Source of the DNA: Roseibacillus ishigakijimensis
GTDB taxonomy: Bacteria > Verrucomicrobiota > Verrucomicrobiia > Verrucomicrobiales > Akkermansiaceae
Assembly: GCF_016595415.1 (NCBI RefSeq)
Contig: NZ_JAENIO010000003.1
Coordinates: 62,001-126,000 of the forward strand
Length of the DNA: 64,000 nucleotides
Direction of reading: 5' to 3'
Part shown: positions 1 to 64,000 of the stretch, one piece after another
Layout of the letters: every line of letters begins with the position of its first letter
Position numbering within the stretch: the stretch's first letter is position 1
Translations under genes and position numbers: made by a program
Notes under the pieces: generated by a model
Told to the model about the DNA's origin: nothing
Database searches by the model: none
What the model saw: the letters and a program-made list of their open reading frames with translations, nothing else

Positions 1-12
1 CATTCACTGGCT

Positions 13-939
13 TCAGAGGCGTTCGAGGGCTTGGTTGGCTGCTCCCAGCATACCGGCCTCATTGCCAAAGTGGGCGGGGAGAAGTTGGAGATTTTCTTTG
101 AAGGGTTCTCCGATTTGGGAAAAGAGTTTTTCCTTGAGGGGGAGAAACAGGAGATCGCCGGCCTTGGAGACCCCTCCACCGATGATGATGGCCTCGGGAT
201 TGAGCAGAAAAACGGTTGAGGTGAGGGCACAGGCAAGCTTTTCGGCAATGCCGTCCCACACCCGGAGAGCGACCGGATCGCCCTCGAGGGCGGATTCGGC
301 GAGGGTTTTGGGAGAGCAGTCGTCGAGGGAGAGACGGTGGCCGGCCTCGCGGTAGAGCTCCCGGGCGCGCGCCACAATCTCGTTGTTGCCGATGTATTCT
401 TCGAGGCCGCCATGGTTGCCATATGGGCCGGTGCGGCCCTTGTAATTGATGGACACGTGGCCGAGCTCCGAGCCCACTGAATTGGCTCCGCGGGCCAGTT
501 TGCCATCGATGACGAGGCCGCCGCCCACCCCGGTGCCAAGGGTGAGAGCCACCAGGTGGTTGAAGCCGCGTCCGGCCCCCAGCTTCCACTCCGCGTAGGC
601 CATGGCATTGGCATCATTGTCGATGGTGGCGGGCAAGCGCAGGCGGTCCTCCAGTTCCTTTTTCAGGAAAATATTGGTCCACCCTTCCACATTGGTCAGG
701 CGATGGACCCGACCGGTGGGGAAGTCGACAAAGCCGGGCATCCCTGCTCCCACTGCCGCGATGCCGGGGAAACGAGCCCGGAGGGCCTCCGCCGTGCGGG
801 CGATATCATCGATGAGAGGGGGCGCCGAGGTGTAGTCCTGGGTGGCGATGGGGGGGGCTTTGTCCAGAATTTCCGAACCTTGCACCACCCCGATTTTTAC
901 CGTGGTGCCCCCGAAGTCGATGCCAATTGCCTGTTGCAT
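13..939 (-). CDS. ROK-family sugar kinase (glucokinase-like)
   Basis: A 308-residue ROK kinase, which would phosphorylate glucose or a related hexose with ATP in the cytoplasm. The N-terminal phosphate loop DFGGTTVK lies at residues 8-15, the catalytic Asp is D109 in the DNDANA motif, and GTGVGGG lies near 135-141. A His at 161 is kept, but the usual CxCGxxGCxE zinc motif reads GPYGNHGGLE (171-180), so all three zinc cysteines are absent. Length is normal for the family. ATG start, placed 6 bases after a TAAGGT -10 box. It is followed on the same strand after a gap by nothing in the window. Substrate cannot be read from sequence; the family also holds fructokinases, ManNAc kinases and repressors, but no HTH domain is present. 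Confidence 0.88.
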   Translation of the reverse strand: MQQAIGIDFGGTTVKIGVVQGSEILDKAPPIATQDYTSAPPLIDDIARTAEALRARFPGIAAVGAGMPGFVDFPTGRVHRLTNVEGWTNIFLKKELEDRLRLPATIDNDANAMAYAEWKLGAGRGFNHLVALTLGTGVGGGLVIDGKLARGANSVGSELGHVSINYKGRTGPYGNHGGLEEYIGNNEIVARARELYREAGHRLSLDDCSPKTLAESALEGDPVALRVWDGIAEKLACALTSTVFLLNPEAIIIGGGVSKAGDLLFLPLKEKLFSQIGEPFKENLQLLPAHFGNEAGMLGAANQALERL

Positions 940-945
940 GGCGCG

Positions 946-951
946 ACCTTA
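946..951 (-). promoter_or_regulatory. -10 box of ROK kinase gene, leaderless geometry
   Basis: TAAGGT on the minus strand ends 6 bases before the ATG at 939. No convincing -35 was found at 16-18 bp spacing. The box matches those of other genes in this window that start the same way. Confidence 0.45.
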
Positions 952-1028
952 GCGACTCTCGGGAAGAGGGGGAGGAGAAATTCCGTCGTCCTTGCCATCA
1001 CCTCTCCCGTCGATTCGAGGGAAGGCCC

Positions 1029-2180
1029 TCAGTTGGCGCGGTGCTCCTCGATGAGCTTGGCGAAGTCGCTGAAGAACTCGCGCTCGTCGTTCGGGCCGGG
1101 AGCGGCTTCCGGGTGATGCTGCACGGAAAAGACCGGTGCCACCGTCGAGCGAGTGCCTTCCACCGTGTTGTCGTTCAGGTTCCGGTGGGTCACTTCGGTA
1201 TCGGGCGGGAGGTTGTCGCCATCAGTGGCAAAACCGTGGTTCTGGGCGGTGATGGCGACTTGGCCGCTGCGCAGATCCTTGACCGGTTGGTTGCCGCCGC
1301 GGTGACCGAACTTCAGCTTGTAAGTCTTTCCGCCGCAGGCGTGGGTCAGCAGCTGGTGACCGAGGCAAATGCCGAAGAGAGGAGTCTGACCGATGAGTTC
1401 GCGAATCTCGCTGTGCACGTATTCCAGTGAAGCGGGGTCCCCGGGGCCGTTGGAAAGAAAGACACCGTCGGGATTCATGGCCAGCACCTCTTTGGCCGGC
1501 GTGGTGGCTGGCACGACGGTCACGTCGAAACCTTCCTGGCGCAGGCGGCGCAGGATGTTGCGTTTGATGCCGAAGTCGTAGGCCACAATCTTGTATTTGG
1601 GCTCCTCCAGAGGCAGGTAGTTGCCCTCGATTCCTTGGGAAGTGGAGGGGATGGTCCACGGGCGCGATTCGCCTTCCCAGTGATAGACTTTGTCGGTGGT
1701 GACTTCCTTCACGTAATCCGCGCCAAGCATGGAAGGGGCGTCTTGGGCCGCCTTCACCGCTTCCTCGGCAGAGAGTTCGGTGGTCAGGCAGGCCCGCATG
1801 GCTCCCGCCGAGCGGAGGTGTTTGGTCAGGGCCCGGGTATCGATGTCGTCGATGCCGATGACTTTGTTTTCCGCCAAATAGTCGCTGAGAGTCTGCTGGG
1901 AGCGCCAGCTGGAGGGGATGTCGCAGAGTTCGCCCACCACGAATCCGCGCACATGAACTTGGTCCGATTCAGCGTCTTCGGGATTGATTCCGTAGTTGCC
2001 AATCTGCGGGTAGGTCATGGTCACGATCTGGCCACGGTAGGAGGGATCGGTAAGAATCTCCTGATAGCCGGTCATCGAGGTGTTGAAACACGCCTCCCCG
2101 GTGGTTGTTCCTTCGTGTCCAAAAGCGGTTCCTTCAAAAACCCGCCCGTCTTCCAGTGCCAAAAGAGCCTTTTTACGCAT
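1029..2180 (-). CDS. carA: Carbamoyl-phosphate synthase small (glutaminase) subunit
   Basis: A 383-residue glutaminase subunit that releases ammonia from glutamine for the CarB synthetase, feeding pyrimidine and arginine synthesis. The N-terminal CPSase_sm_chain domain covers about residues 1-150 ([21 protein letters not shown]). The class I amidotransferase domain follows, with nucleophile C272 in GICLGHQ and H356/E358 in HHPE. Length is typical. ATG start. The partner carB is not in the window, so the two subunits are encoded apart or carB lies outside. No clear leaderless promoter was seen upstream. Confidence 0.96.
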
Positions 2181-2266
2181 CGCGAGAGCGGAGCATGGAC
2201 CCGGATTCGGTGGCTGGCCAGAGTTAATTGCGAAAGTCTGCGCGAATCCCTGTCCGTGAGAACGGA

Positions 2267-2293
2267 AAAAGCCTTTCCACCCGCGTGGAAAGA
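2267..2293 (-). terminator. Intrinsic terminator of the PEP-CTERM gene
   Basis: On the minus strand, CTTTCCAC, a GCGG loop and GTGGAAAG form an 8-bp hairpin, followed by GC and five T. It sits about 30 bases beyond the stop codon at 2325 and upstream of carA, separating the two genes. Confidence 0.8.
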
Positions 2294-2324
2294 CTTTCGG
2301 GATGGTGGGAGAGAGAGCGGGGAA

Positions 2325-3032
2325 TCAGCGGCGACGGCGCAGAAGGCTGAGACCGCCACTGGCGACCAACAGCAAGGAGGAGGGCTCGGGGATGGGGTTC
2401 ACCGTGATGCCGAAGTCCATATTGCGGGTCCATGCGTTGGTGCCGGCATCCAATCGGGTGAGTTCCCAAACGATAGAATTCGTGGCCGCAAAGTCGGCGT
2501 TACTGTTATTGTAGTCGTAGCTGCCGGTTCCATCTGTTGACAGGGTGATGACTTGGCTATTGACCGTTCCTTCGGTGACCAAGCCCTCCACATCGGTCGA
2601 GGAGGATTGGCCCAAACCGGCTCCGGTGAAACCGTCAAAAGTAACCGTGTAGGATGAATCTTCCGGGGTCGCTGAGACGAAGGTGAGAGTGAGGGTGTTG
2701 CCGACTTGCCAAGTGTTACCGCTGGCGTCTCGGGGCCGGAGGCCTTGGCCATTTTGGTTGATGCCGTTTGCGGCGTTGGTAGCCAGGTTGAAGACGAGAT
2801 TGACGTCGGTTTCAGAGAGCCCGGTCCAAGTTAATTCAACATTGTAGGGAGCGGAGTTTTGATTGGAGGCGTAATCATAGCCTGAAGTGAAGACGAAGCT
2901 TCCTTGGGAGGCTGTTCCCTGAGTGATTCCCGCGCGCAAGTCGAGATTTTCAACTGTGTAGCTTGCTCCTTGTGCGCAGGCGAGGGTTCCGGCGAAGAGG
3001 GCGGCCAACTTGAAAGTGAAATGAGTGTTCAT
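2325..3032 (-). CDS. PEP-CTERM sorting-domain exported protein
   Basis: A secreted protein of about 235 residues with a signal peptide (MNTHFTFKLAALFAG, likely cut after CAQGA) and a C-terminal PEP-CTERM anchor: IPEPSS, a hydrophobic stretch LLLVASGGLSLL, then four Arg. The body is rich in Thr, Ser, Asn and Gly with beta-type alternation and no catalytic motif. PEP-CTERM proteins are processed by an exosortase (EpsH/XrtA type) and linked to exopolysaccharide or envelope; no exosortase gene is in the window. An ATG seven codons further upstream exists, but the inner ATG gives a cleaner signal peptide. It ends in a good terminator, so it is probably monocistronic. Confidence 0.85.
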   Translation of the reverse strand: MNTHFTFKLAALFAGTLACAQGASYTVENLDLRAGITQGTASQGSFVFTSGYDYASNQNSAPYNVELTWTGLSETDVNLVFNLATNAANGINQNGQGLRPRDASGNTWQVGNTLTLTFVSATPEDSSYTVTFDGFTGAGLGQSSSTDVEGLVTEGTVNSQVITLSTDGTGSYDYNNSNADFAATNSIVWELTRLDAGTNAWTRNMDFGITVNPIPEPSSLLLVASGGLSLLRRRR

Positions 3033-3140
3033 GGCTATTTGGGTGGGGGTCAATCCGAAGACCCTGCACCTAGGCCATGTGCGCCAAACTCAGCTTGTGC
3101 AAAGTTTGTTGCTTTTTAGTAACGGAAAGAGACTGTTTTT

Positions 3141-4409
3141 TTAAAAACTCCCGCTGAGGCCGAGAGAGAAGAGCTGGATGTCGCCTTCGGCCTTGCTGCG
3201 CGTATCGATGAGGCCTTTGTCGTTCTGACCCAGAGATACCGAATCGATGAAGATGTAGCTGTATCCCGCATCAAGAGTGAGATGTTCGTTGACGGCATAG
3301 CTGGCACCGATGCTGAGCCAGAAGCGATCACTGTCCGGAATGCGCAGATTGCGGTTCTCATCATCGACCGGGCTTTCGTCAAAGGCGATTCCCGCGCGGA
3401 AGGTCCATTGCGAGTCGTGGGAATAGGTGGCGCCCAGGGCATAGCGGAAGGAGTCCTCCCAATTTTGCGGGGTGCGCAGGCCGGCATTGATTGCCGCGTC
3501 CACTGCCGCATTGCCGGTATCGACTTTGGGTTCGAGAGCTTCGAAGCTGCTCCATTGGGTCCAGAAGACATCGCCATGCAAGGACCACTTCTCGTTGAGC
3601 TGGTGAAAGAGGCTGAACTCGATGGACGCGGGCAATTCCAGGGCCAAGTCTCCCGGGACGGTGGCCCCGCCCACGATGCTGCCATCCACCTCTCCCTCCA
3701 GATCGAGATCGATGGCAGAGCGGTAACTCAGCCCGACCCGGGTTTGTGGCGAGAACTCGTAGAGGAGGCCCAGATTGTAGCCGAAGCCCCAGTCGTCACC
3801 TTCCAGTCCAAAGGAGGGAAAGGCGGTGCCGGTGACGGCGTGGGCGGTCAATTCTCCTTCCGCATAGAGGGCATTGAAGCCGCCCCCCACGAGCAGACGG
3901 TCGCTGAGGCGGAAGCTGAAACTCGGGTTGAGGTTGACGCTGGTGATTTCGGAGTCCTTGGTCCCCATGAGGTTGGCGTCGGCGGAGTCATAGCTGGTGC
4001 GCAGTCCATAGGTGGTGTAGAGGCCCAGACCGAGAGCGAGATCGTCGGTGACGCGCTTGGTGGCGTAAAGGTAGGGCACCCAGGCGGACTCGGCAATGTC
4101 GTCAGCCTTGAAGGAGGGACCGTCATTCCCTCCCCGCAGGGCCGGGTAGTAGGTGACATCCGCGCCCGGTTCGATGTAAGTCACCCCACTCGCAAAGTGC
4201 CAATCGCCGCCCAGCAGCAGCAGCGCGGCCGGATTGGAGGATAGGACGGTGGCATTGTCCGCGATGGCCGCTTCCCCCGAAAAGGCTCGTCCCAATCCTG
4301 ACGCCGAGCGCTCGGACAGTTGAAATCCTGCTCCCGGCAGTGAGGGGGTGCTGGCGTAGAGGGCAAGGAGAAGGGAGGCCTGGGCGATGCGGGCAGGGGT
4401 CGTTTTCAT
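3141..4409 (-). CDS. OmpP1/FadL-family outer-membrane transporter
   Basis: A 422-residue outer-membrane beta-barrel of the FadL/TodX family, which carries hydrophobic compounds such as fatty acids or aromatics across the outer membrane. After a signal peptide (MKTTPARIAQ... cut near PGA) comes the family N-terminus AGFQLSERSASGLG with a following NPAALL hatch motif; the chain ends in Phe (LGLSGSF), as barrels do. ATG was preferred over an in-frame GTG four codons upstream. The substrate is unknown. A paralogue-like barrel lies at 59161-60363. Confidence 0.85.
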   Translation of the reverse strand: MKTTPARIAQASLLLALYASTPSLPGAGFQLSERSASGLGRAFSGEAAIADNATVLSSNPAALLLLGGDWHFASGVTYIEPGADVTYYPALRGGNDGPSFKADDIAESAWVPYLYATKRVTDDLALGLGLYTTYGLRTSYDSADANLMGTKDSEITSVNLNPSFSFRLSDRLLVGGGFNALYAEGELTAHAVTGTAFPSFGLEGDDWGFGYNLGLLYEFSPQTRVGLSYRSAIDLDLEGEVDGSIVGGATVPGDLALELPASIEFSLFHQLNEKWSLHGDVFWTQWSSFEALEPKVDTGNAAVDAAINAGLRTPQNWEDSFRYALGATYSHDSQWTFRAGIAFDESPVDDENRNLRIPDSDRFWLSIGASYAVNEHLTLDAGYSYIFIDSVSLGQNDKGLIDTRSKAEGDIQLFSLGLSGSF

Positions 4410-4423
4410 GGATGGCAGCACGG

Positions 4424-4440
4424 GGACGAAAAAACCGTCC
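4424..4440 (-). other. Small hairpin in the leader of the FadL-type gene
   Basis: GGACG, a GTTTTTT loop and CGTCC lie 14 bases upstream of the ATG at 4409. A TTGACC element further upstream suggests this gene has a real 5' leader. Function is unknown; it may affect translation. Confidence 0.3.
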
Positions 4441-4496
4441 TGCCAACTTGCCCAGAGCTTCCCGGTGAGGTCAAGACTGCAAGGGGGGATTTTCCC

Positions 4497-4814
4497 TCAT
4501 CCCGCGTAGAAGTGCTGCACGAGAAGGCCGATAGCGGTTAGCAGCCCGAGGAAGGCGTAGAGGGAGGGCCGTTGCTTGAGGGCGCGGCCTCCCGCCGAAA
4601 GCACCCGGGACCAGAGAATGAGGAGGTAAAAGAAAACGACGGTGAAGGCGGCCCCGACGAGGAAAGGCCGCAGCCCGCCATGGGCCAGCCAGTGCACGAA
4701 TTCCAACAGAAGGAAACCACCGCCGAGGAGAATCACCGCGCCCACCAGAATACGGAGAAATGCGTCCAGTTTGGGATCGGGGGGGAGAGGCTGGCTCTCG
4801 TCTTCGTGATACAT
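4497..4814 (-). CDS. Small inner-membrane protein of unknown function
   Basis: A 105-residue protein with a short charged, Pro-rich cytoplasmic N-terminus (MYHEDESQPLPPDP) and three hydrophobic segments, at about residues 22-45, 52-70 and 87-102. No catalytic or ligand motif is visible. ATG start is supported by an unusually clear promoter, TTGCAG-N16-TAAGGT, ending 6 bases before it. The next gene upstream (methyltransferase) reads in the same direction 45 bases away. I do not recognise the family. Confidence 0.72.
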   Translation of the reverse strand: MYHEDESQPLPPDPKLDAFLRILVGAVILLGGGFLLLEFVHWLAHGGLRPFLVGAAFTVVFFYLLILWSRVLSAGGRALKQRPSLYAFLGLLTAIGLLVQHFYAG

Positions 4815-4820
4815 GGCCTC

Positions 4821-4848
4821 ACCTTATCGCCAAAGCGCCCTCCTGCAA
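4821..4848 (-). promoter_or_regulatory. Leaderless promoter of the small membrane protein
   Basis: Minus strand: -35 TTGCAG (4848-4843), 16-bp spacer, -10 TAAGGT (4826-4821), then 6 bases to the ATG at 4814. There is no room for a Shine-Dalgarno sequence. Confidence 0.65.
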
Positions 4849-4859
4849 ATGCGGCTTTT

Positions 4860-5510
4860 TCAGACCAGGATACGGGGCAAGTCCTCTCGGGGCTCTCGTG
4901 AGAAAACGGCGAGATGACGGTCGACGGATTTTCCCGCGGTCTGAAGGACGGGACGGGAGCGGGGATTGCGCACGGTGGTGAGGCGGTGGGCTCCCAGCGA
5001 TTCCAAGGCCGAGAGCGCGAGGAGGTGCTCCTTGTCGAAGTAAGAGGTGATGATGAGGAGTCCGTCTGGGCTGAGCTGGTGGAGCGCGTGGTCGAAGAGT
5101 GTGGTCCACAGCTGGGGACCGTTCCAGAAGTTTTGGTGGCGGAAAAAGGCAAGGTGGGTCGGGCTTGGGATCTCCCGCAATTCAGGCAGCTTGGAGGCAT
5201 CGAGGGTGAGAAAGCGAGCCTGCAGGCGGGAGGATTGCCCCTGCTGGGCGGACCAGCGGGCCGAGGCTTCATCCAGCTCGGCAGCGCGGATGTCGATGCC
5301 GGTGAAGCGGGTCTCGCCCAGAGGATGGGAGAAAAGGTCGGCGAGGAGTCCGGTCTCATCCGATCGGCCGCAAGCGAGGTTAAGAACATGCCGATCGGGC
5401 GGGAGTCCGGGGCTCAGATGGGGCACGGCATGGCTCTGCAGGAGCAGGCGCAGCGAGGCCAGATCCTCGGGAGTTTCGCGGTAGGAAAAAGGGCGGTTCG
5501 GCAGATGCAC
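4860..5510 (-). CDS. SAM-dependent methyltransferase-like protein
   Basis: About 216 residues with a class I methyltransferase fold. The SAM-binding motif I reads VLNLACGRSDETGLL, followed by an acidic strand end (FTGIDIRAAELDEA) and a post-motif strand SPDGLLIITSYF typical of the family. The substrate is unknown. The frame stays open upstream to 5780, but that part is antisense to the divergent kinase gene; the GTG at 5510 (VHLPNRPFSY) is the first start after the intergenic region and gives a sensible N-terminus. Start choice is moderately sure. Confidence 0.7.
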   Translation of the reverse strand: MHLPNRPFSYRETPEDLASLRLLLQSHAVPHLSPGLPPDRHVLNLACGRSDETGLLADLFSHPLGETRFTGIDIRAAELDEASARWSAQQGQSSRLQARFLTLDASKLPELREIPSPTHLAFFRHQNFWNGPQLWTTLFDHALHQLSPDGLLIITSYFDKEHLLALSALESLGAHRLTTVRNPRSRPVLQTAGKSVDRHLAVFSREPREDLPRILV

Positions 5511-5620
5511 GTTGCCGGGAGCTAGACAGGCGGGCCCTCTTTTGGCGAGCCGGAATGTCGCCTGCCTGGTGGGGAACCCCTGGGATTGGCCGCGCTGACT
5601 CAGGGAGACAGTCTTGGGGA

Positions 5621-5650
5621 TTGTCAATTTGGTCAACAAACCCTTAGCCT
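5621..5650 (+). promoter_or_regulatory. Promoter of the NahK-like kinase gene
   Basis: TTGTCA (5621-5626), 18-bp spacer, TAGCCT (5645-5650), then 8 bases to the GTG at 5659. The fit supports the GTG rather than the TTG at 5614 as the start. Confidence 0.55.
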
Positions 5651-5658
5651 GCGCTTTC

Positions 5659-6789
5659 GTGAGTGAAAAGAGACCTATCGAACGGATCGAAGAGATTGCC
5701 AATTTGTTCGCGATCGAGGGCCATTTGATCGAGGCCGAGGAAGTGGAGACTGGTCTCATCAACTCCACCTGGTTGGCCACTTATCAGAATCCGCGTGGGC
5801 AATGCAGCCGCTTCATTTTGCAACGAATCAATGAAACGGTCTTTGGCGATCCGCTGGAGGTGATGCGCAATGTGGAATGCGTGACCCGGCACATCAACGA
5901 AAAGGTCCTGCGGGTGAAAAAAGACTTTGGCGGCCACACCCTCAGTCTCTATCCCGGGCGCAAGGGCTCCAGTTTCGTGAAAGGGCCCCACGGGGGGATT
6001 TGGCGTTGCTACAACTTCATCGAAGGCTGCCGCACCTATGATGTGGTGGAGAACACCCGCCAGGCTTATCAAGCCGGACATGCTTTCGGGGCTTTCCAGG
6101 ATTTGGTGAGCGACCTGTCTCCCCAGGAAATCATCGAGGTGATTCCCGACTTTCACAACACTCCCAAACGCTATGAAAATCTGCTACAGGCCGTGGCGGT
6201 GGATGAGTGCGATCGGGTCCGGGAGGTGCAAGCGGAATTGGCATGGATCGAATCCATGGCTGGCGAGATGGACAAAGTGACCAAATTGGTGGCGGCCGGA
6301 GAACTCCCTGTTCGGGTGACTCACAATGACACCAAGATCAACAATGTGCTTTTCGATATGAATTCCGACGAGGCGATGTGTGTGATCGACCTCGATACCG
6401 TCATGCCGGGGCTCTCTCTCTATGACTTTGGCGATCTGGTGCGCACCTCGACCAATCCGGCGGCGGAGGATGAGCGCGATCTGGAGAAAGTGTGCATGCG
6501 CATGCCCATCTTCGAAGCGTTGGTGGAAGGCTATCTGGAGGCTGTGGGGGAGGAACTCACCCGGCGCGAAATTGAGCTGCTGCCCTTCTCCGGTTGTCTC
6601 ATCTCCCTGGAGCTGGGGATGCGCTTTCTGACCGACTACTTGTCCGGGGACCGCTACTTCCGGGTGAAACGGCCGGGCCAAAATCTCGACCGGGCCCGCA
6701 CCCAGCTGAAGTTGGCTCGCGAAATCGCGGCCGCCGAAGACCGGATGCAGGCCTACGTGGATAAGGTGGCGAGCGCGTTATTCGCCTGA
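5659..6789 (+). CDS. APH-fold sugar 1-kinase, NahK-like
   Basis: A 376-residue kinase of the aminoglycoside phosphotransferase fold, closest in my recognition to N-acetylhexosamine 1-kinase (NahK), which makes HexNAc-1-phosphate in salvage of glycans. Catalytic loop HNDTKINN is at about residues 222-229 and the metal-binding motif IDLDT at about 243-247, followed by the usual YDFGDLVRT. The N-terminus VSEKRPIERIEEIANLF matches where this family begins, so GTG at 5659 was chosen over TTG at 5614, although the TTG has a GGGAG ahead of it. It is a lone plus-strand gene among minus-strand neighbours. No uridylyltransferase or phosphorylase partner is present, so the substrate is inference. Confidence 0.78.
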   Translation: MSEKRPIERIEEIANLFAIEGHLIEAEEVETGLINSTWLATYQNPRGQCSRFILQRINETVFGDPLEVMRNVECVTRHINEKVLRVKKDFGGHTLSLYPGRKGSSFVKGPHGGIWRCYNFIEGCRTYDVVENTRQAYQAGHAFGAFQDLVSDLSPQEIIEVIPDFHNTPKRYENLLQAVAVDECDRVREVQAELAWIESMAGEMDKVTKLVAAGELPVRVTHNDTKINNVLFDMNSDEAMCVIDLDTVMPGLSLYDFGDLVRTSTNPAAEDERDLEKVCMRMPIFEALVEGYLEAVGEELTRREIELLPFSGCLISLELGMRFLTDYLSGDRYFRVKRPGQNLDRARTQLKLAREIAAAEDRMQAYVDKVASALFA

Positions 6790-6893
6790 CCGGGAACCTT
6801 TGAGAGAGCGGAAGCCCGCCAGGGGCCTCCGGTCCGGGCCGAGGGATAGCGGAGCCCGATGCCCGCAGCACCCTCTCATTCTCCACTCCGGGC

Positions 6894-8183
6894 TTAGAAA
6901 ATCTCTTGAGCCAAGAGATCGTCGAAGGTCTGGCGCTTGCGGATAATGGTGGCCTGGTCGCCATCCACGAGGACTTCGGTGGGCAGGGGCCGCGAGTTGT
7001 AAGTCGAGCCCATCACCGCGCCGTAAGCGCCCGCCGACATGAGGGCGAGCAGCTCTCCTTCTTGAAAGTCCGGCAGTTCCCGGTCTTGGCAGAAGAAGTC
7101 GCCGGTTTCGCACACCGGACCGACCACATCAGTTTTCACAGTGCTACGGGGACCACCTTGGCTGAGAGGCACGATCTCATGGTAGCCCTCGTAAAGGGCG
7201 GGGCGGATGAGATCGTTCATTCCGGCATCGACGATCTTGAAGGTCTTGGCTTTGCCCTTTTTCTCATAAAGGCAGCGGGTCAGCAGGACGCCGGCATTGC
7301 CGACCAGATAGCGGCCGGGTTCGAGGAGAATTTTGAGGCCGAGAGGCTGGAGGAGAGGCACCAGCACGGCGGCATACTCCTCGGCAGTCAGGGGCTTGTC
7401 GCCAGCGGCGTGGGCTTCCCACCACTTGGGGCTGCCGGACTCCAAAGCCGGATCGTAAATGATGCCGATTCCTCCCCCGATGGAGAAAAATTCGATGCCA
7501 TACTTGGCCTTCAGATCGGCGGCCAGAGGGGCCACCTTGGCCACTGCATCGTGGAAGGGCTGCACGGTAGTCAGCTGCGAGCCAATGTGCATTTGCAGCC
7601 CCTTCAAGGCGATGTGCTCCATCTGGGAAGCGCGCTCGAAGACTTCGCCAATCACCTCAAAGTCGATGCCAAACTTGTTCTCCGATTTGCCGGTGGAAAT
7701 GTATTTGTGCGTTTTGGCGTCGACATTGGGATTCACCCGCACCGAGACGGGCGCTTTCTTGCCCATCTCGCCGGCCACTTGATTGATGAAGGCCAGCTCG
7801 GCTTCGGACTCCACATTGAAGGCGTGGATGCCGAGTTCGAGAGCATACTCGATTTCCTCCCGGGTCTTGCCCACCCCCGCAAAGGTGCATTTCGCCGGAT
7901 CGCCGCCCGCCTTGACCACGCGGAAGAGCTCGCCCCCGGAGACGATATCGAAGGAAGCGCCCATTTCCCGCAGCAGGGCGAGCACGGCCACATTGGAGTT
8001 GGCCTTCACCGCGTAGGCCACTTCGTGGTTCAGGGGAGCGAGAGCCTCATCGAGACGACGGAATTGATCGCGAATGGTGTTCGCGGAATAGACGAAAGTG
8101 GGGGTGCCCTGCTGCTCTGCGATCTCGACTAGGGAAACCTGCTCGGCATGAAGGGAATTGTCGTGGAAAGAAAAGTAGTGCAT
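6894..8183 (-). CDS. lysA: Diaminopimelate decarboxylase
   Basis: A 429-residue PLP enzyme (fold type III) making L-lysine from meso-diaminopimelate. The PLP lysine is K60 in YAVKANSN; the glycine loop FFSIGGGIGI, the EPGRYLVG phosphate-binding stretch and the CETGDFF active-site motif near the C-terminus all fit LysA rather than ornithine decarboxylase. Length is normal. ATG start. A TTGCTG-N17-CATAGT promoter lies 17 bases upstream of the start, a longer leader than most genes here. No other lysine gene is adjacent. Confidence 0.95.
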   Translation of the reverse strand: MHYFSFHDNSLHAEQVSLVEIAEQQGTPTFVYSANTIRDQFRRLDEALAPLNHEVAYAVKANSNVAVLALLREMGASFDIVSGGELFRVVKAGGDPAKCTFAGVGKTREEIEYALELGIHAFNVESEAELAFINQVAGEMGKKAPVSVRVNPNVDAKTHKYISTGKSENKFGIDFEVIGEVFERASQMEHIALKGLQMHIGSQLTTVQPFHDAVAKVAPLAADLKAKYGIEFFSIGGGIGIIYDPALESGSPKWWEAHAAGDKPLTAEEYAAVLVPLLQPLGLKILLEPGRYLVGNAGVLLTRCLYEKKGKAKTFKIVDAGMNDLIRPALYEGYHEIVPLSQGGPRSTVKTDVVGPVCETGDFFCQDRELPDFQEGELLALMSAGAYGAVMGSTYNSRPLPTEVLVDGDQATIIRKRQTFDDLLAQEIF

Positions 8184-8200
8184 GGCGTGAATGGGCGCGC

Positions 8201-8229
8201 ACTATGGGCTGCTGCTGCGGCATCAGCAA
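8201..8229 (-). promoter_or_regulatory. Promoter of lysA
   Basis: Minus strand: TTGCTG (8229-8224), 17-bp spacer, CATAGT (8206-8201), then 17 bases to the ATG at 8183. This predicts a leader of about ten bases. Confidence 0.45.
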
Positions 8230-8291
8230 GCGGCGAAGTTGTCAAGCGGCTAGGCCAAAGGGGAAGCTTCCGGGAGGGGGGCTGAGGGGAT

Positions 8292-8321
8292 AAAAAAACG
8301 CCTGCTCCGGGGAGCAGGCGT
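8292..8321 (-). terminator. Intrinsic terminator of the ClpP-like gene
   Basis: An 11-bp perfect hairpin (ACGCCTGCTCC / GGAGCAGGCGT) followed on the minus strand by a run of T, 32 bases beyond the stop at 8354. A textbook rho-independent terminator. Confidence 0.93.
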
Positions 8322-8353
8322 GGGAAAAGGTTCGGGGGTGGATAAGGAGGGCC

Positions 8354-9607
8354 TTACTTGGCGAACTGGTAGTAGCCGTCGGGATTGTAGAGGTAGAGCA
8401 TGTCCTTGGGATTGAGCCGCTCGAGAAGGTGATCGGCCTTTTCCTCAGTGGTGGCGGAGGGGGCGGAAGGCGCGCTCTTGCTGTCGGGATTCTTCAGTAG
8501 GGACGTCTCCTTCATGTTGGTCACCACATGGTCGACCCACTTCAGCTTGACGGCTTGGTCGGCGAACTCGGTCCAGTCCCCGGTGACGGTTTGCTGATAC
8601 ATGCGTTCGATAAATTTTTCCTTAGTGATGCCCATTTTCTCGGCCACGGGGGTGGCGAGGCGGCTCCACCATTCTTCCATCTGGCGGGTGTGCTCACGGG
8701 TTTCGGAGAGGTTGCCGTAGCTGCCGGCCAGGACCTGGTGATGCAGGAGGACGGTATCGGGGAAAGCGAAGGAGCGCTCGGCGAGGGTGGTGATGCCGGC
8801 CGCCATGGAGGCTGCGAAGCGCTTGACGACCACGTAGACGGGGGCTTCCGAGCCGTGCATGGCTTTCAGGATATTGAGGCCGGACATTACAGAGCCGCCG
8901 GGGGAGCTGTCGATGACGATGAAGATGGGGTATTCGGTGGTCTTGTTGTTGAAGTAGTTGATGCGCTCGGTGACGTGATCGGCGGTGTCGGATCCGATGG
9001 GGCCATTGAGGGCGATGCGGCGGTCGGAGATAACGAGGGTGCCGTCCTCTTGCAGGGGATCCTTGAGGTAGACGGGCTTGGCTTTGGCGTAGCTGGCGAG
9101 CTGGTTGTCAGCTTCAATGGTTTTGACGATTTTCTCCTTTTTGGAGAGCTCGAGACCAAATTTGGCCTGCTGGGTCTTGAGCTGGGAGGTCATCTTTTCA
9201 GCCTCCATCTTGGCCTTCTGGGTCTCCAGGTTGAGGGCGGCGGTCTCGGCTTGGAACTTGGCGGTCTCTTGGGCGAGGGCTTTCTTCTGCTTCAGCTCGG
9301 CGAGGGCGAGTTCTTCGGTGAGCAGTTCCTTCTCCAATTTGAGGCGGGCGACCTTGGAGCGCAGATTGGCGAGTTCCTTTTTGGATTTCTCGGCGGCAAG
9401 GGCGTTTTCCAGTTCGAGCTTGCTCTTGGTTTCGGCCATCTTTTCGGTGGGAGATGGCTTGCTCTTTTTGGCCTTTGGAGGGGTGTCCTTTTGAGCTTTT
9501 TCAGCGGCTTTTTCCTTTGGGGAGGCTTCTTCCGAGGCCGCAGTGAGCGGCGCGGCAAGGAGGAGAGAGGAGGCCAGAACGAGGGCTCGGGAAGTGGTCA
9601 TTTTCAT
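8354..9607 (-). CDS. Exported coiled-coil ClpP-like serine protease
   Basis: A 417-residue protein with a signal peptide (about 1-24), a Lys/Glu/Ala-rich coiled coil (about 25-170) and a C-terminal ClpP/crotonase-fold protease domain. Ordinary ClpP is cytoplasmic, so export is notable. The domain keeps the oxyanion strand (SSPGGSVMSG), the nucleophile S267 in AASMAAG, H290 in LHHQ and D344 in GDWTEFADQA, so it looks catalytically intact. ATG at 9607 replaces a TTG two codons upstream; a second ATG two codons later is possible. It is likely monocistronic with a strong terminator. Cleavage target is unknown; it could act as a periplasmic quality-control or signal-peptide peptidase-like enzyme. 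Confidence 0.82.
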   Translation of the reverse strand: MKMTTSRALVLASSLLLAAPLTAASEEASPKEKAAEKAQKDTPPKAKKSKPSPTEKMAETKSKLELENALAAEKSKKELANLRSKVARLKLEKELLTEELALAELKQKKALAQETAKFQAETAALNLETQKAKMEAEKMTSQLKTQQAKFGLELSKKEKIVKTIEADNQLASYAKAKPVYLKDPLQEDGTLVISDRRIALNGPIGSDTADHVTERINYFNNKTTEYPIFIVIDSSPGGSVMSGLNILKAMHGSEAPVYVVVKRFAASMAAGITTLAERSFAFPDTVLLHHQVLAGSYGNLSETREHTRQMEEWWSRLATPVAEKMGITKEKFIERMYQQTVTGDWTEFADQAVKLKWVDHVVTNMKETSLLKNPDSKSAPSAPSATTEEKADHLLERLNPKDMLYLYNPDGYYQFAK

Positions 9608-9700
9608 AATCAATAAACGGAAAGACAGGGTCTAATCAGAGTCAGAAACGTCTCTCGACGTGATTTTTTTGCAAAAAAGAGAAAAATGTGGGTTAGGGGG

Positions 9701-11095
9701 CTATTTGGCGGCTTTCCACTCGCCGCCGAGAGCCTGGATGAGGTTGACGGCGGCCAGTTGGCGGGCGAGTTCGGTCTGGGTGAGGAGGCGCTCCTGCTCC
9801 AGGGTCTGGCGTTCGGTCTCGGTGACCTCGAAGAGGGAGTCGAGGCCGCCGTCGTAGCGCACGCGCACCAGGCGGGCGGTGCGCTGGGAGGCCTCGGCGG
9901 CCTTGCGCTGGGAGGCGAGGGCTTGCTCCAGGGTGCGGGTGCCGAGGAGGGCGTTTTCGGTATCGCGGATGGCTTCCAGCATGACCTGGCGGTAGTTGGC
10001 GAGGGCTTCGCGGAAGCGGGCCTCGGCTTGCTCGCGGTCGGCCTTCACGCGCCCACCTTGGATGATGGGGGTGAAAAGGCCCGCGCCGGCCGAGTAGAAA
10101 ACGGAGGCGGGGTCGAAGAGGTCGCTGGCGTCGAGAGCACTGGTGCCGCCGGTGCCGGTGAGGGTGAGGCGGGGGAGGTAGGTGGCGATGGCGAGGCCCA
10201 CGCCCTCGTTGCTGGCGGCGAGGCGGCGCTCGGCAGCCACGATATCGGGGCGGCGGCGGAGAAGGTCGGAGGGGACCGCGCCGGGGATGGACGGGATGTG
10301 GCCGTCGCTCACCCGGGTGGCGAGGGTGAAGGTGGAGGCGGCCTCGCCGGTGAGGGCGGCGAGGGCATTCTCCAGCTCGCCGCGACGTTGGGCGAGGCGG
10401 GCAATCTCGGCCTGGGTGGACTGGTATTCGGTCTCCGCGCGGGCGACGTCGAGTCCGCTGGAGGTGCCGGTCTTTTGGCGGGATTGGAAAAGGGAAAGGC
10501 GCTGCTGGCGCAGGTCGGCGGTTTGCTTGAGGAGGGCCATCTCGCGATCCAGGGAACGCAGGGTGAGGTAGTTGCGGGCCACTTCGCCTTTGAGGGAGAG
10601 GAGGGCGGCCTGGTAGTCGGCTTCGCTGGCCTGCAGGTTGGCCTCGGCTTGCTGGACCTGGCGCCGGATGCGGCCCCAGAGGTCGACTTCGTAGTTGAGG
10701 GTCAGGCGGGCATCGTAATCGCGGTAGGCCCCTCCGGAGGGCATGTTGGTGTTGCGGCTATCGAGCTGGTGGGCCCCGGCGAAGTCTCCCACGAGGGTGG
10801 GGGTCTGGTCGGCCTTGGAGAGTCCCAGCACGGCGCGGGACTGGTCGATGCGGGCGAGGGCGGCGGCGAGGTCCTGGTTGTTCTTCTCAGCCACGTGCAG
10901 GAGGCGGTTGAGTTCGCTGTCGCGGAAGGCGGCGTAGGGGTCGCCCGGGGCCGGGGCGGCGGGCCAGTTGGCGTTCTTGAAGGCCTCCGGCAGGTTGTCG
11001 GTGGGCTTATGGTAGTCTGGGCCGACGGTGGTGCAGCTGCCGAGGGCGAGCAGGGTGGTCAGGCTGATGGCGAGAGCGGGCAAGGGGCGCGACAT
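9701..11095 (-). CDS. RND efflux outer-membrane channel lipoprotein (OprM/NodT family)
   Basis: A 464-residue TolC-like outer-membrane factor. The lipobox LALGSC places the lipidated Cys at 21, followed by VGPDYHKP, the family hallmark. Two repeats rich in Ala, Arg and Gln form the periplasmic coiled coils (for example DLAAALARIDQSRAVLGLS). It is the last gene of the efflux unit, 19 bases after the pump gene, and would form the exit duct for the complex. ATG start. Confidence 0.93.
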   Translation of the reverse strand: MSRPLPALAISLTTLLALGSCTTVGPDYHKPTDNLPEAFKNANWPAAPAPGDPYAAFRDSELNRLLHVAEKNNQDLAAALARIDQSRAVLGLSKADQTPTLVGDFAGAHQLDSRNTNMPSGGAYRDYDARLTLNYEVDLWGRIRRQVQQAEANLQASEADYQAALLSLKGEVARNYLTLRSLDREMALLKQTADLRQQRLSLFQSRQKTGTSSGLDVARAETEYQSTQAEIARLAQRRGELENALAALTGEAASTFTLATRVSDGHIPSIPGAVPSDLLRRRPDIVAAERRLAASNEGVGLAIATYLPRLTLTGTGGTSALDASDLFDPASVFYSAGAGLFTPIIQGGRVKADREQAEARFREALANYRQVMLEAIRDTENALLGTRTLEQALASQRKAAEASQRTARLVRVRYDGGLDSLFEVTETERQTLEQERLLTQTELARQLAAVNLIQALGGEWKAAK

Positions 11096-11114
11096 GGTTT
11101 TCGGGAAGATGAGG

Positions 11115-14100
11115 TTAAGCGTGATCGGGTTGGGTGTTTTCGCGGTGAGCCAGGTTCAGGACAATGCTCAGGACGGCGGGCACCAGGAACATGGTGAAGA
11201 TGGTGGAGACGGCGAGGCCGCCCACCACTACCGCTCCGAGGCCGCGGTAGAGCTCCGAGCCCGAGCCGGGCAAGACCACCAGGGGCAGCATGCCGCCAAC
11301 GGAGGTCAGGGTCGACATCAGAATGGGGCGCACGCGGGAGCGCACCGACTCGCGAATGGCATCGTCCGGCAGCATGGTGGGGTCTTCTTCCATGAAGTTG
11401 AGGGTCTGGTGCACGATGAGGATGGCATTGTTGACCACCACTCCGGCGAGGATGATGAAGCCCAGCATGGTGAGGACATCAAGTTGCTGCACCGGCATGT
11501 AGGGATCGGAAAGGGACCATTGATGCACGAGAAAGAGGCCGAGGAAGCCGCCAAAGGTGGCCAGGGGGACCGAGAGGAGAATGACCAGCGGGTAGGACCA
11601 GCTCTGGAAGAGGATGACCAGCAGGAGGTAGATGACGAAGAGGGCCAACACCACGGAGGAGGTGAGGGTCTTGAAGAACGTGCCATCGCCCACAAGAGCG
11701 GTCGTGATTTCGGCCAGGGGGCCGGCCGAACCGGCGATCTCCACCGTCACCCCGGGGGCGACCTGTCCCGCTTCCTTGAGCTGTTCGACGAGTTCGTCGA
11801 CTTGCGCAATGGCGGTCTCCAGGGCCAGGCCGGGAGGGGGGGTGACCTCCAGGGTGACCGCGCGGAGGCGGTCCACGTGGCGAATCTGGTCCGGCCCTTG
11901 CACCCGCTGGATGGTGGAGAGCGAGCGCAGGTCGGTGACCTCGCCCCTGGCGGTGGCCACCGGGGTATCGAGGAGGCTTTCGAAGGGGCGTTCGGAGAAA
12001 GCTCCCTGGTTAATGAGCTTGATGTCTTTCAGCTCACCATTCTGCTCGTAGTCACGGAAAAGCAGGATGCCTTCGCCGGCTGCTTGGGTGGCGAGGCCGA
12101 GGTCGGTGCGGGTGAGCCCGTTTTCGCGCAAGCGCTCATCGTCGGGCTGCAGCCGCACCTCTTCCACCGGCAGGGTGAAGTTGGGGGGCGAGGACTGCAG
12201 ATTGTAAGGGCCGAACTTGCCGATGAGAGCGCCGAGGAAGGTCCCGGCGGTGCGGCTGATATCGTCGAGATCGTTGCCCCGCACATCGATCTTGATGGCC
12301 GAGCCTGTGGTGCCCGCGACGCGGAAGAGGGGGGCTTGGAAGGCAAAGCCCATGGTGTCGGGGATGCCCGAGATGGCCTCCTGCAAGATGTATTTGGCAT
12401 CGATGGCCCGCTTCTTGTCCTCGGAACGAATGACCTGGAACATGCGGCCCTCGAAGGAGACGAGGAAATACTGCGATACGGCCGGGGGCATGATTGTTTC
12501 CGGGCGACCGGGCTCGGGGGGCATGACCGCGACCTCGTGGCGCTTGTCCACGCCTTGGGAGGGTTCGCCGCGGAGGACGCCTTCGATCTCGAACTTGTCC
12601 TCGGTGGATTCCCAGAAGGGGCGCACTTTTTCCTCAATGCCGGCCCCGATGTCGGACATTTGCTTGAGGTTGTAGGTGGGCGGGGGGAAGAGGAGACTGA
12701 GAATAATCTCGCGGTTTCCCTTCGGCAAGTAGTCCCGGGGGGGCAGCAGCTTGGCCGTGCCCACCAGGGTGAGAGCGGTAAAGCCGATGACTACGGCGGT
12801 GCGGGTCAGCCAGTTGGCATTGATGCGCGCCACGCCACGCGCCACCATGTCGGGCATGTGGTTGAAGAGCCACAGCAGGGGCGCGAAGGGAAGGCCCAGA
12901 ATGCGGAAAAAGGGATTGGAAAAAGCCTTGTCGAAGGCGCTGGGCTCGCCGTCAGAAGACTTCTCCTTCAAGAAGCGTGCCGCCGCCGTGGGGATGACGG
13001 TGAGGGAGACGATCATGGAGAGGCCGACAGCTGACATGATGGCGAGGGCGATATCGCGGAAGAGTTGGCCCGCCGTCTCTTGAATCATGAGGATGGGGGC
13101 AAAGACGATGAGCGTGGTCATGGTCGAGGCCAGGACCGCTCCGGCCACTTCCTGGGTGCCTTTGAGAGCTGCTTCGGCCGGTTTTTTGCCCAGCTCGAGG
13201 TGGCGGTAAATGTTTTCGATGACCACGATGGCGTTGTCCACCACCATGCCGATGGCAAAGGCCAGTCCGGCGAGGGAGATGATGTTGATGGAGCGGCCGA
13301 GGGCGACGAGGATGACCAGCGAGGTGACGATGGAAACGGGGATGGCGATGGCGATGATGCCCACCGTGCGCAGGGAGCGCAGGAAAAAGAGGAGGGTGAT
13401 GGTGGCGAGAATGCCCCCCACGAAAATGTTCGATTTCACCAGCTCGATGGCGTCTTCCACATAGGTGGTGGAATCGTAGGTTTGCACGATTTTGAGGGTG
13501 CCATCCATGCCGAGATTGATGGCCTCTTGTTCGAGAAGACCGCCGGGCTTGTTCAGTTCGGCGAACTCGGCCTTCAGCAAGCCCATGGTCTCGAGGAGGT
13601 TGGCGCCGCGTTCGAGCTGGAAGTTGAAGAAGGGCATGCGGTTGCCCCGGGCGCGCACCCAGGAGGTGGGTTCCTTGTAAGACATCTCCACAGTGGCGAT
13701 GTCACCCACGGTCACATTGCCGGCCTCCGTGCGGCGGATGACGGTCTCGCGAATGGACTCGGGGTCATCGAAGCGCCCGGTGGCCCGCAGGCGGAGGTCG
13801 CGCTTGCCGTCCTCGATGCGTCCGCCCGAGAAGTTGGCGTTGGCGCTCTGGATGGCGCTACGCAGCTCGGAGTAGGTGATGCCGCGCTGGGCTAGGGCCT
13901 CGGGATCGACCCGGATGTGGAGCTCCGACTGCACCGCGCCCCGGATGCCGACTTGGGAAATACCGTCGATGCGCTCGAAGCGGGGCTTGATGCGGCGCAC
14001 CATGAGGTCGTAGAGGGTCTCGGCGGGGAAGTCGGGGTCCGAGGACGAGAGGCCGGCCCAGGCAATCCAGTCCACGGACTCAATATCGATGGGCTCCACC

Positions 14101-14480
14101 ACCGGCTGCAGCACGCCGCTGGGATAGCCGGGGACTTCGTCCAGTTTTTGCAGCACTTCGGCATTGGCTTTCTCGATATCGGTGCCGGTCTCGAACTCCA
14201 GGCGCACCGAACCTTGTCCGGCGGCCGAGGTGGAGATCATGGAAGTGAGACCCGTGACCTCACCGAGCACTTTTTCCTGCTCCTCGATGATGTCGGACTC
14301 GATTTCTTCGGCGGAAGCGGATTCCCAATTGGTGGTCACCGAGACCACCACGGAGGACACCTCCGGGGTCATGCGCACGGGCACGAGGGAGATGGCGAGA
14401 ATGCCGGCAAAGACGGCGAGAAGCACGCCTACGGAGACGCTGATCGGTTGCCGCACGGCGGCTTGGATGAGGTTTTTCAC
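11115..14480 (-). CDS. RND multidrug efflux permease (AcrB/MexF-like)
   Basis: A 1121-residue inner-membrane proton-driven pump, slightly longer than AcrB. It starts with a typical first membrane helix after a short amphipathic N-terminus (PISVSVGVLLAVFAGILA). The proton-relay helix reads GMVVDNAIVVIENIY, with Asp then Asn where AcrB has two Asp, a common variant in this family. Two large periplasmic loops follow membrane helices 1 and 7, and the C-terminal half repeats the helix pattern. GTG start, 21 bases after the adaptor gene. Substrate is unknown; HAE-1 type drug or lipid efflux is most likely, as heavy-metal motifs are not evident. Confidence 0.93.
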   Translation of the reverse strand: MKNLIQAAVRQPISVSVGVLLAVFAGILAISLVPVRMTPEVSSVVVSVTTNWESASAEEIESDIIEEQEKVLGEVTGLTSMISTSAAGQGSVRLEFETGTDIEKANAEVLQKLDEVPGYPSGVLQPVVEPIDIESVDWIAWAGLSSSDPDFPAETLYDLMVRRIKPRFERIDGISQVGIRGAVQSELHIRVDPEALAQRGITYSELRSAIQSANANFSGGRIEDGKRDLRLRATGRFDDPESIRETVIRRTEAGNVTVGDIATVEMSYKEPTSWVRARGNRMPFFNFQLERGANLLETMGLLKAEFAELNKPGGLLEQEAINLGMDGTLKIVQTYDSTTYVEDAIELVKSNIFVGGILATITLLFFLRSLRTVGIIAIAIPVSIVTSLVILVALGRSINIISLAGLAFAIGMVVDNAIVVIENIYRHLELGKKPAEAALKGTQEVAGAVLASTMTTLIVFAPILMIQETAGQLFRDIALAIMSAVGLSMIVSLTVIPTAAARFLKEKSSDGEPSAFDKAFSNPFFRILGLPFAPLLWLFNHMPDMVARGVARINANWLTRTAVVIGFTALTLVGTAKLLPPRDYLPKGNREIILSLLFPPPTYNLKQMSDIGAGIEEKVRPFWESTEDKFEIEGVLRGEPSQGVDKRHEVAVMPPEPGRPETIMPPAVSQYFLVSFEGRMFQVIRSEDKKRAIDAKYILQEAISGIPDTMGFAFQAPLFRVAGTTGSAIKIDVRGNDLDDISRTAGTFLGALIGKFGPYNLQSSPPNFTLPVEEVRLQPDDERLRENGLTRTDLGLATQAAGEGILLFRDYEQNGELKDIKLINQGAFSERPFESLLDTPVATARGEVTDLRSLSTIQRVQGPDQIRHVDRLRAVTLEVTPPPGLALETAIAQVDELVEQLKEAGQVAPGVTVEIAGSAGPLAEITTALVGDGTFFKTLTSSVVLALFVIYLLLVILFQSWSYPLVILLSVPLATFGGFLGLFLVHQWSLSDPYMPVQQLDVLTMLGFIILAGVVVNNAILIVHQTLNFMEEDPTMLPDDAIRESVRSRVRPILMSTLTSVGGMLPLVVLPGSGSELYRGLGAVVVGGLAVSTIFTMFLVPAVLSIVLNLAHRENTQPDHA

Positions 14481-14501
14481 GAGACAGAGAGCGGGAAAAA
14501 A

Positions 14502-15725
14502 TTAGTTGGCAGCGGTCTGGGGTTCGGCAGGAGTGATGGCGAGGGAGGCTCCGGCGCGGAGACGTTCGTTGCCATCGGTCACCACCAGATCGCCTTCCTG
14601 GAGGACGTCACTCTCGATGTAGGTGATGCCATCTTGTTGAAAGAGAACAGTGACCGGGAGCTGTTCCGCGATGGGAAGGCCGCTCTGCTGGGGTTGGGCG
14701 CGGTAGAGGGCGCGTCCGGCGTAGGTGGTTACGAGCGCGTCGCTGGGCACTGCCAGGCGCTCGCTTTCCTCCGTCACGGGCAGAAAGGCGGAGGCCGCCA
14801 GACCCGGGACCAGTTCGTCACGCGAGTCTTCGATATCGGCGATCACGGTCAGCACGCGGGTGACTTCGTTGGCCTCCGGCACGGGGCGCAGGTTGGTCGC
14901 CGGGTAGTCGCGGCCCGCCACCTCGACCACGATGTCGCTACCGCCCACCGAATTGGCAAAGCGCTCGGGCACCTGCAGCCAGGCTTCCACGCGACCGGAA
15001 TTGACGAGGGTGAAGGCGGTCTGGCCCGGGTTGAGCCACTCGCCGGGCTCGATGTGGCGAGCCACCACCCGGCCGGCGAAGGGGGCCCGGATGACGAGGT
15101 CGTCCTTGCGCACTTGCAGGAGATCGAGCGCTGCGGCGGCGGCCTTCAGGGAGTCCCTGGCCGATTGCTCCTGGGAGCCGGCTACCTTCTGGGAGCGTTC
15201 GGCATCAAGGAATTCCGCCTGCGAGATGGCTTTCTCGGCGAAGAGCTTTTCCTTCATGCTCAAGTCCGTCTCGTTGCGTTCCCGCTCCGCCTCGCGCTGG
15301 GTGATGAGGGAGCGGGCGGCGGTCAGACTGGCCTGGGCTTGGGCAATCTGGGCGTCGAGGCGACGGGCATCGAGCCGGGCCAGCACCTGATGCTGCTCCA
15401 CGGTATCGCCTTCATTGACGAGAATCTCAATGACCGCTCCGTCCTCGCGGGCGGCGACATCGGCCCGGCTGACAGCCCGGATGGTGCCCACCACCCGGTG
15501 GGTATTCTGGGAGGCCCGCGCTTCCACGCGGGTCACCTTGACGGTCGAGGGGGGAGGTCCCTGAGGGGCCTCGCCGCCACCGGCCGTGGCTCCGGCGGGT
15601 TCTGTCTTTTGCAGAGTGCGCAGACCAATCCAGACTCCCACCGCGAGCAGGGCGGCGAGGAGGAGAAAGCGGAGCAGGCGCCCGCCGGTTTGTTTCTTGG
15701 TAGCAGAGGAAGATTCCGAACTCAT
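14502..15725 (-). CDS. RND efflux periplasmic adaptor (membrane fusion protein)
   Basis: A 407-residue adaptor linking the inner-membrane pump to the outer channel. After a Lys-rich start comes one membrane segment (about residues 18-37), then a split lipoyl/barrel-sandwich domain (GAVIEILVNEGDTVEQHQVLARLDA and later VIRAPFAGRVVARHIEPGEWL) flanking a coiled-coil hairpin, then a beta-barrel domain. ATG start. First structural gene of the efflux unit, 97 bases after tetR, which may leave room for its own promoter. Confidence 0.92.
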   Translation of the reverse strand: MSSESSSATKKQTGGRLLRFLLLAALLAVGVWIGLRTLQKTEPAGATAGGGEAPQGPPPSTVKVTRVEARASQNTHRVVGTIRAVSRADVAAREDGAVIEILVNEGDTVEQHQVLARLDARRLDAQIAQAQASLTAARSLITQREAERERNETDLSMKEKLFAEKAISQAEFLDAERSQKVAGSQEQSARDSLKAAAAALDLLQVRKDDLVIRAPFAGRVVARHIEPGEWLNPGQTAFTLVNSGRVEAWLQVPERFANSVGGSDIVVEVAGRDYPATNLRPVPEANEVTRVLTVIADIEDSRDELVPGLAASAFLPVTEESERLAVPSDALVTTYAGRALYRAQPQQSGLPIAEQLPVTVLFQQDGITYIESDVLQEGDLVVTDGNERLRAGASLAITPAEPQTAAN

Positions 15726-15822
15726 GGTTTGTGATGGTGATTGGGTGAGAGGCGTGGACTCCGGGGCAGGCCCGTGGGAGGAGAAGGGCGCGGGCTTATT
15801 CCTGAAATTGATAGATTATTTG

Positions 15823-16461
15823 CTAGTTGTTTGTCGGGGTGGCTAGGGAATCGGGATGGAGGGGGATTTCTAGACCAGTCAGTCGGGAAACCGCGCTGGG
15901 GAGTTCGGCCAAGGGGTGGGCGGAGTTTTCGATCCGGGCTTGGGTGAGGGCCCCTTGGGCGAGATTGAAGAGATTGCGGGCGGTTGCTTCGGGGTCGGTA
16001 ATGGTGGTCAGTCCGGCGGCGTTACAGTCGCGCAGGGCGTTGGCGAGGTAGGCGTGGATGTGACCGAGATGCTCGCGCACCTTGGCGCTGACCTCAGGCT
16101 CGGTGGTGGCCGTTTCCTGCCCGATGTTGAAAAAGGGGCAGCCCAGGATGCGGCCGCATTCTTCTTTTTGACGCAGGGTTTTCTCGTAGCCGTAGCGCAA
16201 CCAGTTGACAAAGCGCAGGTCAGGCGGGGTCGAGGCCGAGAAGAGAGCGTCCCAGCGGGGGCGGCTTTCCTCCTGCCAATGAAGCTCGAAGGCCGCCACC
16301 GCCAGCTCGGATTTCGATTTGTAGAAATGGTAGAACGAACCTTTCTTGACGCCCGCCTTCTCGCAAATGGCATCGATGGTGACGTGGGTGTAGCACTGCT
16401 CCCAAATCAAGGTGATGAGGGCTTCCTGCAGTTGGCGGGGGGCGGTGGAGGTTCTTCCCAT
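15823..16461 (-). CDS. TetR-family repressor of the efflux unit
   Basis: A 212-residue regulator. The N-terminal HTH (about residues 9-55) contains TIDAICEKAGVKKGSFYHFYKSK, split here by its own family pattern, with the GSFYHFY recognition helix; the rest is a ligand-binding domain. ATG at 16461 was chosen over a TTG further upstream because the promoter and operators lie just ahead of it. It is the first gene of the efflux operon and very probably represses itself and the pump genes. Confidence 0.9.
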   Translation of the reverse strand: MGRTSTAPRQLQEALITLIWEQCYTHVTIDAICEKAGVKKGSFYHFYKSKSELAVAAFELHWQEESRPRWDALFSASTPPDLRFVNWLRYGYEKTLRQKEECGRILGCPFFNIGQETATTEPEVSAKVREHLGHIHAYLANALRDCNAAGLTTITDPEATARNLFNLAQGALTQARIENSAHPLAELPSAVSRLTGLEIPLHPDSLATPTNN

Positions 16462-16471
16462 GGGCGGGCGC

Positions 16472-16499
16472 ACCTTAGTTGACGAAAGGGTCAAGTAAA
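16472..16499 (-). promoter_or_regulatory. Promoter of tetR
   Basis: Minus strand: TTTACT (16499-16494), 16-bp spacer, TAAGGT (16477-16472), 10 bases before the ATG at 16461. The first TetR-type operator fills the spacer exactly. Confidence 0.55.
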
Positions 16500-16520
16500 G
16501 CTTTTTTGACTCTTTCGTCG
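16479..16520. promoter_or_regulatory. Double TetR-type operator
   Basis: Two copies of TTGAC-N6-GTCAA: a perfect one at 16479-16494 and an imperfect one (GTCGA end) at 16506-16521. Together they form a larger inverted repeat with 13 of 14 matching positions (GACGAAAGGGTCAA at 16481-16494 against 16506-16519) around an 11-base spacer. Site one overlaps the -35/-10 spacer of tetR, as expected of an autorepressor operator. Confidence 0.72.
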
Positions 16521-16545
16521 AGAAAAGGAGCTGCAGGCGTCTTTC

Positions 16546-16794
16546 TTACTCCGGCAGAGCGGGTAGGAGGGAAAGAAGCATTTGATAGCGGGCCAAGTCG
16601 AAGCCCCGCTCCTCGCGGTTCATTTTCTCGATTTCATCCGCCAGGCAGAAGGCCAGCATGTAGCGGGCTTCTTCTTCCTCAATGTCTTCTTGCGCGAGGA
16701 GGTGCTCGTAGGCCTCTTTGACAAAGGGGGTCTCCGGCGATTGCAGTTGTTCGGCGATGGCGGGCAGGAGAGCGAGGATTTCGGGATCGTCCAT
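16546..16794 (-). CDS. Small acidic protein of unknown function
   Basis: An 82-residue acidic, helical protein with no membrane segment and no recognised motif. ATG start. It lies 15 bases after the dehydrogenase gene on the same strand and so is probably translated from the same message. The regular composition (DIEEEEARYMLAFCLADEIE) looks like a real coding helix rather than a chance frame. Function not recognised. Confidence 0.62.
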   Translation of the reverse strand: MDDPEILALLPAIAEQLQSPETPFVKEAYEHLLAQEDIEEEEARYMLAFCLADEIEKMNREERGFDLARYQMLLSLLPALPE

Positions 16795-16809
16795 GATCGT
16801 GGGCGGTGC

Positions 16810-17763
16810 TTAGTTGACTTGGTTGGTGGTCTCGCCGGAGAGGTAGGCTTCCAAATTGGCGAGCAATCCGGCGAGCAGGCGTTGACGGGCTTCAAGGGCG
16901 CTCCAGGCAGTGTGGGGGGTGAGGACGAGGTTCTTGGCCCGTAGGTCGGCGGCGAGGAGGGGGTTGTTTGGGGTGGGAGGCTCGACCGAGAGCACGTCCA
17001 GTCCGGCTCCGGCCAGCTTGTCCTCGCGCAGGGCTTTCGCCAGCGCGGGCTCGTCTACCAGTCCCCCGCGTCCGGTATTGATGAGATAGGCGCTGGCTTT
17101 CATCAGGCCCAGAGTCTCGCTGTTGATGAGTTTGGCGGTCTCGTCATTGAGGGGAGCGTGCAGGGAGATGACATCCGAGGTGGCGAAGAATTCCTCCCGC
17201 TGGAGGCGGGGATACTCACTGGGCGAGGCTCCCTCGCGGGCGAGCGCCTGCACCGACATGCCGAGGGCCTCGGCCACGCGGGCGACTGCTTTTCCCGTGT
17301 CTCCCAAGCCTACGAGGCCCATCGTTTTTCCCGCCAGCTCCACCACGGGATAGTCCAGCGAGGAAAAGATGGGGGACTGGGACCAGCTTTGGATCTCGGC
17401 ATCGAAGCGATGGGCCCGGGTGACGAGGTTGAGGAGAAGGGCGAAGGCGTGCTGGGCGACCGCAGCCGTGGAGTAGCCCGCCACATTGCAGACGGGAATG
17501 CCGCGGGCGGCGGTGGCGGCGAGGTCGATGTGGTTGAAGCCGGTAGCGGCGATGAGGACCAGTTTGAGGTCAGGCAGCTGGGCGATATTCTCCGCCGTCA
17601 GCGGCACCTTGTTGGTCACCAGAACGTCGGCTCCGGCGGCGTGGTCGGGGAGCTGCAGGGGAGTGGTGGTGTCGTGGAACGTCAGCGGGCCGAATTTCTC
17701 AAAAGGCGAGAAATCGAGGTCGTCGCGGTGGAGGGTGGAAGCATCGAGAAAAGTAATCTGCAT
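16810..17763 (-). CDS. D-2-hydroxyacid dehydrogenase (glycerate dehydrogenase/hydroxypyruvate reductase-like)
   Basis: A 317-residue NAD(P)-dependent dehydrogenase, probably interconverting glycerate and hydroxypyruvate. The split catalytic domain surrounds a Rossmann domain with GLVGLGDTGKAVAR; the family motifs INTGRGGLVDEPAL, AGLDVLSVEPP and catalytic His in LTPHTAWSALEAR are present. ATG at 17763 was preferred to a GTG or TTG-type start upstream because MQITFLDAS is the usual N-terminus and a promoter ends 5 bases before it. A hydroxypyruvate isomerase-like gene lies 2.7 kb upstream, which fits hydroxypyruvate metabolism. Confidence 0.88.
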   Translation of the reverse strand: MQITFLDASTLHRDDLDFSPFEKFGPLTFHDTTTPLQLPDHAAGADVLVTNKVPLTAENIAQLPDLKLVLIAATGFNHIDLAATAARGIPVCNVAGYSTAAVAQHAFALLLNLVTRAHRFDAEIQSWSQSPIFSSLDYPVVELAGKTMGLVGLGDTGKAVARVAEALGMSVQALAREGASPSEYPRLQREEFFATSDVISLHAPLNDETAKLINSETLGLMKASAYLINTGRGGLVDEPALAKALREDKLAGAGLDVLSVEPPTPNNPLLAADLRAKNLVLTPHTAWSALEARQRLLAGLLANLEAYLSGETTNQVN

Positions 17764-17768
17764 GACCC

Positions 17769-17796
17769 ACCCTAACGAAAACGAGCCCACTGGCAA
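17769..17796 (-). promoter_or_regulatory. Leaderless promoter of the hydroxyacid dehydrogenase
   Basis: Minus strand: TTGCCA (17796-17791), 16-bp spacer, TAGGGT (17774-17769), 5 bases to the ATG at 17763. Confidence 0.6.
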
Positions 17797-17896
17797 ATTC
17801 GGACTGCAGTCCCTTAAGCCGCCCGATGGTTTGCGATTGTTTACCGGAGGGGGCTTTACGAGCGGTGAGTGGAGCTCGCGGGAGAGCCTGTCGTCC

Positions 17897-19159
17897 TTAC
17901 CGAGAATCCCTCTTTAATTCTCGAATCCGCTGGGTGACTACGACGTGCAAAAGACTTCTCACTTCGGGCTTTTGTTTCCGAGCTTTGCCTAACAGCTCTT
18001 TTAATTGCGCTTGCGTCTTGATGGCAGAAAGAATGTTGACTGCGGATTCGCGCTTGGATTCCGATTCGTCGTCTAGGTAGAGGAGAACACGGTCCATGAC
18101 GGGGCCGGTGCAAAATCGTGCGAGGCCTTCTGCGCAATGGGACTCGACGCCTGAAGGGAGCTCAACTTCAAGGCCGCGAAAAAGATATTCGATGACATCG
18201 GGATTTTTGCTTTTTGCGAGGAAAGCGGCAGCCCCCACTTGAGCGGAGCCCGTTCGGATCGCTGGGACCTTGCCGCGGGCGATATCGATGAGTCGTTCGA
18301 AAGCTCCTTTCTTTCCTAAGGGCGCGTAGTGAGCGTTCAGGGCTTTGATGAGTTCTTTTTCGAAAGGAATCCAGTATTGCACTCCATCCCGGGAGTTGGG
18401 GTCAGTTTTGGAGCGCAATTTCGAAAAAGATTCGAGCATCTGCCTCTCTCCTTCAGGGAGGGGAAGCGGCCCTCGGGGTCCCTCTCCAGCGGGAAAGACC
18501 TCATTTTCCCTTATATAGTAATCGAGAAGGCTCTGAACGAATTCGAAGGAAATTGTCGCTACCGGAGTCTTACGAATCCGGGGGACTGCCGGGTTGCCAG
18601 GACCTGGATAGTAATCCAAATTAGTGAAGAGTGTGGTATCTTTTTGGTCTAGAGTGAGTCTGAGGAGGTGGGGTTCGCGGTGCCATTCCAGAATGAGAGT
18701 GTTGGTTTGGGCCCGTTCGTATCGAAACCGGTGGAAAGCCAGAGGTTCGGCTTCGGTCAGGATTCCGATTTCAGAGATCCATTCTTTCAATTGGCCTTGG
18801 GTTGGGGGAAGCCGAACGGAAGACAACGACACGTTCCTCAGGCGATCATCCTCCCAAAAACAATCAATTCTCTCCAAGTAGTGTTCGGAAGGGGTTTCCC
18901 CATAGATGTGAGGAAAGCTACGGACTTGCTGAAACTTCAGATTGGGGAAAGCCTGAATGATTTCTTCGCGGGTCATCTCTTTTTTCAGATTGAAAAAGGA
19001 AACCGGTAGGAAGCTTTCCAAATTGGCAGACTCAATGGGGCGTGCGAAGACGCTCGGAATGTCAAAGACTTGAGTCGGCCTGTCCTCCTGGCCGCTCGCA
19101 ATGCTGGCGACTACAAGGAGAAGCCAAACAAAATTGAGAGAAATGAGACGACGGTTCAT
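17897..19159 (-). CDS. Exported protein with HEAT-like C-terminus, unknown function
   Basis: A 420-residue protein with a signal peptide (MNRRLISLNFVWLLLVVASIASGQ). The middle is a soluble domain without known motif; the C-terminal third (about 300-415) has helical HEAT/armadillo-like repeats (TGSAQVGAAAFLAKSKNPDV, ESAVNILSAIKTQAQLKELL). The base composition looks clearly more AT-rich than its neighbours, suggesting recent acquisition or a different codon bias. The open frame continues upstream, but that part is low-complexity Pro/Arg/His antisense to the next gene; the ATG at 19159 is the real start. Nothing in the context assigns a role. Confidence 0.75.
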   Translation of the reverse strand: MNRRLISLNFVWLLLVVASIASGQEDRPTQVFDIPSVFARPIESANLESFLPVSFFNLKKEMTREEIIQAFPNLKFQQVRSFPHIYGETPSEHYLERIDCFWEDDRLRNVSLSSVRLPPTQGQLKEWISEIGILTEAEPLAFHRFRYERAQTNTLILEWHREPHLLRLTLDQKDTTLFTNLDYYPGPGNPAVPRIRKTPVATISFEFVQSLLDYYIRENEVFPAGEGPRGPLPLPEGERQMLESFSKLRSKTDPNSRDGVQYWIPFEKELIKALNAHYAPLGKKGAFERLIDIARGKVPAIRTGSAQVGAAAFLAKSKNPDVIEYLFRGLEVELPSGVESHCAEGLARFCTGPVMDRVLLYLDDESESKRESAVNILSAIKTQAQLKELLGKARKQKPEVRSLLHVVVTQRIRELKRDSR

Positions 19160-19205
19160 GAGTTCGGGATTCTGATGATGAGAGTATTTCTTAGCATTTT
19201 TCTTT

Positions 19206-19218
19206 ACCTTTCGAAGGT
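19206..19218. promoter_or_regulatory. Palindrome in the promoter of the HEAT-like gene
   Basis: ACCTT-CGA-AAGGT, a perfect 5-bp inverted repeat, lies just downstream of a TTGACC hexamer that is followed after 17 bp by AATGCT on the minus strand. It sits in the -35/-10 spacer, a place where a repressor could bind. Confidence 0.4.
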
Positions 19219-19224
19219 CAAAAT

Positions 19225-20427
19225 TCACTCCCGGATGCGGTTTTGGAGGTCGATGGCGGTGGCTTTCCAACGCCCGGCGACGATTTCGATATGCAGTTCG
19301 GCGGTGAAGAAATTGCTGCGGTCGTGGAAGTGTCCCCAGTGGCCGACCTGGCCGCGGGTGCGCCAGAGGCAGTTGGCGAGGAAGCCCGCTTTCCCGTCCG
19401 GGAGGGGGGAGGCGGTGAGGGCCTCGACGGTGACGTTTTGCACGCGCACCTGGGAGCCACCGCGCTTGCGGGCTTCGACGGTGCGATTGGTTTCCAGAAA
19501 CGTCTCGGTGAGGGCCGGCTCGGCGAGGACCTGGGCGAGGACGTCGTATTGCTGTTCGTCGCTGGTGAAGTTGAAGGCGTGATAGACGCCTTCGAGGATG
19601 CGGTCGGTGATTTCTTTGCCCTCCTCGTCGCTGACTTGATGGGCGAGTTTTTGCAGGGAGCGGGCATTGTGAGTGGTGACGAGGAGGAGCGCGAGGAGAC
19701 CGAGCAAGACCACGAGGAGGGCTGGCTTCCAGAGTTTGCGCAGCAGGCAAAGGGCGAGAAGAGCGAGCAGGGGGAGAAGAATCCAGCGCAGGGGGAGGGG
19801 ATGGATTCCCGGCTGGGGGGGGGGAGGCGGGGTGTCGCGGAGGTTGCTGGCGAGGCGGATGTCGGGAGTCAGCTCGGGGGAGTCGGGGGTGAGGAGGTAG
19901 GCCCGGGAACCGATGGAGTCGGCCACGCGCAGGGGGAGGAGGTCCTGGCCGGGTGGAAACTGGTGCCAGTTGAGGGTCAGTCGGGTCTGCAGGCTGGGCA
20001 GGGGGACGGAGGCTTGCACCATGATCCGGAAGTCTTCTCCTCTGACGAGGGCGTCGGCGGGAAGAGTTTCGGGAGTGAGCTTGTCGGGAGTGATGAACTG
20101 CACCGAGTCGGTGATGAGTTTGGCCGGCTCGCCATCCAGGAGGAGGGTGGAATGGTCGGCGAAGTGAACAGTTGCTTTTTCTGCCAGCAGGGCCCGTTGG
20201 GCGGGGGTGATCGGTGCGGCGGGATCCCAGCCGAGGCCGAGGGCATTTTGTAGGGGGAGGGGTTTGGCCACGATTTCCAGGATGACCTCCCAGCCGGTGA
20301 CGTAGAGGGCGGCTTCCACGTCTTCGTCGGGCAGGGGCTCGCTTGGGGCCAGCCCGAGGGAGGGCGGGAGCTGGGCGAGGAGAGGGAGGCTGACGAGGAG
20401 TAGGCCGAGGAGCAAGAAGGAGCGCAT
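19225..20427 (-). CDS. Exported membrane-anchored protein of unknown function
   Basis: A 400-residue protein with a signal peptide (MRSFLLLGLLLVSLPLLAQ), a periplasmic domain of about 200 residues, a Pro-rich hinge (PPPPPQPG) and two close hydrophobic segments (about 217-232 and 236-253), then a roughly 140-residue C-terminal domain. No catalytic motif was recognised. It starts 18 bases after the hydroxypyruvate isomerase-like gene in the same direction, so the two are probably co-transcribed. ATG start. Confidence 0.72.
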   Translation of the reverse strand: MRSFLLLGLLLVSLPLLAQLPPSLGLAPSEPLPDEDVEAALYVTGWEVILEIVAKPLPLQNALGLGWDPAAPITPAQRALLAEKATVHFADHSTLLLDGEPAKLITDSVQFITPDKLTPETLPADALVRGEDFRIMVQASVPLPSLQTRLTLNWHQFPPGQDLLPLRVADSIGSRAYLLTPDSPELTPDIRLASNLRDTPPPPPQPGIHPLPLRWILLPLLALLALCLLRKLWKPALLVVLLGLLALLLVTTHNARSLQKLAHQVSDEEGKEITDRILEGVYHAFNFTSDEQQYDVLAQVLAEPALTETFLETNRTVEARKRGGSQVRVQNVTVEALTASPLPDGKAGFLANCLWRTRGQVGHWGHFHDRSNFFTAELHIEIVAGRWKATAIDLQNRIRE

Positions 20428-20445
20428 GGAGGGGGTGGCTGGGAG

Positions 20446-21210
20446 CTAGGGGCGGCAGATCTCGATGGCTTCCTGCAGTGCGGCGAAGGGCTCGCGGGTC
20501 GGGACGAATTCCTGTCCGAAGAATCCCGCGAACCCGGTCTCGCGGATGGCCTCCACGACGGCGGGGTAGTGGATTTCCTGCGAGGCGTCGATTTCGTGGC
20601 GACCAGGATTGCCCGCGGTGTGGTAGTGGCCCAGATAGGGATGGAAGTCGCGGATGGTGCGGATGAGGTCGCCCTCCATGATCTGCATGTGATAGATGTC
20701 GTAGAGGAGCTTGAAGTGGTTGTGGCCGAGCTTTTCACAGAGTTCCACTCCCCAGGTGGTGTGGTCGCACTGGTAGTCGGGGTGGTCCACCTTGGAGTTC
20801 AGCAGTTCCATCAGAAGGGTGACGCCGTGCTCCTCGGCGAGGGGCAGAAGGGGCTCCAGTCCACGGGCGCAGTTGGCGAGCCCGGTGGCGTCATCGAGTC
20901 CCTCGCGATTGCCGGAAAAGCAGATGACTTGGCGGATGCCGGCCTCGGCGGCGGCGGGGATGAGGGAGCGGTAGATTTCGTGGAGAGTGTCGTGATGCTC
21001 GAGGCGATTGAAGGCGCGCTCGATGCAGCCCAAGCCGGAGGGGTGTTCGGGGGCGGCGGTGACGCTGGCGACCACCCCGGTGCCAGCCAGCTCGCGAGCC
21101 TGGCTGGGATGGAGCAGGTCAATGCCCGAGTAGCCGAGGGGGGCGATTTTTACAGCAAACTGGCGGAGGGGGATGTCGGCAAAGGGCCAATAGGAGACGG
21201 AATGTTGCAT
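20446..21210 (-). CDS. Hydroxypyruvate isomerase-like TIM-barrel protein
   Basis: A 254-residue AP-endonuclease-2/xylose-isomerase-like TIM barrel of the Hyi family, which interconverts hydroxypyruvate and tartronate semialdehyde. Expected metal ligands are visible: Glu in LLMELLNSK, Asp/His in LYDIYHMQIMEGD, His in HYHTAGNPGRHEID and Glu in FFGQEF. The frame is open further upstream but antisense to the EVE gene; the ATG at 21210 follows a well-formed leaderless promoter. A hydroxypyruvate reductase-like gene is nearby. Some family members are other keto-sugar isomerases, so the substrate is probable only. Confidence 0.82.
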   Translation of the reverse strand: MQHSVSYWPFADIPLRQFAVKIAPLGYSGIDLLHPSQARELAGTGVVASVTAAPEHPSGLGCIERAFNRLEHHDTLHEIYRSLIPAAAEAGIRQVICFSGNREGLDDATGLANCARGLEPLLPLAEEHGVTLLMELLNSKVDHPDYQCDHTTWGVELCEKLGHNHFKLLYDIYHMQIMEGDLIRTIRDFHPYLGHYHTAGNPGRHEIDASQEIHYPAVVEAIRETGFAGFFGQEFVPTREPFAALQEAIEICRP

Positions 21211-21215
21211 GGGGC

Positions 21216-21244
21216 GAGAATCAACATCGGGGGGCTGATTGCAA
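21216..21244 (-). promoter_or_regulatory. Leaderless promoter of the Hyi-like gene
   Basis: Minus strand: TTGCAA (21244-21239), 17-bp spacer, ATTCTC (21221-21216), 5 bases to the ATG at 21210. Confidence 0.58.
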
Positions 21245-21349
21245 CAGGGAAAGCGGGGCGCGGGCGGAGTGTGGCCAGAGGGCTTCAAGCAGTTCGCACT
21301 TTGATCCGCCCTCTCGCCTCGGGGTGACACTGTTCGCGGCGTGCTTCCC

Positions 21350-21377
21350 TTGCGCCGGCCGGAGGGCGCGCTACCCT
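21350..21377 (+). promoter_or_regulatory. Leaderless promoter of the EVE-domain gene
   Basis: TTGCGC (21350-21355), 16-bp spacer, TACCCT (21372-21377), 7 bases to the ATG at 21385. Confidence 0.58.
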
Positions 21378-21384
21378 GCGGGGC

Positions 21385-21867
21385 ATGAAGTATTGGCTCA
21401 TCAAATCGGAACCGGATGTCTTTGGCATCGACGAAATGGAGAAGGCGGGCACCGAGCCTTGGGATGGTATCCGTAATTATCAGGCCCGCAACTTCATGCG
21501 CGACGAGATGGCGATTGGTGACTTGGCCCTCTTTTATCATTCCAACACGAAGCCTCCAGGGGTGGCGGGGGTGGTGAAGGTGGCCAGTCGACCTTACCCC
21601 GATCCCACCCAGTTCGACAAAAAGGCAAAATATTATGACGAGAAGTCTTCGGAGGACAAGCCGCGCTGGCTGTTGGTGGACTTCGAGTTTGTCTGCCGGA
21701 TGCCGCACTACGTTCCACTGGATGAAATGAAGGCCGAAGGACGGCTGGAGGGAATGCTGACCCTGCGCAAGGGCAATCGCCTGTCCATCACTCCGGTGGA
21801 GAAGGAGCACTTCGCGGTTGTTTGTGAGCTGGCGGGATTGGATGACCTTGGTGCGCTGGAGGGGTGA
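21385..21867 (+). CDS. EVE-domain protein
   Basis: A 160-residue single-domain EVE protein (PUA-like fold related to YTH), thought to bind modified bases in nucleic acids. Family landmarks are the start MKYWLIKSEPDVFGIDEM, WDGIRNYQARN, the aromatic cage region DLALFYHSN and PPGVAGVVKV. Complete and of normal length. ATG start. First gene of a plus-strand run ending with a SanA-like gene, though the 69-base gap to maf may include a second promoter. Confidence 0.9.
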   Translation: MKYWLIKSEPDVFGIDEMEKAGTEPWDGIRNYQARNFMRDEMAIGDLALFYHSNTKPPGVAGVVKVASRPYPDPTQFDKKAKYYDEKSSEDKPRWLLVDFEFVCRMPHYVPLDEMKAEGRLEGMLTLRKGNRLSITPVEKEHFAVVCELAGLDDLGALEG

Positions 21868-21936
21868 GCCCAGATTTCTGGTCTGCAGTCGCGGCTGTGG
21901 CTTGCGCGCTTCAGGGTCCGAGGCCATGAATGCGTT

Positions 21937-22494
21937 ATGAAGTTGGTTCTCGCATCAGGCTCCCCGCGGCGGCGGGAGCTGTTGGCCCGCGAAGGGGTGA
22001 CCTTCACGGTCTTTCCTTCGCCCGTGGAAGAGCATGCTCCGGGAGCGCTGCCTCCTGTCGAGCTGGCGCGCGCAAATGCTCTCCTCAAGGCCCGCGATAT
22101 CTTTGCTGGTGAGCGCTCGGCGGTGGTCCTTGGATCCGACACCGTGGTGGTGGTCGATGACCGCACCCTGGGCAAGCCGCGCGATTTGGCGCAGGGGGCG
22201 GAGATGTTGCGCTTGCTGGCCGGGCGTTGGCACGAGGTGGTCACCGGGGTGGCTTTGCTTTCGCCGCAGGGCGAGGAGGTGTTCCATGAAACGACCCGGG
22301 TGCGCTTCAAGGAACTCAGCGACGAGGAGATTGCCGATTACCAGGCGCGGGTGGAAGTGCTCGATAAGGCGGGCGGCTATGCTATCCAGGATGGGGGTGA
22401 GCGCATCATCGCGGAAGTGGTCGGCTGCCGGGACAATGTGATGGGCCTACCGGTCAGCCGGGTGGTGGAAGAACTTCAGAAATTTGCGCAATGA
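21937..22494 (+). CDS. maf: Maf-family nucleotide pyrophosphatase
   Basis: A 185-residue Maf/Ham1-fold enzyme that hydrolyses non-canonical or modified nucleoside triphosphates to monophosphates, a house-cleaning role also linked to division arrest. The N-terminal LASGSPRRRELL, the central SDTVVVVDDRTLGKP and GGYAIQDGGERII are present. ATG start. Its stop overlaps the next start as ATGA, so the following lipid kinase is translationally coupled. Confidence 0.93.
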   Translation: MKLVLASGSPRRRELLAREGVTFTVFPSPVEEHAPGALPPVELARANALLKARDIFAGERSAVVLGSDTVVVVDDRTLGKPRDLAQGAEMLRLLAGRWHEVVTGVALLSPQGEEVFHETTRVRFKELSDEEIADYQARVEVLDKAGGYAIQDGGERIIAEVVGCRDNVMGLPVSRVVEELQKFAQ

Positions 22495-23441
22495 TTCAGA
22501 CCAGTCACGGAAGTCGCTACCCGCTCATTCTCAACCCCAAGGCCCGGAGCGCGCGCGCGGATGGGGCGCGGCGTTTCATTATGGATCATGCGGGACAGTT
22601 TGCCGTATTTGCCTCCAATTCCGCAGCGGAGGCGGAGGAGTTGGCCGCAGCCTTTGCCAGCAGTGGCGAACCCGTGGTGGTGGCCGCTGGGGGCGATGGC
22701 ACGCTCAATGCCGTGGTCAAGGGCCTGGCCGGCAGCCAGACCGCGCTGGGGATCCTGCCCACGGGGACGATGAACGTCTTTGCTCGCGAGCTGGGCCTGC
22801 CCGTTGATCAGCTCAAGCGGGCCTTCGAGGTTATTCTCAAAGGAGAGACGGTGAATGTGGATCTCTTTGCCATGAACCAGGCTCCCTTTGTGCAGATGGC
22901 AGGGGTCGGCTTTGATGCTCAGATCATTGAGGAGACCTCGTGGGAATCGAAAAAGGCGCTGGGTCCGCTGGCCTACCTGGTCTCGGCCATGAAGGTGCTG
23001 GGCGACAAACCGCCGAAGATGACGGTGAACTTCGAGGAGGGTCACACCGAGGAAGGGGTCGCGGTGCTGGTGGGCAATGGCTCCCTCTACGGCGGTCAGG
23101 TGCGGCTTTTTGGCAAAGCCAACAATGCGGACGATTTGCTGGATGTGCTCGTTTTTAAGGAAGCGGGCTACAAGCTGGTGGCGGACTCTCTGGCCGGAGT
23201 GGCGCGGGGCGGCTTCGCCGAGCATTCCGATACCGTGAGTTACTTTCAATCCAGCGGCCTGCGCGTGGAATGCGAGCGGGAGATCCCCGTGGAAGTCGAC
23301 GGGGAGTTTTGGGGAAAAACGCAGGTGGCCACTTTTCACAATATCCCGGAAAAGCTGCGGGTGCTGGCTCCCAAGGATGCGGCGGTGCCGAAGTGGGAGG
23401 AATTTCTTCGCGGCCTGTCGCCATGGAATGCGCATAAATGA
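22491..23441 (+). CDS. Diacylglycerol kinase-family lipid kinase (YegS/DgkB-like)
   Basis: A 316-residue member of the DAGK catalytic family, phosphorylating diacylglycerol or a related lipid at the membrane. The start YPLILNPKARS and the nucleotide-binding motif AAGGDGTLNAVVKGL (about 63-77), followed by LGILPTGTMNVFARELG, are diagnostic. The C-terminal beta-domain contains GDAPKM-type and VDGE motifs (EVDGEFWG). It overlaps maf and the next gene by four bases each (ATGA), so the three are co-translated. Confidence 0.9.
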   Translation: MIQTSHGSRYPLILNPKARSARADGARRFIMDHAGQFAVFASNSAAEAEELAAAFASSGEPVVVAAGGDGTLNAVVKGLAGSQTALGILPTGTMNVFARELGLPVDQLKRAFEVILKGETVNVDLFAMNQAPFVQMAGVGFDAQIIEETSWESKKALGPLAYLVSAMKVLGDKPPKMTVNFEEGHTEEGVAVLVGNGSLYGGQVRLFGKANNADDLLDVLVFKEAGYKLVADSLAGVARGGFAEHSDTVSYFQSSGLRVECEREIPVEVDGEFWGKTQVATFHNIPEKLRVLAPKDAAVPKWEEFLRGLSPWNAHK

Positions 23442-24208
23442 AGAGTGGGGGCTCCAGATGGTGGCGTTGGGTGGGTCTGGCGGCCCGCTTCGCCTTGCTG
23501 GGGATGGTGCTGGCAGGAGCCTTCGTGCTTTATACCAATCTGGCGGCCAAGCGGGCGGGCGAAGGACTCCTTTTCGATCGGGTGGAAGACGTTCCGCCTC
23601 AGCCGGTCGGTCTCTTGTTCGGAACGACTGACAAGATCGGGGAGGAGGACAATCTCTACTTTGTGCATCGCATCGATGCGGCGGTGGAGCTCTGGGAAGC
23701 GGGCAAGGTGGAATGCCTCCTCGTCTCAGGGGACAATCGGGAGCGTTTTTACAATGAGCCCAATATGATGCGGGATGCTCTCCTGGCGCGTGGGGTGCCC
23801 AAGGAGGTCATCGTGCGGGACTTCGCCGGGCTGCGCACCCTCGATACCGTGGTGCGGGCCAAGAAGGTCTTTCGGGCGCCCTCCGTGGTCTTGATTTCGC
23901 AACAATTCCACAATGAGCGGGCGGCTTACATCGCGCGCAGTGAAGGACTCTCCTACGTGGGCTACAATGCCCGGGACCTGAAGGCCGAGGCGGGGTGGAA
24001 AACGCGGCTGCGCGAAGTGGGGGCACGGGTCAAGATGTGGCTCGATGTGCGCATCCTGGACACCGGTCCGCGCCATCTCGGGGAGTGGGAATACCTGCCC
24101 ATTGAGGGCCATCCCCTTGCTGCTAGCGGGAAATCCGCGCCCAATAGCTCGCTACCGTCTCGGGATAAAGGCGGTGCTCCTCGTCCTGAATCCGGCGGTG
24201 CAGACTAG
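23438..24208 (+). CDS. SanA-like DUF218 membrane protein
   Basis: A 256-residue protein with one N-terminal membrane helix (about 12-32) and a periplasmic DUF218 domain like SanA of E. coli, which affects envelope permeability and vancomycin resistance. Visible: LLFGTTDKIGEEDNLYFVHRIDAA, LLVSGDNRERFYNEP, DFAGLRTLDTVVRA and ISQQFHNERAAYIA. The domain normally ends near DVRILDTGPRHLG (about residue 210); the last 40 or so residues are Ser/Pro/Gly-rich and antisense to purN. ATG overlaps the previous stop. Confidence 0.85.
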   Translation: MKSGGSRWWRWVGLAARFALLGMVLAGAFVLYTNLAAKRAGEGLLFDRVEDVPPQPVGLLFGTTDKIGEEDNLYFVHRIDAAVELWEAGKVECLLVSGDNRERFYNEPNMMRDALLARGVPKEVIVRDFAGLRTLDTVVRAKKVFRAPSVVLISQQFHNERAAYIARSEGLSYVGYNARDLKAEAGWKTRLREVGARVKMWLDVRILDTGPRHLGEWEYLPIEGHPLAASGKSAPNSSLPSRDKGGAPRPESGGAD

Positions 24209-24704
24209 CGGCGGTGTCGTCGGCAAGAACAGGCACCCGGGCTTGGGCGAGGATGGGACCGGTGTCCATGCCGGCGTCCACCAGATGGACGGTGCAGCCA
24301 CTTTCGTTCGCCCCATCGGCGAGGGCCTGCTCCCAGGCTGCCATCCCGGGGTAGGCGGGGAGGAGGGAGGGGTGGATATTGAGAATGCGCTCGGGGAAGG
24401 CCGTGAGGAGCGGGGCCTTGACCAGGCGCATGAAGCCGGCCAGGCACACGAGGTCGACCCCCGCTTCCTGCAAGCGATCCGCGGTGGCCTTTTGGGCATC
24501 TTCGGGGAATTTGTTGCGGAAGCCCCCGCAGTCGATGACCCCGGTGGGCAGTCCCGCTTGGCGCGCCCGCTCGAGGATGAAGGCTTCGGGTTGATCCGAG
24601 AGAACGACGCCTATGCGGGCAAGAAGCTGCCCGGAGGCGATGGCGTCCATGATGGCTTGCATGTTCGAGCCCGAACCCGAGCCCAGAATTCCGAGAGTCA
24701 GCAT
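24123..24704 (-). CDS. purN: Phosphoribosylglycinamide formyltransferase
   Basis: A 193-residue folate-dependent GAR transformylase, third step of purine synthesis. It shows the GSGSGSNMQAI start, the catalytic region with AGFMRLV and ILNIHPSLLPAYPG (catalytic His after the Asn) and HLVDAGMDTGPILAQ with the catalytic Asp. Length is normal. It converges on and overlaps the SanA-like gene by 86 bases at the 3' ends. A leaderless promoter ends about 5-6 bases before the ATG. Confidence 0.95.
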   Translation of the reverse strand: MLTLGILGSGSGSNMQAIMDAIASGQLLARIGVVLSDQPEAFILERARQAGLPTGVIDCGGFRNKFPEDAQKATADRLQEAGVDLVCLAGFMRLVKAPLLTAFPERILNIHPSLLPAYPGMAAWEQALADGANESGCTVHLVDAGMDTGPILAQARVPVLADDTAASLHRRIQDEEHRLYPETVASYWARISR

Positions 24705-24709
24705 GCCTC

Positions 24710-24739
24710 ACCCTTGGCTCTGCGGAGCCCATCGCGCAA
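24710..24739 (-). promoter_or_regulatory. Leaderless promoter of purN
   Basis: Minus strand: TTGCGC (24739-24734), 17-bp spacer, CAAGGG or AAGGGT (24716-24710), 5-6 bases to the ATG at 24704. Confidence 0.58.
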
Positions 24740-25235
24740 GGTCATTCGCGAGAAAGTTCAGCCCGCTGCGAGGGATGGTAAAAAGGCTTTTCCGGCGCTT
24801 CCGCAGACGGCCTCCCTGCCTCGTCTTCAACTCCTTGATCTTGTTTTTTTTGAAAGATTTTCGCGGGAGGGTAAAACTTTTAAGCGGACGAAGAAAGGCG
24901 TGCGGGAGTTTTTGAGTGTTTTCTTATCTGTCTAAAAAAGAGTCGGTTGTCGGTTTTTTCTTTCGGTCTAGGGGCGGTGGGTGACGATTCTGTGACAAGT
25001 TCTTTTGCCCCTCTTAAGCGATTTGGGAGTCAAGCCTGAGAAAAATTTTACCGTGGAACCCTCGATTTTCTAGGAGCGAAAAAGTTCCCCGCGAAAGAGG
25101 CGTTCTAACACTTGGCGAGGGCCCGATTTCTTATCTAGAACTCCCCTCCCGGCGGCTCCCGTCCAGGTGTGAAGGCCTCGCCCATTCACAGCGGAAGCAA
25201 CGCCCCATGCCAACCCTCTTAGTTCTCTTAAAACG
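24740..25235. other. AT-richer intergenic region upstream of dnaA, possible origin
   Basis: About 500 bases without a gene between purN and dnaA. It contains several T- or A-rich tracts (around 24838-24960 and 25020-25090), unusual for this GC-rich window, and lies next to dnaA-dnaN, the commonest place for oriC. I found no perfect TTATNCACA box; the nearest are TTATCTAGA-like words at about 25131 and TTATCTGTC at about 24924. The dnaA promoter must also lie here. The origin call is positional inference only. Confidence 0.35.
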
Positions 25236-26741
25236 ATGCTCAGTCTCAACCCCCACTCCGAAGTTCCCGATGTCAACGTGACTCCCCGACCTGATTTTTC
25301 AGGAGAGGGACAGGCGGCACCGCGCGAGCGCGAGGGGGAGGGCAATGCCGAGGCCCTGTGGAGCCAAATCGCCCCCGAATTGCGCACTTTGGTGCGCGAA
25401 AATGTCTTCGACCGTTGGTTCGCCGAGGCCCGCTTGGAAGAGGAAGAAGATGGCACGCGGGTCCTGACCGTGCCAAGCGATACGCATTGCCTGTGGATTG
25501 AAACGAACTACATGCCCGAGCTCTGTGCCGCCCTGGGCACGGTGCTGGACCCCGCTCTGGCCCATCAGGTGCGGGTGCGGTCCGAGTCCGAGGTCTCTCT
25601 GGGAGGCCGAACGGTGGGGCCGGAGGGAGGAGCGTCCCGTGGGAAAGCCGCTCGCGAGGCGGTTTCCCCCCGGGACGGTCTTGGCGAGGAAGAGGATAGC
25701 CTCAAGCGGCTGATCAAGAAGGCACGGCTGAACCCTGACAACACCTTCGAGCGCTTCGTGGTGGGCAGCAGCAACGAGTTTGCGCATGCCGCCTGTTATG
25801 CGGTGGCCCAAGGCAAGGGGCAGGCCTACAATCCGCTCTTTCTCCATGGAGGTTCGGGGATGGGCAAGACCCACCTGGCGCAGGCTTTGGGGCAGGAAAT
25901 CCTGCGCACCAGCCCCAAGACGCGGGTGCAATACCTGACCTGCGAGCAGTTCACCAACGAGTTCATCGATGCGGTGCAAAAGGGGAGTCTCTCCCGCTTC
26001 CGGGCCAATTACCGCAAGGCGGAAGTGCTCATCGTGGATGATATCCAGTTCCTGCGCGGCAAGGAGAAGACCGGAGACGAATTTTTCCACACCTTCAATG
26101 CGCTCTTGGACCTGCAGGCGCAGATCATCCTGACCTCGGACCGGCCGGCTTGCGAGATCCAGAGTCTCGAGCCCCGCCTCATGACGCGGTTCGAGAGTGG
26201 GCTCACGGTGGCCTTGGAGCCGCCTTCCCTGGAGATGCGGGTGGCCATTTTGCAAAAGAAGCTCGAGGAGTGGAAGGCGACCATTCCCCACGACATCCTC
26301 GTCTACATCGCGGAGCGGGTGCGCAGCAGTGTGCGGCGGTTGGAGGGGGCTCTCGTGCGGGTGGCGACCTTCACCTCCCTTGGTAATGGCGATCTTTCAG
26401 TCAGTCGGGTCGACCATCTCCTGCGGGACATTCTGCGCGAGGAGGCCAGCAGCAAGGTCACCATTGATGCCATCCAGCGCAAGGTAGCGGAATACTTTGA
26501 CCTCCGGGTGGCAGATATGACGGGTCGTCGCCGACCGAAGAATATCGCCCACGCCCGCCAGGTGGCCATGTATCTCAGCCGCACCATGACCAAGAATTCT
26601 CTCGTGGAAATCGGGGATGCTTTTGGAGGGCGCGACCATGGCACCATCATTCACGCCGTCAAGAAAGTGAAGGGCTTGATGGAAAGTGAAGAGGAGACCC
26701 GCGAGGCCATCGAACACCTCGCCGCCAGCCTCAATCGCTGA
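25236..26741 (+). CDS. dnaA: Chromosomal replication initiator DnaA
   Basis: A 501-residue AAA+ initiator. Domain I (about 38-110) mediates helicase loading; a Glu/Arg/Gly-rich linker (domain II) runs to about 165; the ATPase has Walker A GGSGMGKT (205-212), Walker B LIVDDIQ (265-271) and the RLMTRFESGL box (about 314-323); domain IV ends with the DNA-binding signature GGRDHGTIIHA (464-474), where the common DHTT has become DHGT. There is an extra roughly 30-residue acidic N-terminal tail. ATG start. dnaN follows after 101 bases. Confidence 0.98.
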   Translation: MLSLNPHSEVPDVNVTPRPDFSGEGQAAPREREGEGNAEALWSQIAPELRTLVRENVFDRWFAEARLEEEEDGTRVLTVPSDTHCLWIETNYMPELCAALGTVLDPALAHQVRVRSESEVSLGGRTVGPEGGASRGKAAREAVSPRDGLGEEEDSLKRLIKKARLNPDNTFERFVVGSSNEFAHAACYAVAQGKGQAYNPLFLHGGSGMGKTHLAQALGQEILRTSPKTRVQYLTCEQFTNEFIDAVQKGSLSRFRANYRKAEVLIVDDIQFLRGKEKTGDEFFHTFNALLDLQAQIILTSDRPACEIQSLEPRLMTRFESGLTVALEPPSLEMRVAILQKKLEEWKATIPHDILVYIAERVRSSVRRLEGALVRVATFTSLGNGDLSVSRVDHLLRDILREEASSKVTIDAIQRKVAEYFDLRVADMTGRRRPKNIAHARQVAMYLSRTMTKNSLVEIGDAFGGRDHGTIIHAVKKVKGLMESEEETREAIEHLAASLNR

Positions 26742-26842
26742 AAAAAGGGCGAAAAGTCACTGCCATCAGGTCATAACCGGATGAAGGGCTTGCAATGCGG
26801 CGGGCTTCTTTGAATCCTTGCGTAGCCTTCGGGCGGACCCTT

Positions 26843-27940
26843 ATGAAGTTTCGTATCGCAAAGGAAGCCTTTCTCGATGGCTTGCAACAAGTCCAGCATG
26901 TTGTGAGCACTCGCACCACGCTGCCCATTCTCTCCAATGTCCTCATCGAGGCCAAGGATAACCAGCTTCGCCTCACCACCACCGACCTCGATGTCGGGGT
27001 CAGTGGCACGGTCGAGGCGGAAGTGCTGAAGGAGGGAGCCACCACCTTGCCTGCCAAGCGGCTCTTGAGCATCATTCGCGAACTTCCCTCTGCGGAAGTG
27101 GAAATCGCCATTGATGGCAAGAATGTGGCCAATATCACCAGTGGTCCCAGCTTCTTCAAAATCATCGGCCTTTCCCACGAGGAGTTCCCTCCGCTGCCTG
27201 ACTTTAACGACGCGCGCGAATACCGCATTCCGCAGATTCTTTTCAAAGAAGGTCTCAAGAAGACCTCTTACGCCATTTCTTCAGACGAGACCCGTTACGT
27301 TCTCAACGGCATCTTCATTTCGTTCAAAGAAGGGCGCATCACCCTGGTGGCGACTGATGGCCGGCGCCTCGCGATGGTGGAGAACGACTTGGAATTCCCT
27401 GCCAGTCACGAGACCGAAATCATTGTCCCGACCAAGGCCATCCAAGAGTTGGGCCGCCTCTCGGGCTTGGAGGGCGAGGTGCTCGTCAAGCTGCAGTCCA
27501 ATCAGATTTCTTTCCAAATTGGCGATAGCATCATCGTCAGCAAACTGATTGAAGGGAACTACCCCAATTACCGACAGGTCATCCCCGGCGAGCGCAAGGA
27601 GCGCCTCGACCTCAATCGCGAGTCTTTCTACGAAACCGTGCGCCGGGTCTCCCTCCTCTCCTCGGAGAAATCCAATTCGGTGAAGCTGGTCTTTGGTCCT
27701 GACAATCTCGATGTGACCGCGAACTCGCCGGAAATCGGGGAGGCAAAGGAGTCCATGCCCATCAAGTATGACGGTCCCACCTTTGCCATTGCCTTCAATC
27801 CCGACTTTTTGATGGCTCCCTTGCGGGCTCTGGAGGAGGACGAGCTTCATCTCGATTTGATTGATGAGATGAGCCCGGGGGTCCTCCGGGCGGCAGGCAA
27901 CTTCCTCTACGTCCTCATGCCCATGCGGGTGACCAACTGA
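26843..27940 (+). CDS. dnaN: DNA polymerase III beta sliding clamp
   Basis: A 365-residue clamp that tethers the polymerase to DNA. It starts MKFRIAKEAFLDGLQQVQHVVS and shows the three-domain clamp pattern with TLPILSNVLIEA, FSGTVEAEV-like strands and the C-terminal YVLMPMRV binding pocket residues. The ATG at 26843 is the standard N-terminus; an ATG 48 bases upstream is in frame but adds an unlikely leader. It ends in a strong terminator. Confidence 0.97.
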   Translation: MKFRIAKEAFLDGLQQVQHVVSTRTTLPILSNVLIEAKDNQLRLTTTDLDVGVSGTVEAEVLKEGATTLPAKRLLSIIRELPSAEVEIAIDGKNVANITSGPSFFKIIGLSHEEFPPLPDFNDAREYRIPQILFKEGLKKTSYAISSDETRYVLNGIFISFKEGRITLVATDGRRLAMVENDLEFPASHETEIIVPTKAIQELGRLSGLEGEVLVKLQSNQISFQIGDSIIVSKLIEGNYPNYRQVIPGERKERLDLNRESFYETVRRVSLLSSEKSNSVKLVFGPDNLDVTANSPEIGEAKESMPIKYDGPTFAIAFNPDFLMAPLRALEEDELHLDLIDEMSPGVLRAAGNFLYVLMPMRVTN

Positions 27941-27972
27941 GGGGGCTGGGCCTCACGATAAGAAACTTCCCG

Positions 27973-28001
27973 GGGCAGCCAGAGATGGCTGCCCTTTTTT
28001 T
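27973..28001 (+). terminator. Intrinsic terminator of dnaN
   Basis: GGGCAGCC, AGAGAT loop, GGCTGCCC, then seven T. It lies 33 bases past the dnaN stop; the last T belongs to the stop codon of the convergent TPR gene. Confidence 0.93.
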
Positions 28002-30361
28002 CAGGGGAGCAGAGCGCGGTATTTCGCGGCCTCGGCTAAGGAGGTGGCATCGCCTTTTTCTTGATAGAGCTCGATAGCCCGCAGCAGGGCGGTGGTGCGG
28101 TGAGAGCCTTTCCCGATGATTTCCGCCACCACCACATAGTGGCCCAAGGCCTCGTCGATGAGCTTCTGGCCGCGGGCAATGTCGCCCAGGGTCAGGCGCA
28201 GGGCGGCATTGAGCTCCCCCTGGGGCTTGAGCTCGAGAGCCGTTTTGGCCACGGTGGTCGCCTCTTCGTATTGGCGCAAGCCGAGCAGGGCTTTGGCCTT
28301 GCGGTGGAGCAGGACGGCCCGCAGGTAGTCACTGTCTTCCGTGGGGAGCAGGATGTCGCAGGCTTGCAACGTCTCGCGGTGATGGCCGAGGACCTCTGCG
28401 GTCCGGGCGTAGGCCTTCCAAACCGCGGTTTTAGTCTCTGCCGGATCCTCCAGGGTCACCGCTTGGGGGAGGTATTGCCACGCTTCTTGATACGCGCCCT
28501 CGGAGGCTTTTTTGGCCCCCAGCCAGGCATAGATGGGGCGGGGGAGCTCGTTGCCGGGGAAGTCCCGTTGCAGTCGGTCGAGCTCGCTTTGCAGGGCTTT
28601 TTCATCCTGCTGGCTGAAATGAATGAGCGCCAGATGAATGGTGGCGTCGCGGCCCACTCCCTGGGGGTTGAGTTCCCGCGCGCGGGTCAGTGCGGGGGTC
28701 GCCTGCTGCCAGTTCTCCCGCTTGTAGTGGGCCCAGCCCAGCACGAAGTGGGAAGCGGCTTGCTCGCGCGGGCTCCGCTGGGGGAATTCGCGCAAGAGCT
28801 TTTCATGAATCTCGATGAGCTTGGCGAAGTCCTCTTTCTCCCGGTAATACTCTGCCATGCCCGAGAGGGCGGGTAGCCGGAAGGCCGGGTCGTCGGTGAG
28901 GGTGAGAAGGCGTTCGTAGTCAGCCATCGCTGCTTCGTGGGCCCCGCTTTGGGTCAGCAGGGAAGCGCGGTGGGCCAGCGCGCGCACCGCATTTTTATCC
29001 TTCGGGTGGTGGTGCAGGAAGTCGGCGAAAGCGTCTCGCGCTTCTGCGAGTTGTCCCGCCTTCATCCGGGCATAGGCCAAGCGGTAGCGCACCTGGGCCA
29101 CGTTGTCGGCGGCCACGCGGGTCAAGTCGAGGGCCTGATAGTGGTGGGCTGCCTCGCGGAATTTCTTTCGGCTGGAGTATTTCTCCGCCAGCATGAGGTG
29201 GACGTTGTCCAGGCGCCCGTCCCCGGAATGGTTTTTGCCATGCTGTTTGAGGAAGTCCTCGCCAGCCTTTAAGAAGCTGTCCTGACCCTTCTGGTATTCC
29301 CGGGTGAGCACGGCATAGGCGGCATCAAAGGCCTGGTTCTTGTTGGTCGAGACTTTGGCCAGCCGTTCGTAGAGCTGATTGGCTTTTTCTCCTTGCCCGA
29401 TCTGCCGGTAGGCCTCGGCGGCCAAGGCCAGGCGCTGGGCCTCTTCGTTCTTGGGCAGTGAGTAGGTCCCCCGCTCGTAAAGCCGGACTACGGTGGGGAA
29501 ATCGGGTTCGTCGTAGGCCCGGGTCATCAGGGTTAGCTGAGCTTTGCCGTGCCATTTGCCCAGCTCCGGAGTGGTGAGGATGCGTTCGAACCAGCCTGCG
29601 GCCTCGCGTTCGCGACCCAGTTCGCGGGCGAGCAAGGCGCTCTGGAGGATGGCGTTGGCGGCGGTGGCCTTGTCGCTGCTGTCCGCCAGCAGGCGATAAT
29701 TGGCGTAGGCCCGCTCCTTGTCGCCGGTTTTGGCGTAGAGTGCGGAGATTGCGGCCCGGGCCTTTTCGCTGTAGGGGGAGCCATCATCAAAGACAACGGC
29801 CCGAAGCGCCTCTTTCAATTCCGCCTGGCGGTCGAGATGCTGCAGGCACAAGGCCCGCTGGTAAAGCGCGAGGTGCCGGGTCTGCGCCTTGCCGGTGACC
29901 TGGGCCAAGCGGGCAAAGATAGGCTCTGCTTCGGCATATTTTTTTGCCTGATAATAAGTGGCTGCCACTTGCTGGGCGGCAGCCTCCACCAGGGGGCTGG
30001 TCAATCCTGAGTTGGCGAGGGCGGTGTAGGTGGCCAGGGCCCGGCCTTGTTGGCCCAGTTTTTCGTAGCAGGAGGCCATGTAGAACTGGGCCTCGGCACT
30101 GTTCGGGTGTTGGGGAAAAGCTTGTCGAAAGCGGTCGAAGGTGCGCAGGGCGCTTTCGTAAGCCACCTGTTGCTCGCCCTTGTTTGGGCTCGCCTTTCCC
30201 TCCGCGTAGGCCAGCTGCCCGGCCTCGAAGAGGTCGCGGGCGGGGTCGGCCTGCAGGGGGGCGGGTTCGTCCGGGGCCGGGGAGGGCTCACCTTCTTGGG
30301 CCATCAGGTCGGTGGACGCCAGGGCGAGGGACAGTAGAGAGAGAAGCGGTTTTTCTAACAT
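28001..30361 (-). CDS. Large periplasmic TPR-repeat protein
   Basis: A 786-residue protein with a signal peptide (MLEKPLLSLLSLALASTDLMAQ) followed by about 18-20 TPR-like helical repeats over nearly its whole length (for example ARDLFEAGQLAYAEGK, PNSAEAQFYMASCYEKLG, LLGLRQYEEATTVAKTALEL). No enzyme domain. It is the last gene of an exbB-exbD-TPR run, 44 bases after exbD, which suggests a scaffold working with the ExbB/ExbD motor in the periplasm. ATG at 30361 was chosen because it begins the signal peptide; a longer in-frame start would add Pro/Arg-rich residues. Confidence 0.82.
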   Translation of the reverse strand: MLEKPLLSLLSLALASTDLMAQEGEPSPAPDEPAPLQADPARDLFEAGQLAYAEGKASPNKGEQQVAYESALRTFDRFRQAFPQHPNSAEAQFYMASCYEKLGQQGRALATYTALANSGLTSPLVEAAAQQVAATYYQAKKYAEAEPIFARLAQVTGKAQTRHLALYQRALCLQHLDRQAELKEALRAVVFDDGSPYSEKARAAISALYAKTGDKERAYANYRLLADSSDKATAANAILQSALLARELGREREAAGWFERILTTPELGKWHGKAQLTLMTRAYDEPDFPTVVRLYERGTYSLPKNEEAQRLALAAEAYRQIGQGEKANQLYERLAKVSTNKNQAFDAAYAVLTREYQKGQDSFLKAGEDFLKQHGKNHSGDGRLDNVHLMLAEKYSSRKKFREAAHHYQALDLTRVAADNVAQVRYRLAYARMKAGQLAEARDAFADFLHHHPKDKNAVRALAHRASLLTQSGAHEAAMADYERLLTLTDDPAFRLPALSGMAEYYREKEDFAKLIEIHEKLLREFPQRSPREQAASHFVLGWAHYKRENWQQATPALTRARELNPQGVGRDATIHLALIHFSQQDEKALQSELDRLQRDFPGNELPRPIYAWLGAKKASEGAYQEAWQYLPQAVTLEDPAETKTAVWKAYARTAEVLGHHRETLQACDILLPTEDSDYLRAVLLHRKAKALLGLRQYEEATTVAKTALELKPQGELNAALRLTLGDIARGQKLIDEALGHYVVVAEIIGKGSHRTTALLRAIELYQEKGDATSLAEAAKYRALLP

Positions 30362-30405
30362 TTTAGAAAACGGGGATTGAGGTGGTGGGTGGAGTTTCCG
30401 GGAGC

Positions 30406-30828
30406 TCAACTGGCTCCGCCGGAGGTCTGGGTGGCGAAGGAAACATTCCACACCCCGGCGCGGGTGCAAATGTCCATCACCCGCACGATGTCTTGGAAGG
30501 GGGTGTTGGCGTCCCCCCGCACTCGCACGGGCTGGTTGCGCTCCACCCGGGTGATGGCGGAGAGTTTGTCAAAAAGGGCCTCGGCGGTAATGGGGTCGCC
30601 GTTGACGTAGGTCGAGCCATCGGCCCGCACGTTGATGATGATTTCCAGATAGGTGCGGTTTTCCCGCTCTTTGCTATCGGTGGAGGAGGGGACGGAGACC
30701 TTCAGGTCCAGCTCGGAGCGCGAAAATTGCCAGGTGACGATGAAGAAGATCAGGAGCAGAAAGACGATGTCAATCATGGGGGCGAGCTGAAAGCCCGCCG
30801 GTTGTGGCTCGGGACGTTTGAATTTCAC
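30406..30828 (-). CDS. ExbD/TolR-family proton-channel subunit
   Basis: A 140-residue biopolymer-transport protein with a short cytoplasmic start, one membrane helix carrying the protonatable Asp (APMIDIVFLLLIFFIVTW, Asp at 20) and a periplasmic domain. It would form the ion-driven motor with the upstream ExbB homologue. GTG start. 23 bases after exbB. Confidence 0.9.
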   Translation of the reverse strand: MKFKRPEPQPAGFQLAPMIDIVFLLLIFFIVTWQFSRSELDLKVSVPSSTDSKERENRTYLEIIINVRADGSTYVNGDPITAEALFDKLSAITRVERNQPVRVRGDANTPFQDIVRVMDICTRAGVWNVSFATQTSGGAS

Positions 30829-30851
30829 AGCAAGAGGGAAAGGGGGGCTGA

Positions 30852-31682
30852 CTATTCCTGCGGCATCACCACATCCTGAGGGCCATACATTTCACCCGAG
30901 ACCAGTCCGGGGGCATTGGCCGGCTGGGGGGCCGCTTGGATGGGCGGGCGCGGGGCCTTCGCTTGGGAGATGAGGAGGTTGATCAGGTGGGTGGAGGCGG
31001 CCTCGAACTCGGAGAGGAGGCGGTTGACCCGCCCCTTGAAAAAGGAGTGGAAAACCATCGCGGTGATGCCGATGACCAAGCCGCTGGCAGTGGTCACGAG
31101 TGCCTCCGAGACGCCATTGGCCAAGAGCATGGGAAGATTGCCCACCGATCCCTGGGAGATGAGCATGAAGGATTTGATCATGCCGATGACGGTGCCCAAC
31201 AGTCCCAACATGGGGGCGATGGCTCCGATGTCACCCAGCCAGTTGATGCGTTGGGCCAGGATGCTGGCCTGGCGGGAGCCCTCGGTCTCGGCCACATCCC
31301 GCACCTCGGTGGTGGTCGCCCCCGGGTTTTCGGTCACGAACTGTAGGGTCCGCGAGGTCAGCCGGGCCACCATCTCCGAGCGACGATGGCTGTAGGAGAG
31401 CAGGCCCATGAAATCCTTTTTGCGCAGCATCCCGTCGGCCGCATTCATGAAGCGGTTGGTGACGACTGCGGCCCGCCGAATGGTCAGGGTGTAGAGCGCA
31501 ATTAGGATCAGGGCGAGCAGGGCCATCAGAGCCAGGGGAATCATCATCACCCCGCCCTGACCGAGGATTTCAATCAAAGGCATGGGGGGAAGTGATTCTG
31601 GCGGCGCTGCGGGCCCGGCCTCTGTCTCTTGGGCGATGGCAAGTCCGCTGGACAGAATCAGAAACAAAAAAGGGAGTCTCAT
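30852..31682 (-). CDS. MotA/TolQ/ExbB-family proton-channel protein
   Basis: A 276-residue protein with a signal-peptide-like N-terminal helix and three further membrane segments. The family core is visible: EGSRQASILAQRINWLGDIGAIAPMLGLLGTVIGM and VSEALVTTASGLVIGITAM, with the conserved GLLGTV turn and the Thr-rich last helix. The C-terminus is a Pro/Ala-rich tail. ATG start. First gene of the exbB-exbD-TPR unit; no TonB or TolA gene is nearby, so the energised partner is unknown. Confidence 0.92.
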   Translation of the reverse strand: MRLPFLFLILSSGLAIAQETEAGPAAPPESLPPMPLIEILGQGGVMMIPLALMALLALILIALYTLTIRRAAVVTNRFMNAADGMLRKKDFMGLLSYSHRRSEMVARLTSRTLQFVTENPGATTTEVRDVAETEGSRQASILAQRINWLGDIGAIAPMLGLLGTVIGMIKSFMLISQGSVGNLPMLLANGVSEALVTTASGLVIGITAMVFHSFFKGRVNRLLSEFEAASTHLINLLISQAKAPRPPIQAAPQPANAPGLVSGEMYGPQDVVMPQE

Positions 31683-31700
31683 AAGGGGTGAATGGCGGTA

Positions 31701-31728
31701 AGAGTAGCAGTTCTCCTCCCGTCCGCAA
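31701..31728 (-). promoter_or_regulatory. Promoter of the exbB operon
   Basis: Minus strand: TTGCGG (31728-31723), 16-bp spacer, TACTCT (31706-31701), 18 bases to the ATG at 31682. Confidence 0.45.
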
Positions 31729-31841
31729 GAGCGGTCCGTGCCGCCATCTGCACGCCGCTAGCGTGTGCGCGGGGGAGATTTGTTTGGCAAAGTCGCTTTT
31801 TCAGCACCGCTCGGGGCAGTTGATGGGGACAGGGCGGAGTC

Positions 31842-31870
31842 TTGACTGGTCGCCGGGTAAAGCCAAGAAT
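31842..31870 (+). promoter_or_regulatory. Leaderless promoter of the LprI-like gene
   Basis: TTGACT (31842-31847), 17-bp spacer, AAGAAT (31865-31870), 6 bases to the GTG at 31877. It decides the start of this gene. Confidence 0.65.
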
Positions 31871-31876
31871 GCGAGA

Positions 31877-32962
31877 GTGATTCCCCAACTTTCCCAACCA
31901 GTTTTTCAACCGCTCGCCCCTTTGCTGGCGGTGGGTTTGTTCTCCCTCCCGCTCCCACTTTCCGCTCAACAGATCGTGGCTGGCAATGAGCGGGCGGCCT
32001 CCTCGGCAGAAGCGGAGCGCCGCGTCATGGAAGCTACCCTGGCGGAGATCCTCGCCCTGGTGGGAGAGGATAGTGAACGGGGGCGGCTTTTTCTCACTGC
32101 GCAGAATGAGTGGGTGCAATACGTGAAAGAGCAGGCCAAGGCCGATGCCGACGGGGTCAGTGGCGAGGCCCGCTACCCCCAAGCCTATTTCCAAACCATG
32201 CGGGAGCTGACCCGCTACCGCACCCGGGCCTTGGAAGGATGTCTTTCCCGCTTGCAAGCCGAGCAAGTGGGCGCGCGTGGTCTGGCCTCGGGCGAGAGCC
32301 GTCTCGCCGATCAGGGGGACAACAACTCGGTTCGCGACTGGAAGAAAGAAGTGGGCGATGAGGAGAGCGCCGAGGCCATGATCTTCTACCAGGCGGAGGT
32401 CGAAAATGTGCCGGGCATCCTTGCCGGACAGTGGCGGGGGGAGGAATTGTGGCGGGGAGTCTTCCTCGCTGACCGGGGAGATGCCATGGTCTTCTACGGG
32501 GGAAAGATGGAGCGCGGCGGTGTGGTTTTCGAAGCCTGGCAGGAAGGTTCCCGCGTCGGTCGTGGCTTTGTGCGCGAAGAGGACGGCGATCTGCGGGGAC
32601 GGTTTTTCGACGAACGGCGACGGGAATCGCCCGTCATTCTGCGCCGTCTGGAGCCCTCCAATCCCGTGGCCCATGAGGTCGCGCTGACCCCATACACCGG
32701 TCTCCTCGGGACGGAAGAATTGGCCGTGGCCCTGGAGTGGCACCACACCCGCTTCGTGCGCGGTGAGGCCGCCGGGCGTCGCGTGCAGGGGTTCAACTAT
32801 TCCCAAGGCAAACTTTACCTTGCGGAATTTGCCGGAGAAGGGGAAGGCCCGATCGTGGCCCTCTGGAGTCTGGAAAAAGATGCCGGAGCCAGTGGAACTC
32901 GTTGGACCGGCACTCGCAAAGCGATCGGCGGTCCCGTCGGAAAAGTGGATTTCGGGCGCTAA
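31877..32962 (+). CDS. Exported protein with LprI/DUF1311-like domain
   Basis: About 361 residues with a signal peptide (VIPQLSQPVFQPLAPLLAVG..., cut near LSAQQ). The N-terminal half has the LprI/DUF1311 pattern: a helix-rich stretch with QNEWVQYVKEQAKADADG, then YPQAYFQTMRELTRYRTRALEG, related to lysozyme-inhibitor LprI. The C-terminal half is a beta-rich domain of repeated short strands (GQWRGEELWRGVFL, LRGRFFDERRRESPV), unrecognised. The GTG at 31877 is chosen because the promoter ends 6 bases before it and the signal peptide starts there; the frame is open further upstream. Function as an envelope protein is inferred. Confidence 0.65.
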   Translation: MIPQLSQPVFQPLAPLLAVGLFSLPLPLSAQQIVAGNERAASSAEAERRVMEATLAEILALVGEDSERGRLFLTAQNEWVQYVKEQAKADADGVSGEARYPQAYFQTMRELTRYRTRALEGCLSRLQAEQVGARGLASGESRLADQGDNNSVRDWKKEVGDEESAEAMIFYQAEVENVPGILAGQWRGEELWRGVFLADRGDAMVFYGGKMERGGVVFEAWQEGSRVGRGFVREEDGDLRGRFFDERRRESPVILRRLEPSNPVAHEVALTPYTGLLGTEELAVALEWHHTRFVRGEAAGRRVQGFNYSQGKLYLAEFAGEGEGPIVALWSLEKDAGASGTRWTGTRKAIGGPVGKVDFGR

Positions 32963-33071
32963 ATTGATTTTTATAAACCCGCCAGCAGAGGTTCGTGGCA
33001 AAGTTGTTTCTAAAATCGCTAATTATCCGCTTGCAGGATGGGTCACTTTTCGGCACTTGCGGAACCGCGAT

Positions 33072-33665
33072 ATGGATTTTCCCACGGACGGATTCGAAGG
33101 TTTGGTTTTTGATTTGGATGGAACGTTGATTGATTCAATGCCGGCTCACTTCGAGTCTTGGTGCGAGGCTCTCAATCAAGTTGGAGCCGCCGGGATATTT
33201 GGCGAAGATGTTTTTTATGCCATGGGCGGTCGTCCTACCAAGGACATCGTGGTGCAGCTCAATGCCGAGAATAATCTCAAGCTGGATCCCGATACCGTGG
33301 CTTTTGCCAAAAAGAAGGCTTTTCTCTCCCGTCTCGACCAGGTGACCGTGATTGATGAAGTCGTCGATTACGCCCGTTCTTGGCGGGGCAAGGTCCCCAT
33401 GGCCATCGCCACCGGCGGCTCCCGCATGGTGGTGGAGAAGACTCTGCAAGTGTTGGAACTCTCCGATCTTTTCGACGAAGTGGTCACTGCTGACGATGTC
33501 AAAGTGGGCAAGCCCGATCCCGAGGTTTTCCTGCAGGCCGCCGAGCGCATCGGAGTGGAGCCCACCAAATGCGTGGCCTTTGAAGACGCTGCGCCGGGAA
33601 TCATGGCCGCCCAATTGGCAGGCATGCAAGTGGTTGCGGTTCCCGCTCCCGTGCATGTGGTCTAA
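33072..33665 (+). CDS. HAD-superfamily phosphatase (beta-phosphoglucomutase-like)
   Basis: A 197-residue HAD hydrolase, subfamily IA. Motif I FDLDGTLIDS with nucleophile D14 and acid D16; a small helical cap with MGGRPTKDIV; motif II ATGGSRMVV; motif III Lys in VKVGKPDPEVF; motif IV FEDAAPGIMAA. It may be a sugar-phosphate phosphatase or mutase. ATG chosen as the first start fitting the family; the preceding gene ends 109 bases before. guaB follows after 59 bases but has its own promoter. Confidence 0.85.
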   Translation: MDFPTDGFEGLVFDLDGTLIDSMPAHFESWCEALNQVGAAGIFGEDVFYAMGGRPTKDIVVQLNAENNLKLDPDTVAFAKKKAFLSRLDQVTVIDEVVDYARSWRGKVPMAIATGGSRMVVEKTLQVLELSDLFDEVVTADDVKVGKPDPEVFLQAAERIGVEPTKCVAFEDAAPGIMAAQLAGMQVVAVPAPVHVV

Positions 33666-33690
33666 ATGGCAAATTGTCCTCAATTCGGGC

Positions 33691-33719
33691 TTGAACATCG
33701 GCGCTGAGTCCCCTTCATT
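33691..33719 (+). promoter_or_regulatory. Leaderless promoter of guaB
   Basis: TTGAAC (33691-33696), 17-bp spacer, TTCATT (33714-33719), 5 bases to the ATG at 33725. Confidence 0.6.
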
Positions 33720-33724
33720 CGCCC

Positions 33725-35182
33725 ATGGCAGAGCCCATCCTAGGCCTTTCTTTCGACGACGTTCTCTTGGTCCCGCAGCGAAGCAGCGTGCTTCCCAATC
33801 TGGTGTCCTTGAGCAGTTCCCTGACTCCTGATATCGAACTCACTTCGCCGGTCGTTTCCGCCGCGATGGATACGGTCTCGGAGTCCGAACTCGCCATTGC
33901 CCTCGCCCGCGAGGGTGGAATCGGCGTGATCCACCGCGCTTGCCCCATTGGTGAACAGGCGGCGATGGTTTCCCGGGTCAAGCGCTCGGAAAATGCGGTC
34001 ATTCACAAGCCGGAGATCGTGACTAAGGAGATGACTCTCGGTCAAGTCCGCGATTTGGTGGAAGAACGCGGGTTCTCCGGTTTCCCCGTGGTCAATGCGG
34101 AAGGCATTCTGGAGGGCATGGTGACCGGGCGTGACCTGCGTTATTTCGATGGGGAGAATGAGACCGTGGCCGAGGTGATGACGCCGCGCGAGCGTCTCAT
34201 CACCGGTCGTCCCGATACCAGCATGGAGGAGGCTCGCCGTATCCTTTACGAAAACCGCATCGAAAAACTCCCTCTGATTGATGATTCCGGCAAGTTGGTT
34301 GGTCTCATCACGGGAGCGGACATCGAAAAGCGCATCACCTACACCAGCGCGGCCAAGGACCCCGATGGCCGTCTTCGCTGCGGGGCTGCCGTTGGCGTAG
34401 GACCCGACTTCCGGGACCGGGGCCAGGCGCTCATCGAGGCTGGTGCCGATGCTCTCTTCATCGATGCCGCCACGGGCCACACCGACCGGGTGATGGAAGT
34501 GGTGAGCGAATTGCGGGCTATGGGAAATCTCCCCGTGGTGGCGGGTAATGTGGTCACCGCGCAAGGTGCCCGTGACCTGATCGAGGCCGGTGCCAGCGCC
34601 ATCAAGGTGGGAGTGGGGCCGGGCTCCATCTGCACCACCCGGGTTATCGCGGGTGTGGGCATGCCCCAGTTCACCGCCATTCGTAATGTCGCCGAGGTCG
34701 CGCGCGAGGCCGGTGTGCGCGTCATCGCCGATGGCGGCATCCGTTACTCCGGTGATGTTGTCAAAGCAATCGCGGCGGGAGCCGACCTCGTGATGCTCGG
34801 CTCTCTCCTGGCCGGCACGCGCGAGAGTCCCGGCAAGACCGTTCACTATCAGGGCCGTCGCTTCAAAACCTACCGGGGAATGGGCTCTCTGGGCGCCATG
34901 AAGAAGGGCTCCGGCGATCGCTACAGCCAGAATAGCAGTGGCAAGTTGGTCGCGGAAGGCGTGGAAGGCCGGGTGGCCTACAAGGGCCCCTTGGCCGATG
35001 TCCTATTCCAGCTCATGGGCGGCTTGCGTTCCGGCATGGGTTATGTCGGTGCCAGCTCGCTGGCGGAGCTGCGTGAGTTTGCCGAATTCGTCCGCATCAC
35101 CCCGGGCGGTCTCCGCGAGAGCCATGCCCACGATGTCACCATCACTGAAGAACCGACCAACTATCAGCCCATCGGAAGCTGA
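33725..35182 (+). CDS. guaB: IMP dehydrogenase
   Basis: A 485-residue NAD-dependent enzyme converting IMP to XMP, the committed step of GMP synthesis. The TIM barrel starts [14 protein letters not shown]; two CBS domains occupy about residues 92-205; the catalytic loop [13 protein letters not shown] holds C303; the flap region [15 protein letters not shown] is present. Length is normal. ATG start. guaA follows after 27 bases, forming the common guaBA operon. Confidence 0.98.
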
Positions 35183-35209
35183 CCCAACCAATCTCAAACT
35201 GAATTTTTC

Positions 35210-36733
35210 ATGGAAGAAGTGAATCACGTCGCGGTGCTGGATTTCGGCTCGCAATACACCCAGCTTATCGTTCGCCGCGTGCGCGAATTGGGCTATTTTG
35301 CCAAACTTTACCGCCCGGAGGATTTGTCGGAAATCGGCAAGCCGGGTGCCATCATCCTTTCCGGCGGCCCCAAGAGCACGGCCGATCCCGATGCCCCCGA
35401 CCTCGACTTTGAGGTCCTCAAGGCCCATCAGGTGCCCGTCCTCGGGGTCTGCTACGGGATGCAGCTGATGAACCTCAAGTTCGGTGGCTCGGTGGAAGCC
35501 AGCGACCGCCGCGAGTATGGCCCCGCTCAGCTCATTCCCGCCTGCAAGAGCGGACTGTTCGCCGATATGTCGGAGCGCTCGCAAATCTGGATGAGCCACT
35601 CCGATACGGTCAAGAACCTCTCGGCCGATACCGAGGTGCTCGCCAGCAATCAACACGGCACTCCGGTCAGCCTCGGCTTTGGCAATGATTTTTACGGCAT
35701 CCAGTTCCACCCGGAGGTGACTCACAGTCATGAGGGCAACCAGGTGCTGCGAAACTTTCTCTCTTTGGCAAAAGACCTCAACGAGTTCCGCATCGAAGAT
35801 ATGAAGCAGGAGCTTCTGCGCGAGATTCGTGAACGCGTGGGTGATCGCCAGGTCGTTTGTGGCGTGAGCGGGGGAGTGGACAGCACCGTGCTCGCCGTTC
35901 TCCTCAACGAAGCCGGGGTCAACATGCGGGCCATCTTCGTGGACCACGGCCTCATGCGGAAGGACGAGGGCGAAGAAGTGCGCAAGAACTTCGCGCGCAT
36001 GGGCGTGCCCATCGAGACCGTCGATGCCAGCGAGCTTTTCTTCGAGAAACTGGAAGGAGTCGCCGAGCCTGAGAAAAAGCGGGACATCATCGGCAATCTC
36101 TTCGTGGATGTCTTCTGGGACGCGGTGGGCGATGCCGAGCTGCTGGCCCAGGGCACTCTCTACCCCGATGTCATCGAGAGTGCTTCCAACGAAGGCTCCA
36201 AGGCCTCCAAGATCAAGACCCACCACAACCGGGTGGACCGCATTCTTGAGCTGCAGAAGCAGGGCAAAGTCCTCGAGCCCCTCGCCGAACTCTTCAAAGA
36301 CGAAGTCCGCGAACTCGGCCTCGCCCTCGGACTCGATGCCGATATCGTCAATCGCCATCCCTTCCCCGGGCCCGGCCTCGCGGTGCGCTGCCCTGGCATT
36401 GTTGACCGCAAGCGCGTGCGCATCATTCAGGAAGCGGATGCCATCTTCATCGGCAAGCTCCGCGAACACGGTTGGTATGACAAGACCTGGCAAGCCTACG
36501 CCTGCCTCATTCCCGTCAAAACCGTGGGGGTGAAGGGTGATGAACGCAGTTACGAGTGGGCCGTGGGTCTGCGCGCGGTCATCAGCGAAGATGCCATGAC
36601 CGCCGATTGGGTGGAGTTGCCTTACGAGATTCTGCGCGAGACCAGTCACCGCATTCTCAACGATGTCGATGGCGTCAATCGCGTCCTCTACGACGTCTCC
36701 ACCAAGCCTCCGGCCAGCATCGAGTGGGAGTAG
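35210..36733 (+). CDS. guaA: GMP synthase (glutamine-hydrolysing)
   Basis: A 507-residue enzyme turning XMP into GMP. The N-terminal class I glutaminase has C81 in GVCYGMQ and H167/E169 in FHPE; the ATP-pyrophosphatase P-loop SGGVDS is at 220-225; the C-terminal dimerisation domain ends PPASIEWE, as in nearly all GuaA. ATG start, in an operon with guaB. Confidence 0.98.
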   Translation: MEEVNHVAVLDFGSQYTQLIVRRVRELGYFAKLYRPEDLSEIGKPGAIILSGGPKSTADPDAPDLDFEVLKAHQVPVLGVCYGMQLMNLKFGGSVEASDRREYGPAQLIPACKSGLFADMSERSQIWMSHSDTVKNLSADTEVLASNQHGTPVSLGFGNDFYGIQFHPEVTHSHEGNQVLRNFLSLAKDLNEFRIEDMKQELLREIRERVGDRQVVCGVSGGVDSTVLAVLLNEAGVNMRAIFVDHGLMRKDEGEEVRKNFARMGVPIETVDASELFFEKLEGVAEPEKKRDIIGNLFVDVFWDAVGDAELLAQGTLYPDVIESASNEGSKASKIKTHHNRVDRILELQKQGKVLEPLAELFKDEVRELGLALGLDADIVNRHPFPGPGLAVRCPGIVDRKRVRIIQEADAIFIGKLREHGWYDKTWQAYACLIPVKTVGVKGDERSYEWAVGLRAVISEDAMTADWVELPYEILRETSHRILNDVDGVNRVLYDVSTKPPASIEWE

Positions 36734-36804
36734 GGGGGAGCGGCTTCACTTCTTTTCGCTTCCTTCTTTTCCCGCTCCGCAAAGCCTTCTAGACTCCCTC
36801 CTCT

Positions 36805-37131
36805 ATGGAAGAAATGGACCTCGGCCCGCAGCCCCTCGACGCGATGATGACCGCGTGGGGGCTGGATAATCATGATCTGGTGGAAATCTCGACCGAGCAA
36901 CTGACCCACAAGCAGGTGCAACGGGCGCGCAAAGGGCGTCGTCTCACCCTCAAGATGATGATGAAGGTCACCCGGGCGTTCAACGTCGCCATCTGGGAGC
37001 GCTTGAACAAAGAAGAAAAGGAGGCCTATTTTGAATATGGCTGGAAGCACCTCTTCAACTACGCCAAAGGCCATGACCCCGAATTTCAGGATCCCAATGC
37101 GGGACTGATCGAATCCCGGGGAGGAGAGTGA
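36805..37131 (+). CDS. Small HTH-like protein of unknown role
   Basis: A 108-residue cytoplasmic protein. The middle (about 20-60) resembles an XRE/Cro-type helix-turn-helix (DLVEISTEQLTHKQVQRARKGRRLTL, then a helix MMMKVTRAFNVAIWERL); the C-terminus is aromatic and acidic. ATG start; a possible TCTAGA/TAGACT -10 lies 11-16 bases ahead. It follows guaA by 71 bases on the same strand. It may regulate the structured stretch downstream or purine genes, but that is speculation. Confidence 0.6.
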   Translation: MEEMDLGPQPLDAMMTAWGLDNHDLVEISTEQLTHKQVQRARKGRRLTLKMMMKVTRAFNVAIWERLNKEEKEAYFEYGWKHLFNYAKGHDPEFQDPNAGLIESRGGE

Positions 37132-37149
37132 TTTTCTCTTCACCTTCCC

Positions 37150-37295
37150 GACCCGGGGCTTGGCCAACCGTGCTCGCTGCTTTCCGGTAGGGAGGGGCCT
37201 GCCGGGGCCGCCGCAAAGCGCCAGCAGAGTCGGCTGAAAACCGAAGCTTCGTTGGGACGGAGGCAGAGGGGCCGAGGGGGGTCTGCGTCCGGGGG
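37150..37295 (+). ncRNA. Candidate structured RNA of unknown family
   Basis: The 177-base gap between the HTH-like gene and the VWA gene can fold extensively as a plus-strand RNA. Nested elements are CTC/GAG, GCTG/CAGC, CTTT/AAAG and an inner CCGGTAGG/CCTGCCGG hairpin (37184-37207), whose G-U pair becomes C-A on the other strand, favouring plus. Two more hairpins follow: TCGG/CCGA with loop CTGAAAA (37230-37244), and GGAC..GCAGA / TCTGC..GTCC (37255-37290). It does not match SRP RNA, RNase P, tmRNA or 6S by eye. The structure is seen; being a transcript is inference. Confidence 0.3.
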
Positions 37296-37308
37296 TTAGG
37301 GAAAATAT

Positions 37309-39546
37309 TCAGAAGGTGCCATTGAGCTTGCGACCGGTCCAGAAGAGGCCGAGGAGGCCGATGAGGAGGGCGGCGGTGCCTGGGTGGGCCCAGAGGCGGA
37401 AGGGAATGACCTGGGGGCGGGGGGTCGGCAGGAGTTGGAGTTCGCGAAGGAGGCGGGAGAGTTCGTCGGGACGGGCGACCGCGCCCCGGGAGATGGTGGC
37501 GAGTTCCTCCATAACATCGATTTTGGCCGGTTGGCCGACTTTCTCCAGTTGTTCGTCTTGTGCGAGGATGACGGTGCTCAGCTGGGGTTCCTCGCTAGTT
37601 TCGTCGGGTAGATAGGCGTCGATCCGCCACTCTCCCGCCTGGGTGACGGGGAAGCTGCGGGTAAAGGTGCCCCAGGCGTTTTCGCCTTCGCCAGCTTCCA
37701 ATTCCAGGCGGGTGGTGCGTCCACTGGGCTCGGTGAGTTCGAGGGGGATGGGGCCTTTCTGCAAGGGGGCTCCATTGGCATCAAAGACGTTGGCGGTGAG
37801 GGTGACGCGGTCGCCAGGCTTGGGCCGTTCGGGGGAAAAGTAGAGGCGGATGCGTTGGTCGGTGGCGATGTTGCGCTGGTAGGACATCCAGCGGGCGACC
37901 TGGCCCCAGAAGCGGTAGTGGTAGAGGTCCTCGACGCCGCGACGCCAACGCCAGGCGGAGTCGTGGCCCAGAAAGAGGACTTTGCCGCTGCCTACGCGGT
38001 TGGTGACAAGGAGGGGGATGCGTCCGTATTCGTTGCGGCGGTTGCTGTGCACGGCGAGGACCTCGGTGCCGGACTTGGAGCGGATGACGGGGGCGTGCCA
38101 GTGGAAGCCGGGGAGGGAGGACCAGACGGCAGGGTTTTGCTCTTCGGTATCGGCGAGCATGGTGAGGAGTGAGGAGCGGCCTTCGCTGGTGAGCTCGAGG
38201 GGGGCGGCGGTGTTCTCGGAGAGTCCGTTGGGCTGTTGCTCGTCGAGGATGACGGGGAGGAGGTCACCCAGCGGGGAAGTGAGGAGGCTCTCCCAATTTC
38301 CCTGGCTGCCAGGGATGAAGACGAGGCCGGAGGCGAGATTTTCCACCAGTCCTTTGAGGAGTTCCGCCTGGGTGGGAGTCAGCTGCTTGTCGCCCACGCC
38401 GATGTCGCCGAGGAAGACGACGTCGTATTTCTGCAGATCTTCCGGCTTTTCGGGAAATTCCTGGATGTAATCGGGGCCATCGCCGGGATTGAGCTGGGGG
38501 TGGAGGAGCAGACAGTCCACTTGCACCCCGGGGTCGCGGGAGAGGGCATTGCGGATGAAGCGGTATTCCCAGCGCGGGAGGGTCTCGATGACGAGCACGC
38601 GAATGTCTTCCGGCTTGCCGGAGATGGTGAATTGGCGGCTGTTGTTGTCGGGCAGGAGTTCTCCGGCCGCAGGGGGAAGGGTGAGGGAGAGGGTGCTGCT
38701 TCCTTCTTTTTCCAAGCGATAGAGAATGGACTCGTAGACGGTGCTGCGGGCGGGGATGAGGAGGTCCTTGGTGAACTCGGCGCCTTGGGAATCGCGCAGG
38801 CGAATGACGGTGCGCAGGTCGCGGTCCAGCGAGGAGCGGACGGTGAAGGGGATTTGCACATTTTCTCCCACGATGCCGTAGGTGGGGGCGGAGATGGAGA
38901 CGAGGTCGAGGTCGGGGAGGCGGGTCTCGGAGCCGATGGGGACGGTGAAGAGGGGGATGTCGCGGTGACGGAGTTTTTGTGCGGCGGTCACTGGTGGTGG
39001 GCCTTGGTTCCAATCGCCATCGCTGAGGAGGACCACGGAGCGGAGATGAGGACGGTTTTCGAGCAGGTTGTCGAGGGCTGCGTTCAGATTGGTGCCGGGC
39101 TGGGTTCCGGGCTTGTCTGCCTCCGGGGGAGAGGCGAAGGTCTCGATGTTGACCTTGGTTTTGCCGTCTTCCAGGAGCGGCAGGTAGAATTCTGAGGAAA
39201 GGATGTCCTGCACCTGCTGGGCGCGGGAGATGATTTCGGGTTGGCTGGTCCCGGCATCGCGCGCGGCATCGACCGTGCTCATGGAGCCGGAGGCGTCGGC
39301 GAGGATGACGACCTCGGGCTCGTCGGTGGGATTGATCACCCGGTGCCACTCGGGCTGGAGGAGGAGGAGGAAGACGAGGAGGGCAATGAGGAAGCGGAGA
39401 AGCTCCAGCAAGCCGGTGCGGACGGGCCGGGTGGCGCGGCGGAATGCCGTCCAAGAGAAGAAGGCCACGGCGAGGAGGAGGACGCCGCCCAGCCAGAGGT
39501 AGGCGGCGGGGGCGGTGAAGTGGAGTTGGTTGATGGAAAATTGCAC
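37309..39546 (-). CDS. VWA-domain membrane protein with amidotransferase-like domain
   Basis: A 745-residue protein anchored by two N-terminal membrane helices (about 15-30 and 46-63) and one at the C-terminus (about 722-740). A von Willebrand A domain with MIDAS motif DASGSMS (about 87-93) follows, then beta-sandwich regions, then a class I glutaminase-like fold without the catalytic Cys (about 310-440: VFLGDIGVGDKQL, GLVFIPGSQGNW). Proteins of this build occur beside BatA/MoxR operons; no MoxR is in the window. GTG start. Role is probably in envelope assembly or signalling, unproven. Confidence 0.75.
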   Translation of the reverse strand: MQFSINQLHFTAPAAYLWLGGVLLLAVAFFSWTAFRRATRPVRTGLLELLRFLIALLVFLLLLQPEWHRVINPTDEPEVVILADASGSMSTVDAARDAGTSQPEIISRAQQVQDILSSEFYLPLLEDGKTKVNIETFASPPEADKPGTQPGTNLNAALDNLLENRPHLRSVVLLSDGDWNQGPPPVTAAQKLRHRDIPLFTVPIGSETRLPDLDLVSISAPTYGIVGENVQIPFTVRSSLDRDLRTVIRLRDSQGAEFTKDLLIPARSTVYESILYRLEKEGSSTLSLTLPPAAGELLPDNNSRQFTISGKPEDIRVLVIETLPRWEYRFIRNALSRDPGVQVDCLLLHPQLNPGDGPDYIQEFPEKPEDLQKYDVVFLGDIGVGDKQLTPTQAELLKGLVENLASGLVFIPGSQGNWESLLTSPLGDLLPVILDEQQPNGLSENTAAPLELTSEGRSSLLTMLADTEEQNPAVWSSLPGFHWHAPVIRSKSGTEVLAVHSNRRNEYGRIPLLVTNRVGSGKVLFLGHDSAWRWRRGVEDLYHYRFWGQVARWMSYQRNIATDQRIRLYFSPERPKPGDRVTLTANVFDANGAPLQKGPIPLELTEPSGRTTRLELEAGEGENAWGTFTRSFPVTQAGEWRIDAYLPDETSEEPQLSTVILAQDEQLEKVGQPAKIDVMEELATISRGAVARPDELSRLLRELQLLPTPRPQVIPFRLWAHPGTAALLIGLLGLFWTGRKLNGTF

Positions 39547-39638
39547 CCTTTTGTTAGTGAGAGCTTCTCTGCGATTTCTCCAGAGTCAACGTTTCGTCGT
39601 GGCCATCTCCTTCATCGGGTGGAAAAAACCCGTCGCCT

Positions 39639-41549
39639 TCAGGGCTCGAGCCGGACGAATTTGAAGGGGTGGTTATTGAGCAGCAAGGGGTGCCAGTTCT
39701 TGACCTCCGGGCGGATGAGGTAGTTGGTGGTATACCAGTAGATGGGGAGAACGGGGGTTTCTTCCATCATGACGCGCTCGGCTTGGGCGAGGGTGGCCAT
39801 GCGGGCAGGCACTTCGGCGGTGTTTTCGGCTTGGTGGAGCAAGCTCTCGAACTCCGGCGAACTCCAGCCGGTGTTGTTGTTGCCCCCGTCCTTGATCCAC
39901 ATTTCCAGGAAGGTGGTGGGGTCGAGGTAATCGCCGATCCAACCACCGACGCAGAGGTCGAAGTCGCCGTCGTATTGTTTCTGCAGGTAGGTGGTCCACT
40001 CCCGCTGCACGATGCGGACATTGATACCGAGGTGTTTCTTCCACATGGCTTGCAGGGCTTCGGCTTCGCGGCGACCGGAATCGGAGTCGGTGGTTAGAAT
40101 GGTGATATCCGGGAAGGAGGAAGTGGCCGCATAGCCGGATTCGGCGAGGAGGGCCCGGGCCTTTTCGGCATCAAAGGAAATGAGGCCGGGGGGCTCGTAG
40201 TCGCCGAAGGGGGGCACGATTCCGGAAGCCGGGGTCTGTCCTCCCTGTAGAATTTTTTCGCAAATGGCCTTTTGGTCGATGGCGAGGGCAAAGGCCCGGC
40301 GCACCTTGGGATTGTCGAAGGGTTTGCGACGGATGTTGCTGCGGAGGAAGCGCACGCCCACGTAAGGTTCTTGCCGCAATTCGCGGGGGTATTTTTCCTG
40401 GGCATAGGGAATGAGCTCCGAAGGCACGGTGTAGGTGACGTGGAGTTGTTCGTCGCCAAACATGCGGCTCTCGGTGTAGTAGTTGGAGATGGGCAGGTAG
40501 CGGATGCCGTTGAGTTGGACTTGTTCGCTGTCCCAGTAATGGGGATTGCGCTCGACTTCGATGAGGTGGTTGGTGCGCCAGGTTTTGAGCTGGAAAGGGC
40601 CGTTGGAGACAAGGTTTTCTTCCTTGGTCCAGGGGGAGGAGAAGGCGGTGTTGATTTCGCCATGCTTCAAGATGATGTGGCGGGGGACGGGATACCAGGT
40701 GTAGTGCTTGGTGATTTCGGGCAAGAAGGGGACTGGGCCGCGGAGGCGAATCTCGAGAGTGTAGTCATCGAGGGCGGTCGCGCCCACCCGGGCGAGGGGC
40801 CAGAGGTCCTGCCCGTGGTGCTCGCGGAGACGGGTGAGGACGAGGGTGCGCACTTCGGGGGGAACCTCTTCCGGCCAGGCAAAGGCGGCGGGGTGGGCAA
40901 TCAGGTAGTCCAGCTCTTCCGGGGTGAGCTTGTCGAGTCCGCTGGCAGCCAGTCTTTTTGCCTTTTCATCGGAGGAAAGTTTGTCAAATGGGATTCCGGC
41001 GGCAGGGCCTTGGTCGATGGTAGCGTCGCCACCGAAGTTTACCTGCGCGAGGGTCTCCCAACTGGTGGGAAAGCTCTCGTCGTGGGAGAAGAGGATTTCG
41101 CCCCGGCGGTTTTTGGAATAGGTCTCCGCATTCTCAAGGAAATAGAGCATTTCAGCATACTTGGCGGGCCAGTTCGGGTCGGGGGAGAGGAGGCGGCGGT
41201 AGGAAAAGACGAAGTCATGGGCGGTGACCGGGACGCCATCGGACCATGTGCCTTCCGGTTGGAGGTGGAAAATCCAGCGGGTGAAGTCGTCGCTGGCTTC
41301 CCAGCGGGTGGCGGCGCCGGGCAAGGCTTGGCCATCCTGCGAAGGGTGCTCCACACAAAGGCCCTCGAAGAGAGCCCGGATGATATTGGATTCCAGCACC
41401 CCCGAGACCAAGTGGGGATCCAGTCCCTTGGGCTCGTTGGAGTTGCCGACGATGAGGATCTTTTCCTCATTGGCCTGCGCGACATCGCTCTGAGGATCGC
41501 AGGAAGTGAGGAAAAGCAGAAAAGGCAAGAAAGCAAGAAATCGCGCCAT
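39639..41549 (-). CDS. Oligopeptide ABC transporter substrate-binding lipoprotein
   Basis: A 636-residue family 5 solute-binding protein (OppA-like), longer than most because of an insertion around residues 180-230 (DKLTPEELDYLIAHP). The lipobox LTSC puts the lipidated Cys at 17; typical strands include NEPKGLDPHLVSGV, WSDGVPVTAHDFVFSYRRLL and ALAIDQKAICEKIL. It would bind peptides in the periplasm, but no permease or ATPase gene is adjacent, so it is an orphan. ATG start with a CAAGGT box 7 bases ahead. Confidence 0.9.
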   Translation of the reverse strand: MARFLAFLPFLLFLTSCDPQSDVAQANEEKILIVGNSNEPKGLDPHLVSGVLESNIIRALFEGLCVEHPSQDGQALPGAATRWEASDDFTRWIFHLQPEGTWSDGVPVTAHDFVFSYRRLLSPDPNWPAKYAEMLYFLENAETYSKNRRGEILFSHDESFPTSWETLAQVNFGGDATIDQGPAAGIPFDKLSSDEKAKRLAASGLDKLTPEELDYLIAHPAAFAWPEEVPPEVRTLVLTRLREHHGQDLWPLARVGATALDDYTLEIRLRGPVPFLPEITKHYTWYPVPRHIILKHGEINTAFSSPWTKEENLVSNGPFQLKTWRTNHLIEVERNPHYWDSEQVQLNGIRYLPISNYYTESRMFGDEQLHVTYTVPSELIPYAQEKYPRELRQEPYVGVRFLRSNIRRKPFDNPKVRRAFALAIDQKAICEKILQGGQTPASGIVPPFGDYEPPGLISFDAEKARALLAESGYAATSSFPDITILTTDSDSGRREAEALQAMWKKHLGINVRIVQREWTTYLQKQYDGDFDLCVGGWIGDYLDPTTFLEMWIKDGGNNNTGWSSPEFESLLHQAENTAEVPARMATLAQAERVMMEETPVLPIYWYTTNYLIRPEVKNWHPLLLNNHPFKFVRLEP

Positions 41550-41674
41550 CGCGGCTACCTTGCACCGCCCGGCCGGGCTTGGGCAGTATTTTTTGTGGCG
41601 TATTTTCGGGAGGCTGCGGCAAAGCGGCCTTGACCCAAGGGAGGAGTTGGTCGAGAAGGGGGCTTCACCACGAA

Positions 41675-41718
41675 GCGGGGACGACCCCGCCGCTCGTCAT
41701 TTCACGGGGACGACCTCG
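41675..41718 (+). ncRNA. Guanidine-II (mini-ykkC) riboswitch
   Basis: Two short hairpins, each with an ACGA loop, the hallmark of the class. Hairpin one is GCGGGG-ACGA-CCCCGC (41675-41690); hairpin two is CGGGG-ACGA-CCTCG (41705-41718) with one G-U pair; a 14-base linker separates them. Eighteen bases later a gdx/sugE gene starts, the commonest partner. Known members bind free guanidinium and switch on the exporter. A further GCTTC/GAAGC stem (41662-41676) overlaps hairpin one and may be the competing fold. Identification rests on the motif and its gene. Confidence 0.88.
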
Positions 41719-41736
41719 GTTGCGATTGACCTTATC

Positions 41737-42048
41737 ATGCCTTGGATTTTGCTCTTGTTGGCCGGTCTCTTTGAGATCGGGTGGGCTGTGGGATTGAAAT
41801 ACACCGAGGGATTCACCCGCCCGTGGCCCACGGTTGCGACCCTGGCTTCCATGGCGGTGAGCGTTTTCTTGCTGGGATTGGCGGCCAAGTCGCTCCCTAT
41901 TGGCACTGCCTACGCGGTTTGGACCGGGATTGGTGCTATCGGGGTGGTCGTGCTGGGCATCTTTCTCTTCAACGAGCCTGCCACTGCCGGACGGCTTCTC
42001 TGTGTGGCCCTCATTCTGGCGGGGGTTCTGGGGCTCAAGTTTGCGTGA
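41737..42048 (+). CDS. gdx: Guanidinium exporter (SMR family, Gdx/SugE)
   Basis: A 103-residue four-helix small multidrug resistance protein. [25 protein letters not shown] carries the conserved membrane Glu (E13) that binds cation and proton; [14 protein letters not shown] in helix 3 is the family signature and the SugE/Gdx subgroup start MPWI fits. It exports guanidinium in exchange for protons as a dual-topology dimer. ATG at 41737; the frame is open upstream but that part lies across the riboswitch. The riboswitch 18 bases ahead supports the guanidinium assignment over general drug efflux. Confidence 0.93.
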
Positions 42049-42073
42049 AGTCCGGGCGGGAAAAAACTTGCCC

Positions 42074-42102
42074 TTGTCGGCGGGCCTTGCTTTGCGCAGG
42101 GT
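42074..42102 (+). promoter_or_regulatory. Leaderless promoter of purE
   Basis: TTGTCG (42074-42079), 17-bp spacer, CAGGGT (42097-42102), 7 bases to the ATG at 42110. Confidence 0.62.
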
Positions 42103-42109
42103 TTCCCCC

Positions 42110-42610
42110 ATGGCAGCAGCAAAGGTGCAAGTGGGAGTGGTGATGGGCAGTGATTCGGATTGGCCCACGATGGAAAAAGCCGTGGAGGTCCTCGCGGAAT
42201 TCGGGGTTGCCTATGAGGCCCGGGTGGTCAGCGCCCACCGCACGCCCGACCTTCTGATGGATTATGCCAAGAGCGCGCAGGAGCGGGGACTGAAGTGCAT
42301 CATCGCCGGGGCGGGGGGGGCGGCCCACCTACCCGGTATGCTGGCGGCGGCGACCATCGTGCCGGTGCTCGGGGTGCCCGTGCGTTCCAAGGCTCTCAGT
42401 GGCATGGACTCTCTGCTCTCCATCGTGCAAATGCCCAAGGGCATTCCGGTGGCCACTTACGCCATCGGAGAAGCGGGCGCGGCCAATGCGGGCCTTTCCG
42501 CAGTGTCCATTCTCGCTACTTCTGACGAGGAGTTGACGGCTAAGTTGCTTGCCTTTCGTGAGCAGCAGCGGGATACCGTGCTGGCCAAGACCCTTCCCCC
42601 GCAGGGCTAG
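42110..42610 (+). CDS. purE: N5-carboxyaminoimidazole ribonucleotide mutase
   Basis: A 166-residue class I PurE, which moves the carboxyl group of N5-CAIR to give CAIR in purine synthesis. Diagnostic stretches are [30 protein letters not shown] and [17 protein letters not shown] with the catalytic His in SAHRTP. ATG at 42110 fits the promoter and the usual N-terminus. purK follows after 29 bases, giving the common purEK pair. Confidence 0.97.
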
Positions 42611-42639
42611 GGAGAGAGCGTTTTTTTGAAGAAGAGATC

Positions 42640-43761
42640 ATGATTTTACCGGGAGGAACAATCGGAATTTTGGGAGGAGGCCAGCTGGGCCGCATGCTTT
42701 GTCTGGAAGCCCGGCGCATGGGCTACCGCACGGTGGTGTGGAGCGGCAGCGAGGTCGCCGAACCGACTGTAGGGGTGGCTGACGAGGTGATTCTCAAACC
42801 CTTTACCGATGCCGAAGCTCAGGCGGAATTCCTCGCCAAAGTCCAGGTCGCGACCGTGGAATTCGAGAATATCGACCACGATGTCCTCCGGGCGGTCGAT
42901 GCCGCCGTGGGTCTTCATCCCCGGCCGGAAGCGGTGGCCGTTTGCCAGAATCGCGAAACCGAGAAAATGTTTCTGCAAGGGAAGGGCATTCCCTGTGCTC
43001 CATTCCGGGTGATCACCAATGCGGCGGAATTGGAAGAAGGGATCATCGCGCTGGGTGGCCAGGGGGTGCTGAAGACGGCAGCCTTTGGCTATGATGGCAA
43101 GGGGCAGCTACGGGTGCGGGAGGGCATGGATTGGGAAAAGGTCTGGGCCGAGTTCGACTACCCACGAGCGGTTTTGGAGAAATGGATTCCCTTTGAATGC
43201 GAGATTTCGGTGATGGTGGCCCGGGGGCAGGATGGCTCCATGGAGGTCTATGATGTGGCGGAGAATGTCCATCGCCAGCATGTCCTCGACCACTCCATCG
43301 TCCCGGCACGGGTGGAGCCCTCTCTGGCGGAAGAGGCCCGCGAGTGGGCGCGCAAGTTGGCCGAGGGGCTGCAATATGTAGGCATCATGGGGGTGGAGTT
43401 TTTTGTTTCAGCCTCCGATGGGCTGCTGGTCAATGAGATGGCGCCCCGGCCCCACAATTCCGGTCATCACACCATGGATGCCTGTGTCACCTCGCAATTC
43501 GAGCAGCAGCTGCGTGCGATCACCGGTCTTCGCCTCGGGAGCAGTCGGCTGCACACCCCGGTGGTGATGCTCAATCTGCTGGGAGACCTGTGGCGGGGAG
43601 AGGACTTGTTCGGTAGCTTGGGCGGGGGAGAGAACGTCACCTGGCATCTTTATGGCAAGTCCGGCACCCAGGGGCTGCGCAAATGTGGTCATGCCAATTT
43701 CTTGGGAGAAGATGCTCTCGCAAAGGCCTTGGACCTGAAAGCCAGCGTGCTGGGCGAGTGA
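42640..43761 (+). CDS. purK: N5-carboxyaminoimidazole ribonucleotide synthase
   Basis: A 373-residue ATP-grasp enzyme that makes N5-CAIR from AIR, bicarbonate and ATP, the substrate for PurE. It starts with IGILGGGQLGRMLCLEARRMG; the ATP-grasp core has LKTAAFGYDGKGQ, LEKWIPFECEISVMVAR and the metal-binding NEMAPRPHNSGHHTMDAC. Normal length. ATG start, co-transcribed with purE. Confidence 0.97.
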   Translation: MILPGGTIGILGGGQLGRMLCLEARRMGYRTVVWSGSEVAEPTVGVADEVILKPFTDAEAQAEFLAKVQVATVEFENIDHDVLRAVDAAVGLHPRPEAVAVCQNRETEKMFLQGKGIPCAPFRVITNAAELEEGIIALGGQGVLKTAAFGYDGKGQLRVREGMDWEKVWAEFDYPRAVLEKWIPFECEISVMVARGQDGSMEVYDVAENVHRQHVLDHSIVPARVEPSLAEEAREWARKLAEGLQYVGIMGVEFFVSASDGLLVNEMAPRPHNSGHHTMDACVTSQFEQQLRAITGLRLGSSRLHTPVVMLNLLGDLWRGEDLFGSLGGGENVTWHLYGKSGTQGLRKCGHANFLGEDALAKALDLKASVLGE

Positions 43762-43909
43762 TTCCACCGTGCGGCGGACTCTCCGGGCGCGCGGCGGCGG
43801 TCAGCACTTGGTCTTGCTTTCGGGGGGGCTTTGCGGTTTTTTGAGAAAGTCTTGCGAAGAAAACAGCTTTCGGAACGTTCCTAGCTGACAAGTAACGGTT
43901 TCTTTTTTT

Positions 43910-44803
43910 ATGAAGTATTTTTTCTACGGGTTGATGGTCATCGGGGCCTTTTTCTTTGGCAAAATGATGTATGGCCCGCTAGCCCCCAGCCTGCTGGGCA
44001 CCAACGAGGAGAATGAGGACTCCGCCTCCGTAGTGGAGATCAAAGTCAAATCTCCGGCCGGCACGATCACCGAAACCATCGATTACCGTAAGGTCGATCC
44101 CAAGGATTTTCCCGAATCGGTGGTGCTGGCCAGCTCTCTGGTCCTCACCGATAAGAATGGCCTCAGTCCGCTCATTCTCGATGCTGGCAGCCCGGTCACT
44201 CCCCTGGAGCTCGATGCCGAATTGAAGTTGAAAGTGACCTCTGCCCTCGCCGCCCACCTGACCGGGTCCATTCCGGTGGTAGAGACTGACTTCGCCGAGG
44301 GCGTGGCCAAGAAGCGGATGGAGCGTCGGATGGCGGCTGTCACCCCCCCTGCCACGCAGCAGGACACCACGGTAGCGGCAAACTCCCAGGGGCAAAAAGG
44401 ACCGGCCATGGGTGGGGGCGCGCCGCAAGCACAGCAAGAGGTGGCGGCCCAAGAGTCGGCGGAAGAGACAGCGGCAGTGGCCGCGAACGAGGAACCTGCG
44501 GAAGCCGAGCCCGAGCCGGAACCCGCTCCCGCTGAGCCGACCACCCTGGATGCCGAGGGCATCGTGGCGGCCATGAAAGCGAGCTTGGCCGATGGGTCGA
44601 TCGTGGAGCTCGATGCCGCCAAGGTGACCAATTGGGAAGCAGGGGAAGATGAGTCCTTCGACGGGGTCGATTACCAGGTCGGCATCGCGACCTATAACGA
44701 GATGACCATTTTGGGGGAAAAGACCCTGCAGGCCAAGGCTCTCTTCAAGGAAGGAAAACTCGCCAAATGGATCCACGCCAAGACCGGGATGGAGATTCGC
44801 TAG
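43910..44803 (+). CDS. Membrane-anchored protein with acidic Pro-rich linker
   Basis: A 297-residue protein anchored by one N-terminal helix (about 4-19; MKYFFYGLMVIGAFFFG), then a periplasmic domain with VEIKVKSPAGTITETIDYRKVDP, a low-complexity Ala/Glu/Pro linker (about 140-213) and a small C-terminal domain (KALFKEGKLAKWIHAKTG). Not recognised. ATG start after a T-rich run. It is one of the ddl-ftsQ-ftsA neighbours but not clearly in their operon; a cell-envelope role is a guess. Confidence 0.68.
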   Translation: MKYFFYGLMVIGAFFFGKMMYGPLAPSLLGTNEENEDSASVVEIKVKSPAGTITETIDYRKVDPKDFPESVVLASSLVLTDKNGLSPLILDAGSPVTPLELDAELKLKVTSALAAHLTGSIPVVETDFAEGVAKKRMERRMAAVTPPATQQDTTVAANSQGQKGPAMGGGAPQAQQEVAAQESAEETAAVAANEEPAEAEPEPEPAPAEPTTLDAEGIVAAMKASLADGSIVELDAAKVTNWEAGEDESFDGVDYQVGIATYNEMTILGEKTLQAKALFKEGKLAKWIHAKTGMEIR

Positions 44804-44904
44804 CCTCCCCTTGGCGGGATGACAAAAGAGGGCCCACTTTCCGCAGGGTAAGAACTGCTTAGGGCTCGACTTGCCTCCGCTGGGCAAGACAATTGGCTCG
44901 CGCT

Positions 44905-45837
44905 ATGGACGAGTCGATTTTGATTGCGGTGTTGATGGGTGGGCCGGGCTCCGAGCGGGAGGTTTCTCTCGCCTCCGGTCGGGCCGTTTTGCAAGCTTTG
45001 CAAGAAGAAGGGCTGCAGGCGGTGGCGGTGGAGGTGACCGATACCCGACCCGAGATTCCGGCCGGCACCGGTCTCGTCTTCAATGTGATCCATGGCACTT
45101 TTGGCGAAGATGGCCAGTTGCAGGCTTACTTGGAGGAGCGGGGGATTCCCTACACCGGGGCGGGGGTGGAGGATAGCCGCGTGGCTTTCGACAAGGCTCT
45201 GAGCAAAGAAGTTTTTCTGGCGAAGGGAGTTCCCACCCCCCAATCCGAGGTGCTGGATGTGAGCGCCGGGGCTTGCCTGCCGACCATTCCCGTTCCCTTT
45301 GTGGTCAAGCCCCCTCGCGAGGGCAGCAGCGTGGGCATCGAGATCGTCAAAGACCCGGAGCAAGCTCTAGCAGCCATCGAGCGCGGGGCAAAATTCAGCA
45401 ATGACCTCCTCATCGAGCAATTTGTGTCAGGCCGCGAGCTGACGGTGGGAATCCTCGCCGACGAGGCCTTGCCGGTGGTGGAAATCATTCCCCCCGAGGG
45501 TGGAAGCTATGATTTTGCCACCAAATACACCTGGTTGAGCGGTCAGAAAAATGGGAGTAACTATCTGTGCCCGGCGGAGTTGAGGGAGGAAGAAGTGGCG
45601 GCGGTGCAAGCAGCGGCGCTACAGGCCCATCAATCTCTTGGAATTGAGGTTTACTCCCGGGTCGATGTTTTGCTAGATTCCTTAGGTAATCCTTACGTTC
45701 TGGAAGCCAATACTATTCCGGGGATGACGGCGAGCAGCCTCCTTCCCATGGGAGCGAAAGCGGCGGGCTACACCTTCGGGGGGCTTTGCCGTCGCATCGC
45801 GGAATTGTCGTGGCAGAAGCGGGGATCTCACTCCTAA
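44905..45837 (+). CDS. ddl: D-alanine--D-alanine ligase
   Basis: A 310-residue ATP-grasp ligase forming the D-Ala-D-Ala end of peptidoglycan precursors. Seen: VLMGGPGSEREVSLASGRAV, the VFNVIHGTFGEDGQLQAYLE substrate loop, FVVKPPREGSSVGIEIV and the metal site VLEANTIPGMTASSLLP. ATG at 44905 was chosen over a TTG four codons earlier. ftsQ follows after 16 bases, in a dcw-cluster-like order. Confidence 0.96.
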   Translation: MDESILIAVLMGGPGSEREVSLASGRAVLQALQEEGLQAVAVEVTDTRPEIPAGTGLVFNVIHGTFGEDGQLQAYLEERGIPYTGAGVEDSRVAFDKALSKEVFLAKGVPTPQSEVLDVSAGACLPTIPVPFVVKPPREGSSVGIEIVKDPEQALAAIERGAKFSNDLLIEQFVSGRELTVGILADEALPVVEIIPPEGGSYDFATKYTWLSGQKNGSNYLCPAELREEEVAAVQAAALQAHQSLGIEVYSRVDVLLDSLGNPYVLEANTIPGMTASSLLPMGAKAAGYTFGGLCRRIAELSWQKRGSHS

Positions 45838-45853
45838 CCCATCCTATTCCCCC

Positions 45854-46825
45854 ATGGCGCGCAAACGAACCAGCAAAGTCCGACGAATGGAATCCGGCCC
45901 CCGTGGGGTCAATCTCCGCCCGACGACGGGGCGAGTGCTGTGGTGCCGGGCCAAGGCGGGAACCTCGCGCGTGGTCAAGTGGGTGCTGGTTTTCGCCATT
46001 CTCGCCATTGCGGTGGCCGCCGGGCGCTCCGCCCTGCAGCAGGTTTTTTTGGAAAGCGAGGACTTCACCCTGGAGCGGGTGGAGCTGCGGCAATGGGACC
46101 ACGAGGACGCGCCCCGGCTCATCGACACCAATCGCCTCGCCGCCATCACGGGCTTGGACCCCACCGCCAGCATCTTTGCCTTTCAGCTCAATGAACTGGA
46201 GGAAAAATTGACCGCACTGCCCGAGATCAAGCGGGTGCGGGCCACGCGTCGCATGCCCAATGTCCTTCGCATCCGCATCGAAGAGCGCGTGCCGGTGGCC
46301 TGGGTGGAATCGCCCCGGGACCGCATCGTGGGGCGGAGTGTGCAGCAGGGCCTGCTGGTCGATGAGGAGGGAGTCGCCTTCCGGCCCTCGCGCTCGATGT
46401 TGTCTCTGGTCAGCGAACTTCCCGTCATCACCACTGGGGAGCGGGAGGGCACGATCTTTCGGGAGGGCGAAAAGGTGTCCGGACGTGAGTTTCTCCGCGC
46501 GCTCGAGCTTCTCAAACTCGCCAAACGCTATCTCGAGCCGGCGGGTTGGAGTTTGCCCGCCGTCGGGCTGCGCAACGATTATTCCCTTCTGGCCAAGACC
46601 CACACCGGCACTTCGGTGACTTTCGGTCTCTATGAGCATGAGCGGCAAATCAAGGACTTGCTCTACATTCTCCAGCATGCGCGCGAGACCTCGCGGGGAC
46701 TCACCCGGGTCAATCTCATCCCGGAACGAAATATTCCGGTGGTATTCACCCAATCCGGTGGCAATCTCACCGCACCGCGCTCTGCTTTGGAGAGCAACCT
46801 CGAAGCAATTCTGACCCGCAGCTAA
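45854..46825 (+). CDS. ftsQ: Cell-division protein FtsQ
   Basis: A 323-residue division protein with a basic cytoplasmic tail, one membrane helix (about 49-66), a POTRA domain (FLESEDFTLERVELRQ, FAFQLNELEEKLTALPEIKRVRATRRMPNVLRIRIEERVPVAWV) and a beta domain. It links early and late divisome proteins at the septum. The POTRA-to-beta transition is the clearest sign; sequence divergence from other FtsQ is large, as usual. Context between ddl and ftsA confirms it. ATG start. Confidence 0.92.
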   Translation: MARKRTSKVRRMESGPRGVNLRPTTGRVLWCRAKAGTSRVVKWVLVFAILAIAVAAGRSALQQVFLESEDFTLERVELRQWDHEDAPRLIDTNRLAAITGLDPTASIFAFQLNELEEKLTALPEIKRVRATRRMPNVLRIRIEERVPVAWVESPRDRIVGRSVQQGLLVDEEGVAFRPSRSMLSLVSELPVITTGEREGTIFREGEKVSGREFLRALELLKLAKRYLEPAGWSLPAVGLRNDYSLLAKTHTGTSVTFGLYEHERQIKDLLYILQHARETSRGLTRVNLIPERNIPVVFTQSGGNLTAPRSALESNLEAILTRS

Positions 46826-46839
46826 TTTTTTCAAAGAAG

Positions 46840-48054
46840 ATGGCAAAAACCCGCATTCACGTTGGACTGGAAATCGGCACCACCAAGACCTGTATGGTCG
46901 TGGCAGAGGTCAAGCCGGATGGCTCGGTGAAAATTCTCGGCGTGGGGGAGGGGCGTTCAGCGGGTGTGCGCAAAGGGGAAATTGCGGACTTTCTGCAGGT
47001 GAAAGCTTGTGTCAAAGCCGCTCTCCTAGAGGCCGAAGATGCCAGTGATGTCGAAATCAACAGCGTTTTCCTCGCGGTCACCGGTAGTCATATTGAGGGA
47101 GTGAATAACGTGGGCACCTTTCGCCTTCCCGACAACGAGAAGGAAGTCAGCCTGGAGCACGTCGAGGAGGTCAAGGAAATCGCCGCCGATATGCAGCTGC
47201 CTGGCGATCACGTCTATCTTCACAATCTCGTCCGCCACTTCACCCTGGATGGGCAGCAACACTCCAATAGCCCGGTGGGACTGCTGGGACGCACCTTGGA
47301 GGCCGATTTTCACATCGTGCACGGCATCGAGACCCGCATCCAGAATTCCATCAAATGCGTGCGCGAGACGCCGCTGGACGTGGACGATGTCGTCTTTGCC
47401 CCGGTGGCTTCGGCACAAATTGCCCTCACCAAGTCGCGCAAGGAAGCCGGGGCCCTGGTCATCGACATTGGCGGGGGCACCACCGACTACATTCTCTATC
47501 TCGATGGCGCGATTGCGGCCTCTGGCTGTGTGCCCGTGGGCGGCGACCACATCACCAATGATATTCACCTCGTGACCCATGTGCCGCCCTCCAAAGCGGA
47601 GAAAATCAAGGTGACCGAAGCGGATGTTTCCGGCGATCCGGCCAAGTCCATCGGGGTGGTCAAGATTGCCGATGACAAGGGCTTCCCTGACATGGAAGTG
47701 CAGCGGCAGGAGCTCAATGAGGTGGCCCGTTGGCGCTTGCAGGAGACTTTTGAAATCGTGCGCAAACGGCTGCCCAATGATTGGCGGGGGAATGTGGGCA
47801 CGGGGGTCTTTCTCACCGGTGGCACTAGCTTGATGAATGGCATTGGTGAGCTGGCCTGCGAAGTCTTTGGCCTGCCCGTTTACCGGCCCGAGCGGCCCGA
47901 CGTCAGCGGGGTGCACGCCTACTTCAAGGACCCGCAGTATTCCACCGCCCTCGGGCTCATTCGCTATGCCCAGATTCTGGACGAGGAGCGGCCCGAGAAA
48001 GGCGGGGGCTTGGGCACCTTCTTCAAGGCCCTCATTCCCTTCGGCTCGCGTTGA
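46840..48054 (+). CDS. ftsA: Cell-division protein FtsA
   Basis: A 404-residue actin-fold ATPase that anchors FtsZ to the membrane. Phosphate 1 loop GLEIGTTKTCMVVAE, the phosphate 2 loop VIDIGGGTTDYILY and the adenosine motif VFLTGGTSLMNGIGEL are present; an amphipathic C-terminal helix (LGTFFKALIPFGSR) matches the membrane-targeting sequence. ATG start, 14 bases after ftsQ. ftsZ, usually the next gene, is absent; metG converges instead. Confidence 0.95.
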   Translation: MAKTRIHVGLEIGTTKTCMVVAEVKPDGSVKILGVGEGRSAGVRKGEIADFLQVKACVKAALLEAEDASDVEINSVFLAVTGSHIEGVNNVGTFRLPDNEKEVSLEHVEEVKEIAADMQLPGDHVYLHNLVRHFTLDGQQHSNSPVGLLGRTLEADFHIVHGIETRIQNSIKCVRETPLDVDDVVFAPVASAQIALTKSRKEAGALVIDIGGGTTDYILYLDGAIAASGCVPVGGDHITNDIHLVTHVPPSKAEKIKVTEADVSGDPAKSIGVVKIADDKGFPDMEVQRQELNEVARWRLQETFEIVRKRLPNDWRGNVGTGVFLTGGTSLMNGIGELACEVFGLPVYRPERPDVSGVHAYFKDPQYSTALGLIRYAQILDEERPEKGGGLGTFFKALIPFGSR

Positions 48055-48066
48055 GAATCGATTTTT

Positions 48067-48102
48067 CCCCGCCGATGGCTCCCTGGGGGCGACCATCGGG
48101 GG
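48067..48102. terminator. Hairpin between ftsA and metG
   Basis: CCGATGG (48072-48078) and CCATCGG (48093-48099), extended by two C-G pairs across a mismatch, in the short gap between two convergent genes. It has no clear T tract after it on either strand, so termination is a weak inference. Confidence 0.35.
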
Positions 48103-48118
48103 AGGAAATTGAGTTGGT

Positions 48119-49708
48119 TTACGCTTCTTCTTTCTGCAAACGAGGGAAGACGGGCTTGGGCTTGTTGATGGTCTGCCCGGCCCGCAGGAGGCCCCACTTC
48201 AGCTCGCTCAGGGTCAGGTCCGCCAGCTGAGGGGCGTTGAGTTGGGCTTGCATCTTCTCCGCCGCAGCTGGCACGAAGGGTTGCAGGAGCACGGAAGCGA
48301 GGGCGCAGGCCTCGCACATGTGGTGAAGCACGGCGGTGAGCTGGTCGCGCTTGCTCTCGTCCTTTTTGAGCTCCCAGGGTTTGGTGCGCTCGGCAAAGGT
48401 GTTCACGTCGGTGATGAAGCTGACGATGCTCTCGAGGGTGCCACGCAGATCGCGGGCCGCCATTTTTTCCGGATAAGCGGCCAGAAGCGCGGCATGGGAT
48501 CGGCGCACCAGTTGGCATTCTTCGTCATCGTGCTCGTAGGCTGCCAATTCGCTCCCGAGGGAGGCCTTGGTCATATTGAGCGAGCGATTGAGCAGATTGC
48601 CCAAGCCATTGGCCATCTCGCTATTGAAGAGGATGAAAAGGCGCTCGGGATCAAAGTCGGAATCCTTGCCAGTGGCGATGTCGCGGGCGAGGTAGTAGCG
48701 CACGGCATCGGTGCCCACTTTTTCCACCAATTCCATGGGATCGACGATGTTGCCGAGCGATTTCGACATTTTTTCGGAGGACTCCTCTCCGGTGGCAGCG
48801 TCCTTTTTCTTCACGTTCCACCAACCGTGGACCAGGAGGCCGGGCATTTCGGCATTGCTGAAGCCCATTGCGTGCAGCATGCAGGGCCAGTAGATGGCGT
48901 GGGCGGGAACCATGATGTCCTTGCCAATGACGTGGGAGTGGGCGGGCCAGAGTTTGTCGAAATCCGGCAAACCGCTCTCCGCCTCTTTCTGGTATCCGGC
49001 GAAGGAAATGTAGTTAATGAGAGCGTCGAACCAGACATAGGTCACGAACTCGGGATCGAAGGGCAGGGGAATGCCCCAGCTGAGCCGTTCCTTGGGCCGC
49101 GAGATGCAGAGGTCAGTGGACTCGGCTTTTTCGATGGCGTTGAGGACCTCGCTCTTGCGAAAGGCGGGGGTGACCTTGAGGGCATCGCTCTCCACCGCTT
49201 CCCGCAGCCAGGCAGTGTGTTCACTGAGCTTGAAATACCAGTTCTCTTCCTCCAGCTCCACGACCTCACCCCACTCGGGACCGAATTCCCCGTCTTCGCC
49301 GCGCTCCTTGTCGGTGAGGAATTGCTCCTGGCGCACGGAGTAGAATCCCGCGTAGCTCTTTTTGTAGAGTTGTCCCTTCTCGTGCAGATCAGTCAGGATC
49401 TTGGCGACACAGGCTTTGTGGCGCTCGTCGGTGGTCTCGGCCCAGCCATCGTTGGAGATGGCAAGGGCATCGAGGAGTTTGAGAAATTTTTTGGTGTTTT
49501 TCTTGGCGAGAGTGGCGACGTTGACTCCCTCTTTTTCAGCTGTTTGCACCATCTTTTGCCCGTGTTGGTCGACCCCGGTGAGGAAGTAGACCTCTTCGCC
49601 GCAGAGGCGGTGGTAGCGGGCAAGCACGTCGGTGAGCACCTTTTCGTAGGCGTGGCCGATGTGGGGAGAGCCGTTGGGGTAATCGATGGCGGTGGTGAGA
49701 AAAATCAT
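48119..49708 (-). CDS. metG: Methionyl-tRNA synthetase
   Basis: A 529-residue class I aminoacyl-tRNA synthetase charging tRNA-Met. HIGH motif in PHIGHAYEKVLTD, KMSKS motif in KMSKSLGNIVDP. The zinc knuckle looks reduced (Cys are scarce in the connective peptide) and no C-terminal tRNA-binding domain is attached, so it is the short form. ATG start. A hairpin sits directly ahead of the start. Confidence 0.97.
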   Translation of the reverse strand: MIFLTTAIDYPNGSPHIGHAYEKVLTDVLARYHRLCGEEVYFLTGVDQHGQKMVQTAEKEGVNVATLAKKNTKKFLKLLDALAISNDGWAETTDERHKACVAKILTDLHEKGQLYKKSYAGFYSVRQEQFLTDKERGEDGEFGPEWGEVVELEEENWYFKLSEHTAWLREAVESDALKVTPAFRKSEVLNAIEKAESTDLCISRPKERLSWGIPLPFDPEFVTYVWFDALINYISFAGYQKEAESGLPDFDKLWPAHSHVIGKDIMVPAHAIYWPCMLHAMGFSNAEMPGLLVHGWWNVKKKDAATGEESSEKMSKSLGNIVDPMELVEKVGTDAVRYYLARDIATGKDSDFDPERLFILFNSEMANGLGNLLNRSLNMTKASLGSELAAYEHDDEECQLVRRSHAALLAAYPEKMAARDLRGTLESIVSFITDVNTFAERTKPWELKKDESKRDQLTAVLHHMCEACALASVLLQPFVPAAAEKMQAQLNAPQLADLTLSELKWGLLRAGQTINKPKPVFPRLQKEEA

Positions 49709-49715
49709 GTCTGCT

Positions 49716-49741
49716 GGGCGGGAGAGTCCAGAATCCCGCCC
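49716..49741 (-). promoter_or_regulatory. Hairpin just before the metG start
   Basis: GGGCGGGA/TCCCGCCC with a 10-base loop ends 7 bases before the ATG at 49708. Eight perfect pairs at the ribosome-binding position could limit translation; no known methionine or T-box element is recognised. Confidence 0.35.
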
Positions 49742-49826
49742 GGCGAGGCCAGTTTTTTTTCTGCAAAGGCTGTTCCCGTTTGAGACGGGCCCCTTGCGGG
49801 TGGGAGGACCATCTTCTCTCGGAAAC

Positions 49827-50279
49827 CTATTCGGGATTTTTACTGTCCAGGATGATGGTCACGGGTCCGTCGTTGCAGAGGGAGACGGTCATCATGGCTC
49901 CGAACTCTCCCCGTCCAACCGGTTTTTCCAGAGCGGTGGCGAGAGCGGCGCAGAAGTCCTCGTAGAGAGGTTCCGCGATTTCCGGTCTGGCGGCTTTGAT
50001 GAAGGAGGGGCGGTTGCCCTTCTTGGTGGAGGCGTAGAGGGTAAATTGCGAAACCACGGTGACCTCGCCGGCGCTCTCGCGCACGGATCGGTTCATGCGG
50101 CCCTCTTCGTCCTCGAAGATGCGCATGGCCGCAATCTTGCGCACCAGCCAATCGCGATCGGTGGCGTCGTCGCCTTCCGTGATCCCGAGGAGAATGAGGA
50201 GGCCCGCTCCTTGCTGGGCGAGGACTCGGCCTTCACTTTTGACTTCGGCCTGGCTGACTCGTTGGAGAATGGCTCGCAT
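49827..50279 (-). CDS. dtd: D-aminoacyl-tRNA deacylase
   Basis: A 150-residue DTD that removes D-amino acids wrongly attached to tRNA. Diagnostic: MRAILQRVSQAEV at the start, the SQFTLYASTKKGNRPSF motif and the GPVTIIL cross-subunit Gly-cisPro motif near the C-terminus. ATG at 50279 chosen since MRAILQRV is the family start; a longer in-frame start adds Pro-rich residues. Next to metG, a natural translation-quality neighbour. Confidence 0.94.
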   Translation of the reverse strand: MRAILQRVSQAEVKSEGRVLAQQGAGLLILLGITEGDDATDRDWLVRKIAAMRIFEDEEGRMNRSVRESAGEVTVVSQFTLYASTKKGNRPSFIKAARPEIAEPLYEDFCAALATALEKPVGRGEFGAMMTVSLCNDGPVTIILDSKNPE

Positions 50280-50308
50280 GTGGCGGAAGGTGACGGGAGG
50301 CGGCGACC

Positions 50309-51073
50309 TTACCAAGCCCCGATTGCGCCTGCCAGTCCCAGCGCGCTTCCTTCCCCTGCACGCACTTGTTTTTTGCCGATCTCACTGGACGGACAATGGA
50401 GCACGAGGCAGGGAAGCCCGCTCTCCTGAGTGGCCAAGGAGATCAGGCCGGAAAAGGTCTTGGCGCCGGAGGAGTCGACGAATTCCACTGGGAAGGATTG
50501 GCTGCCTCGGGGAAGCTGACGGGGCAGGGCGGTGAGGACCACGAAGTGGCCGTGCACGCTCTGCCAGTGGCCTTGGCGATGGACGAAGCGGCGCACCGAG
50601 AGGATGGGCGGCAGGCCTTTGGCGAGCGATTTGTGGAGCTGCTTGTGGGCGAGGCGGAGCTTTTTCTCGCTGTCCGCTCCCGCTGACGCGAAGTAAAGTT
50701 CCGCCCGCACCTTGGGCAGACCCCATTGCAAGGAGCGGAATTCGTCGGCCATCACCGCCAGGTCGGCAAAGTTGACTCCACTGCGGATTTCCCAGCGAGC
50801 CCGTTGGGGCAGGTTGCTGGAAGGCTTTTGACCAAAGGACTTGATAACGGAAGCGATGCGGGCGCGGTCGTTGTCCCCGGGAATCTTGGCCGCGGCCGCC
50901 TGCCATTTTTCACTGCCGGAGCCAAAGGCGTTGAGGAGAGCGGCCGGGCCGCAGGAGTTGCCGATGCCCTTGTTTTGGTCGACGTAAGGAAATTGGGGGT
51001 GGGGGGCGCGGAAGTCGAGTTGCTGAGCTGCGAGGGGAAGGAGGCAGAGGAGGAGGAGAGCGAGGGTTTTCAA
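50309..51073 (-). CDS. Exported C39-like cysteine peptidase domain protein
   Basis: A 254-residue protein with a signal peptide (MKTLALLLLCLLPLAAQ) and a papain/C39-like fold. C41 in GNSCGPAALLNAFG, H176 in HGHFVVL and D200 in EFVDSSG match a Cys-His-Asp triad. Start is TTG, sharing bases with the TGA stop of the subtilase gene (TTGA), so it is translationally coupled to that secreted protease. Whether it cleaves, or is an inactive binder, is open. It may mature or pair with the subtilase, an inference from coupling. Confidence 0.7.
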   Translation of the reverse strand: MKTLALLLLCLLPLAAQQLDFRAPHPQFPYVDQNKGIGNSCGPAALLNAFGSGSEKWQAAAAKIPGDNDRARIASVIKSFGQKPSSNLPQRARWEIRSGVNFADLAVMADEFRSLQWGLPKVRAELYFASAGADSEKKLRLAHKQLHKSLAKGLPPILSVRRFVHRQGHWQSVHGHFVVLTALPRQLPRGSQSFPVEFVDSSGAKTFSGLISLATQESGLPCLVLHCPSSEIGKKQVRAGEGSALGLAGAIGAW

Positions 51074-52668
51074 GGGTTGCCGGGGTCGAGAACGAATTGA
51101 TTGCTCTTGATATTGTTCTCGCTATCGATCTCTTGCAACGAAGAATCGAGGGTCACGCTGGTGGTGATGCTGAAGGCTTCGCCAGCCTGGGGCAAGGTGG
51201 TGGGAAACTCGAAGACCTGGGTTTCGCCGGGAGCGAGCTGATGCAAGCGTTGGGGCACCTGGGCGTAGGGAGTGGAAATGACCACTTCGCCCCGGGGAAT
51301 AGTGGCCGTGCCCTGATTCTGCACGATGGCCACCACGCTATTTCCATCGTTGGTTTTTACCAGATTGGAGACCGCCGCGACATCGTAGAGTCCGGGAGTG
51401 TTCGAATTCATGGTGCGATCCACAGCCAAGTGGCCCAGACCGTAGAAAGTATCCTGGCCAGGTTCGCCTGCCTCGTTGGCATTTTGCATCATCAAGGCCA
51501 CCGCATTTTCCGCTGACAAATTGAACTCGCTCATCACTGCGGCCACGGTGGCTGCCGGGTAAGGGGCGCTGGCGGAGGTGCCGGTGAAGGCGATGTATTT
51601 GTTGTCACTCCAAGCGGCATAGACTTCCAGCCCTGGAGCGGTGAGATCGATATTCTCACCTGTGTTAGAGAAATCCACCAATTCGCCAGCGGCATCGACG
51701 GCTCCCACCGCTATTACTTCGGGGTAACCGGCGGGAAAGGCTGGCTGTTGGTAGCCTTCGTTACCGGAGGAAGCGATGATGACCGCTCCGTTGGCGTAGG
51801 CATAGGCTACGGCATTGGCAACCAGAGCGCTGTCTCCATAGCTGCCCATGGAAATATTGAGCACCTGGGCTCCTGCATCAACGGCAGCGACGATGCCTTG
51901 GGCGAGGAGGAAGGAGCTGGAGTCACCATTGCTATCGGCGACTCGGACGTCCAGCAGATTCGCAGAGGGGGCGACGCCCGGAGTGGTTCCGTTCTGCCCC
52001 GCGATGAGAGACGCGACCGCCGTGCCGTGGCCGTGCCACTCGGAGGAAGGATCGTCGCCGGGAACGAGGTTGAGATGGCGGATGTTTTCGGGTAAAGCGT
52101 TGTGAGCGAGGATGCCGGTATCGATGATGGCGATGGTCACGCCGCTTCCCCAGCTGGAATTGTCGCTGGTGATGCCCAGCCATTCGAGGGCGTTTCCTCC
52201 GAAGGGAACGGCTCCGGCCTGTACTCCGCCGTCCCCGGGGGGGAGGGGGAGAGTGACGAGGTAATTGTAACCCAATTGGTCTTCGTCCAAGAGGCCATCG
52301 AAATCCGACAAGCGGTCGAAGCCCAGCCAGACCGCGCGGAGGGCGTCGATTTGCCCCAGAAGGCGCAGGTTGCTACCCGAGAGGGAGTTGAGAAAATTGC
52401 GGTAATCTTCTTCGGTGTCGAAGGTGACCAGACGTTCGTTACGACGGGCGAGGCGGGGATCGACCTCGACATCAAGGGCGCTCTTCCGATCGCGTTCCGT
52501 GCGGCGGGCTTCGGGCGAGGTCTGGGTCAGGATGGGAGTGCGCTGGGCGGGCTTTTCCGCTTTTCCTCGCGTTTTCTCAGCCACATCGCTGACGACCAGT
52601 CGACCGACCAGAATGGCGAGGAGGATGAAGGCGGCCATGAGGGCCCATTCCAGCGGTTTGATTTTCAT
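51070..52668 (-). CDS. Subtilisin-like (S8) serine protease with C-terminal CARDB-like domain
   Basis: A 532-residue protease, anchored by one N-terminal helix (about 9-26). After a propeptide-like region the S8 domain has D183 (IIDTGI), H214 (HGHGT), N303 (SSGNEG, oxyanion) and S365 (GTSASAP). The C-terminal 110 residues look like a CARDB beta-sandwich (VVAIVQNQGTATIPRGEVVI, TQVFEFPTTLPQAGE). It acts outside the inner membrane. ATG start. Four-base overlap with the following C39-like gene. Confidence 0.92.
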   Translation of the reverse strand: MKIKPLEWALMAAFILLAILVGRLVVSDVAEKTRGKAEKPAQRTPILTQTSPEARRTERDRKSALDVEVDPRLARRNERLVTFDTEEDYRNFLNSLSGSNLRLLGQIDALRAVWLGFDRLSDFDGLLDEDQLGYNYLVTLPLPPGDGGVQAGAVPFGGNALEWLGITSDNSSWGSGVTIAIIDTGILAHNALPENIRHLNLVPGDDPSSEWHGHGTAVASLIAGQNGTTPGVAPSANLLDVRVADSNGDSSSFLLAQGIVAAVDAGAQVLNISMGSYGDSALVANAVAYAYANGAVIIASSGNEGYQQPAFPAGYPEVIAVGAVDAAGELVDFSNTGENIDLTAPGLEVYAAWSDNKYIAFTGTSASAPYPAATVAAVMSEFNLSAENAVALMMQNANEAGEPGQDTFYGLGHLAVDRTMNSNTPGLYDVAAVSNLVKTNDGNSVVAIVQNQGTATIPRGEVVISTPYAQVPQRLHQLAPGETQVFEFPTTLPQAGEAFSITTSVTLDSSLQEIDSENNIKSNQFVLDPGNP

Positions 52669-52745
52669 GGGAGGGTCAGGCCATTAAATGCCTTTGGAGG
52701 GAAAAAGTAGCAGGGATTGGGTGATTTTCCTGAAAAAAGAGCCTT

Positions 52746-55097
<2,352 letters not shown>

Positions 55098-55122
55098 TCA
55101 AAGAGGGAACACTGGCCGGGGG

Positions 55123-55151
55123 TTGCTTTTTCTCCCAATCAGAGGCAAGCA
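55123..55151 (+). promoter_or_regulatory. Leaderless promoter of the DUF1802 gene
   Basis: TTGCTT (55123-55128), 17-bp spacer, CAAGCA (55146-55151), 6 bases to the GTG at 55158. It decides the start of that gene. Confidence 0.55.
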
Positions 55152-55157
55152 AGGGGG

Positions 55158-55646
55158 GTGATCGCATTCAAGGAATGGCAAACAGTGTGCGCGGCCCTGG
55201 CCGCAGGGAGGCAGAGGGTGATTTTGCGCAAGGGGGGAATCCATGAAGGACGCGAGGGGTTTGCGTGGAAGCATGAGCGCTTCGCCCTCTTTCCCACTCG
55301 CTTTCATGCCCAGCGGGAAGGCCTCAAGCCAGCGGACTGGGAGCGCTTTGGAGAAGGACCCTTTGAAGAATGGCAGGAAGGCGAGGTGGTGCCCATTCGC
55401 TGGGAATGCGTGGTCGAAAAGGCGGTGACCTTGGAATCCTGGGAAGAGGTCGCAGCCCTGGACGAGGCCCACATCTGGACCGAGGAGGTGGTGCGCGAGC
55501 GCTTTGCTTGGGAGATGAAGGGGATGAAGGGCCAGAGCCTGCATGCGGCCTTTGTCGAGACCCGGGAGCTGGCCGAGCCCTTCGAGGTCACCTACGCCAA
55601 GCGGTTGCATGGGGGGTGTCGCAGTTGGTTGGAATTGAAAAAGTAA
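55158..55646 (+). CDS. DUF1802 family protein
   Basis: A 162-residue DUF1802 protein. Family landmarks: AFKEWQTVCAALAAGRQRVILRKGG near the start, FALFPTRFHAQREG and a C-terminal FEVTYAKRLHGGCRSWLEL. No function is known; it is common in bacteria as a stand-alone domain. A very long open frame runs upstream antisense to ligA; the real start is the GTG at 55158. ribF follows after 3 bases, so they form an operon. Confidence 0.8.
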   Translation: MIAFKEWQTVCAALAAGRQRVILRKGGIHEGREGFAWKHERFALFPTRFHAQREGLKPADWERFGEGPFEEWQEGEVVPIRWECVVEKAVTLESWEEVAALDEAHIWTEEVVRERFAWEMKGMKGQSLHAAFVETRELAEPFEVTYAKRLHGGCRSWLELKK

Positions 55647-55649
55647 GGG

Positions 55650-56576
55650 ATGAGGCGGCTGCGATTGGAGGACTTGCCCTCGGTGGAGGAGCCCCTGGCG
55701 TTGGCTTTGGGCGTTTTTGACGGCATTCATCTGGGTCACCAGGAGGTCATGGCGCGGGCGAAGACGCAGGCGGGGGCGGCGGGCGGGCTGGCCGGAGTGG
55801 TCACCTTCGAACCCCATCCCGTGCAGGTTCTCGCCCCCGAGCGCGCGCCGAGGCGTTTGCTCGCCAGCCTCGCCCACAAAGAGCGCTTGTTGGCCGAGCT
55901 GGGGCTGGACCTGATGGTGGTGGTTGCTTTTGACGAGGAATTTGCGGCGCGAGAAGCCGAGGATTTTTTGGCCCAGCTCGCACAGGCTCCCCGTTTGCGG
56001 GCGCTGGCGATGGGGCAAGACTGGCGCTTCGGCAAGGAGAGGCGGGGCAACGTCGCTTTGCTGGAAAAATTCGGGCAGGAGCAGGGAGTGGCGATTGAGG
56101 CCGTGCCCGCGGTGATGAAAGCGGGGGAGCGCATTAGCAGCACGCGCATCCGTCAAGCCTTGCGCGATGGCAACCTGGCGGCTGCCGAGGAGATGCTCGG
56201 GCGGCAATACTCGATTTTGGGCACCGTTTCGCAAGGACGGCAGCTGGGGCGAACCCTGGGGTTTCCCACCGCCAATGTCGTGCCCCAGGGCGAGCAACTT
56301 CCGCCAGATGGGGTCTGGGTGGTGCAAACCCGGACCGACGGTGAGGCGTGGCGCGGTGGGGTGGCCAACTTGGGACACCGGCCCACGCTGGAGGCCGAGG
56401 AAGAGCGCGTGCTGGAAGTTCATCTGCTGGACTGGCAGGGAGACCTCTATGACCAGGAACTTGAGGTGCGCTTCCTGCGGCAGCTGCGGCCCGAGCAGAA
56501 ATTCACCGGCCTGGATGCGCTGCAAAAGCAAATCGCCCGCGACGTGGCCAAGGCGCGGGACTACCTGGCGCGATGA
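55650..56576 (+). CDS. ribF: Bifunctional riboflavin kinase/FAD synthetase
   Basis: A 308-residue enzyme making FMN and FAD from riboflavin. The N-terminal adenylyltransferase has GVFDGIHLGHQEVM and AMGQDWRFGKERRG and ISSTRIRQAL; the C-terminal kinase has GRTLGFPTANVVP and the VHLLDWQGDLYDQELEVRFLRQLRPEQKF stretch, here given only as markers. Normal length. ATG start with AAGGG close ahead. Overlaps the next gene by ATGA. Confidence 0.96.
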   Translation: MRRLRLEDLPSVEEPLALALGVFDGIHLGHQEVMARAKTQAGAAGGLAGVVTFEPHPVQVLAPERAPRRLLASLAHKERLLAELGLDLMVVVAFDEEFAAREAEDFLAQLAQAPRLRALAMGQDWRFGKERRGNVALLEKFGQEQGVAIEAVPAVMKAGERISSTRIRQALRDGNLAAAEEMLGRQYSILGTVSQGRQLGRTLGFPTANVVPQGEQLPPDGVWVVQTRTDGEAWRGGVANLGHRPTLEAEEERVLEVHLLDWQGDLYDQELEVRFLRQLRPEQKFTGLDALQKQIARDVAKARDYLAR

Positions 56577-57010
56577 AGCGGGCGCTGCGGAAGTGGTGGC
56601 AGCTCAGTGGGCGTCAGGCTCCGCTGACTTTTCTACTCCGCCAACGAGTGGTCGTAGCTGTGACTTTGGGAGTGACTGCGGTCTATCTCTATTTTTCCGC
56701 GCAGGGCGTGTCGCTCTGGCGTTGTTGGTTTCGCGAAGTAACGGGGTTGAGATGTCCGGGTTGCGGTTTAACGACAGGTTGCAAGGCCGTCCTGCAGGGG
56801 GACTTTGTCGCGGGTTGGCAAGCCCACTGGTTCAGCCCCTTGGTAGTGGCGGGGTTGTTGACGCTTCCCGTTTTCCTGGCCGTGCCTGCTGCGGGAAGAG
56901 AGCGGCTCCTGCTGGTTTTTGAACGAATTGAGCAGCGCAGTCGCTTGCTTTACCTGTTGGCCCTCATCCTGGTCGGGCAGACTCTCCTGCGTGCGCTGGC
57001 GGGGAGTTAG
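56573..57010 (+). CDS. DUF2752 membrane protein
   Basis: A 145-residue membrane protein with the DUF2752 core CPGCGLTTGCKAVLQGDFVAGWQAHWFSPLV and three hydrophobic segments (about 23-41, 84-103 and 122-139). The CxxC pair near the membrane is conserved in the family; function unknown. ATG start overlapping the ribF stop, so it is translated from the ribF message. The basic N-terminus is cytoplasmic. Confidence 0.85.
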   Translation: MKRALRKWWQLSGRQAPLTFLLRQRVVVAVTLGVTAVYLYFSAQGVSLWRCWFREVTGLRCPGCGLTTGCKAVLQGDFVAGWQAHWFSPLVVAGLLTLPVFLAVPAAGRERLLLVFERIEQRSRLLYLLALILVGQTLLRALAGS

Positions 57011-57020
57011 GAAATGGGAA

Positions 57021-57060
57021 GGGGTGAAGGCCTGATTTCCACATGTCCGGCCTTCACCCC
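57021..57060 (+). repeat. 12-bp inverted repeat after DUF2752
   Basis: GGGGTGAAGGCC at 57021-57032 and its exact complement at 57049-57060, with a 16-base loop. It lies 11 bases after the stop of the DUF2752 gene and would make a strong hairpin, but no T tract follows on the plus strand. It may be a factor-assisted terminator. Confidence 0.6.
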
Positions 57061-57559
57061 TGAATATCCAGCAAAGTCAAATTCCATCAAAAGTCCCGGT
57101 TGCAGGGGGGGCCGGTCGTGTGGAAGCGTGAGCGAGGTATTGCGTTGTCGTTCCGGACGGGGCATCCAGAGGCTGACGCTCCAAATGGAGCTTGAGCATT
57201 GCAGGAAAGTAGCTGGTCCGCGCGTGCGCGAACGCTCTTCGGGGAAAGCCTAGGGAACCACCGTTCTCACGAGCCCGGTTGAATCTGGTGGAGCGAATGA
57301 GCTGGAGAAGATTGGCGTTCATGAGTCTAGGTGAGGAAGAGCTGACGGTCCCCAGTGTGCCTTGCTGCGGGTGGGAGGGGGATAGAAGAAATCCCTCAAC
57401 TTCGTCTTGTTCGCCCTTCGCGCGGCTCCCGGGTAAAACGATGAAAAAAATTCATGAAAGTTATGAGGAAGGCTCATAGATAAGGAATTGTGTTGTTTTT
57501 AAGAGGGTTGGAGGGCGAAAATTTTGTATCTCAGGCTGAAAATAGGAGAGCCTGCTTGA

Positions 57560-57584
57560 CGGTCCGGTAAGGGCCGGTCTTTTT
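57560..57584 (+). terminator. Weak terminator-like hairpin in the gene-poor stretch
   Basis: CGGTCC, loop GGTAA, GGGCCG (six pairs with one G-U), then GTC and five T. It is on plus with no gene just upstream, so it either ends a small untranslated transcript or is chance. Confidence 0.35.
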
Positions 57585-57644
57585 CTTAGTAGGGAAAATC
57601 CCTCAAAAGGCTCTCTTCTGGAAAAAAGAGCAGAGGCTTGGCCA

Positions 57645-58370
57645 CTAGTCCCAAAGGTCTCTATTATTGGGAGAAAGGGGGGAGGTGGCTTCGTCCTGGG
57701 GAGCCAGTCGTGCGAAGAGTTCCTTGCGGTTGCGGAGCCCAGCGTGCTGGAAGAGGACATGCAAATCCCGTTCAACAGATTTGGGAGAACAGGCCAGGTG
57801 GTCTGCAATCTCCTGGTTGGAATGGCCTTGGAGGAGGAGCTTGGTGGCCTGCAAGGTGCGGGCGGGCAGCCCGGCGAGATCCAAGGTTTCGTAGGCTTCC
57901 TGATAGAGAAGTTCTTCCACCGGTGAGCCTACGACGATGGCGTAGGCGGCTTGTCCCTTGTCGTTCCACGCCACGGTGCGGAAGGCGGCCTTCACGGGTT
58001 GGAATTCCCCTTGCGCGTTTTTGAGGTCGACCAGACAGCGAAATTCTCCTTTTTCGTTGCGGCGGAAGAATTGGTGGCCCTGCAGCATGACGGCGTAGTG
58101 CTTCACCCGGATAAAGCGGTAATAGAAGCTGATATTGAGGGGGGTGACGTCCGGGTCGGGGAGGCCATAGAAGGCGGCGGCGGCGTCGTTGTGAATCCGG
58201 CAAAAGGGGGTCTTGTCGACGGAGAGGAAGGCCGTCTGCACCAGATAATGATTGAGAAGGGGTTGATAGGGCATGAAGTCCGCACTGGACTTGAGAGGAA
58301 TACAATCGAGCGCGGGGCTCGCTTGCACCCGACGGATGATGGTCTCGAGGCTGCGGGAAAGGTAGTCCAT
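57645..58370 (-). CDS. LuxR-type transcriptional regulator
   Basis: A 241-residue regulator. The C-terminal HTH (about 170-225) carries the LuxR signature LLLQGHSNQEIADHLACSPKSVERDLHVLFQHAG with the ...SVERDLH recognition helix, here split by its own pattern. The N-terminal 160 residues form a sensor domain, partly PAS-like (FCRIHNDAAAAFYGLPD, YAVMLQGHQFFRRNEKGEFRC). ATG start. It is 10 bases after a second LuxR-type gene on the same strand; the two probably share a message. Confidence 0.84.
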   Translation of the reverse strand: MDYLSRSLETIIRRVQASPALDCIPLKSSADFMPYQPLLNHYLVQTAFLSVDKTPFCRIHNDAAAAFYGLPDPDVTPLNISFYYRFIRVKHYAVMLQGHQFFRRNEKGEFRCLVDLKNAQGEFQPVKAAFRTVAWNDKGQAAYAIVVGSPVEELLYQEAYETLDLAGLPARTLQATKLLLQGHSNQEIADHLACSPKSVERDLHVLFQHAGLRNRKELFARLAPQDEATSPLSPNNRDLWD

Positions 58371-58380
58371 GCGGAAAGGG

Positions 58381-59055
58381 TCAGAGGAGGGGGGAGGTGC
58401 ACTTTTTGATCAGTGCCAATTGGTTGGGCTGACCGGTGAGATCGTAGATGGCGGTGAGGTGTTTTTCGAGAGTCTTGATGGAAATTTGCAATTGTTCGGC
58501 AATGGTTGCCATCGGGAGGCCTTTCAGCAACAGGGTGAATACTTCCTTCTGGCGGGGAGTGAGAAAATCGGGATCGCAGAAAGCATAGGCTTGTGCTAGA
58601 GTCGGTTGAGCGGTCGGGGCGTAGAAGTGGGCGTAGGTGGTGGCCCGGCCATCGCGGTCGGTGATGAGGGCGTGAGCCAAATCGCTAACCGTTATCCAGC
58701 TATCATCCGGAAGATTGAGGCTGGCGGTGTGTTCCATCGGCTCGGTTGCTCCTCTGAAGAAGTGTTCAAAGGCCCGGAAACGGAAATGAGCGGTCGACAT
58801 ATCGCAATGATAGACGGTGTGGTACTCGTTTTCCTGCGCAATGAAGCCTCCGGGCACCGCCATGGCGGCAGCCATTTTTTCACTGATGTAGAGGGCGGAA
58901 AGAGGATCGCAGCGATAGACCAGCACCCAGAGCGGGTAGCTCTCGATGATTTCGCTGACCTGTGCACATTTGCGGAGTTGGTAATCCTCGTCCACGCAGT
59001 TTTCCTGCTGCAAGCGCAGGGCAATTTTTTTGGCGATGGCGACGGATCCGGGCAT
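58381..59055 (-). CDS. LuxR-type transcriptional regulator
   Basis: A 224-residue regulator, first of the tandem pair. The C-terminal HTH (about 166-220) shows LTPRQKEVFTLLLKGLPM, then ATIAEQLQISIKTLEKHLTAIYDLTG, the LuxR pattern. The N-terminal sensor domain differs from that of the downstream partner, though both share the pattern of aromatic residues around a central YHCDM or AVMLQGH stretch. ATG start. A 13-bp palindrome 18 bases upstream may be its operator. Confidence 0.84.
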   Translation of the reverse strand: MPGSVAIAKKIALRLQQENCVDEDYQLRKCAQVSEIIESYPLWVLVYRCDPLSALYISEKMAAAMAVPGGFIAQENEYHTVYHCDMSTAHFRFRAFEHFFRGATEPMEHTASLNLPDDSWITVSDLAHALITDRDGRATTYAHFYAPTAQPTLAQAYAFCDPDFLTPRQKEVFTLLLKGLPMATIAEQLQISIKTLEKHLTAIYDLTGQPNQLALIKKCTSPLL

Positions 59056-59072
59056 GAATGCGGAAAAAGCAG

Positions 59073-59085
59073 TTTCTAGTAGAAA
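59073..59085. promoter_or_regulatory. Palindrome upstream of the LuxR pair
   Basis: TTTCTA-G-TAGAAA, a perfect inverted repeat 18 bases before the ATG at 59055, in the region where the promoter (TTGAAA-N17-AAACTG) would end. Suits a regulator binding site. Confidence 0.45.
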
Positions 59086-59160
59086 AGGCGACTTTCAAGC
59101 GGAAAGAAAACCATCCTTCATGCCAGTTGTTAGTCTTTTAGTGTCCTCTTCGCTAGCCAG

Positions 59161-60363
59161 TTAAAACTGGCAGGAAATCCCCGCGTTGAGGAACCAGCCT
59201 TCGTTCTCGTGATGGCCCTGGAAGCCGTAGAGGGAGGTCTGACTGCGGCGGGACTCGGCGATGACGCGAACGAGAGCCAAGTCGCCTCGCCAAGAGCCCA
59301 GATGGAGGGAGGTGCCGAGGGAGAGCAAGTGTTGGTCGAAGTCGCTATTGAGGGGGGTCTGGTAAGGCTCTTCCATAGCGGACTCCACATAGAGGTAGCC
59401 GGCATGGAGAGAGCAGAGCGGGTTCACCTGCCAAGTGGTGCCCACCCCAACCAGCCAGCTGTCTTGCCAGTCGACGGGCTGCTCGACGGATTGCGCGGGA
59501 GTTTCCACCGCCAACTTATCCACCGCAGACCAACCGGACCACTGGACCCGGAAGCCGAGGGACCAGGACTCGCTGAGCAGCCAATCCGCCTCCAGCGTCC
59601 AATGGGCGGGAAAATCGAGGGGCGAACGGGCGTCTAACTTGCCATCGGGTAGAAAGGGGGTGCCGCTCTGGTAGCTCACCGAGCCTTCGTAATCCAAGTC
59701 GAAGCCGGAGCGGTAGCCGATTCCCCAAGAGAAGCGGGGAGTGACCTGATGATGCAGTCCCAATTGGAAGGCGAGGGCTTCGTCGTCCCCCGAAAAACGC
59801 TGTCTGTCATTGGGAAAGATGAGTCCCCGGGTCGCCGTTTTCAATTCGCTATCAATGATGACCAGGTTGGCTCCCAGGGAGAAACCCTGTCCCAATTCCA
59901 CCGCTCCTCCCAGAAGGTATTCGAGATGAGTCATCTCCGCGCTCTGGCCAAAGCGGGCAAAGGGAACCGAAGAGGGCCACTCGGCTTCCTGTCCATAGGG
60001 AGTGCGCACACCGAAGCCTACAGCCAGACGGCGATCGTGAATCTCGAAGGGATGGGCGTAGAAAAAAGAGCCGGCAAAACGCTCGTTGTCTTCCAGTTCG
60101 TAGGTTTGGGTGCCTTGGCGGACTTCTACTTCTCCAGCGGGGAAAAAGAGGTTGGCCGAGGCATTCGGGCGTTCGGCCCAGACGAGGGCACCGGGATTGT
60201 AGTGGAGCAACTCCGCCCCTCCTTCACTGGGGGAAGAGGTGTTCCCTCGAGCGGATGCGCGCGCGGACTGATACTCGAAGCCGAAGCCCGCTGCTCGGGT
60301 GGACGCGGTTAGGGCAAGGAGGGAGAGAAGGCCAACCGGAGCAGTGAAGAGCGCAGTATTCAT
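59161..60363 (-). CDS. FadL-like outer-membrane beta-barrel protein
   Basis: A 400-residue exported barrel. Signal peptide MNTALFTAPVGLLSLLALT (cut near TRA), then AAGFGFEYQSARASARGN and LLHYNPGALVW, the FadL-type N-terminal hatch with its NPG motif. Last residues AGISCQF end in Phe. Likely transports a hydrophobic compound. Lower similarity to the copy at 3141-4409 than a recent duplication would give. ATG start. A TTGACA element about 40 bases upstream may be its promoter. Next to the LuxR pair, which may control it. Confidence 0.78.
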   Translation of the reverse strand: MNTALFTAPVGLLSLLALTASTRAAGFGFEYQSARASARGNTSSPSEGGAELLHYNPGALVWAERPNASANLFFPAGEVEVRQGTQTYELEDNERFAGSFFYAHPFEIHDRRLAVGFGVRTPYGQEAEWPSSVPFARFGQSAEMTHLEYLLGGAVELGQGFSLGANLVIIDSELKTATRGLIFPNDRQRFSGDDEALAFQLGLHHQVTPRFSWGIGYRSGFDLDYEGSVSYQSGTPFLPDGKLDARSPLDFPAHWTLEADWLLSESWSLGFRVQWSGWSAVDKLAVETPAQSVEQPVDWQDSWLVGVGTTWQVNPLCSLHAGYLYVESAMEEPYQTPLNSDFDQHLLSLGTSLHLGSWRGDLALVRVIAESRRSQTSLYGFQGHHENEGWFLNAGISCQF

Positions 60364-60653
60364 AAGCTAGAGAGCTTCCGTTGTCCGGAATCGAGCTGTT
60401 AGTCAAGTTGTCAATAACTCCAACTGGGAGAAATTGAGCCTTTTTAGGCCGGGAAAAGGGCCGCGTGGGCAGATGGTTCCATCCCGGGAACAGGGGGGGA
60501 CCCGTTGGCACGAGAGCAGCGCTGACGCCAAGGCCAGAGATGAGGGAGGACCCTCTAACCCCTTATGCCGAGTCATCAGAAGGGAGATAGAGCGAAAAGG
60601 AGGAGCGCACCCTTTTTCGCATCAATTTCCGGAATGGTTCGGGCGAAGGGCTC
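60364..60653. other. Intergenic stretch before the LysM gene end
   Basis: 290 bases. The left 50 bases hold the likely promoter of the FadL-like gene (minus strand TTGACA and TTGACT). A GCCT..AGGC mini-hairpin with an A run at about 60438-60449 may contribute to ending the LysM transcript. Nothing else recognised. Confidence 0.3.
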
Positions 60654-61688
60654 TCAACGGGGCACTTTCAGGCGTTGTCCGATGGCGAGATGGTCCGAGC
60701 GGAGACCGTTGGCTTTTTTCAGCGCAGTCACCGTGCAGCGGTGCTCGCGAGCGATCTTGCTGAGCGTGTCCCCTTTTTTGACAATATAGACTTCCAGCTT
60801 GGGCTCCGCTGGCGCGACCGGGGTCGGCGCGGGCTGTTCCTTTGGTTCTGCTTTCGGTTCCTCTTTTGGCTCGCTTGCGGGGTCGGGCTGGGCGGGCGTT
60901 TGCTCAGCCAATTGCGCTGTCGGGACAGGCTCTGTGGGGGGAGCAGGGGGGCTTTCGGCCCGTTTCTCGTTGGGGACGGTCTCGCTCGCGGGTTCTTGCG
61001 CAGGTTTTGGGGCGGCCGCCTGGCCCAAGGGGCCGGAGGGAGAAGGGGGAGTGGTGGCCAACGCGGGAGTGGATTCATCCGCCGCTTGCGGGGGACTCTT
61101 TGCTGCGGTTTCCGTGGGAGCTGGCTCCCTTTCCGCAGTCTGCTGTGCCACAGTCGCTTTTGCCCCGGGAGTGGCCGATTCCGACAGGGCCCTAGGGGAG
61201 GATGGCGTCTCTTCTTGCGCGACGGCGGGGGGAGGAGTTTCGCTGTGGGCAGCGGGTCGTAGATAGATGATTTGGGTGCGGGTGATTCCGTCTTTATCTG
61301 CGAAGGCTTGCCGGTAGTGTTTCTCAAAGCCCAGCCGGAGGAGTTTGCTTTCCGCTTCGAAGAGTTGGTCGTTGTCCAACTCCCAGAAGACGGCCCAACG
61401 ATCGTAGTCCGGGTCGTCGAAGGGCCGGCGCACCGCCCGGTATTCGTTGAATCCTTCCTGATTCCGGCCTTGCACGGCCGCGAAAAAGAATTCATCCCGG
61501 TTGCTTTCCATCAGGACTTGGAGTTCGGCCCGGCTTCCCCAGGGGGTGAAGTCCCTTTCCTGCCACCGGACGGGGGTGGATTCGTAGGTAACGGGCAGAT
61601 TTGTCGGGGAGGAGAGAGTTTGGGGAGAATCGTCCTTGCAGCTGACGAGGAGGAGGGTGGCGAGAGCCGGGAGAGTAAGTGGTCTCAT
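60654..61688 (-). CDS. LysM-domain lipoprotein
   Basis: A 344-residue lipoprotein (lipobox LLVSC, lipidated Cys 17). After a soluble region (about 25-140) with WGSRAELQVLMESNRDEFFF and an acidic, aromatic stretch comes a long Pro/Ala/Glu linker (about 150-285), then a C-terminal LysM domain (YIVKKGDTLSKIAREHRC, LKKANGLRSDHLAIGQRLKVP) that binds peptidoglycan glycans. It is a cell-wall-tethered envelope protein. ATG at 61688 chosen for the lipobox distance; upstream codons are in frame but would spoil the signal. A strong terminator separates it from the autotransporter. Confidence 0.82.
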   Translation of the reverse strand: MRPLTLPALATLLLVSCKDDSPQTLSSPTNLPVTYESTPVRWQERDFTPWGSRAELQVLMESNRDEFFFAAVQGRNQEGFNEYRAVRRPFDDPDYDRWAVFWELDNDQLFEAESKLLRLGFEKHYRQAFADKDGITRTQIIYLRPAAHSETPPPAVAQEETPSSPRALSESATPGAKATVAQQTAEREPAPTETAAKSPPQAADESTPALATTPPSPSGPLGQAAAPKPAQEPASETVPNEKRAESPPAPPTEPVPTAQLAEQTPAQPDPASEPKEEPKAEPKEQPAPTPVAPAEPKLEVYIVKKGDTLSKIAREHRCTVTALKKANGLRSDHLAIGQRLKVPR

Positions 61689-61716
61689 TTTGTGATAAAA
61701 GAGGTTGGCGTTCACG

Positions 61717-61770
61717 AAAAAAGGGCCGGCCACGCGTCCTGCTGGCAGACAGCAGAATGCGGGCCGACCC
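61717..61770 (-). terminator. Intrinsic terminator after the autotransporter gene
   Basis: A long hairpin on the minus strand: outer GGGTCGGCC/GGCCGGCCC (nine pairs, one G-U), inner CTGCTG/CAGCAG, then CTTTTTT. It follows the autotransporter stop at 61782 by a dozen bases. Confidence 0.92.
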
Positions 61771-61781
61771 GGGCTACGAAC

Positions 61782-64000
61782 CTAGAAGCTCCAGTCGAAG
61801 TTCAGGTGGAAAGTGTTGTTATTTCCCCGTTCGCCGAAGCGACCGGTGTAGTTGGCTCCCATGCCGATGTTTTCCGACAGGTCCAGGCGGGTGCCGACTC
61901 CTAGGAGGAATGAGCTCCCCACTGTGCCGTTGGAGCCGATGTCGAAGGGATCGCCTTCGGCAAAGGCATGGCGGGTGACGATGTCTTCATCGCCAAAGAC
62001 CCGGTCGTAACCGGCCCGGGCCGAGAAGCGTCCCGGGGTGCTGGCGAGGTCGAACTCACTCTGAAAACGCACGCCGAGGAGAGCATTTCCCTGGGAATAG
62101 TCGTAGCCACCACCGGAGAGGGCCGCGATGCCTCCGCTCTCCGCGTAGTCATCGGTGGAAAGCCGGGTCCAGCCCATCTCCAGATAGGGTTCCAGACTGG
62201 TGCGCAGACTGGTCTGGAAGGCGTAGCCCACTTCCCCGAAGAGTTGGTAGGAATTTCCATCGTAATCGGCAGTCAAGGTGTCGTCGAGGCGGCCAAGGGC
62301 GACGTCACGCGAGGTCTCCAGCCCGCTGCGGGTGTAACTTGCGCCGAGGAGAAGGTTCACGTCTCCGTCGCGTAAGGCAAAGCTCCGTCCGGCGGTTGCC
62401 ATCAGGGTGAAGTGATTGCCCTCCGCCGTCGAATCGAAGCCATTTTCCAGCTCGGTATCGGTGCGGTTGTAGGCCGCGACCAGTGAGCCATACCAATCGA
62501 AGCCCAGCATGGCATCCGCTCCGACAAAGAGGCCTGCCAAGGTCTGGTCGAGGTCGAAGTCGCCGCGGTCGGCCTCAATGGAGGTGTGGTCTCCAGCTGC
62601 CGAGGCCCAAAGGACGACGCCGTCATCCTGAAGGGTGTTGGCAAAGAGGAAGTTGCCGCTCTGGTAGTGGTAGGCGACCGCGCCTTTGCCATTCTTCCCT
62701 TTGTAATCGGGGAGGGGAGCGGGGGGGATGACCTCGCTGGGTCCTTGCTTGGGATGGCGATTGAGGCGGGAGCGCATGTTTTCCAAAGCAAGGTCGCGGG
62801 CGACCCGGTTCACGGCCAATGGAGCGGCTCCGGCGGCGGCATGGAGTTCGCCCGAGAGCTTGTCCAGGCTGCGGGGGGCATTGGGTTCGCCTTCGATGAG
62901 GATGTTCCGGTAGAGGTCGCCATCGCGTGGAATGGTGTCGGCTCCGCGGGCGGTTTCCCGTTGGTTGGGGGTTAGATTGGGAATTTCTTCTTCAAAGACG
63001 ACATCATTGCGAAAGAGGTCCAGGGAGGCCATGTGCGGCGAATAGATGTCGACCACATCGAGGTTGGTTGCGGTGGTGTCGACCTGGTCGAAAGTGCCGT
63101 TGACTCCTTCTTCGGTGATGACGACGTCCTGGCGGTGATACCATTCTCGGGTATTGTCGGTGCGCACGGTGAGCTTGCCCGCCAGCTGCGCTTGCCCGCC
63201 AACCTGTAGGTGGTCGATGTCATCGTCCACACTGTCGAAGTCGACCACGAGCTCCCCGGTTTCGGCTTGGACGAAGTCTCCGGCGATGGCCAGGCGGCCT
63301 TCAGCGGCCTCTTCCTCCTTCAAGGCACCCGGGGAAAGAGTGCCCCGATTGGTCAAATGGCCTGAGAGGCCTCCATAACCGGCCAAGGTGCCCTCGATGC
63401 CCACCAAGGCATCGCCCCCGATGCGGGAAGTGAGCTGGGAGCTGGTGGCGCCAATGGCCACTGACCCCTGAGCCACTTCGAGGAGGCCGGTGAAGGTGTT
63501 GTTGCCATTGAGGACGAGTGCTCCCGCCCCTTCTTTGCGCAAACCTCCTTCCCCGGTTACCGGGGTGCGGAAGGCAAAACAGTTCTCCGCATCCGCGATG
63601 TTGAGGCCTCCGCCGACCGGGCCTGCCAGGATGAGCTGGCGGCTGGATTCCTGGAAGGCGGTGCCATCGATGCGCAAAGTGCCCCCGGCGAGGGTGATGT
63701 TCCCGCTGGGGTCTCCCAGATTCTCGTCGGCAGAGACGGCCAGGGTTCCTGCTTTGACTTGCCAGGAGGTTTGCTCTCCGGTGGTGCCGGTCAGGACCCA
63801 GGTGCTGCTGCCGGATTTTTCAAACTGGTTGAAGCCAAGGAATTGTTCTCCCAGGCTGGAGGTGTCGAATGAGCCTCCTCCGATGCCGCCGAGGGCAAAG
63901 GTGTCGATTTGGCTGGGGCTGCTCTGGCTGGCAATCACCTGGCCGTCGAAGGTGGCACCAGCCTGCAATTCCAGGCGGTTGCCGCCGTTGGTGAATTCCA
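61782..64000 (-). CDS. Autotransporter, partial at the window edge
   Basis: The C-terminal 739 or so residues of a type Va autotransporter; the frame runs open past 64000, so the start lies outside. The visible passenger has beta-helix repeats (SGNITLAGGTLRID, LVLNGNNTFTGLLEVAQGSVAIG, LAIAGDFVQAETGELVVD) and the last 280 residues form the membrane barrel (SLVAAYNRTDTELENGF through NNTFHLNFDWSF, ending in Phe). The passenger is carried to the surface and may be cut off. Adhesin or enzyme is unknown. The LuxR/FadL/LysM neighbours suggest a surface-function region. Confidence 0.9.
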   Translation of the reverse strand, partial: EFTNGGNRLELQAGATFDGQVIASQSSPSQIDTFALGGIGGGSFDTSSLGEQFLGFNQFEKSGSSTWVLTGTTGEQTSWQVKAGTLAVSADENLGDPSGNITLAGGTLRIDGTAFQESSRQLILAGPVGGGLNIADAENCFAFRTPVTGEGGLRKEGAGALVLNGNNTFTGLLEVAQGSVAIGATSSQLTSRIGGDALVGIEGTLAGYGGLSGHLTNRGTLSPGALKEEEAAEGRLAIAGDFVQAETGELVVDFDSVDDDIDHLQVGGQAQLAGKLTVRTDNTREWYHRQDVVITEEGVNGTFDQVDTTATNLDVVDIYSPHMASLDLFRNDVVFEEEIPNLTPNQRETARGADTIPRDGDLYRNILIEGEPNAPRSLDKLSGELHAAAGAAPLAVNRVARDLALENMRSRLNRHPKQGPSEVIPPAPLPDYKGKNGKGAVAYHYQSGNFLFANTLQDDGVVLWASAAGDHTSIEADRGDFDLDQTLAGLFVGADAMLGFDWYGSLVAAYNRTDTELENGFDSTAEGNHFTLMATAGRSFALRDGDVNLLLGASYTRSGLETSRDVALGRLDDTLTADYDGNSYQLFGEVGYAFQTSLRTSLEPYLEMGWTRLSTDDYAESGGIAALSGGGYDYSQGNALLGVRFQSEFDLASTPGRFSARAGYDRVFGDEDIVTRHAFAEGDPFDIGSNGTVGSSFLLGVGTRLDLSENIGMGANYTGRFGERGNNNTFHLNFDWSF

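Follow-up and report, generated by a model that had tools for sequence, protein, structure and literature searches.

The overlapping genes for a subtilase and a papain-fold cysteine peptidase in the window (the whole stretch of 64,000 nucleotides analysed here, from a 4.14 Mb assembly of Roseibacillus ishigakijimensis) are a real, conserved unit of the Akkermansiaceae, though not an obligatory one. Both peptidases are probably extracytoplasmic, their signal peptides and starts being predicted, and we give about an even chance to the reading that the two genes form a unit of co-produced envelope proteases with shared extracytoplasmic substrates. The unit is small, with two enzymes, cultured relatives and, in one genus, a candidate substrate family.

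Table 1. Features of the protease gene pair and the adjoining downstream gene (window coordinates; residue numbers refer to the respective protein).
Feature	Position	Strand	Basis
Subtilase (S8) precursor, 532 aa, ATG start	51070..52668	-	Peptidase_S8 E 7e-44; model pLDDT 89.9
N-terminal membrane helix, predicted, residues 5-34	52567..52656	-	Model helix; hydrophobic peak
Prodomain, pro-subtilisin-like, residues about 76-149	52222..52443	-	Alignment to 3whi
Catalytic domain, residues about 150-424; D183, H214, S365, oxyanion N303	51397..52221	-	Pfam, alignment, model
C-terminal beta sandwich, marginally CARDB, residues about 430-526	51091..51381	-	PF07705; model strands
Overlap of four bases, TTGA: TTG start of cysteine peptidase and TGA stop of subtilase	51070..51073	-	
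C39-like papain-fold cysteine peptidase, 254 aa; Q33, C41, H176, D200	50309..51073	-	Model, alignment
Signal-peptide-like N-terminus, about residues 1-17, by eye	51023..51073	-	Model helix 2-15; hydrophobicity
D-aminoacyl-tRNA deacylase (dtd), next gene downstream	49827..50279	-	PF02580

Both reading frames and their shared TTGA, described in an earlier note made from this DNA, were confirmed at the positions in Table 1; the overlap is real, although the note's wording that it forces coupled translation goes too far, coupling being a deduction. Reading by eye found no obvious Shine-Dalgarno sequence before the TTG of the cysteine peptidase, which is consistent with translational coupling while falling short of proof, and from the sequence the two genes are probably translated in this way. 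Among 20 paired loci inspected at base level, 6 (L031, L032, L035, L040, L045, L046) have GTGA or ATGA in place of the TTGA, and in 57 of the 60 named paired loci, where starts are predicted, a candidate start codon for the downstream frame comes no later than the last base of the subtilase frame; together these argue that the overlap exceeds chance. In 53 of those 60 the start closest to the expected place overlaps the subtilase.

Conservation of the pairing was assessed across 195 family genomes, an even sample of a larger group, with subtilase matches accepted at E up to 1e-10. The cysteine peptidase occurs in 105 of these genomes and the subtilase in 135, with the subtilase directly upstream, on the same strand and in the same order, in at least 73 of the 105 peptidase-bearing genomes, spanning nine genera. 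Among the matches listed, the remaining 32 comprise 19 with both genes apart and 13 without a subtilase match; they include all sampled peptidase-bearing members of g10 (11), g11 (7), g12 (10, with both genes apart or the subtilase missing), g14 (1) and g4 (1), plus one genome each of g9 and g13, and no genome of g3 is among the listed matches to either gene in this survey. Both genes occur together in 92 genomes, the peptidase by itself in 13, the subtilase by itself in 43 and neither in 47 (Fisher p 1.5e-9, uncorrected for kinship; relatedness inflates all counts). Sixty of 72 named loci are paired, in a single gene order, these loci coming partly from the same assemblies as the survey and so not forming an independent sample.

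On an unrooted tree of 82 cysteine peptidase rows (71 from alignment A3 and 11 from alignment A1) the pairing state changes 5 times, against 18.1 in shuffles, and pairing is thus clustered. The unrooted subtilase tree (39 rows) intermixes paired and lone members, with 7 changes, of which starred branches force 6 or more, where shuffles give 13.4, and among 97 subtilase sequences no alignment column cleanly divides paired from lone copies.

Beyond the family, a pattern scan of 84,980 species genomes returned 72 loci, all with titles of the Verrucomicrobiota lineage save one titled only ‘Bacterium’. The peptidase was found in 100 of 288 genomes of an order-level sample, including family f62 and one f64 genome, in 22 of 286 at class level and in 10 of 288 at phylum level, the class and phylum copies being from the Akkermansiaceae in all but one case. 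Spread on plasmids was considered and rejected, the cysteine peptidase being without a match in 72,556 plasmid records. No subtilase profile match lies near 20 further peptidase loci (17 of f62, 1 of f64 and 2 second copies in the pair's own family, some on short stretches). The earlier note had made its proposal depend on the pair being kept in relatives, and the outcome is divided: the genes are adjacent in most peptidase-bearing family genomes and named loci, and are separate elsewhere. In f62 a release-factor gene often precedes that of the peptidase (its cluster being present in 9 of the 20 loci), with a tRNA methyltransferase gene (7 loci) or a marginally PilN-like cluster (6 loci) alongside, the PilN likeness being that of the one scanned member (L175, 23.5 bits against a cut-off of 22.8). 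The PilN-like cluster is accompanied by conserved genes of unknown function in 6 of the 17 f62 loci (L165, L170, L175, L176, L181, L182).

The earlier description of the upstream product as a serine protease with all catalytic residues holds in every sequence compared: the Asp-His-Ser triad (D183, H214, S365) and the oxyanion N303 do not vary among 97 subtilases, 78 of them paired and 19 lone, kept from 101 after L034, L089, L109 and L126 were left out; a second subtilase alignment (A4) holds 43 of 58 extracted named subtilases. Pfam Peptidase_S8 matches at 150.7 bits, above its cut-off of 21.8, whereas the CARDB match (PF07705) is marginal (22.9 bits against 22.7) and the best NCBIfam model, mycosin, scores 177.8 bits, under its cut-off of 278.75. 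The predicted structure places the helix at residues 5-34, followed by a low-confidence stretch (36-68), a small domain that starts at 76 and, at the C-terminus, a beta sandwich, and an N-terminal hydrophobic peak recurs in 94 of the 97 sequences. From residue 76 the model aligns with unprocessed pro-subtilisin E (3whi) over 330 residues at Z 43.4 and rmsd 2.2, an alignment of a predicted structure that spans prodomain and catalytic domain jointly, and it also resembles the lantibiotic leader peptidase EpiP (Z 39.4). By analogy with subtilisins, we infer that the catalytic domain begins near Q150. A Gly-Ala pair occupies the prodomain junction (residues 152-153), the Gly being present in 65 of 78 paired and 11 of 19 lone subtilases and the Ala in 53 and 14 of these, respectively. 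In L089 (~4419-6016) a lone subtilase is split across two frames that overlap, which may reflect gene decay or an error in sequencing. Membership of a defence system was considered and discarded, PADLOC giving a generic subtilase match (83.8 bits) and weak IetS matches for the subtilase and none for the cysteine peptidase, and the five window neighbours scanned with Pfam being housekeeping genes.

The downstream product had been described as a secreted cysteine-peptidase fold with Cys-His-Asp, and this agrees with its confidently predicted papain-like model (pLDDT 94.5), with residue conservation and with probable export, itself a prediction. Q33, C41 and H176 are present in 71 of 71 aligned copies, and residue 200 is an Asp in 66 of them and a Glu in the other 5; loss of Cys-His-Asp in orthologues, which the earlier note had named as counting against it, was not found in these 71 copies apart from this Asp-to-Glu exchange. 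Gln, Cys, His and Asp are taken as the putative catalytic residues. The five Glu-bearing copies (L113, L119, L126, L129, L137), which are related, otherwise keep the motif. Alignment A3 covers 70 of the 72 named loci, excluding L098 (open at its end) and L159 (interrupted), and A1 covers 28 loci picked by hand from 40 that were fetched.

By sequence, the window's cysteine peptidase matches nothing in Pfam, NCBIfam, PADLOC or PDB, whereas weak matches to Peptidase_C39_2 (E no higher than 1, 2e-4 at best) come from 16 of the 71 family members and matches to Peptidase_C70 from 6; a profile search of PDB chain sequences from the peptidase family likewise returned nothing at E up to 10. The pair thus points to a divergent peptidase family whose window copy Pfam misses; the nearest named copies are from Roseibacillus (65 and 59% identity). 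In structural comparison, staphopain C is the best Foldseek match (E 8e-4), and VIA ranks the staphopains at Z 13.6 (rmsd 3.8 over 168 residues, 8% identity), ahead of a three-way tie between phytochelatin synthase (12.2), the PCAT1 peptidase portion (12.1) and a C39-like peptidase (11.9). In 74 of 82 sequences the N-terminus is more hydrophobic than the remainder of the chain, and a crude lipobox pattern in 5 of 71 N-termini suggests that a few copies may be lipoproteins. Q33 follows the presumed signal by ~15 residues in a protein of 254 aa in all; with the hydrophobic N-terminus almost abutting the catalytic core, no propeptide region fits.

The genes around the pair are conserved in part. 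Five neighbours in the window are housekeeping genes by Pfam, and across the 72 named loci dtd closely follows the pair in 3, all close relatives, a metG-like neighbour occurs in 1 and ligA in 0, from which the window's other neighbours are judged not to be kept and dtd probably lies outside the two-gene unit. A conserved third partner was sought and none recurs family-wide, the commonest flanks among 20 paired loci being a squalene/phytoene synthase-like cluster (c2, 7 loci) and a Cys/Met-metabolism enzyme-like cluster (c3, 5 loci), while pseudopilin-like neighbours occur in certain genera only. The small cluster c28, lying upstream, may be an open frame read in the wrong frame. Three lone-subtilase loci of g16 (L071-L073) share the gene order c3, subtilase, c2, c4 with the paired locus L045 and carry an enolase-superfamily gene (c26) on the opposite strand where L045 has the cysteine peptidase; in g16 the subtilase occurs in at least 14 genomes and the peptidase in G027 only, paired there (L040). 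The shared order, the presence of c26 in its place and the restriction of the peptidase to G027 suggest in-place loss of the peptidase in g16, starting from an ancestral pair.

In the reading given an even chance above, the subtilase would be inserted in the membrane through its N-terminal helix, fold with its pro-subtilisin-type prodomain and, as in subtilisins, cleave itself just before about Q150, freeing the catalytic domain and CARDB-like region from the anchor. The cysteine peptidase would be exported by its signal-like N-terminus with no need for propeptide removal, and both enzymes would act on shared substrates, successively or with complementary specificities, neither activating the other. 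Adjacency in at least 73 of 105 genomes, co-occurrence, clustered pairing, catalytic conservation, the prodomain alignment and the lack of a peptidase propeptide support such a joint unit; it is weakened by the loss of adjacency in several genera, by the occurrence of either gene alone and by the intermixing of lone and paired subtilases. Part of the stability of the pair may be plain synteny, since the unrelated flanks c2 and c3 also recur.

An activation cascade like that of sspAB, with the subtilase switching on the cysteine peptidase through limited proteolysis, or with release or maturation of the subtilase by the cysteine peptidase, would account for the order of a serine and then a cysteine protease gene, for the staphopains being the nearest solved folds and for the Gly-Ala pair at the prodomain junction, yet it is unlikely. 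Staphopains carry a long propeptide (346 residues in the prostaphopain chain 1x9y, 173 in mature chains), and the 254-residue peptidase has no region of that size, on which ground zymogen activation by propeptide removal was rejected as the leading interpretation. That the cysteine peptidase cuts the subtilase at Gly-Ala is disfavoured in turn, as lone subtilases have the Gly and Ala too and the site looks like an ordinary prodomain junction; moreover, the next gene is dtd and no inhibitor gene was recognised. The earlier suggestion that one protease processes the other is therefore unsupported, the peptidase lacking a propeptide and the subtilase having a prodomain of its own. If instead the two were independent degradative envelope proteases, sharing an operon for no reason beyond dosage or common induction, for instance to obtain nutrient peptides, then the occurrence of each gene without the other (13 and 43 of 195 genomes) and the sister-family peptidase copies with no subtilase nearby would follow readily; the lasting overlap and single gene order exceed what shared induction needs, even though c2 and c3 are also partly kept, and this arrangement is quite improbable.

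Two further alternatives assign the pair to large pseudopilin-like surface proteins. A protein of ~1160 aa with a prepilin-like N-terminus, together with a small secreted-looking protein, lies upstream of the pair in 8 of the 60 named paired loci, and in 3 of these (L044, L128, L132) a further copy of the module lies downstream, so that both sides of the pair are occupied. Of the 73 survey pairs, at least 15 have a pseudopilin-like neighbour, no more than about 1.2 kb away in the cases listed; 13 of these are among the 17 in genus g7 (one being G113) and 2 are in g13. One of three scanned copies matches TIGR02600 (Verru_Chthon_A) over its N-terminus only, at 28.1 bits against a cut-off of 332.3, and the other two match GspK at 20 and 26.4 bits against 130; a search of open-licence PMC literature, which says little about what is in print, found no Verru_Chthon papers. 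That the pair is a maturation module for such proteins agrees with their flanking it in g7 and some nearby lineages and with the same module preceding the lone subtilases of g11 (L077, L079), but the ~1160-aa family is large, occurring in 186 of 195 genomes, some of which have many additional candidates, it also turns up where there is no pair, and at the window locus and in most genera no such gene stands beside the pair; we consider this role quite unlikely. A more specific version, in which a Verrucomicrobiota surface-assembly system has the pair as its dedicated protease module, with giant pseudopilin-like proteins cut in turn by a subtilase that releases itself and a papain-fold peptidase restricted to the lineage, is very unlikely. 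The PilN-like cluster beside the f62 peptidase gene points in its direction, and if true it would provide the first biochemical role for the pseudopilin-like family. The pseudopilin-like neighbours in one genus are in any case the best lead to a substrate.

Two known systems are comparable with the pair, and the statement in the earlier note that no system of this kind has been described was too strong; both are analogues of the window pair. The sspABC operon of Staphylococcus aureus (PMC4490255) is a serine-then-cysteine protease operon, and PMC6811363 sets out an activation cascade from Aur to V8 to staphopain B. As in the window, a serine protease gene is followed by a papain-fold cysteine protease gene and both products are exported (here by prediction). 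The serine protease there is V8 and here a subtilase, however; the staphopain has a long propeptide and the window peptidase none; an inhibitor gene follows in sspABC, whereas dtd comes next in the window and no gene constantly follows the pair across the family; and overlapping reading frames and a Verrucomicrobiota host further set the pair apart. The staphopain likeness is a match of fold, with no sequence match to a PDB chain at E up to 10; the resemblance to sspABC lies in gene order and fold, and its activation step is disfavoured here.

The free-standing C39-like peptidase 3erv has a fold like that of the window copy (Z 11.9, rmsd 3.4 over 161 residues). The protease domain of LicT is also of the C39 kind and LicT includes an ABC-transporter domain, whereas the window peptidase carries no ABC-transporter fusion, being free-standing with a signal-like N-terminus. 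According to PMC10006061, LicT and the subtilisin-like LicP cut one substrate in turn, LicT at a double-Gly motif and LicP outside the cell, indicating that two such proteases can act successively on a single substrate; no lanthipeptide gene came to notice incidentally in the present analysis. With sspABC belonging to a Firmicute, the Akkermansiaceae pair would extend the pattern of serine/cysteine protease operons to the Verrucomicrobiota.
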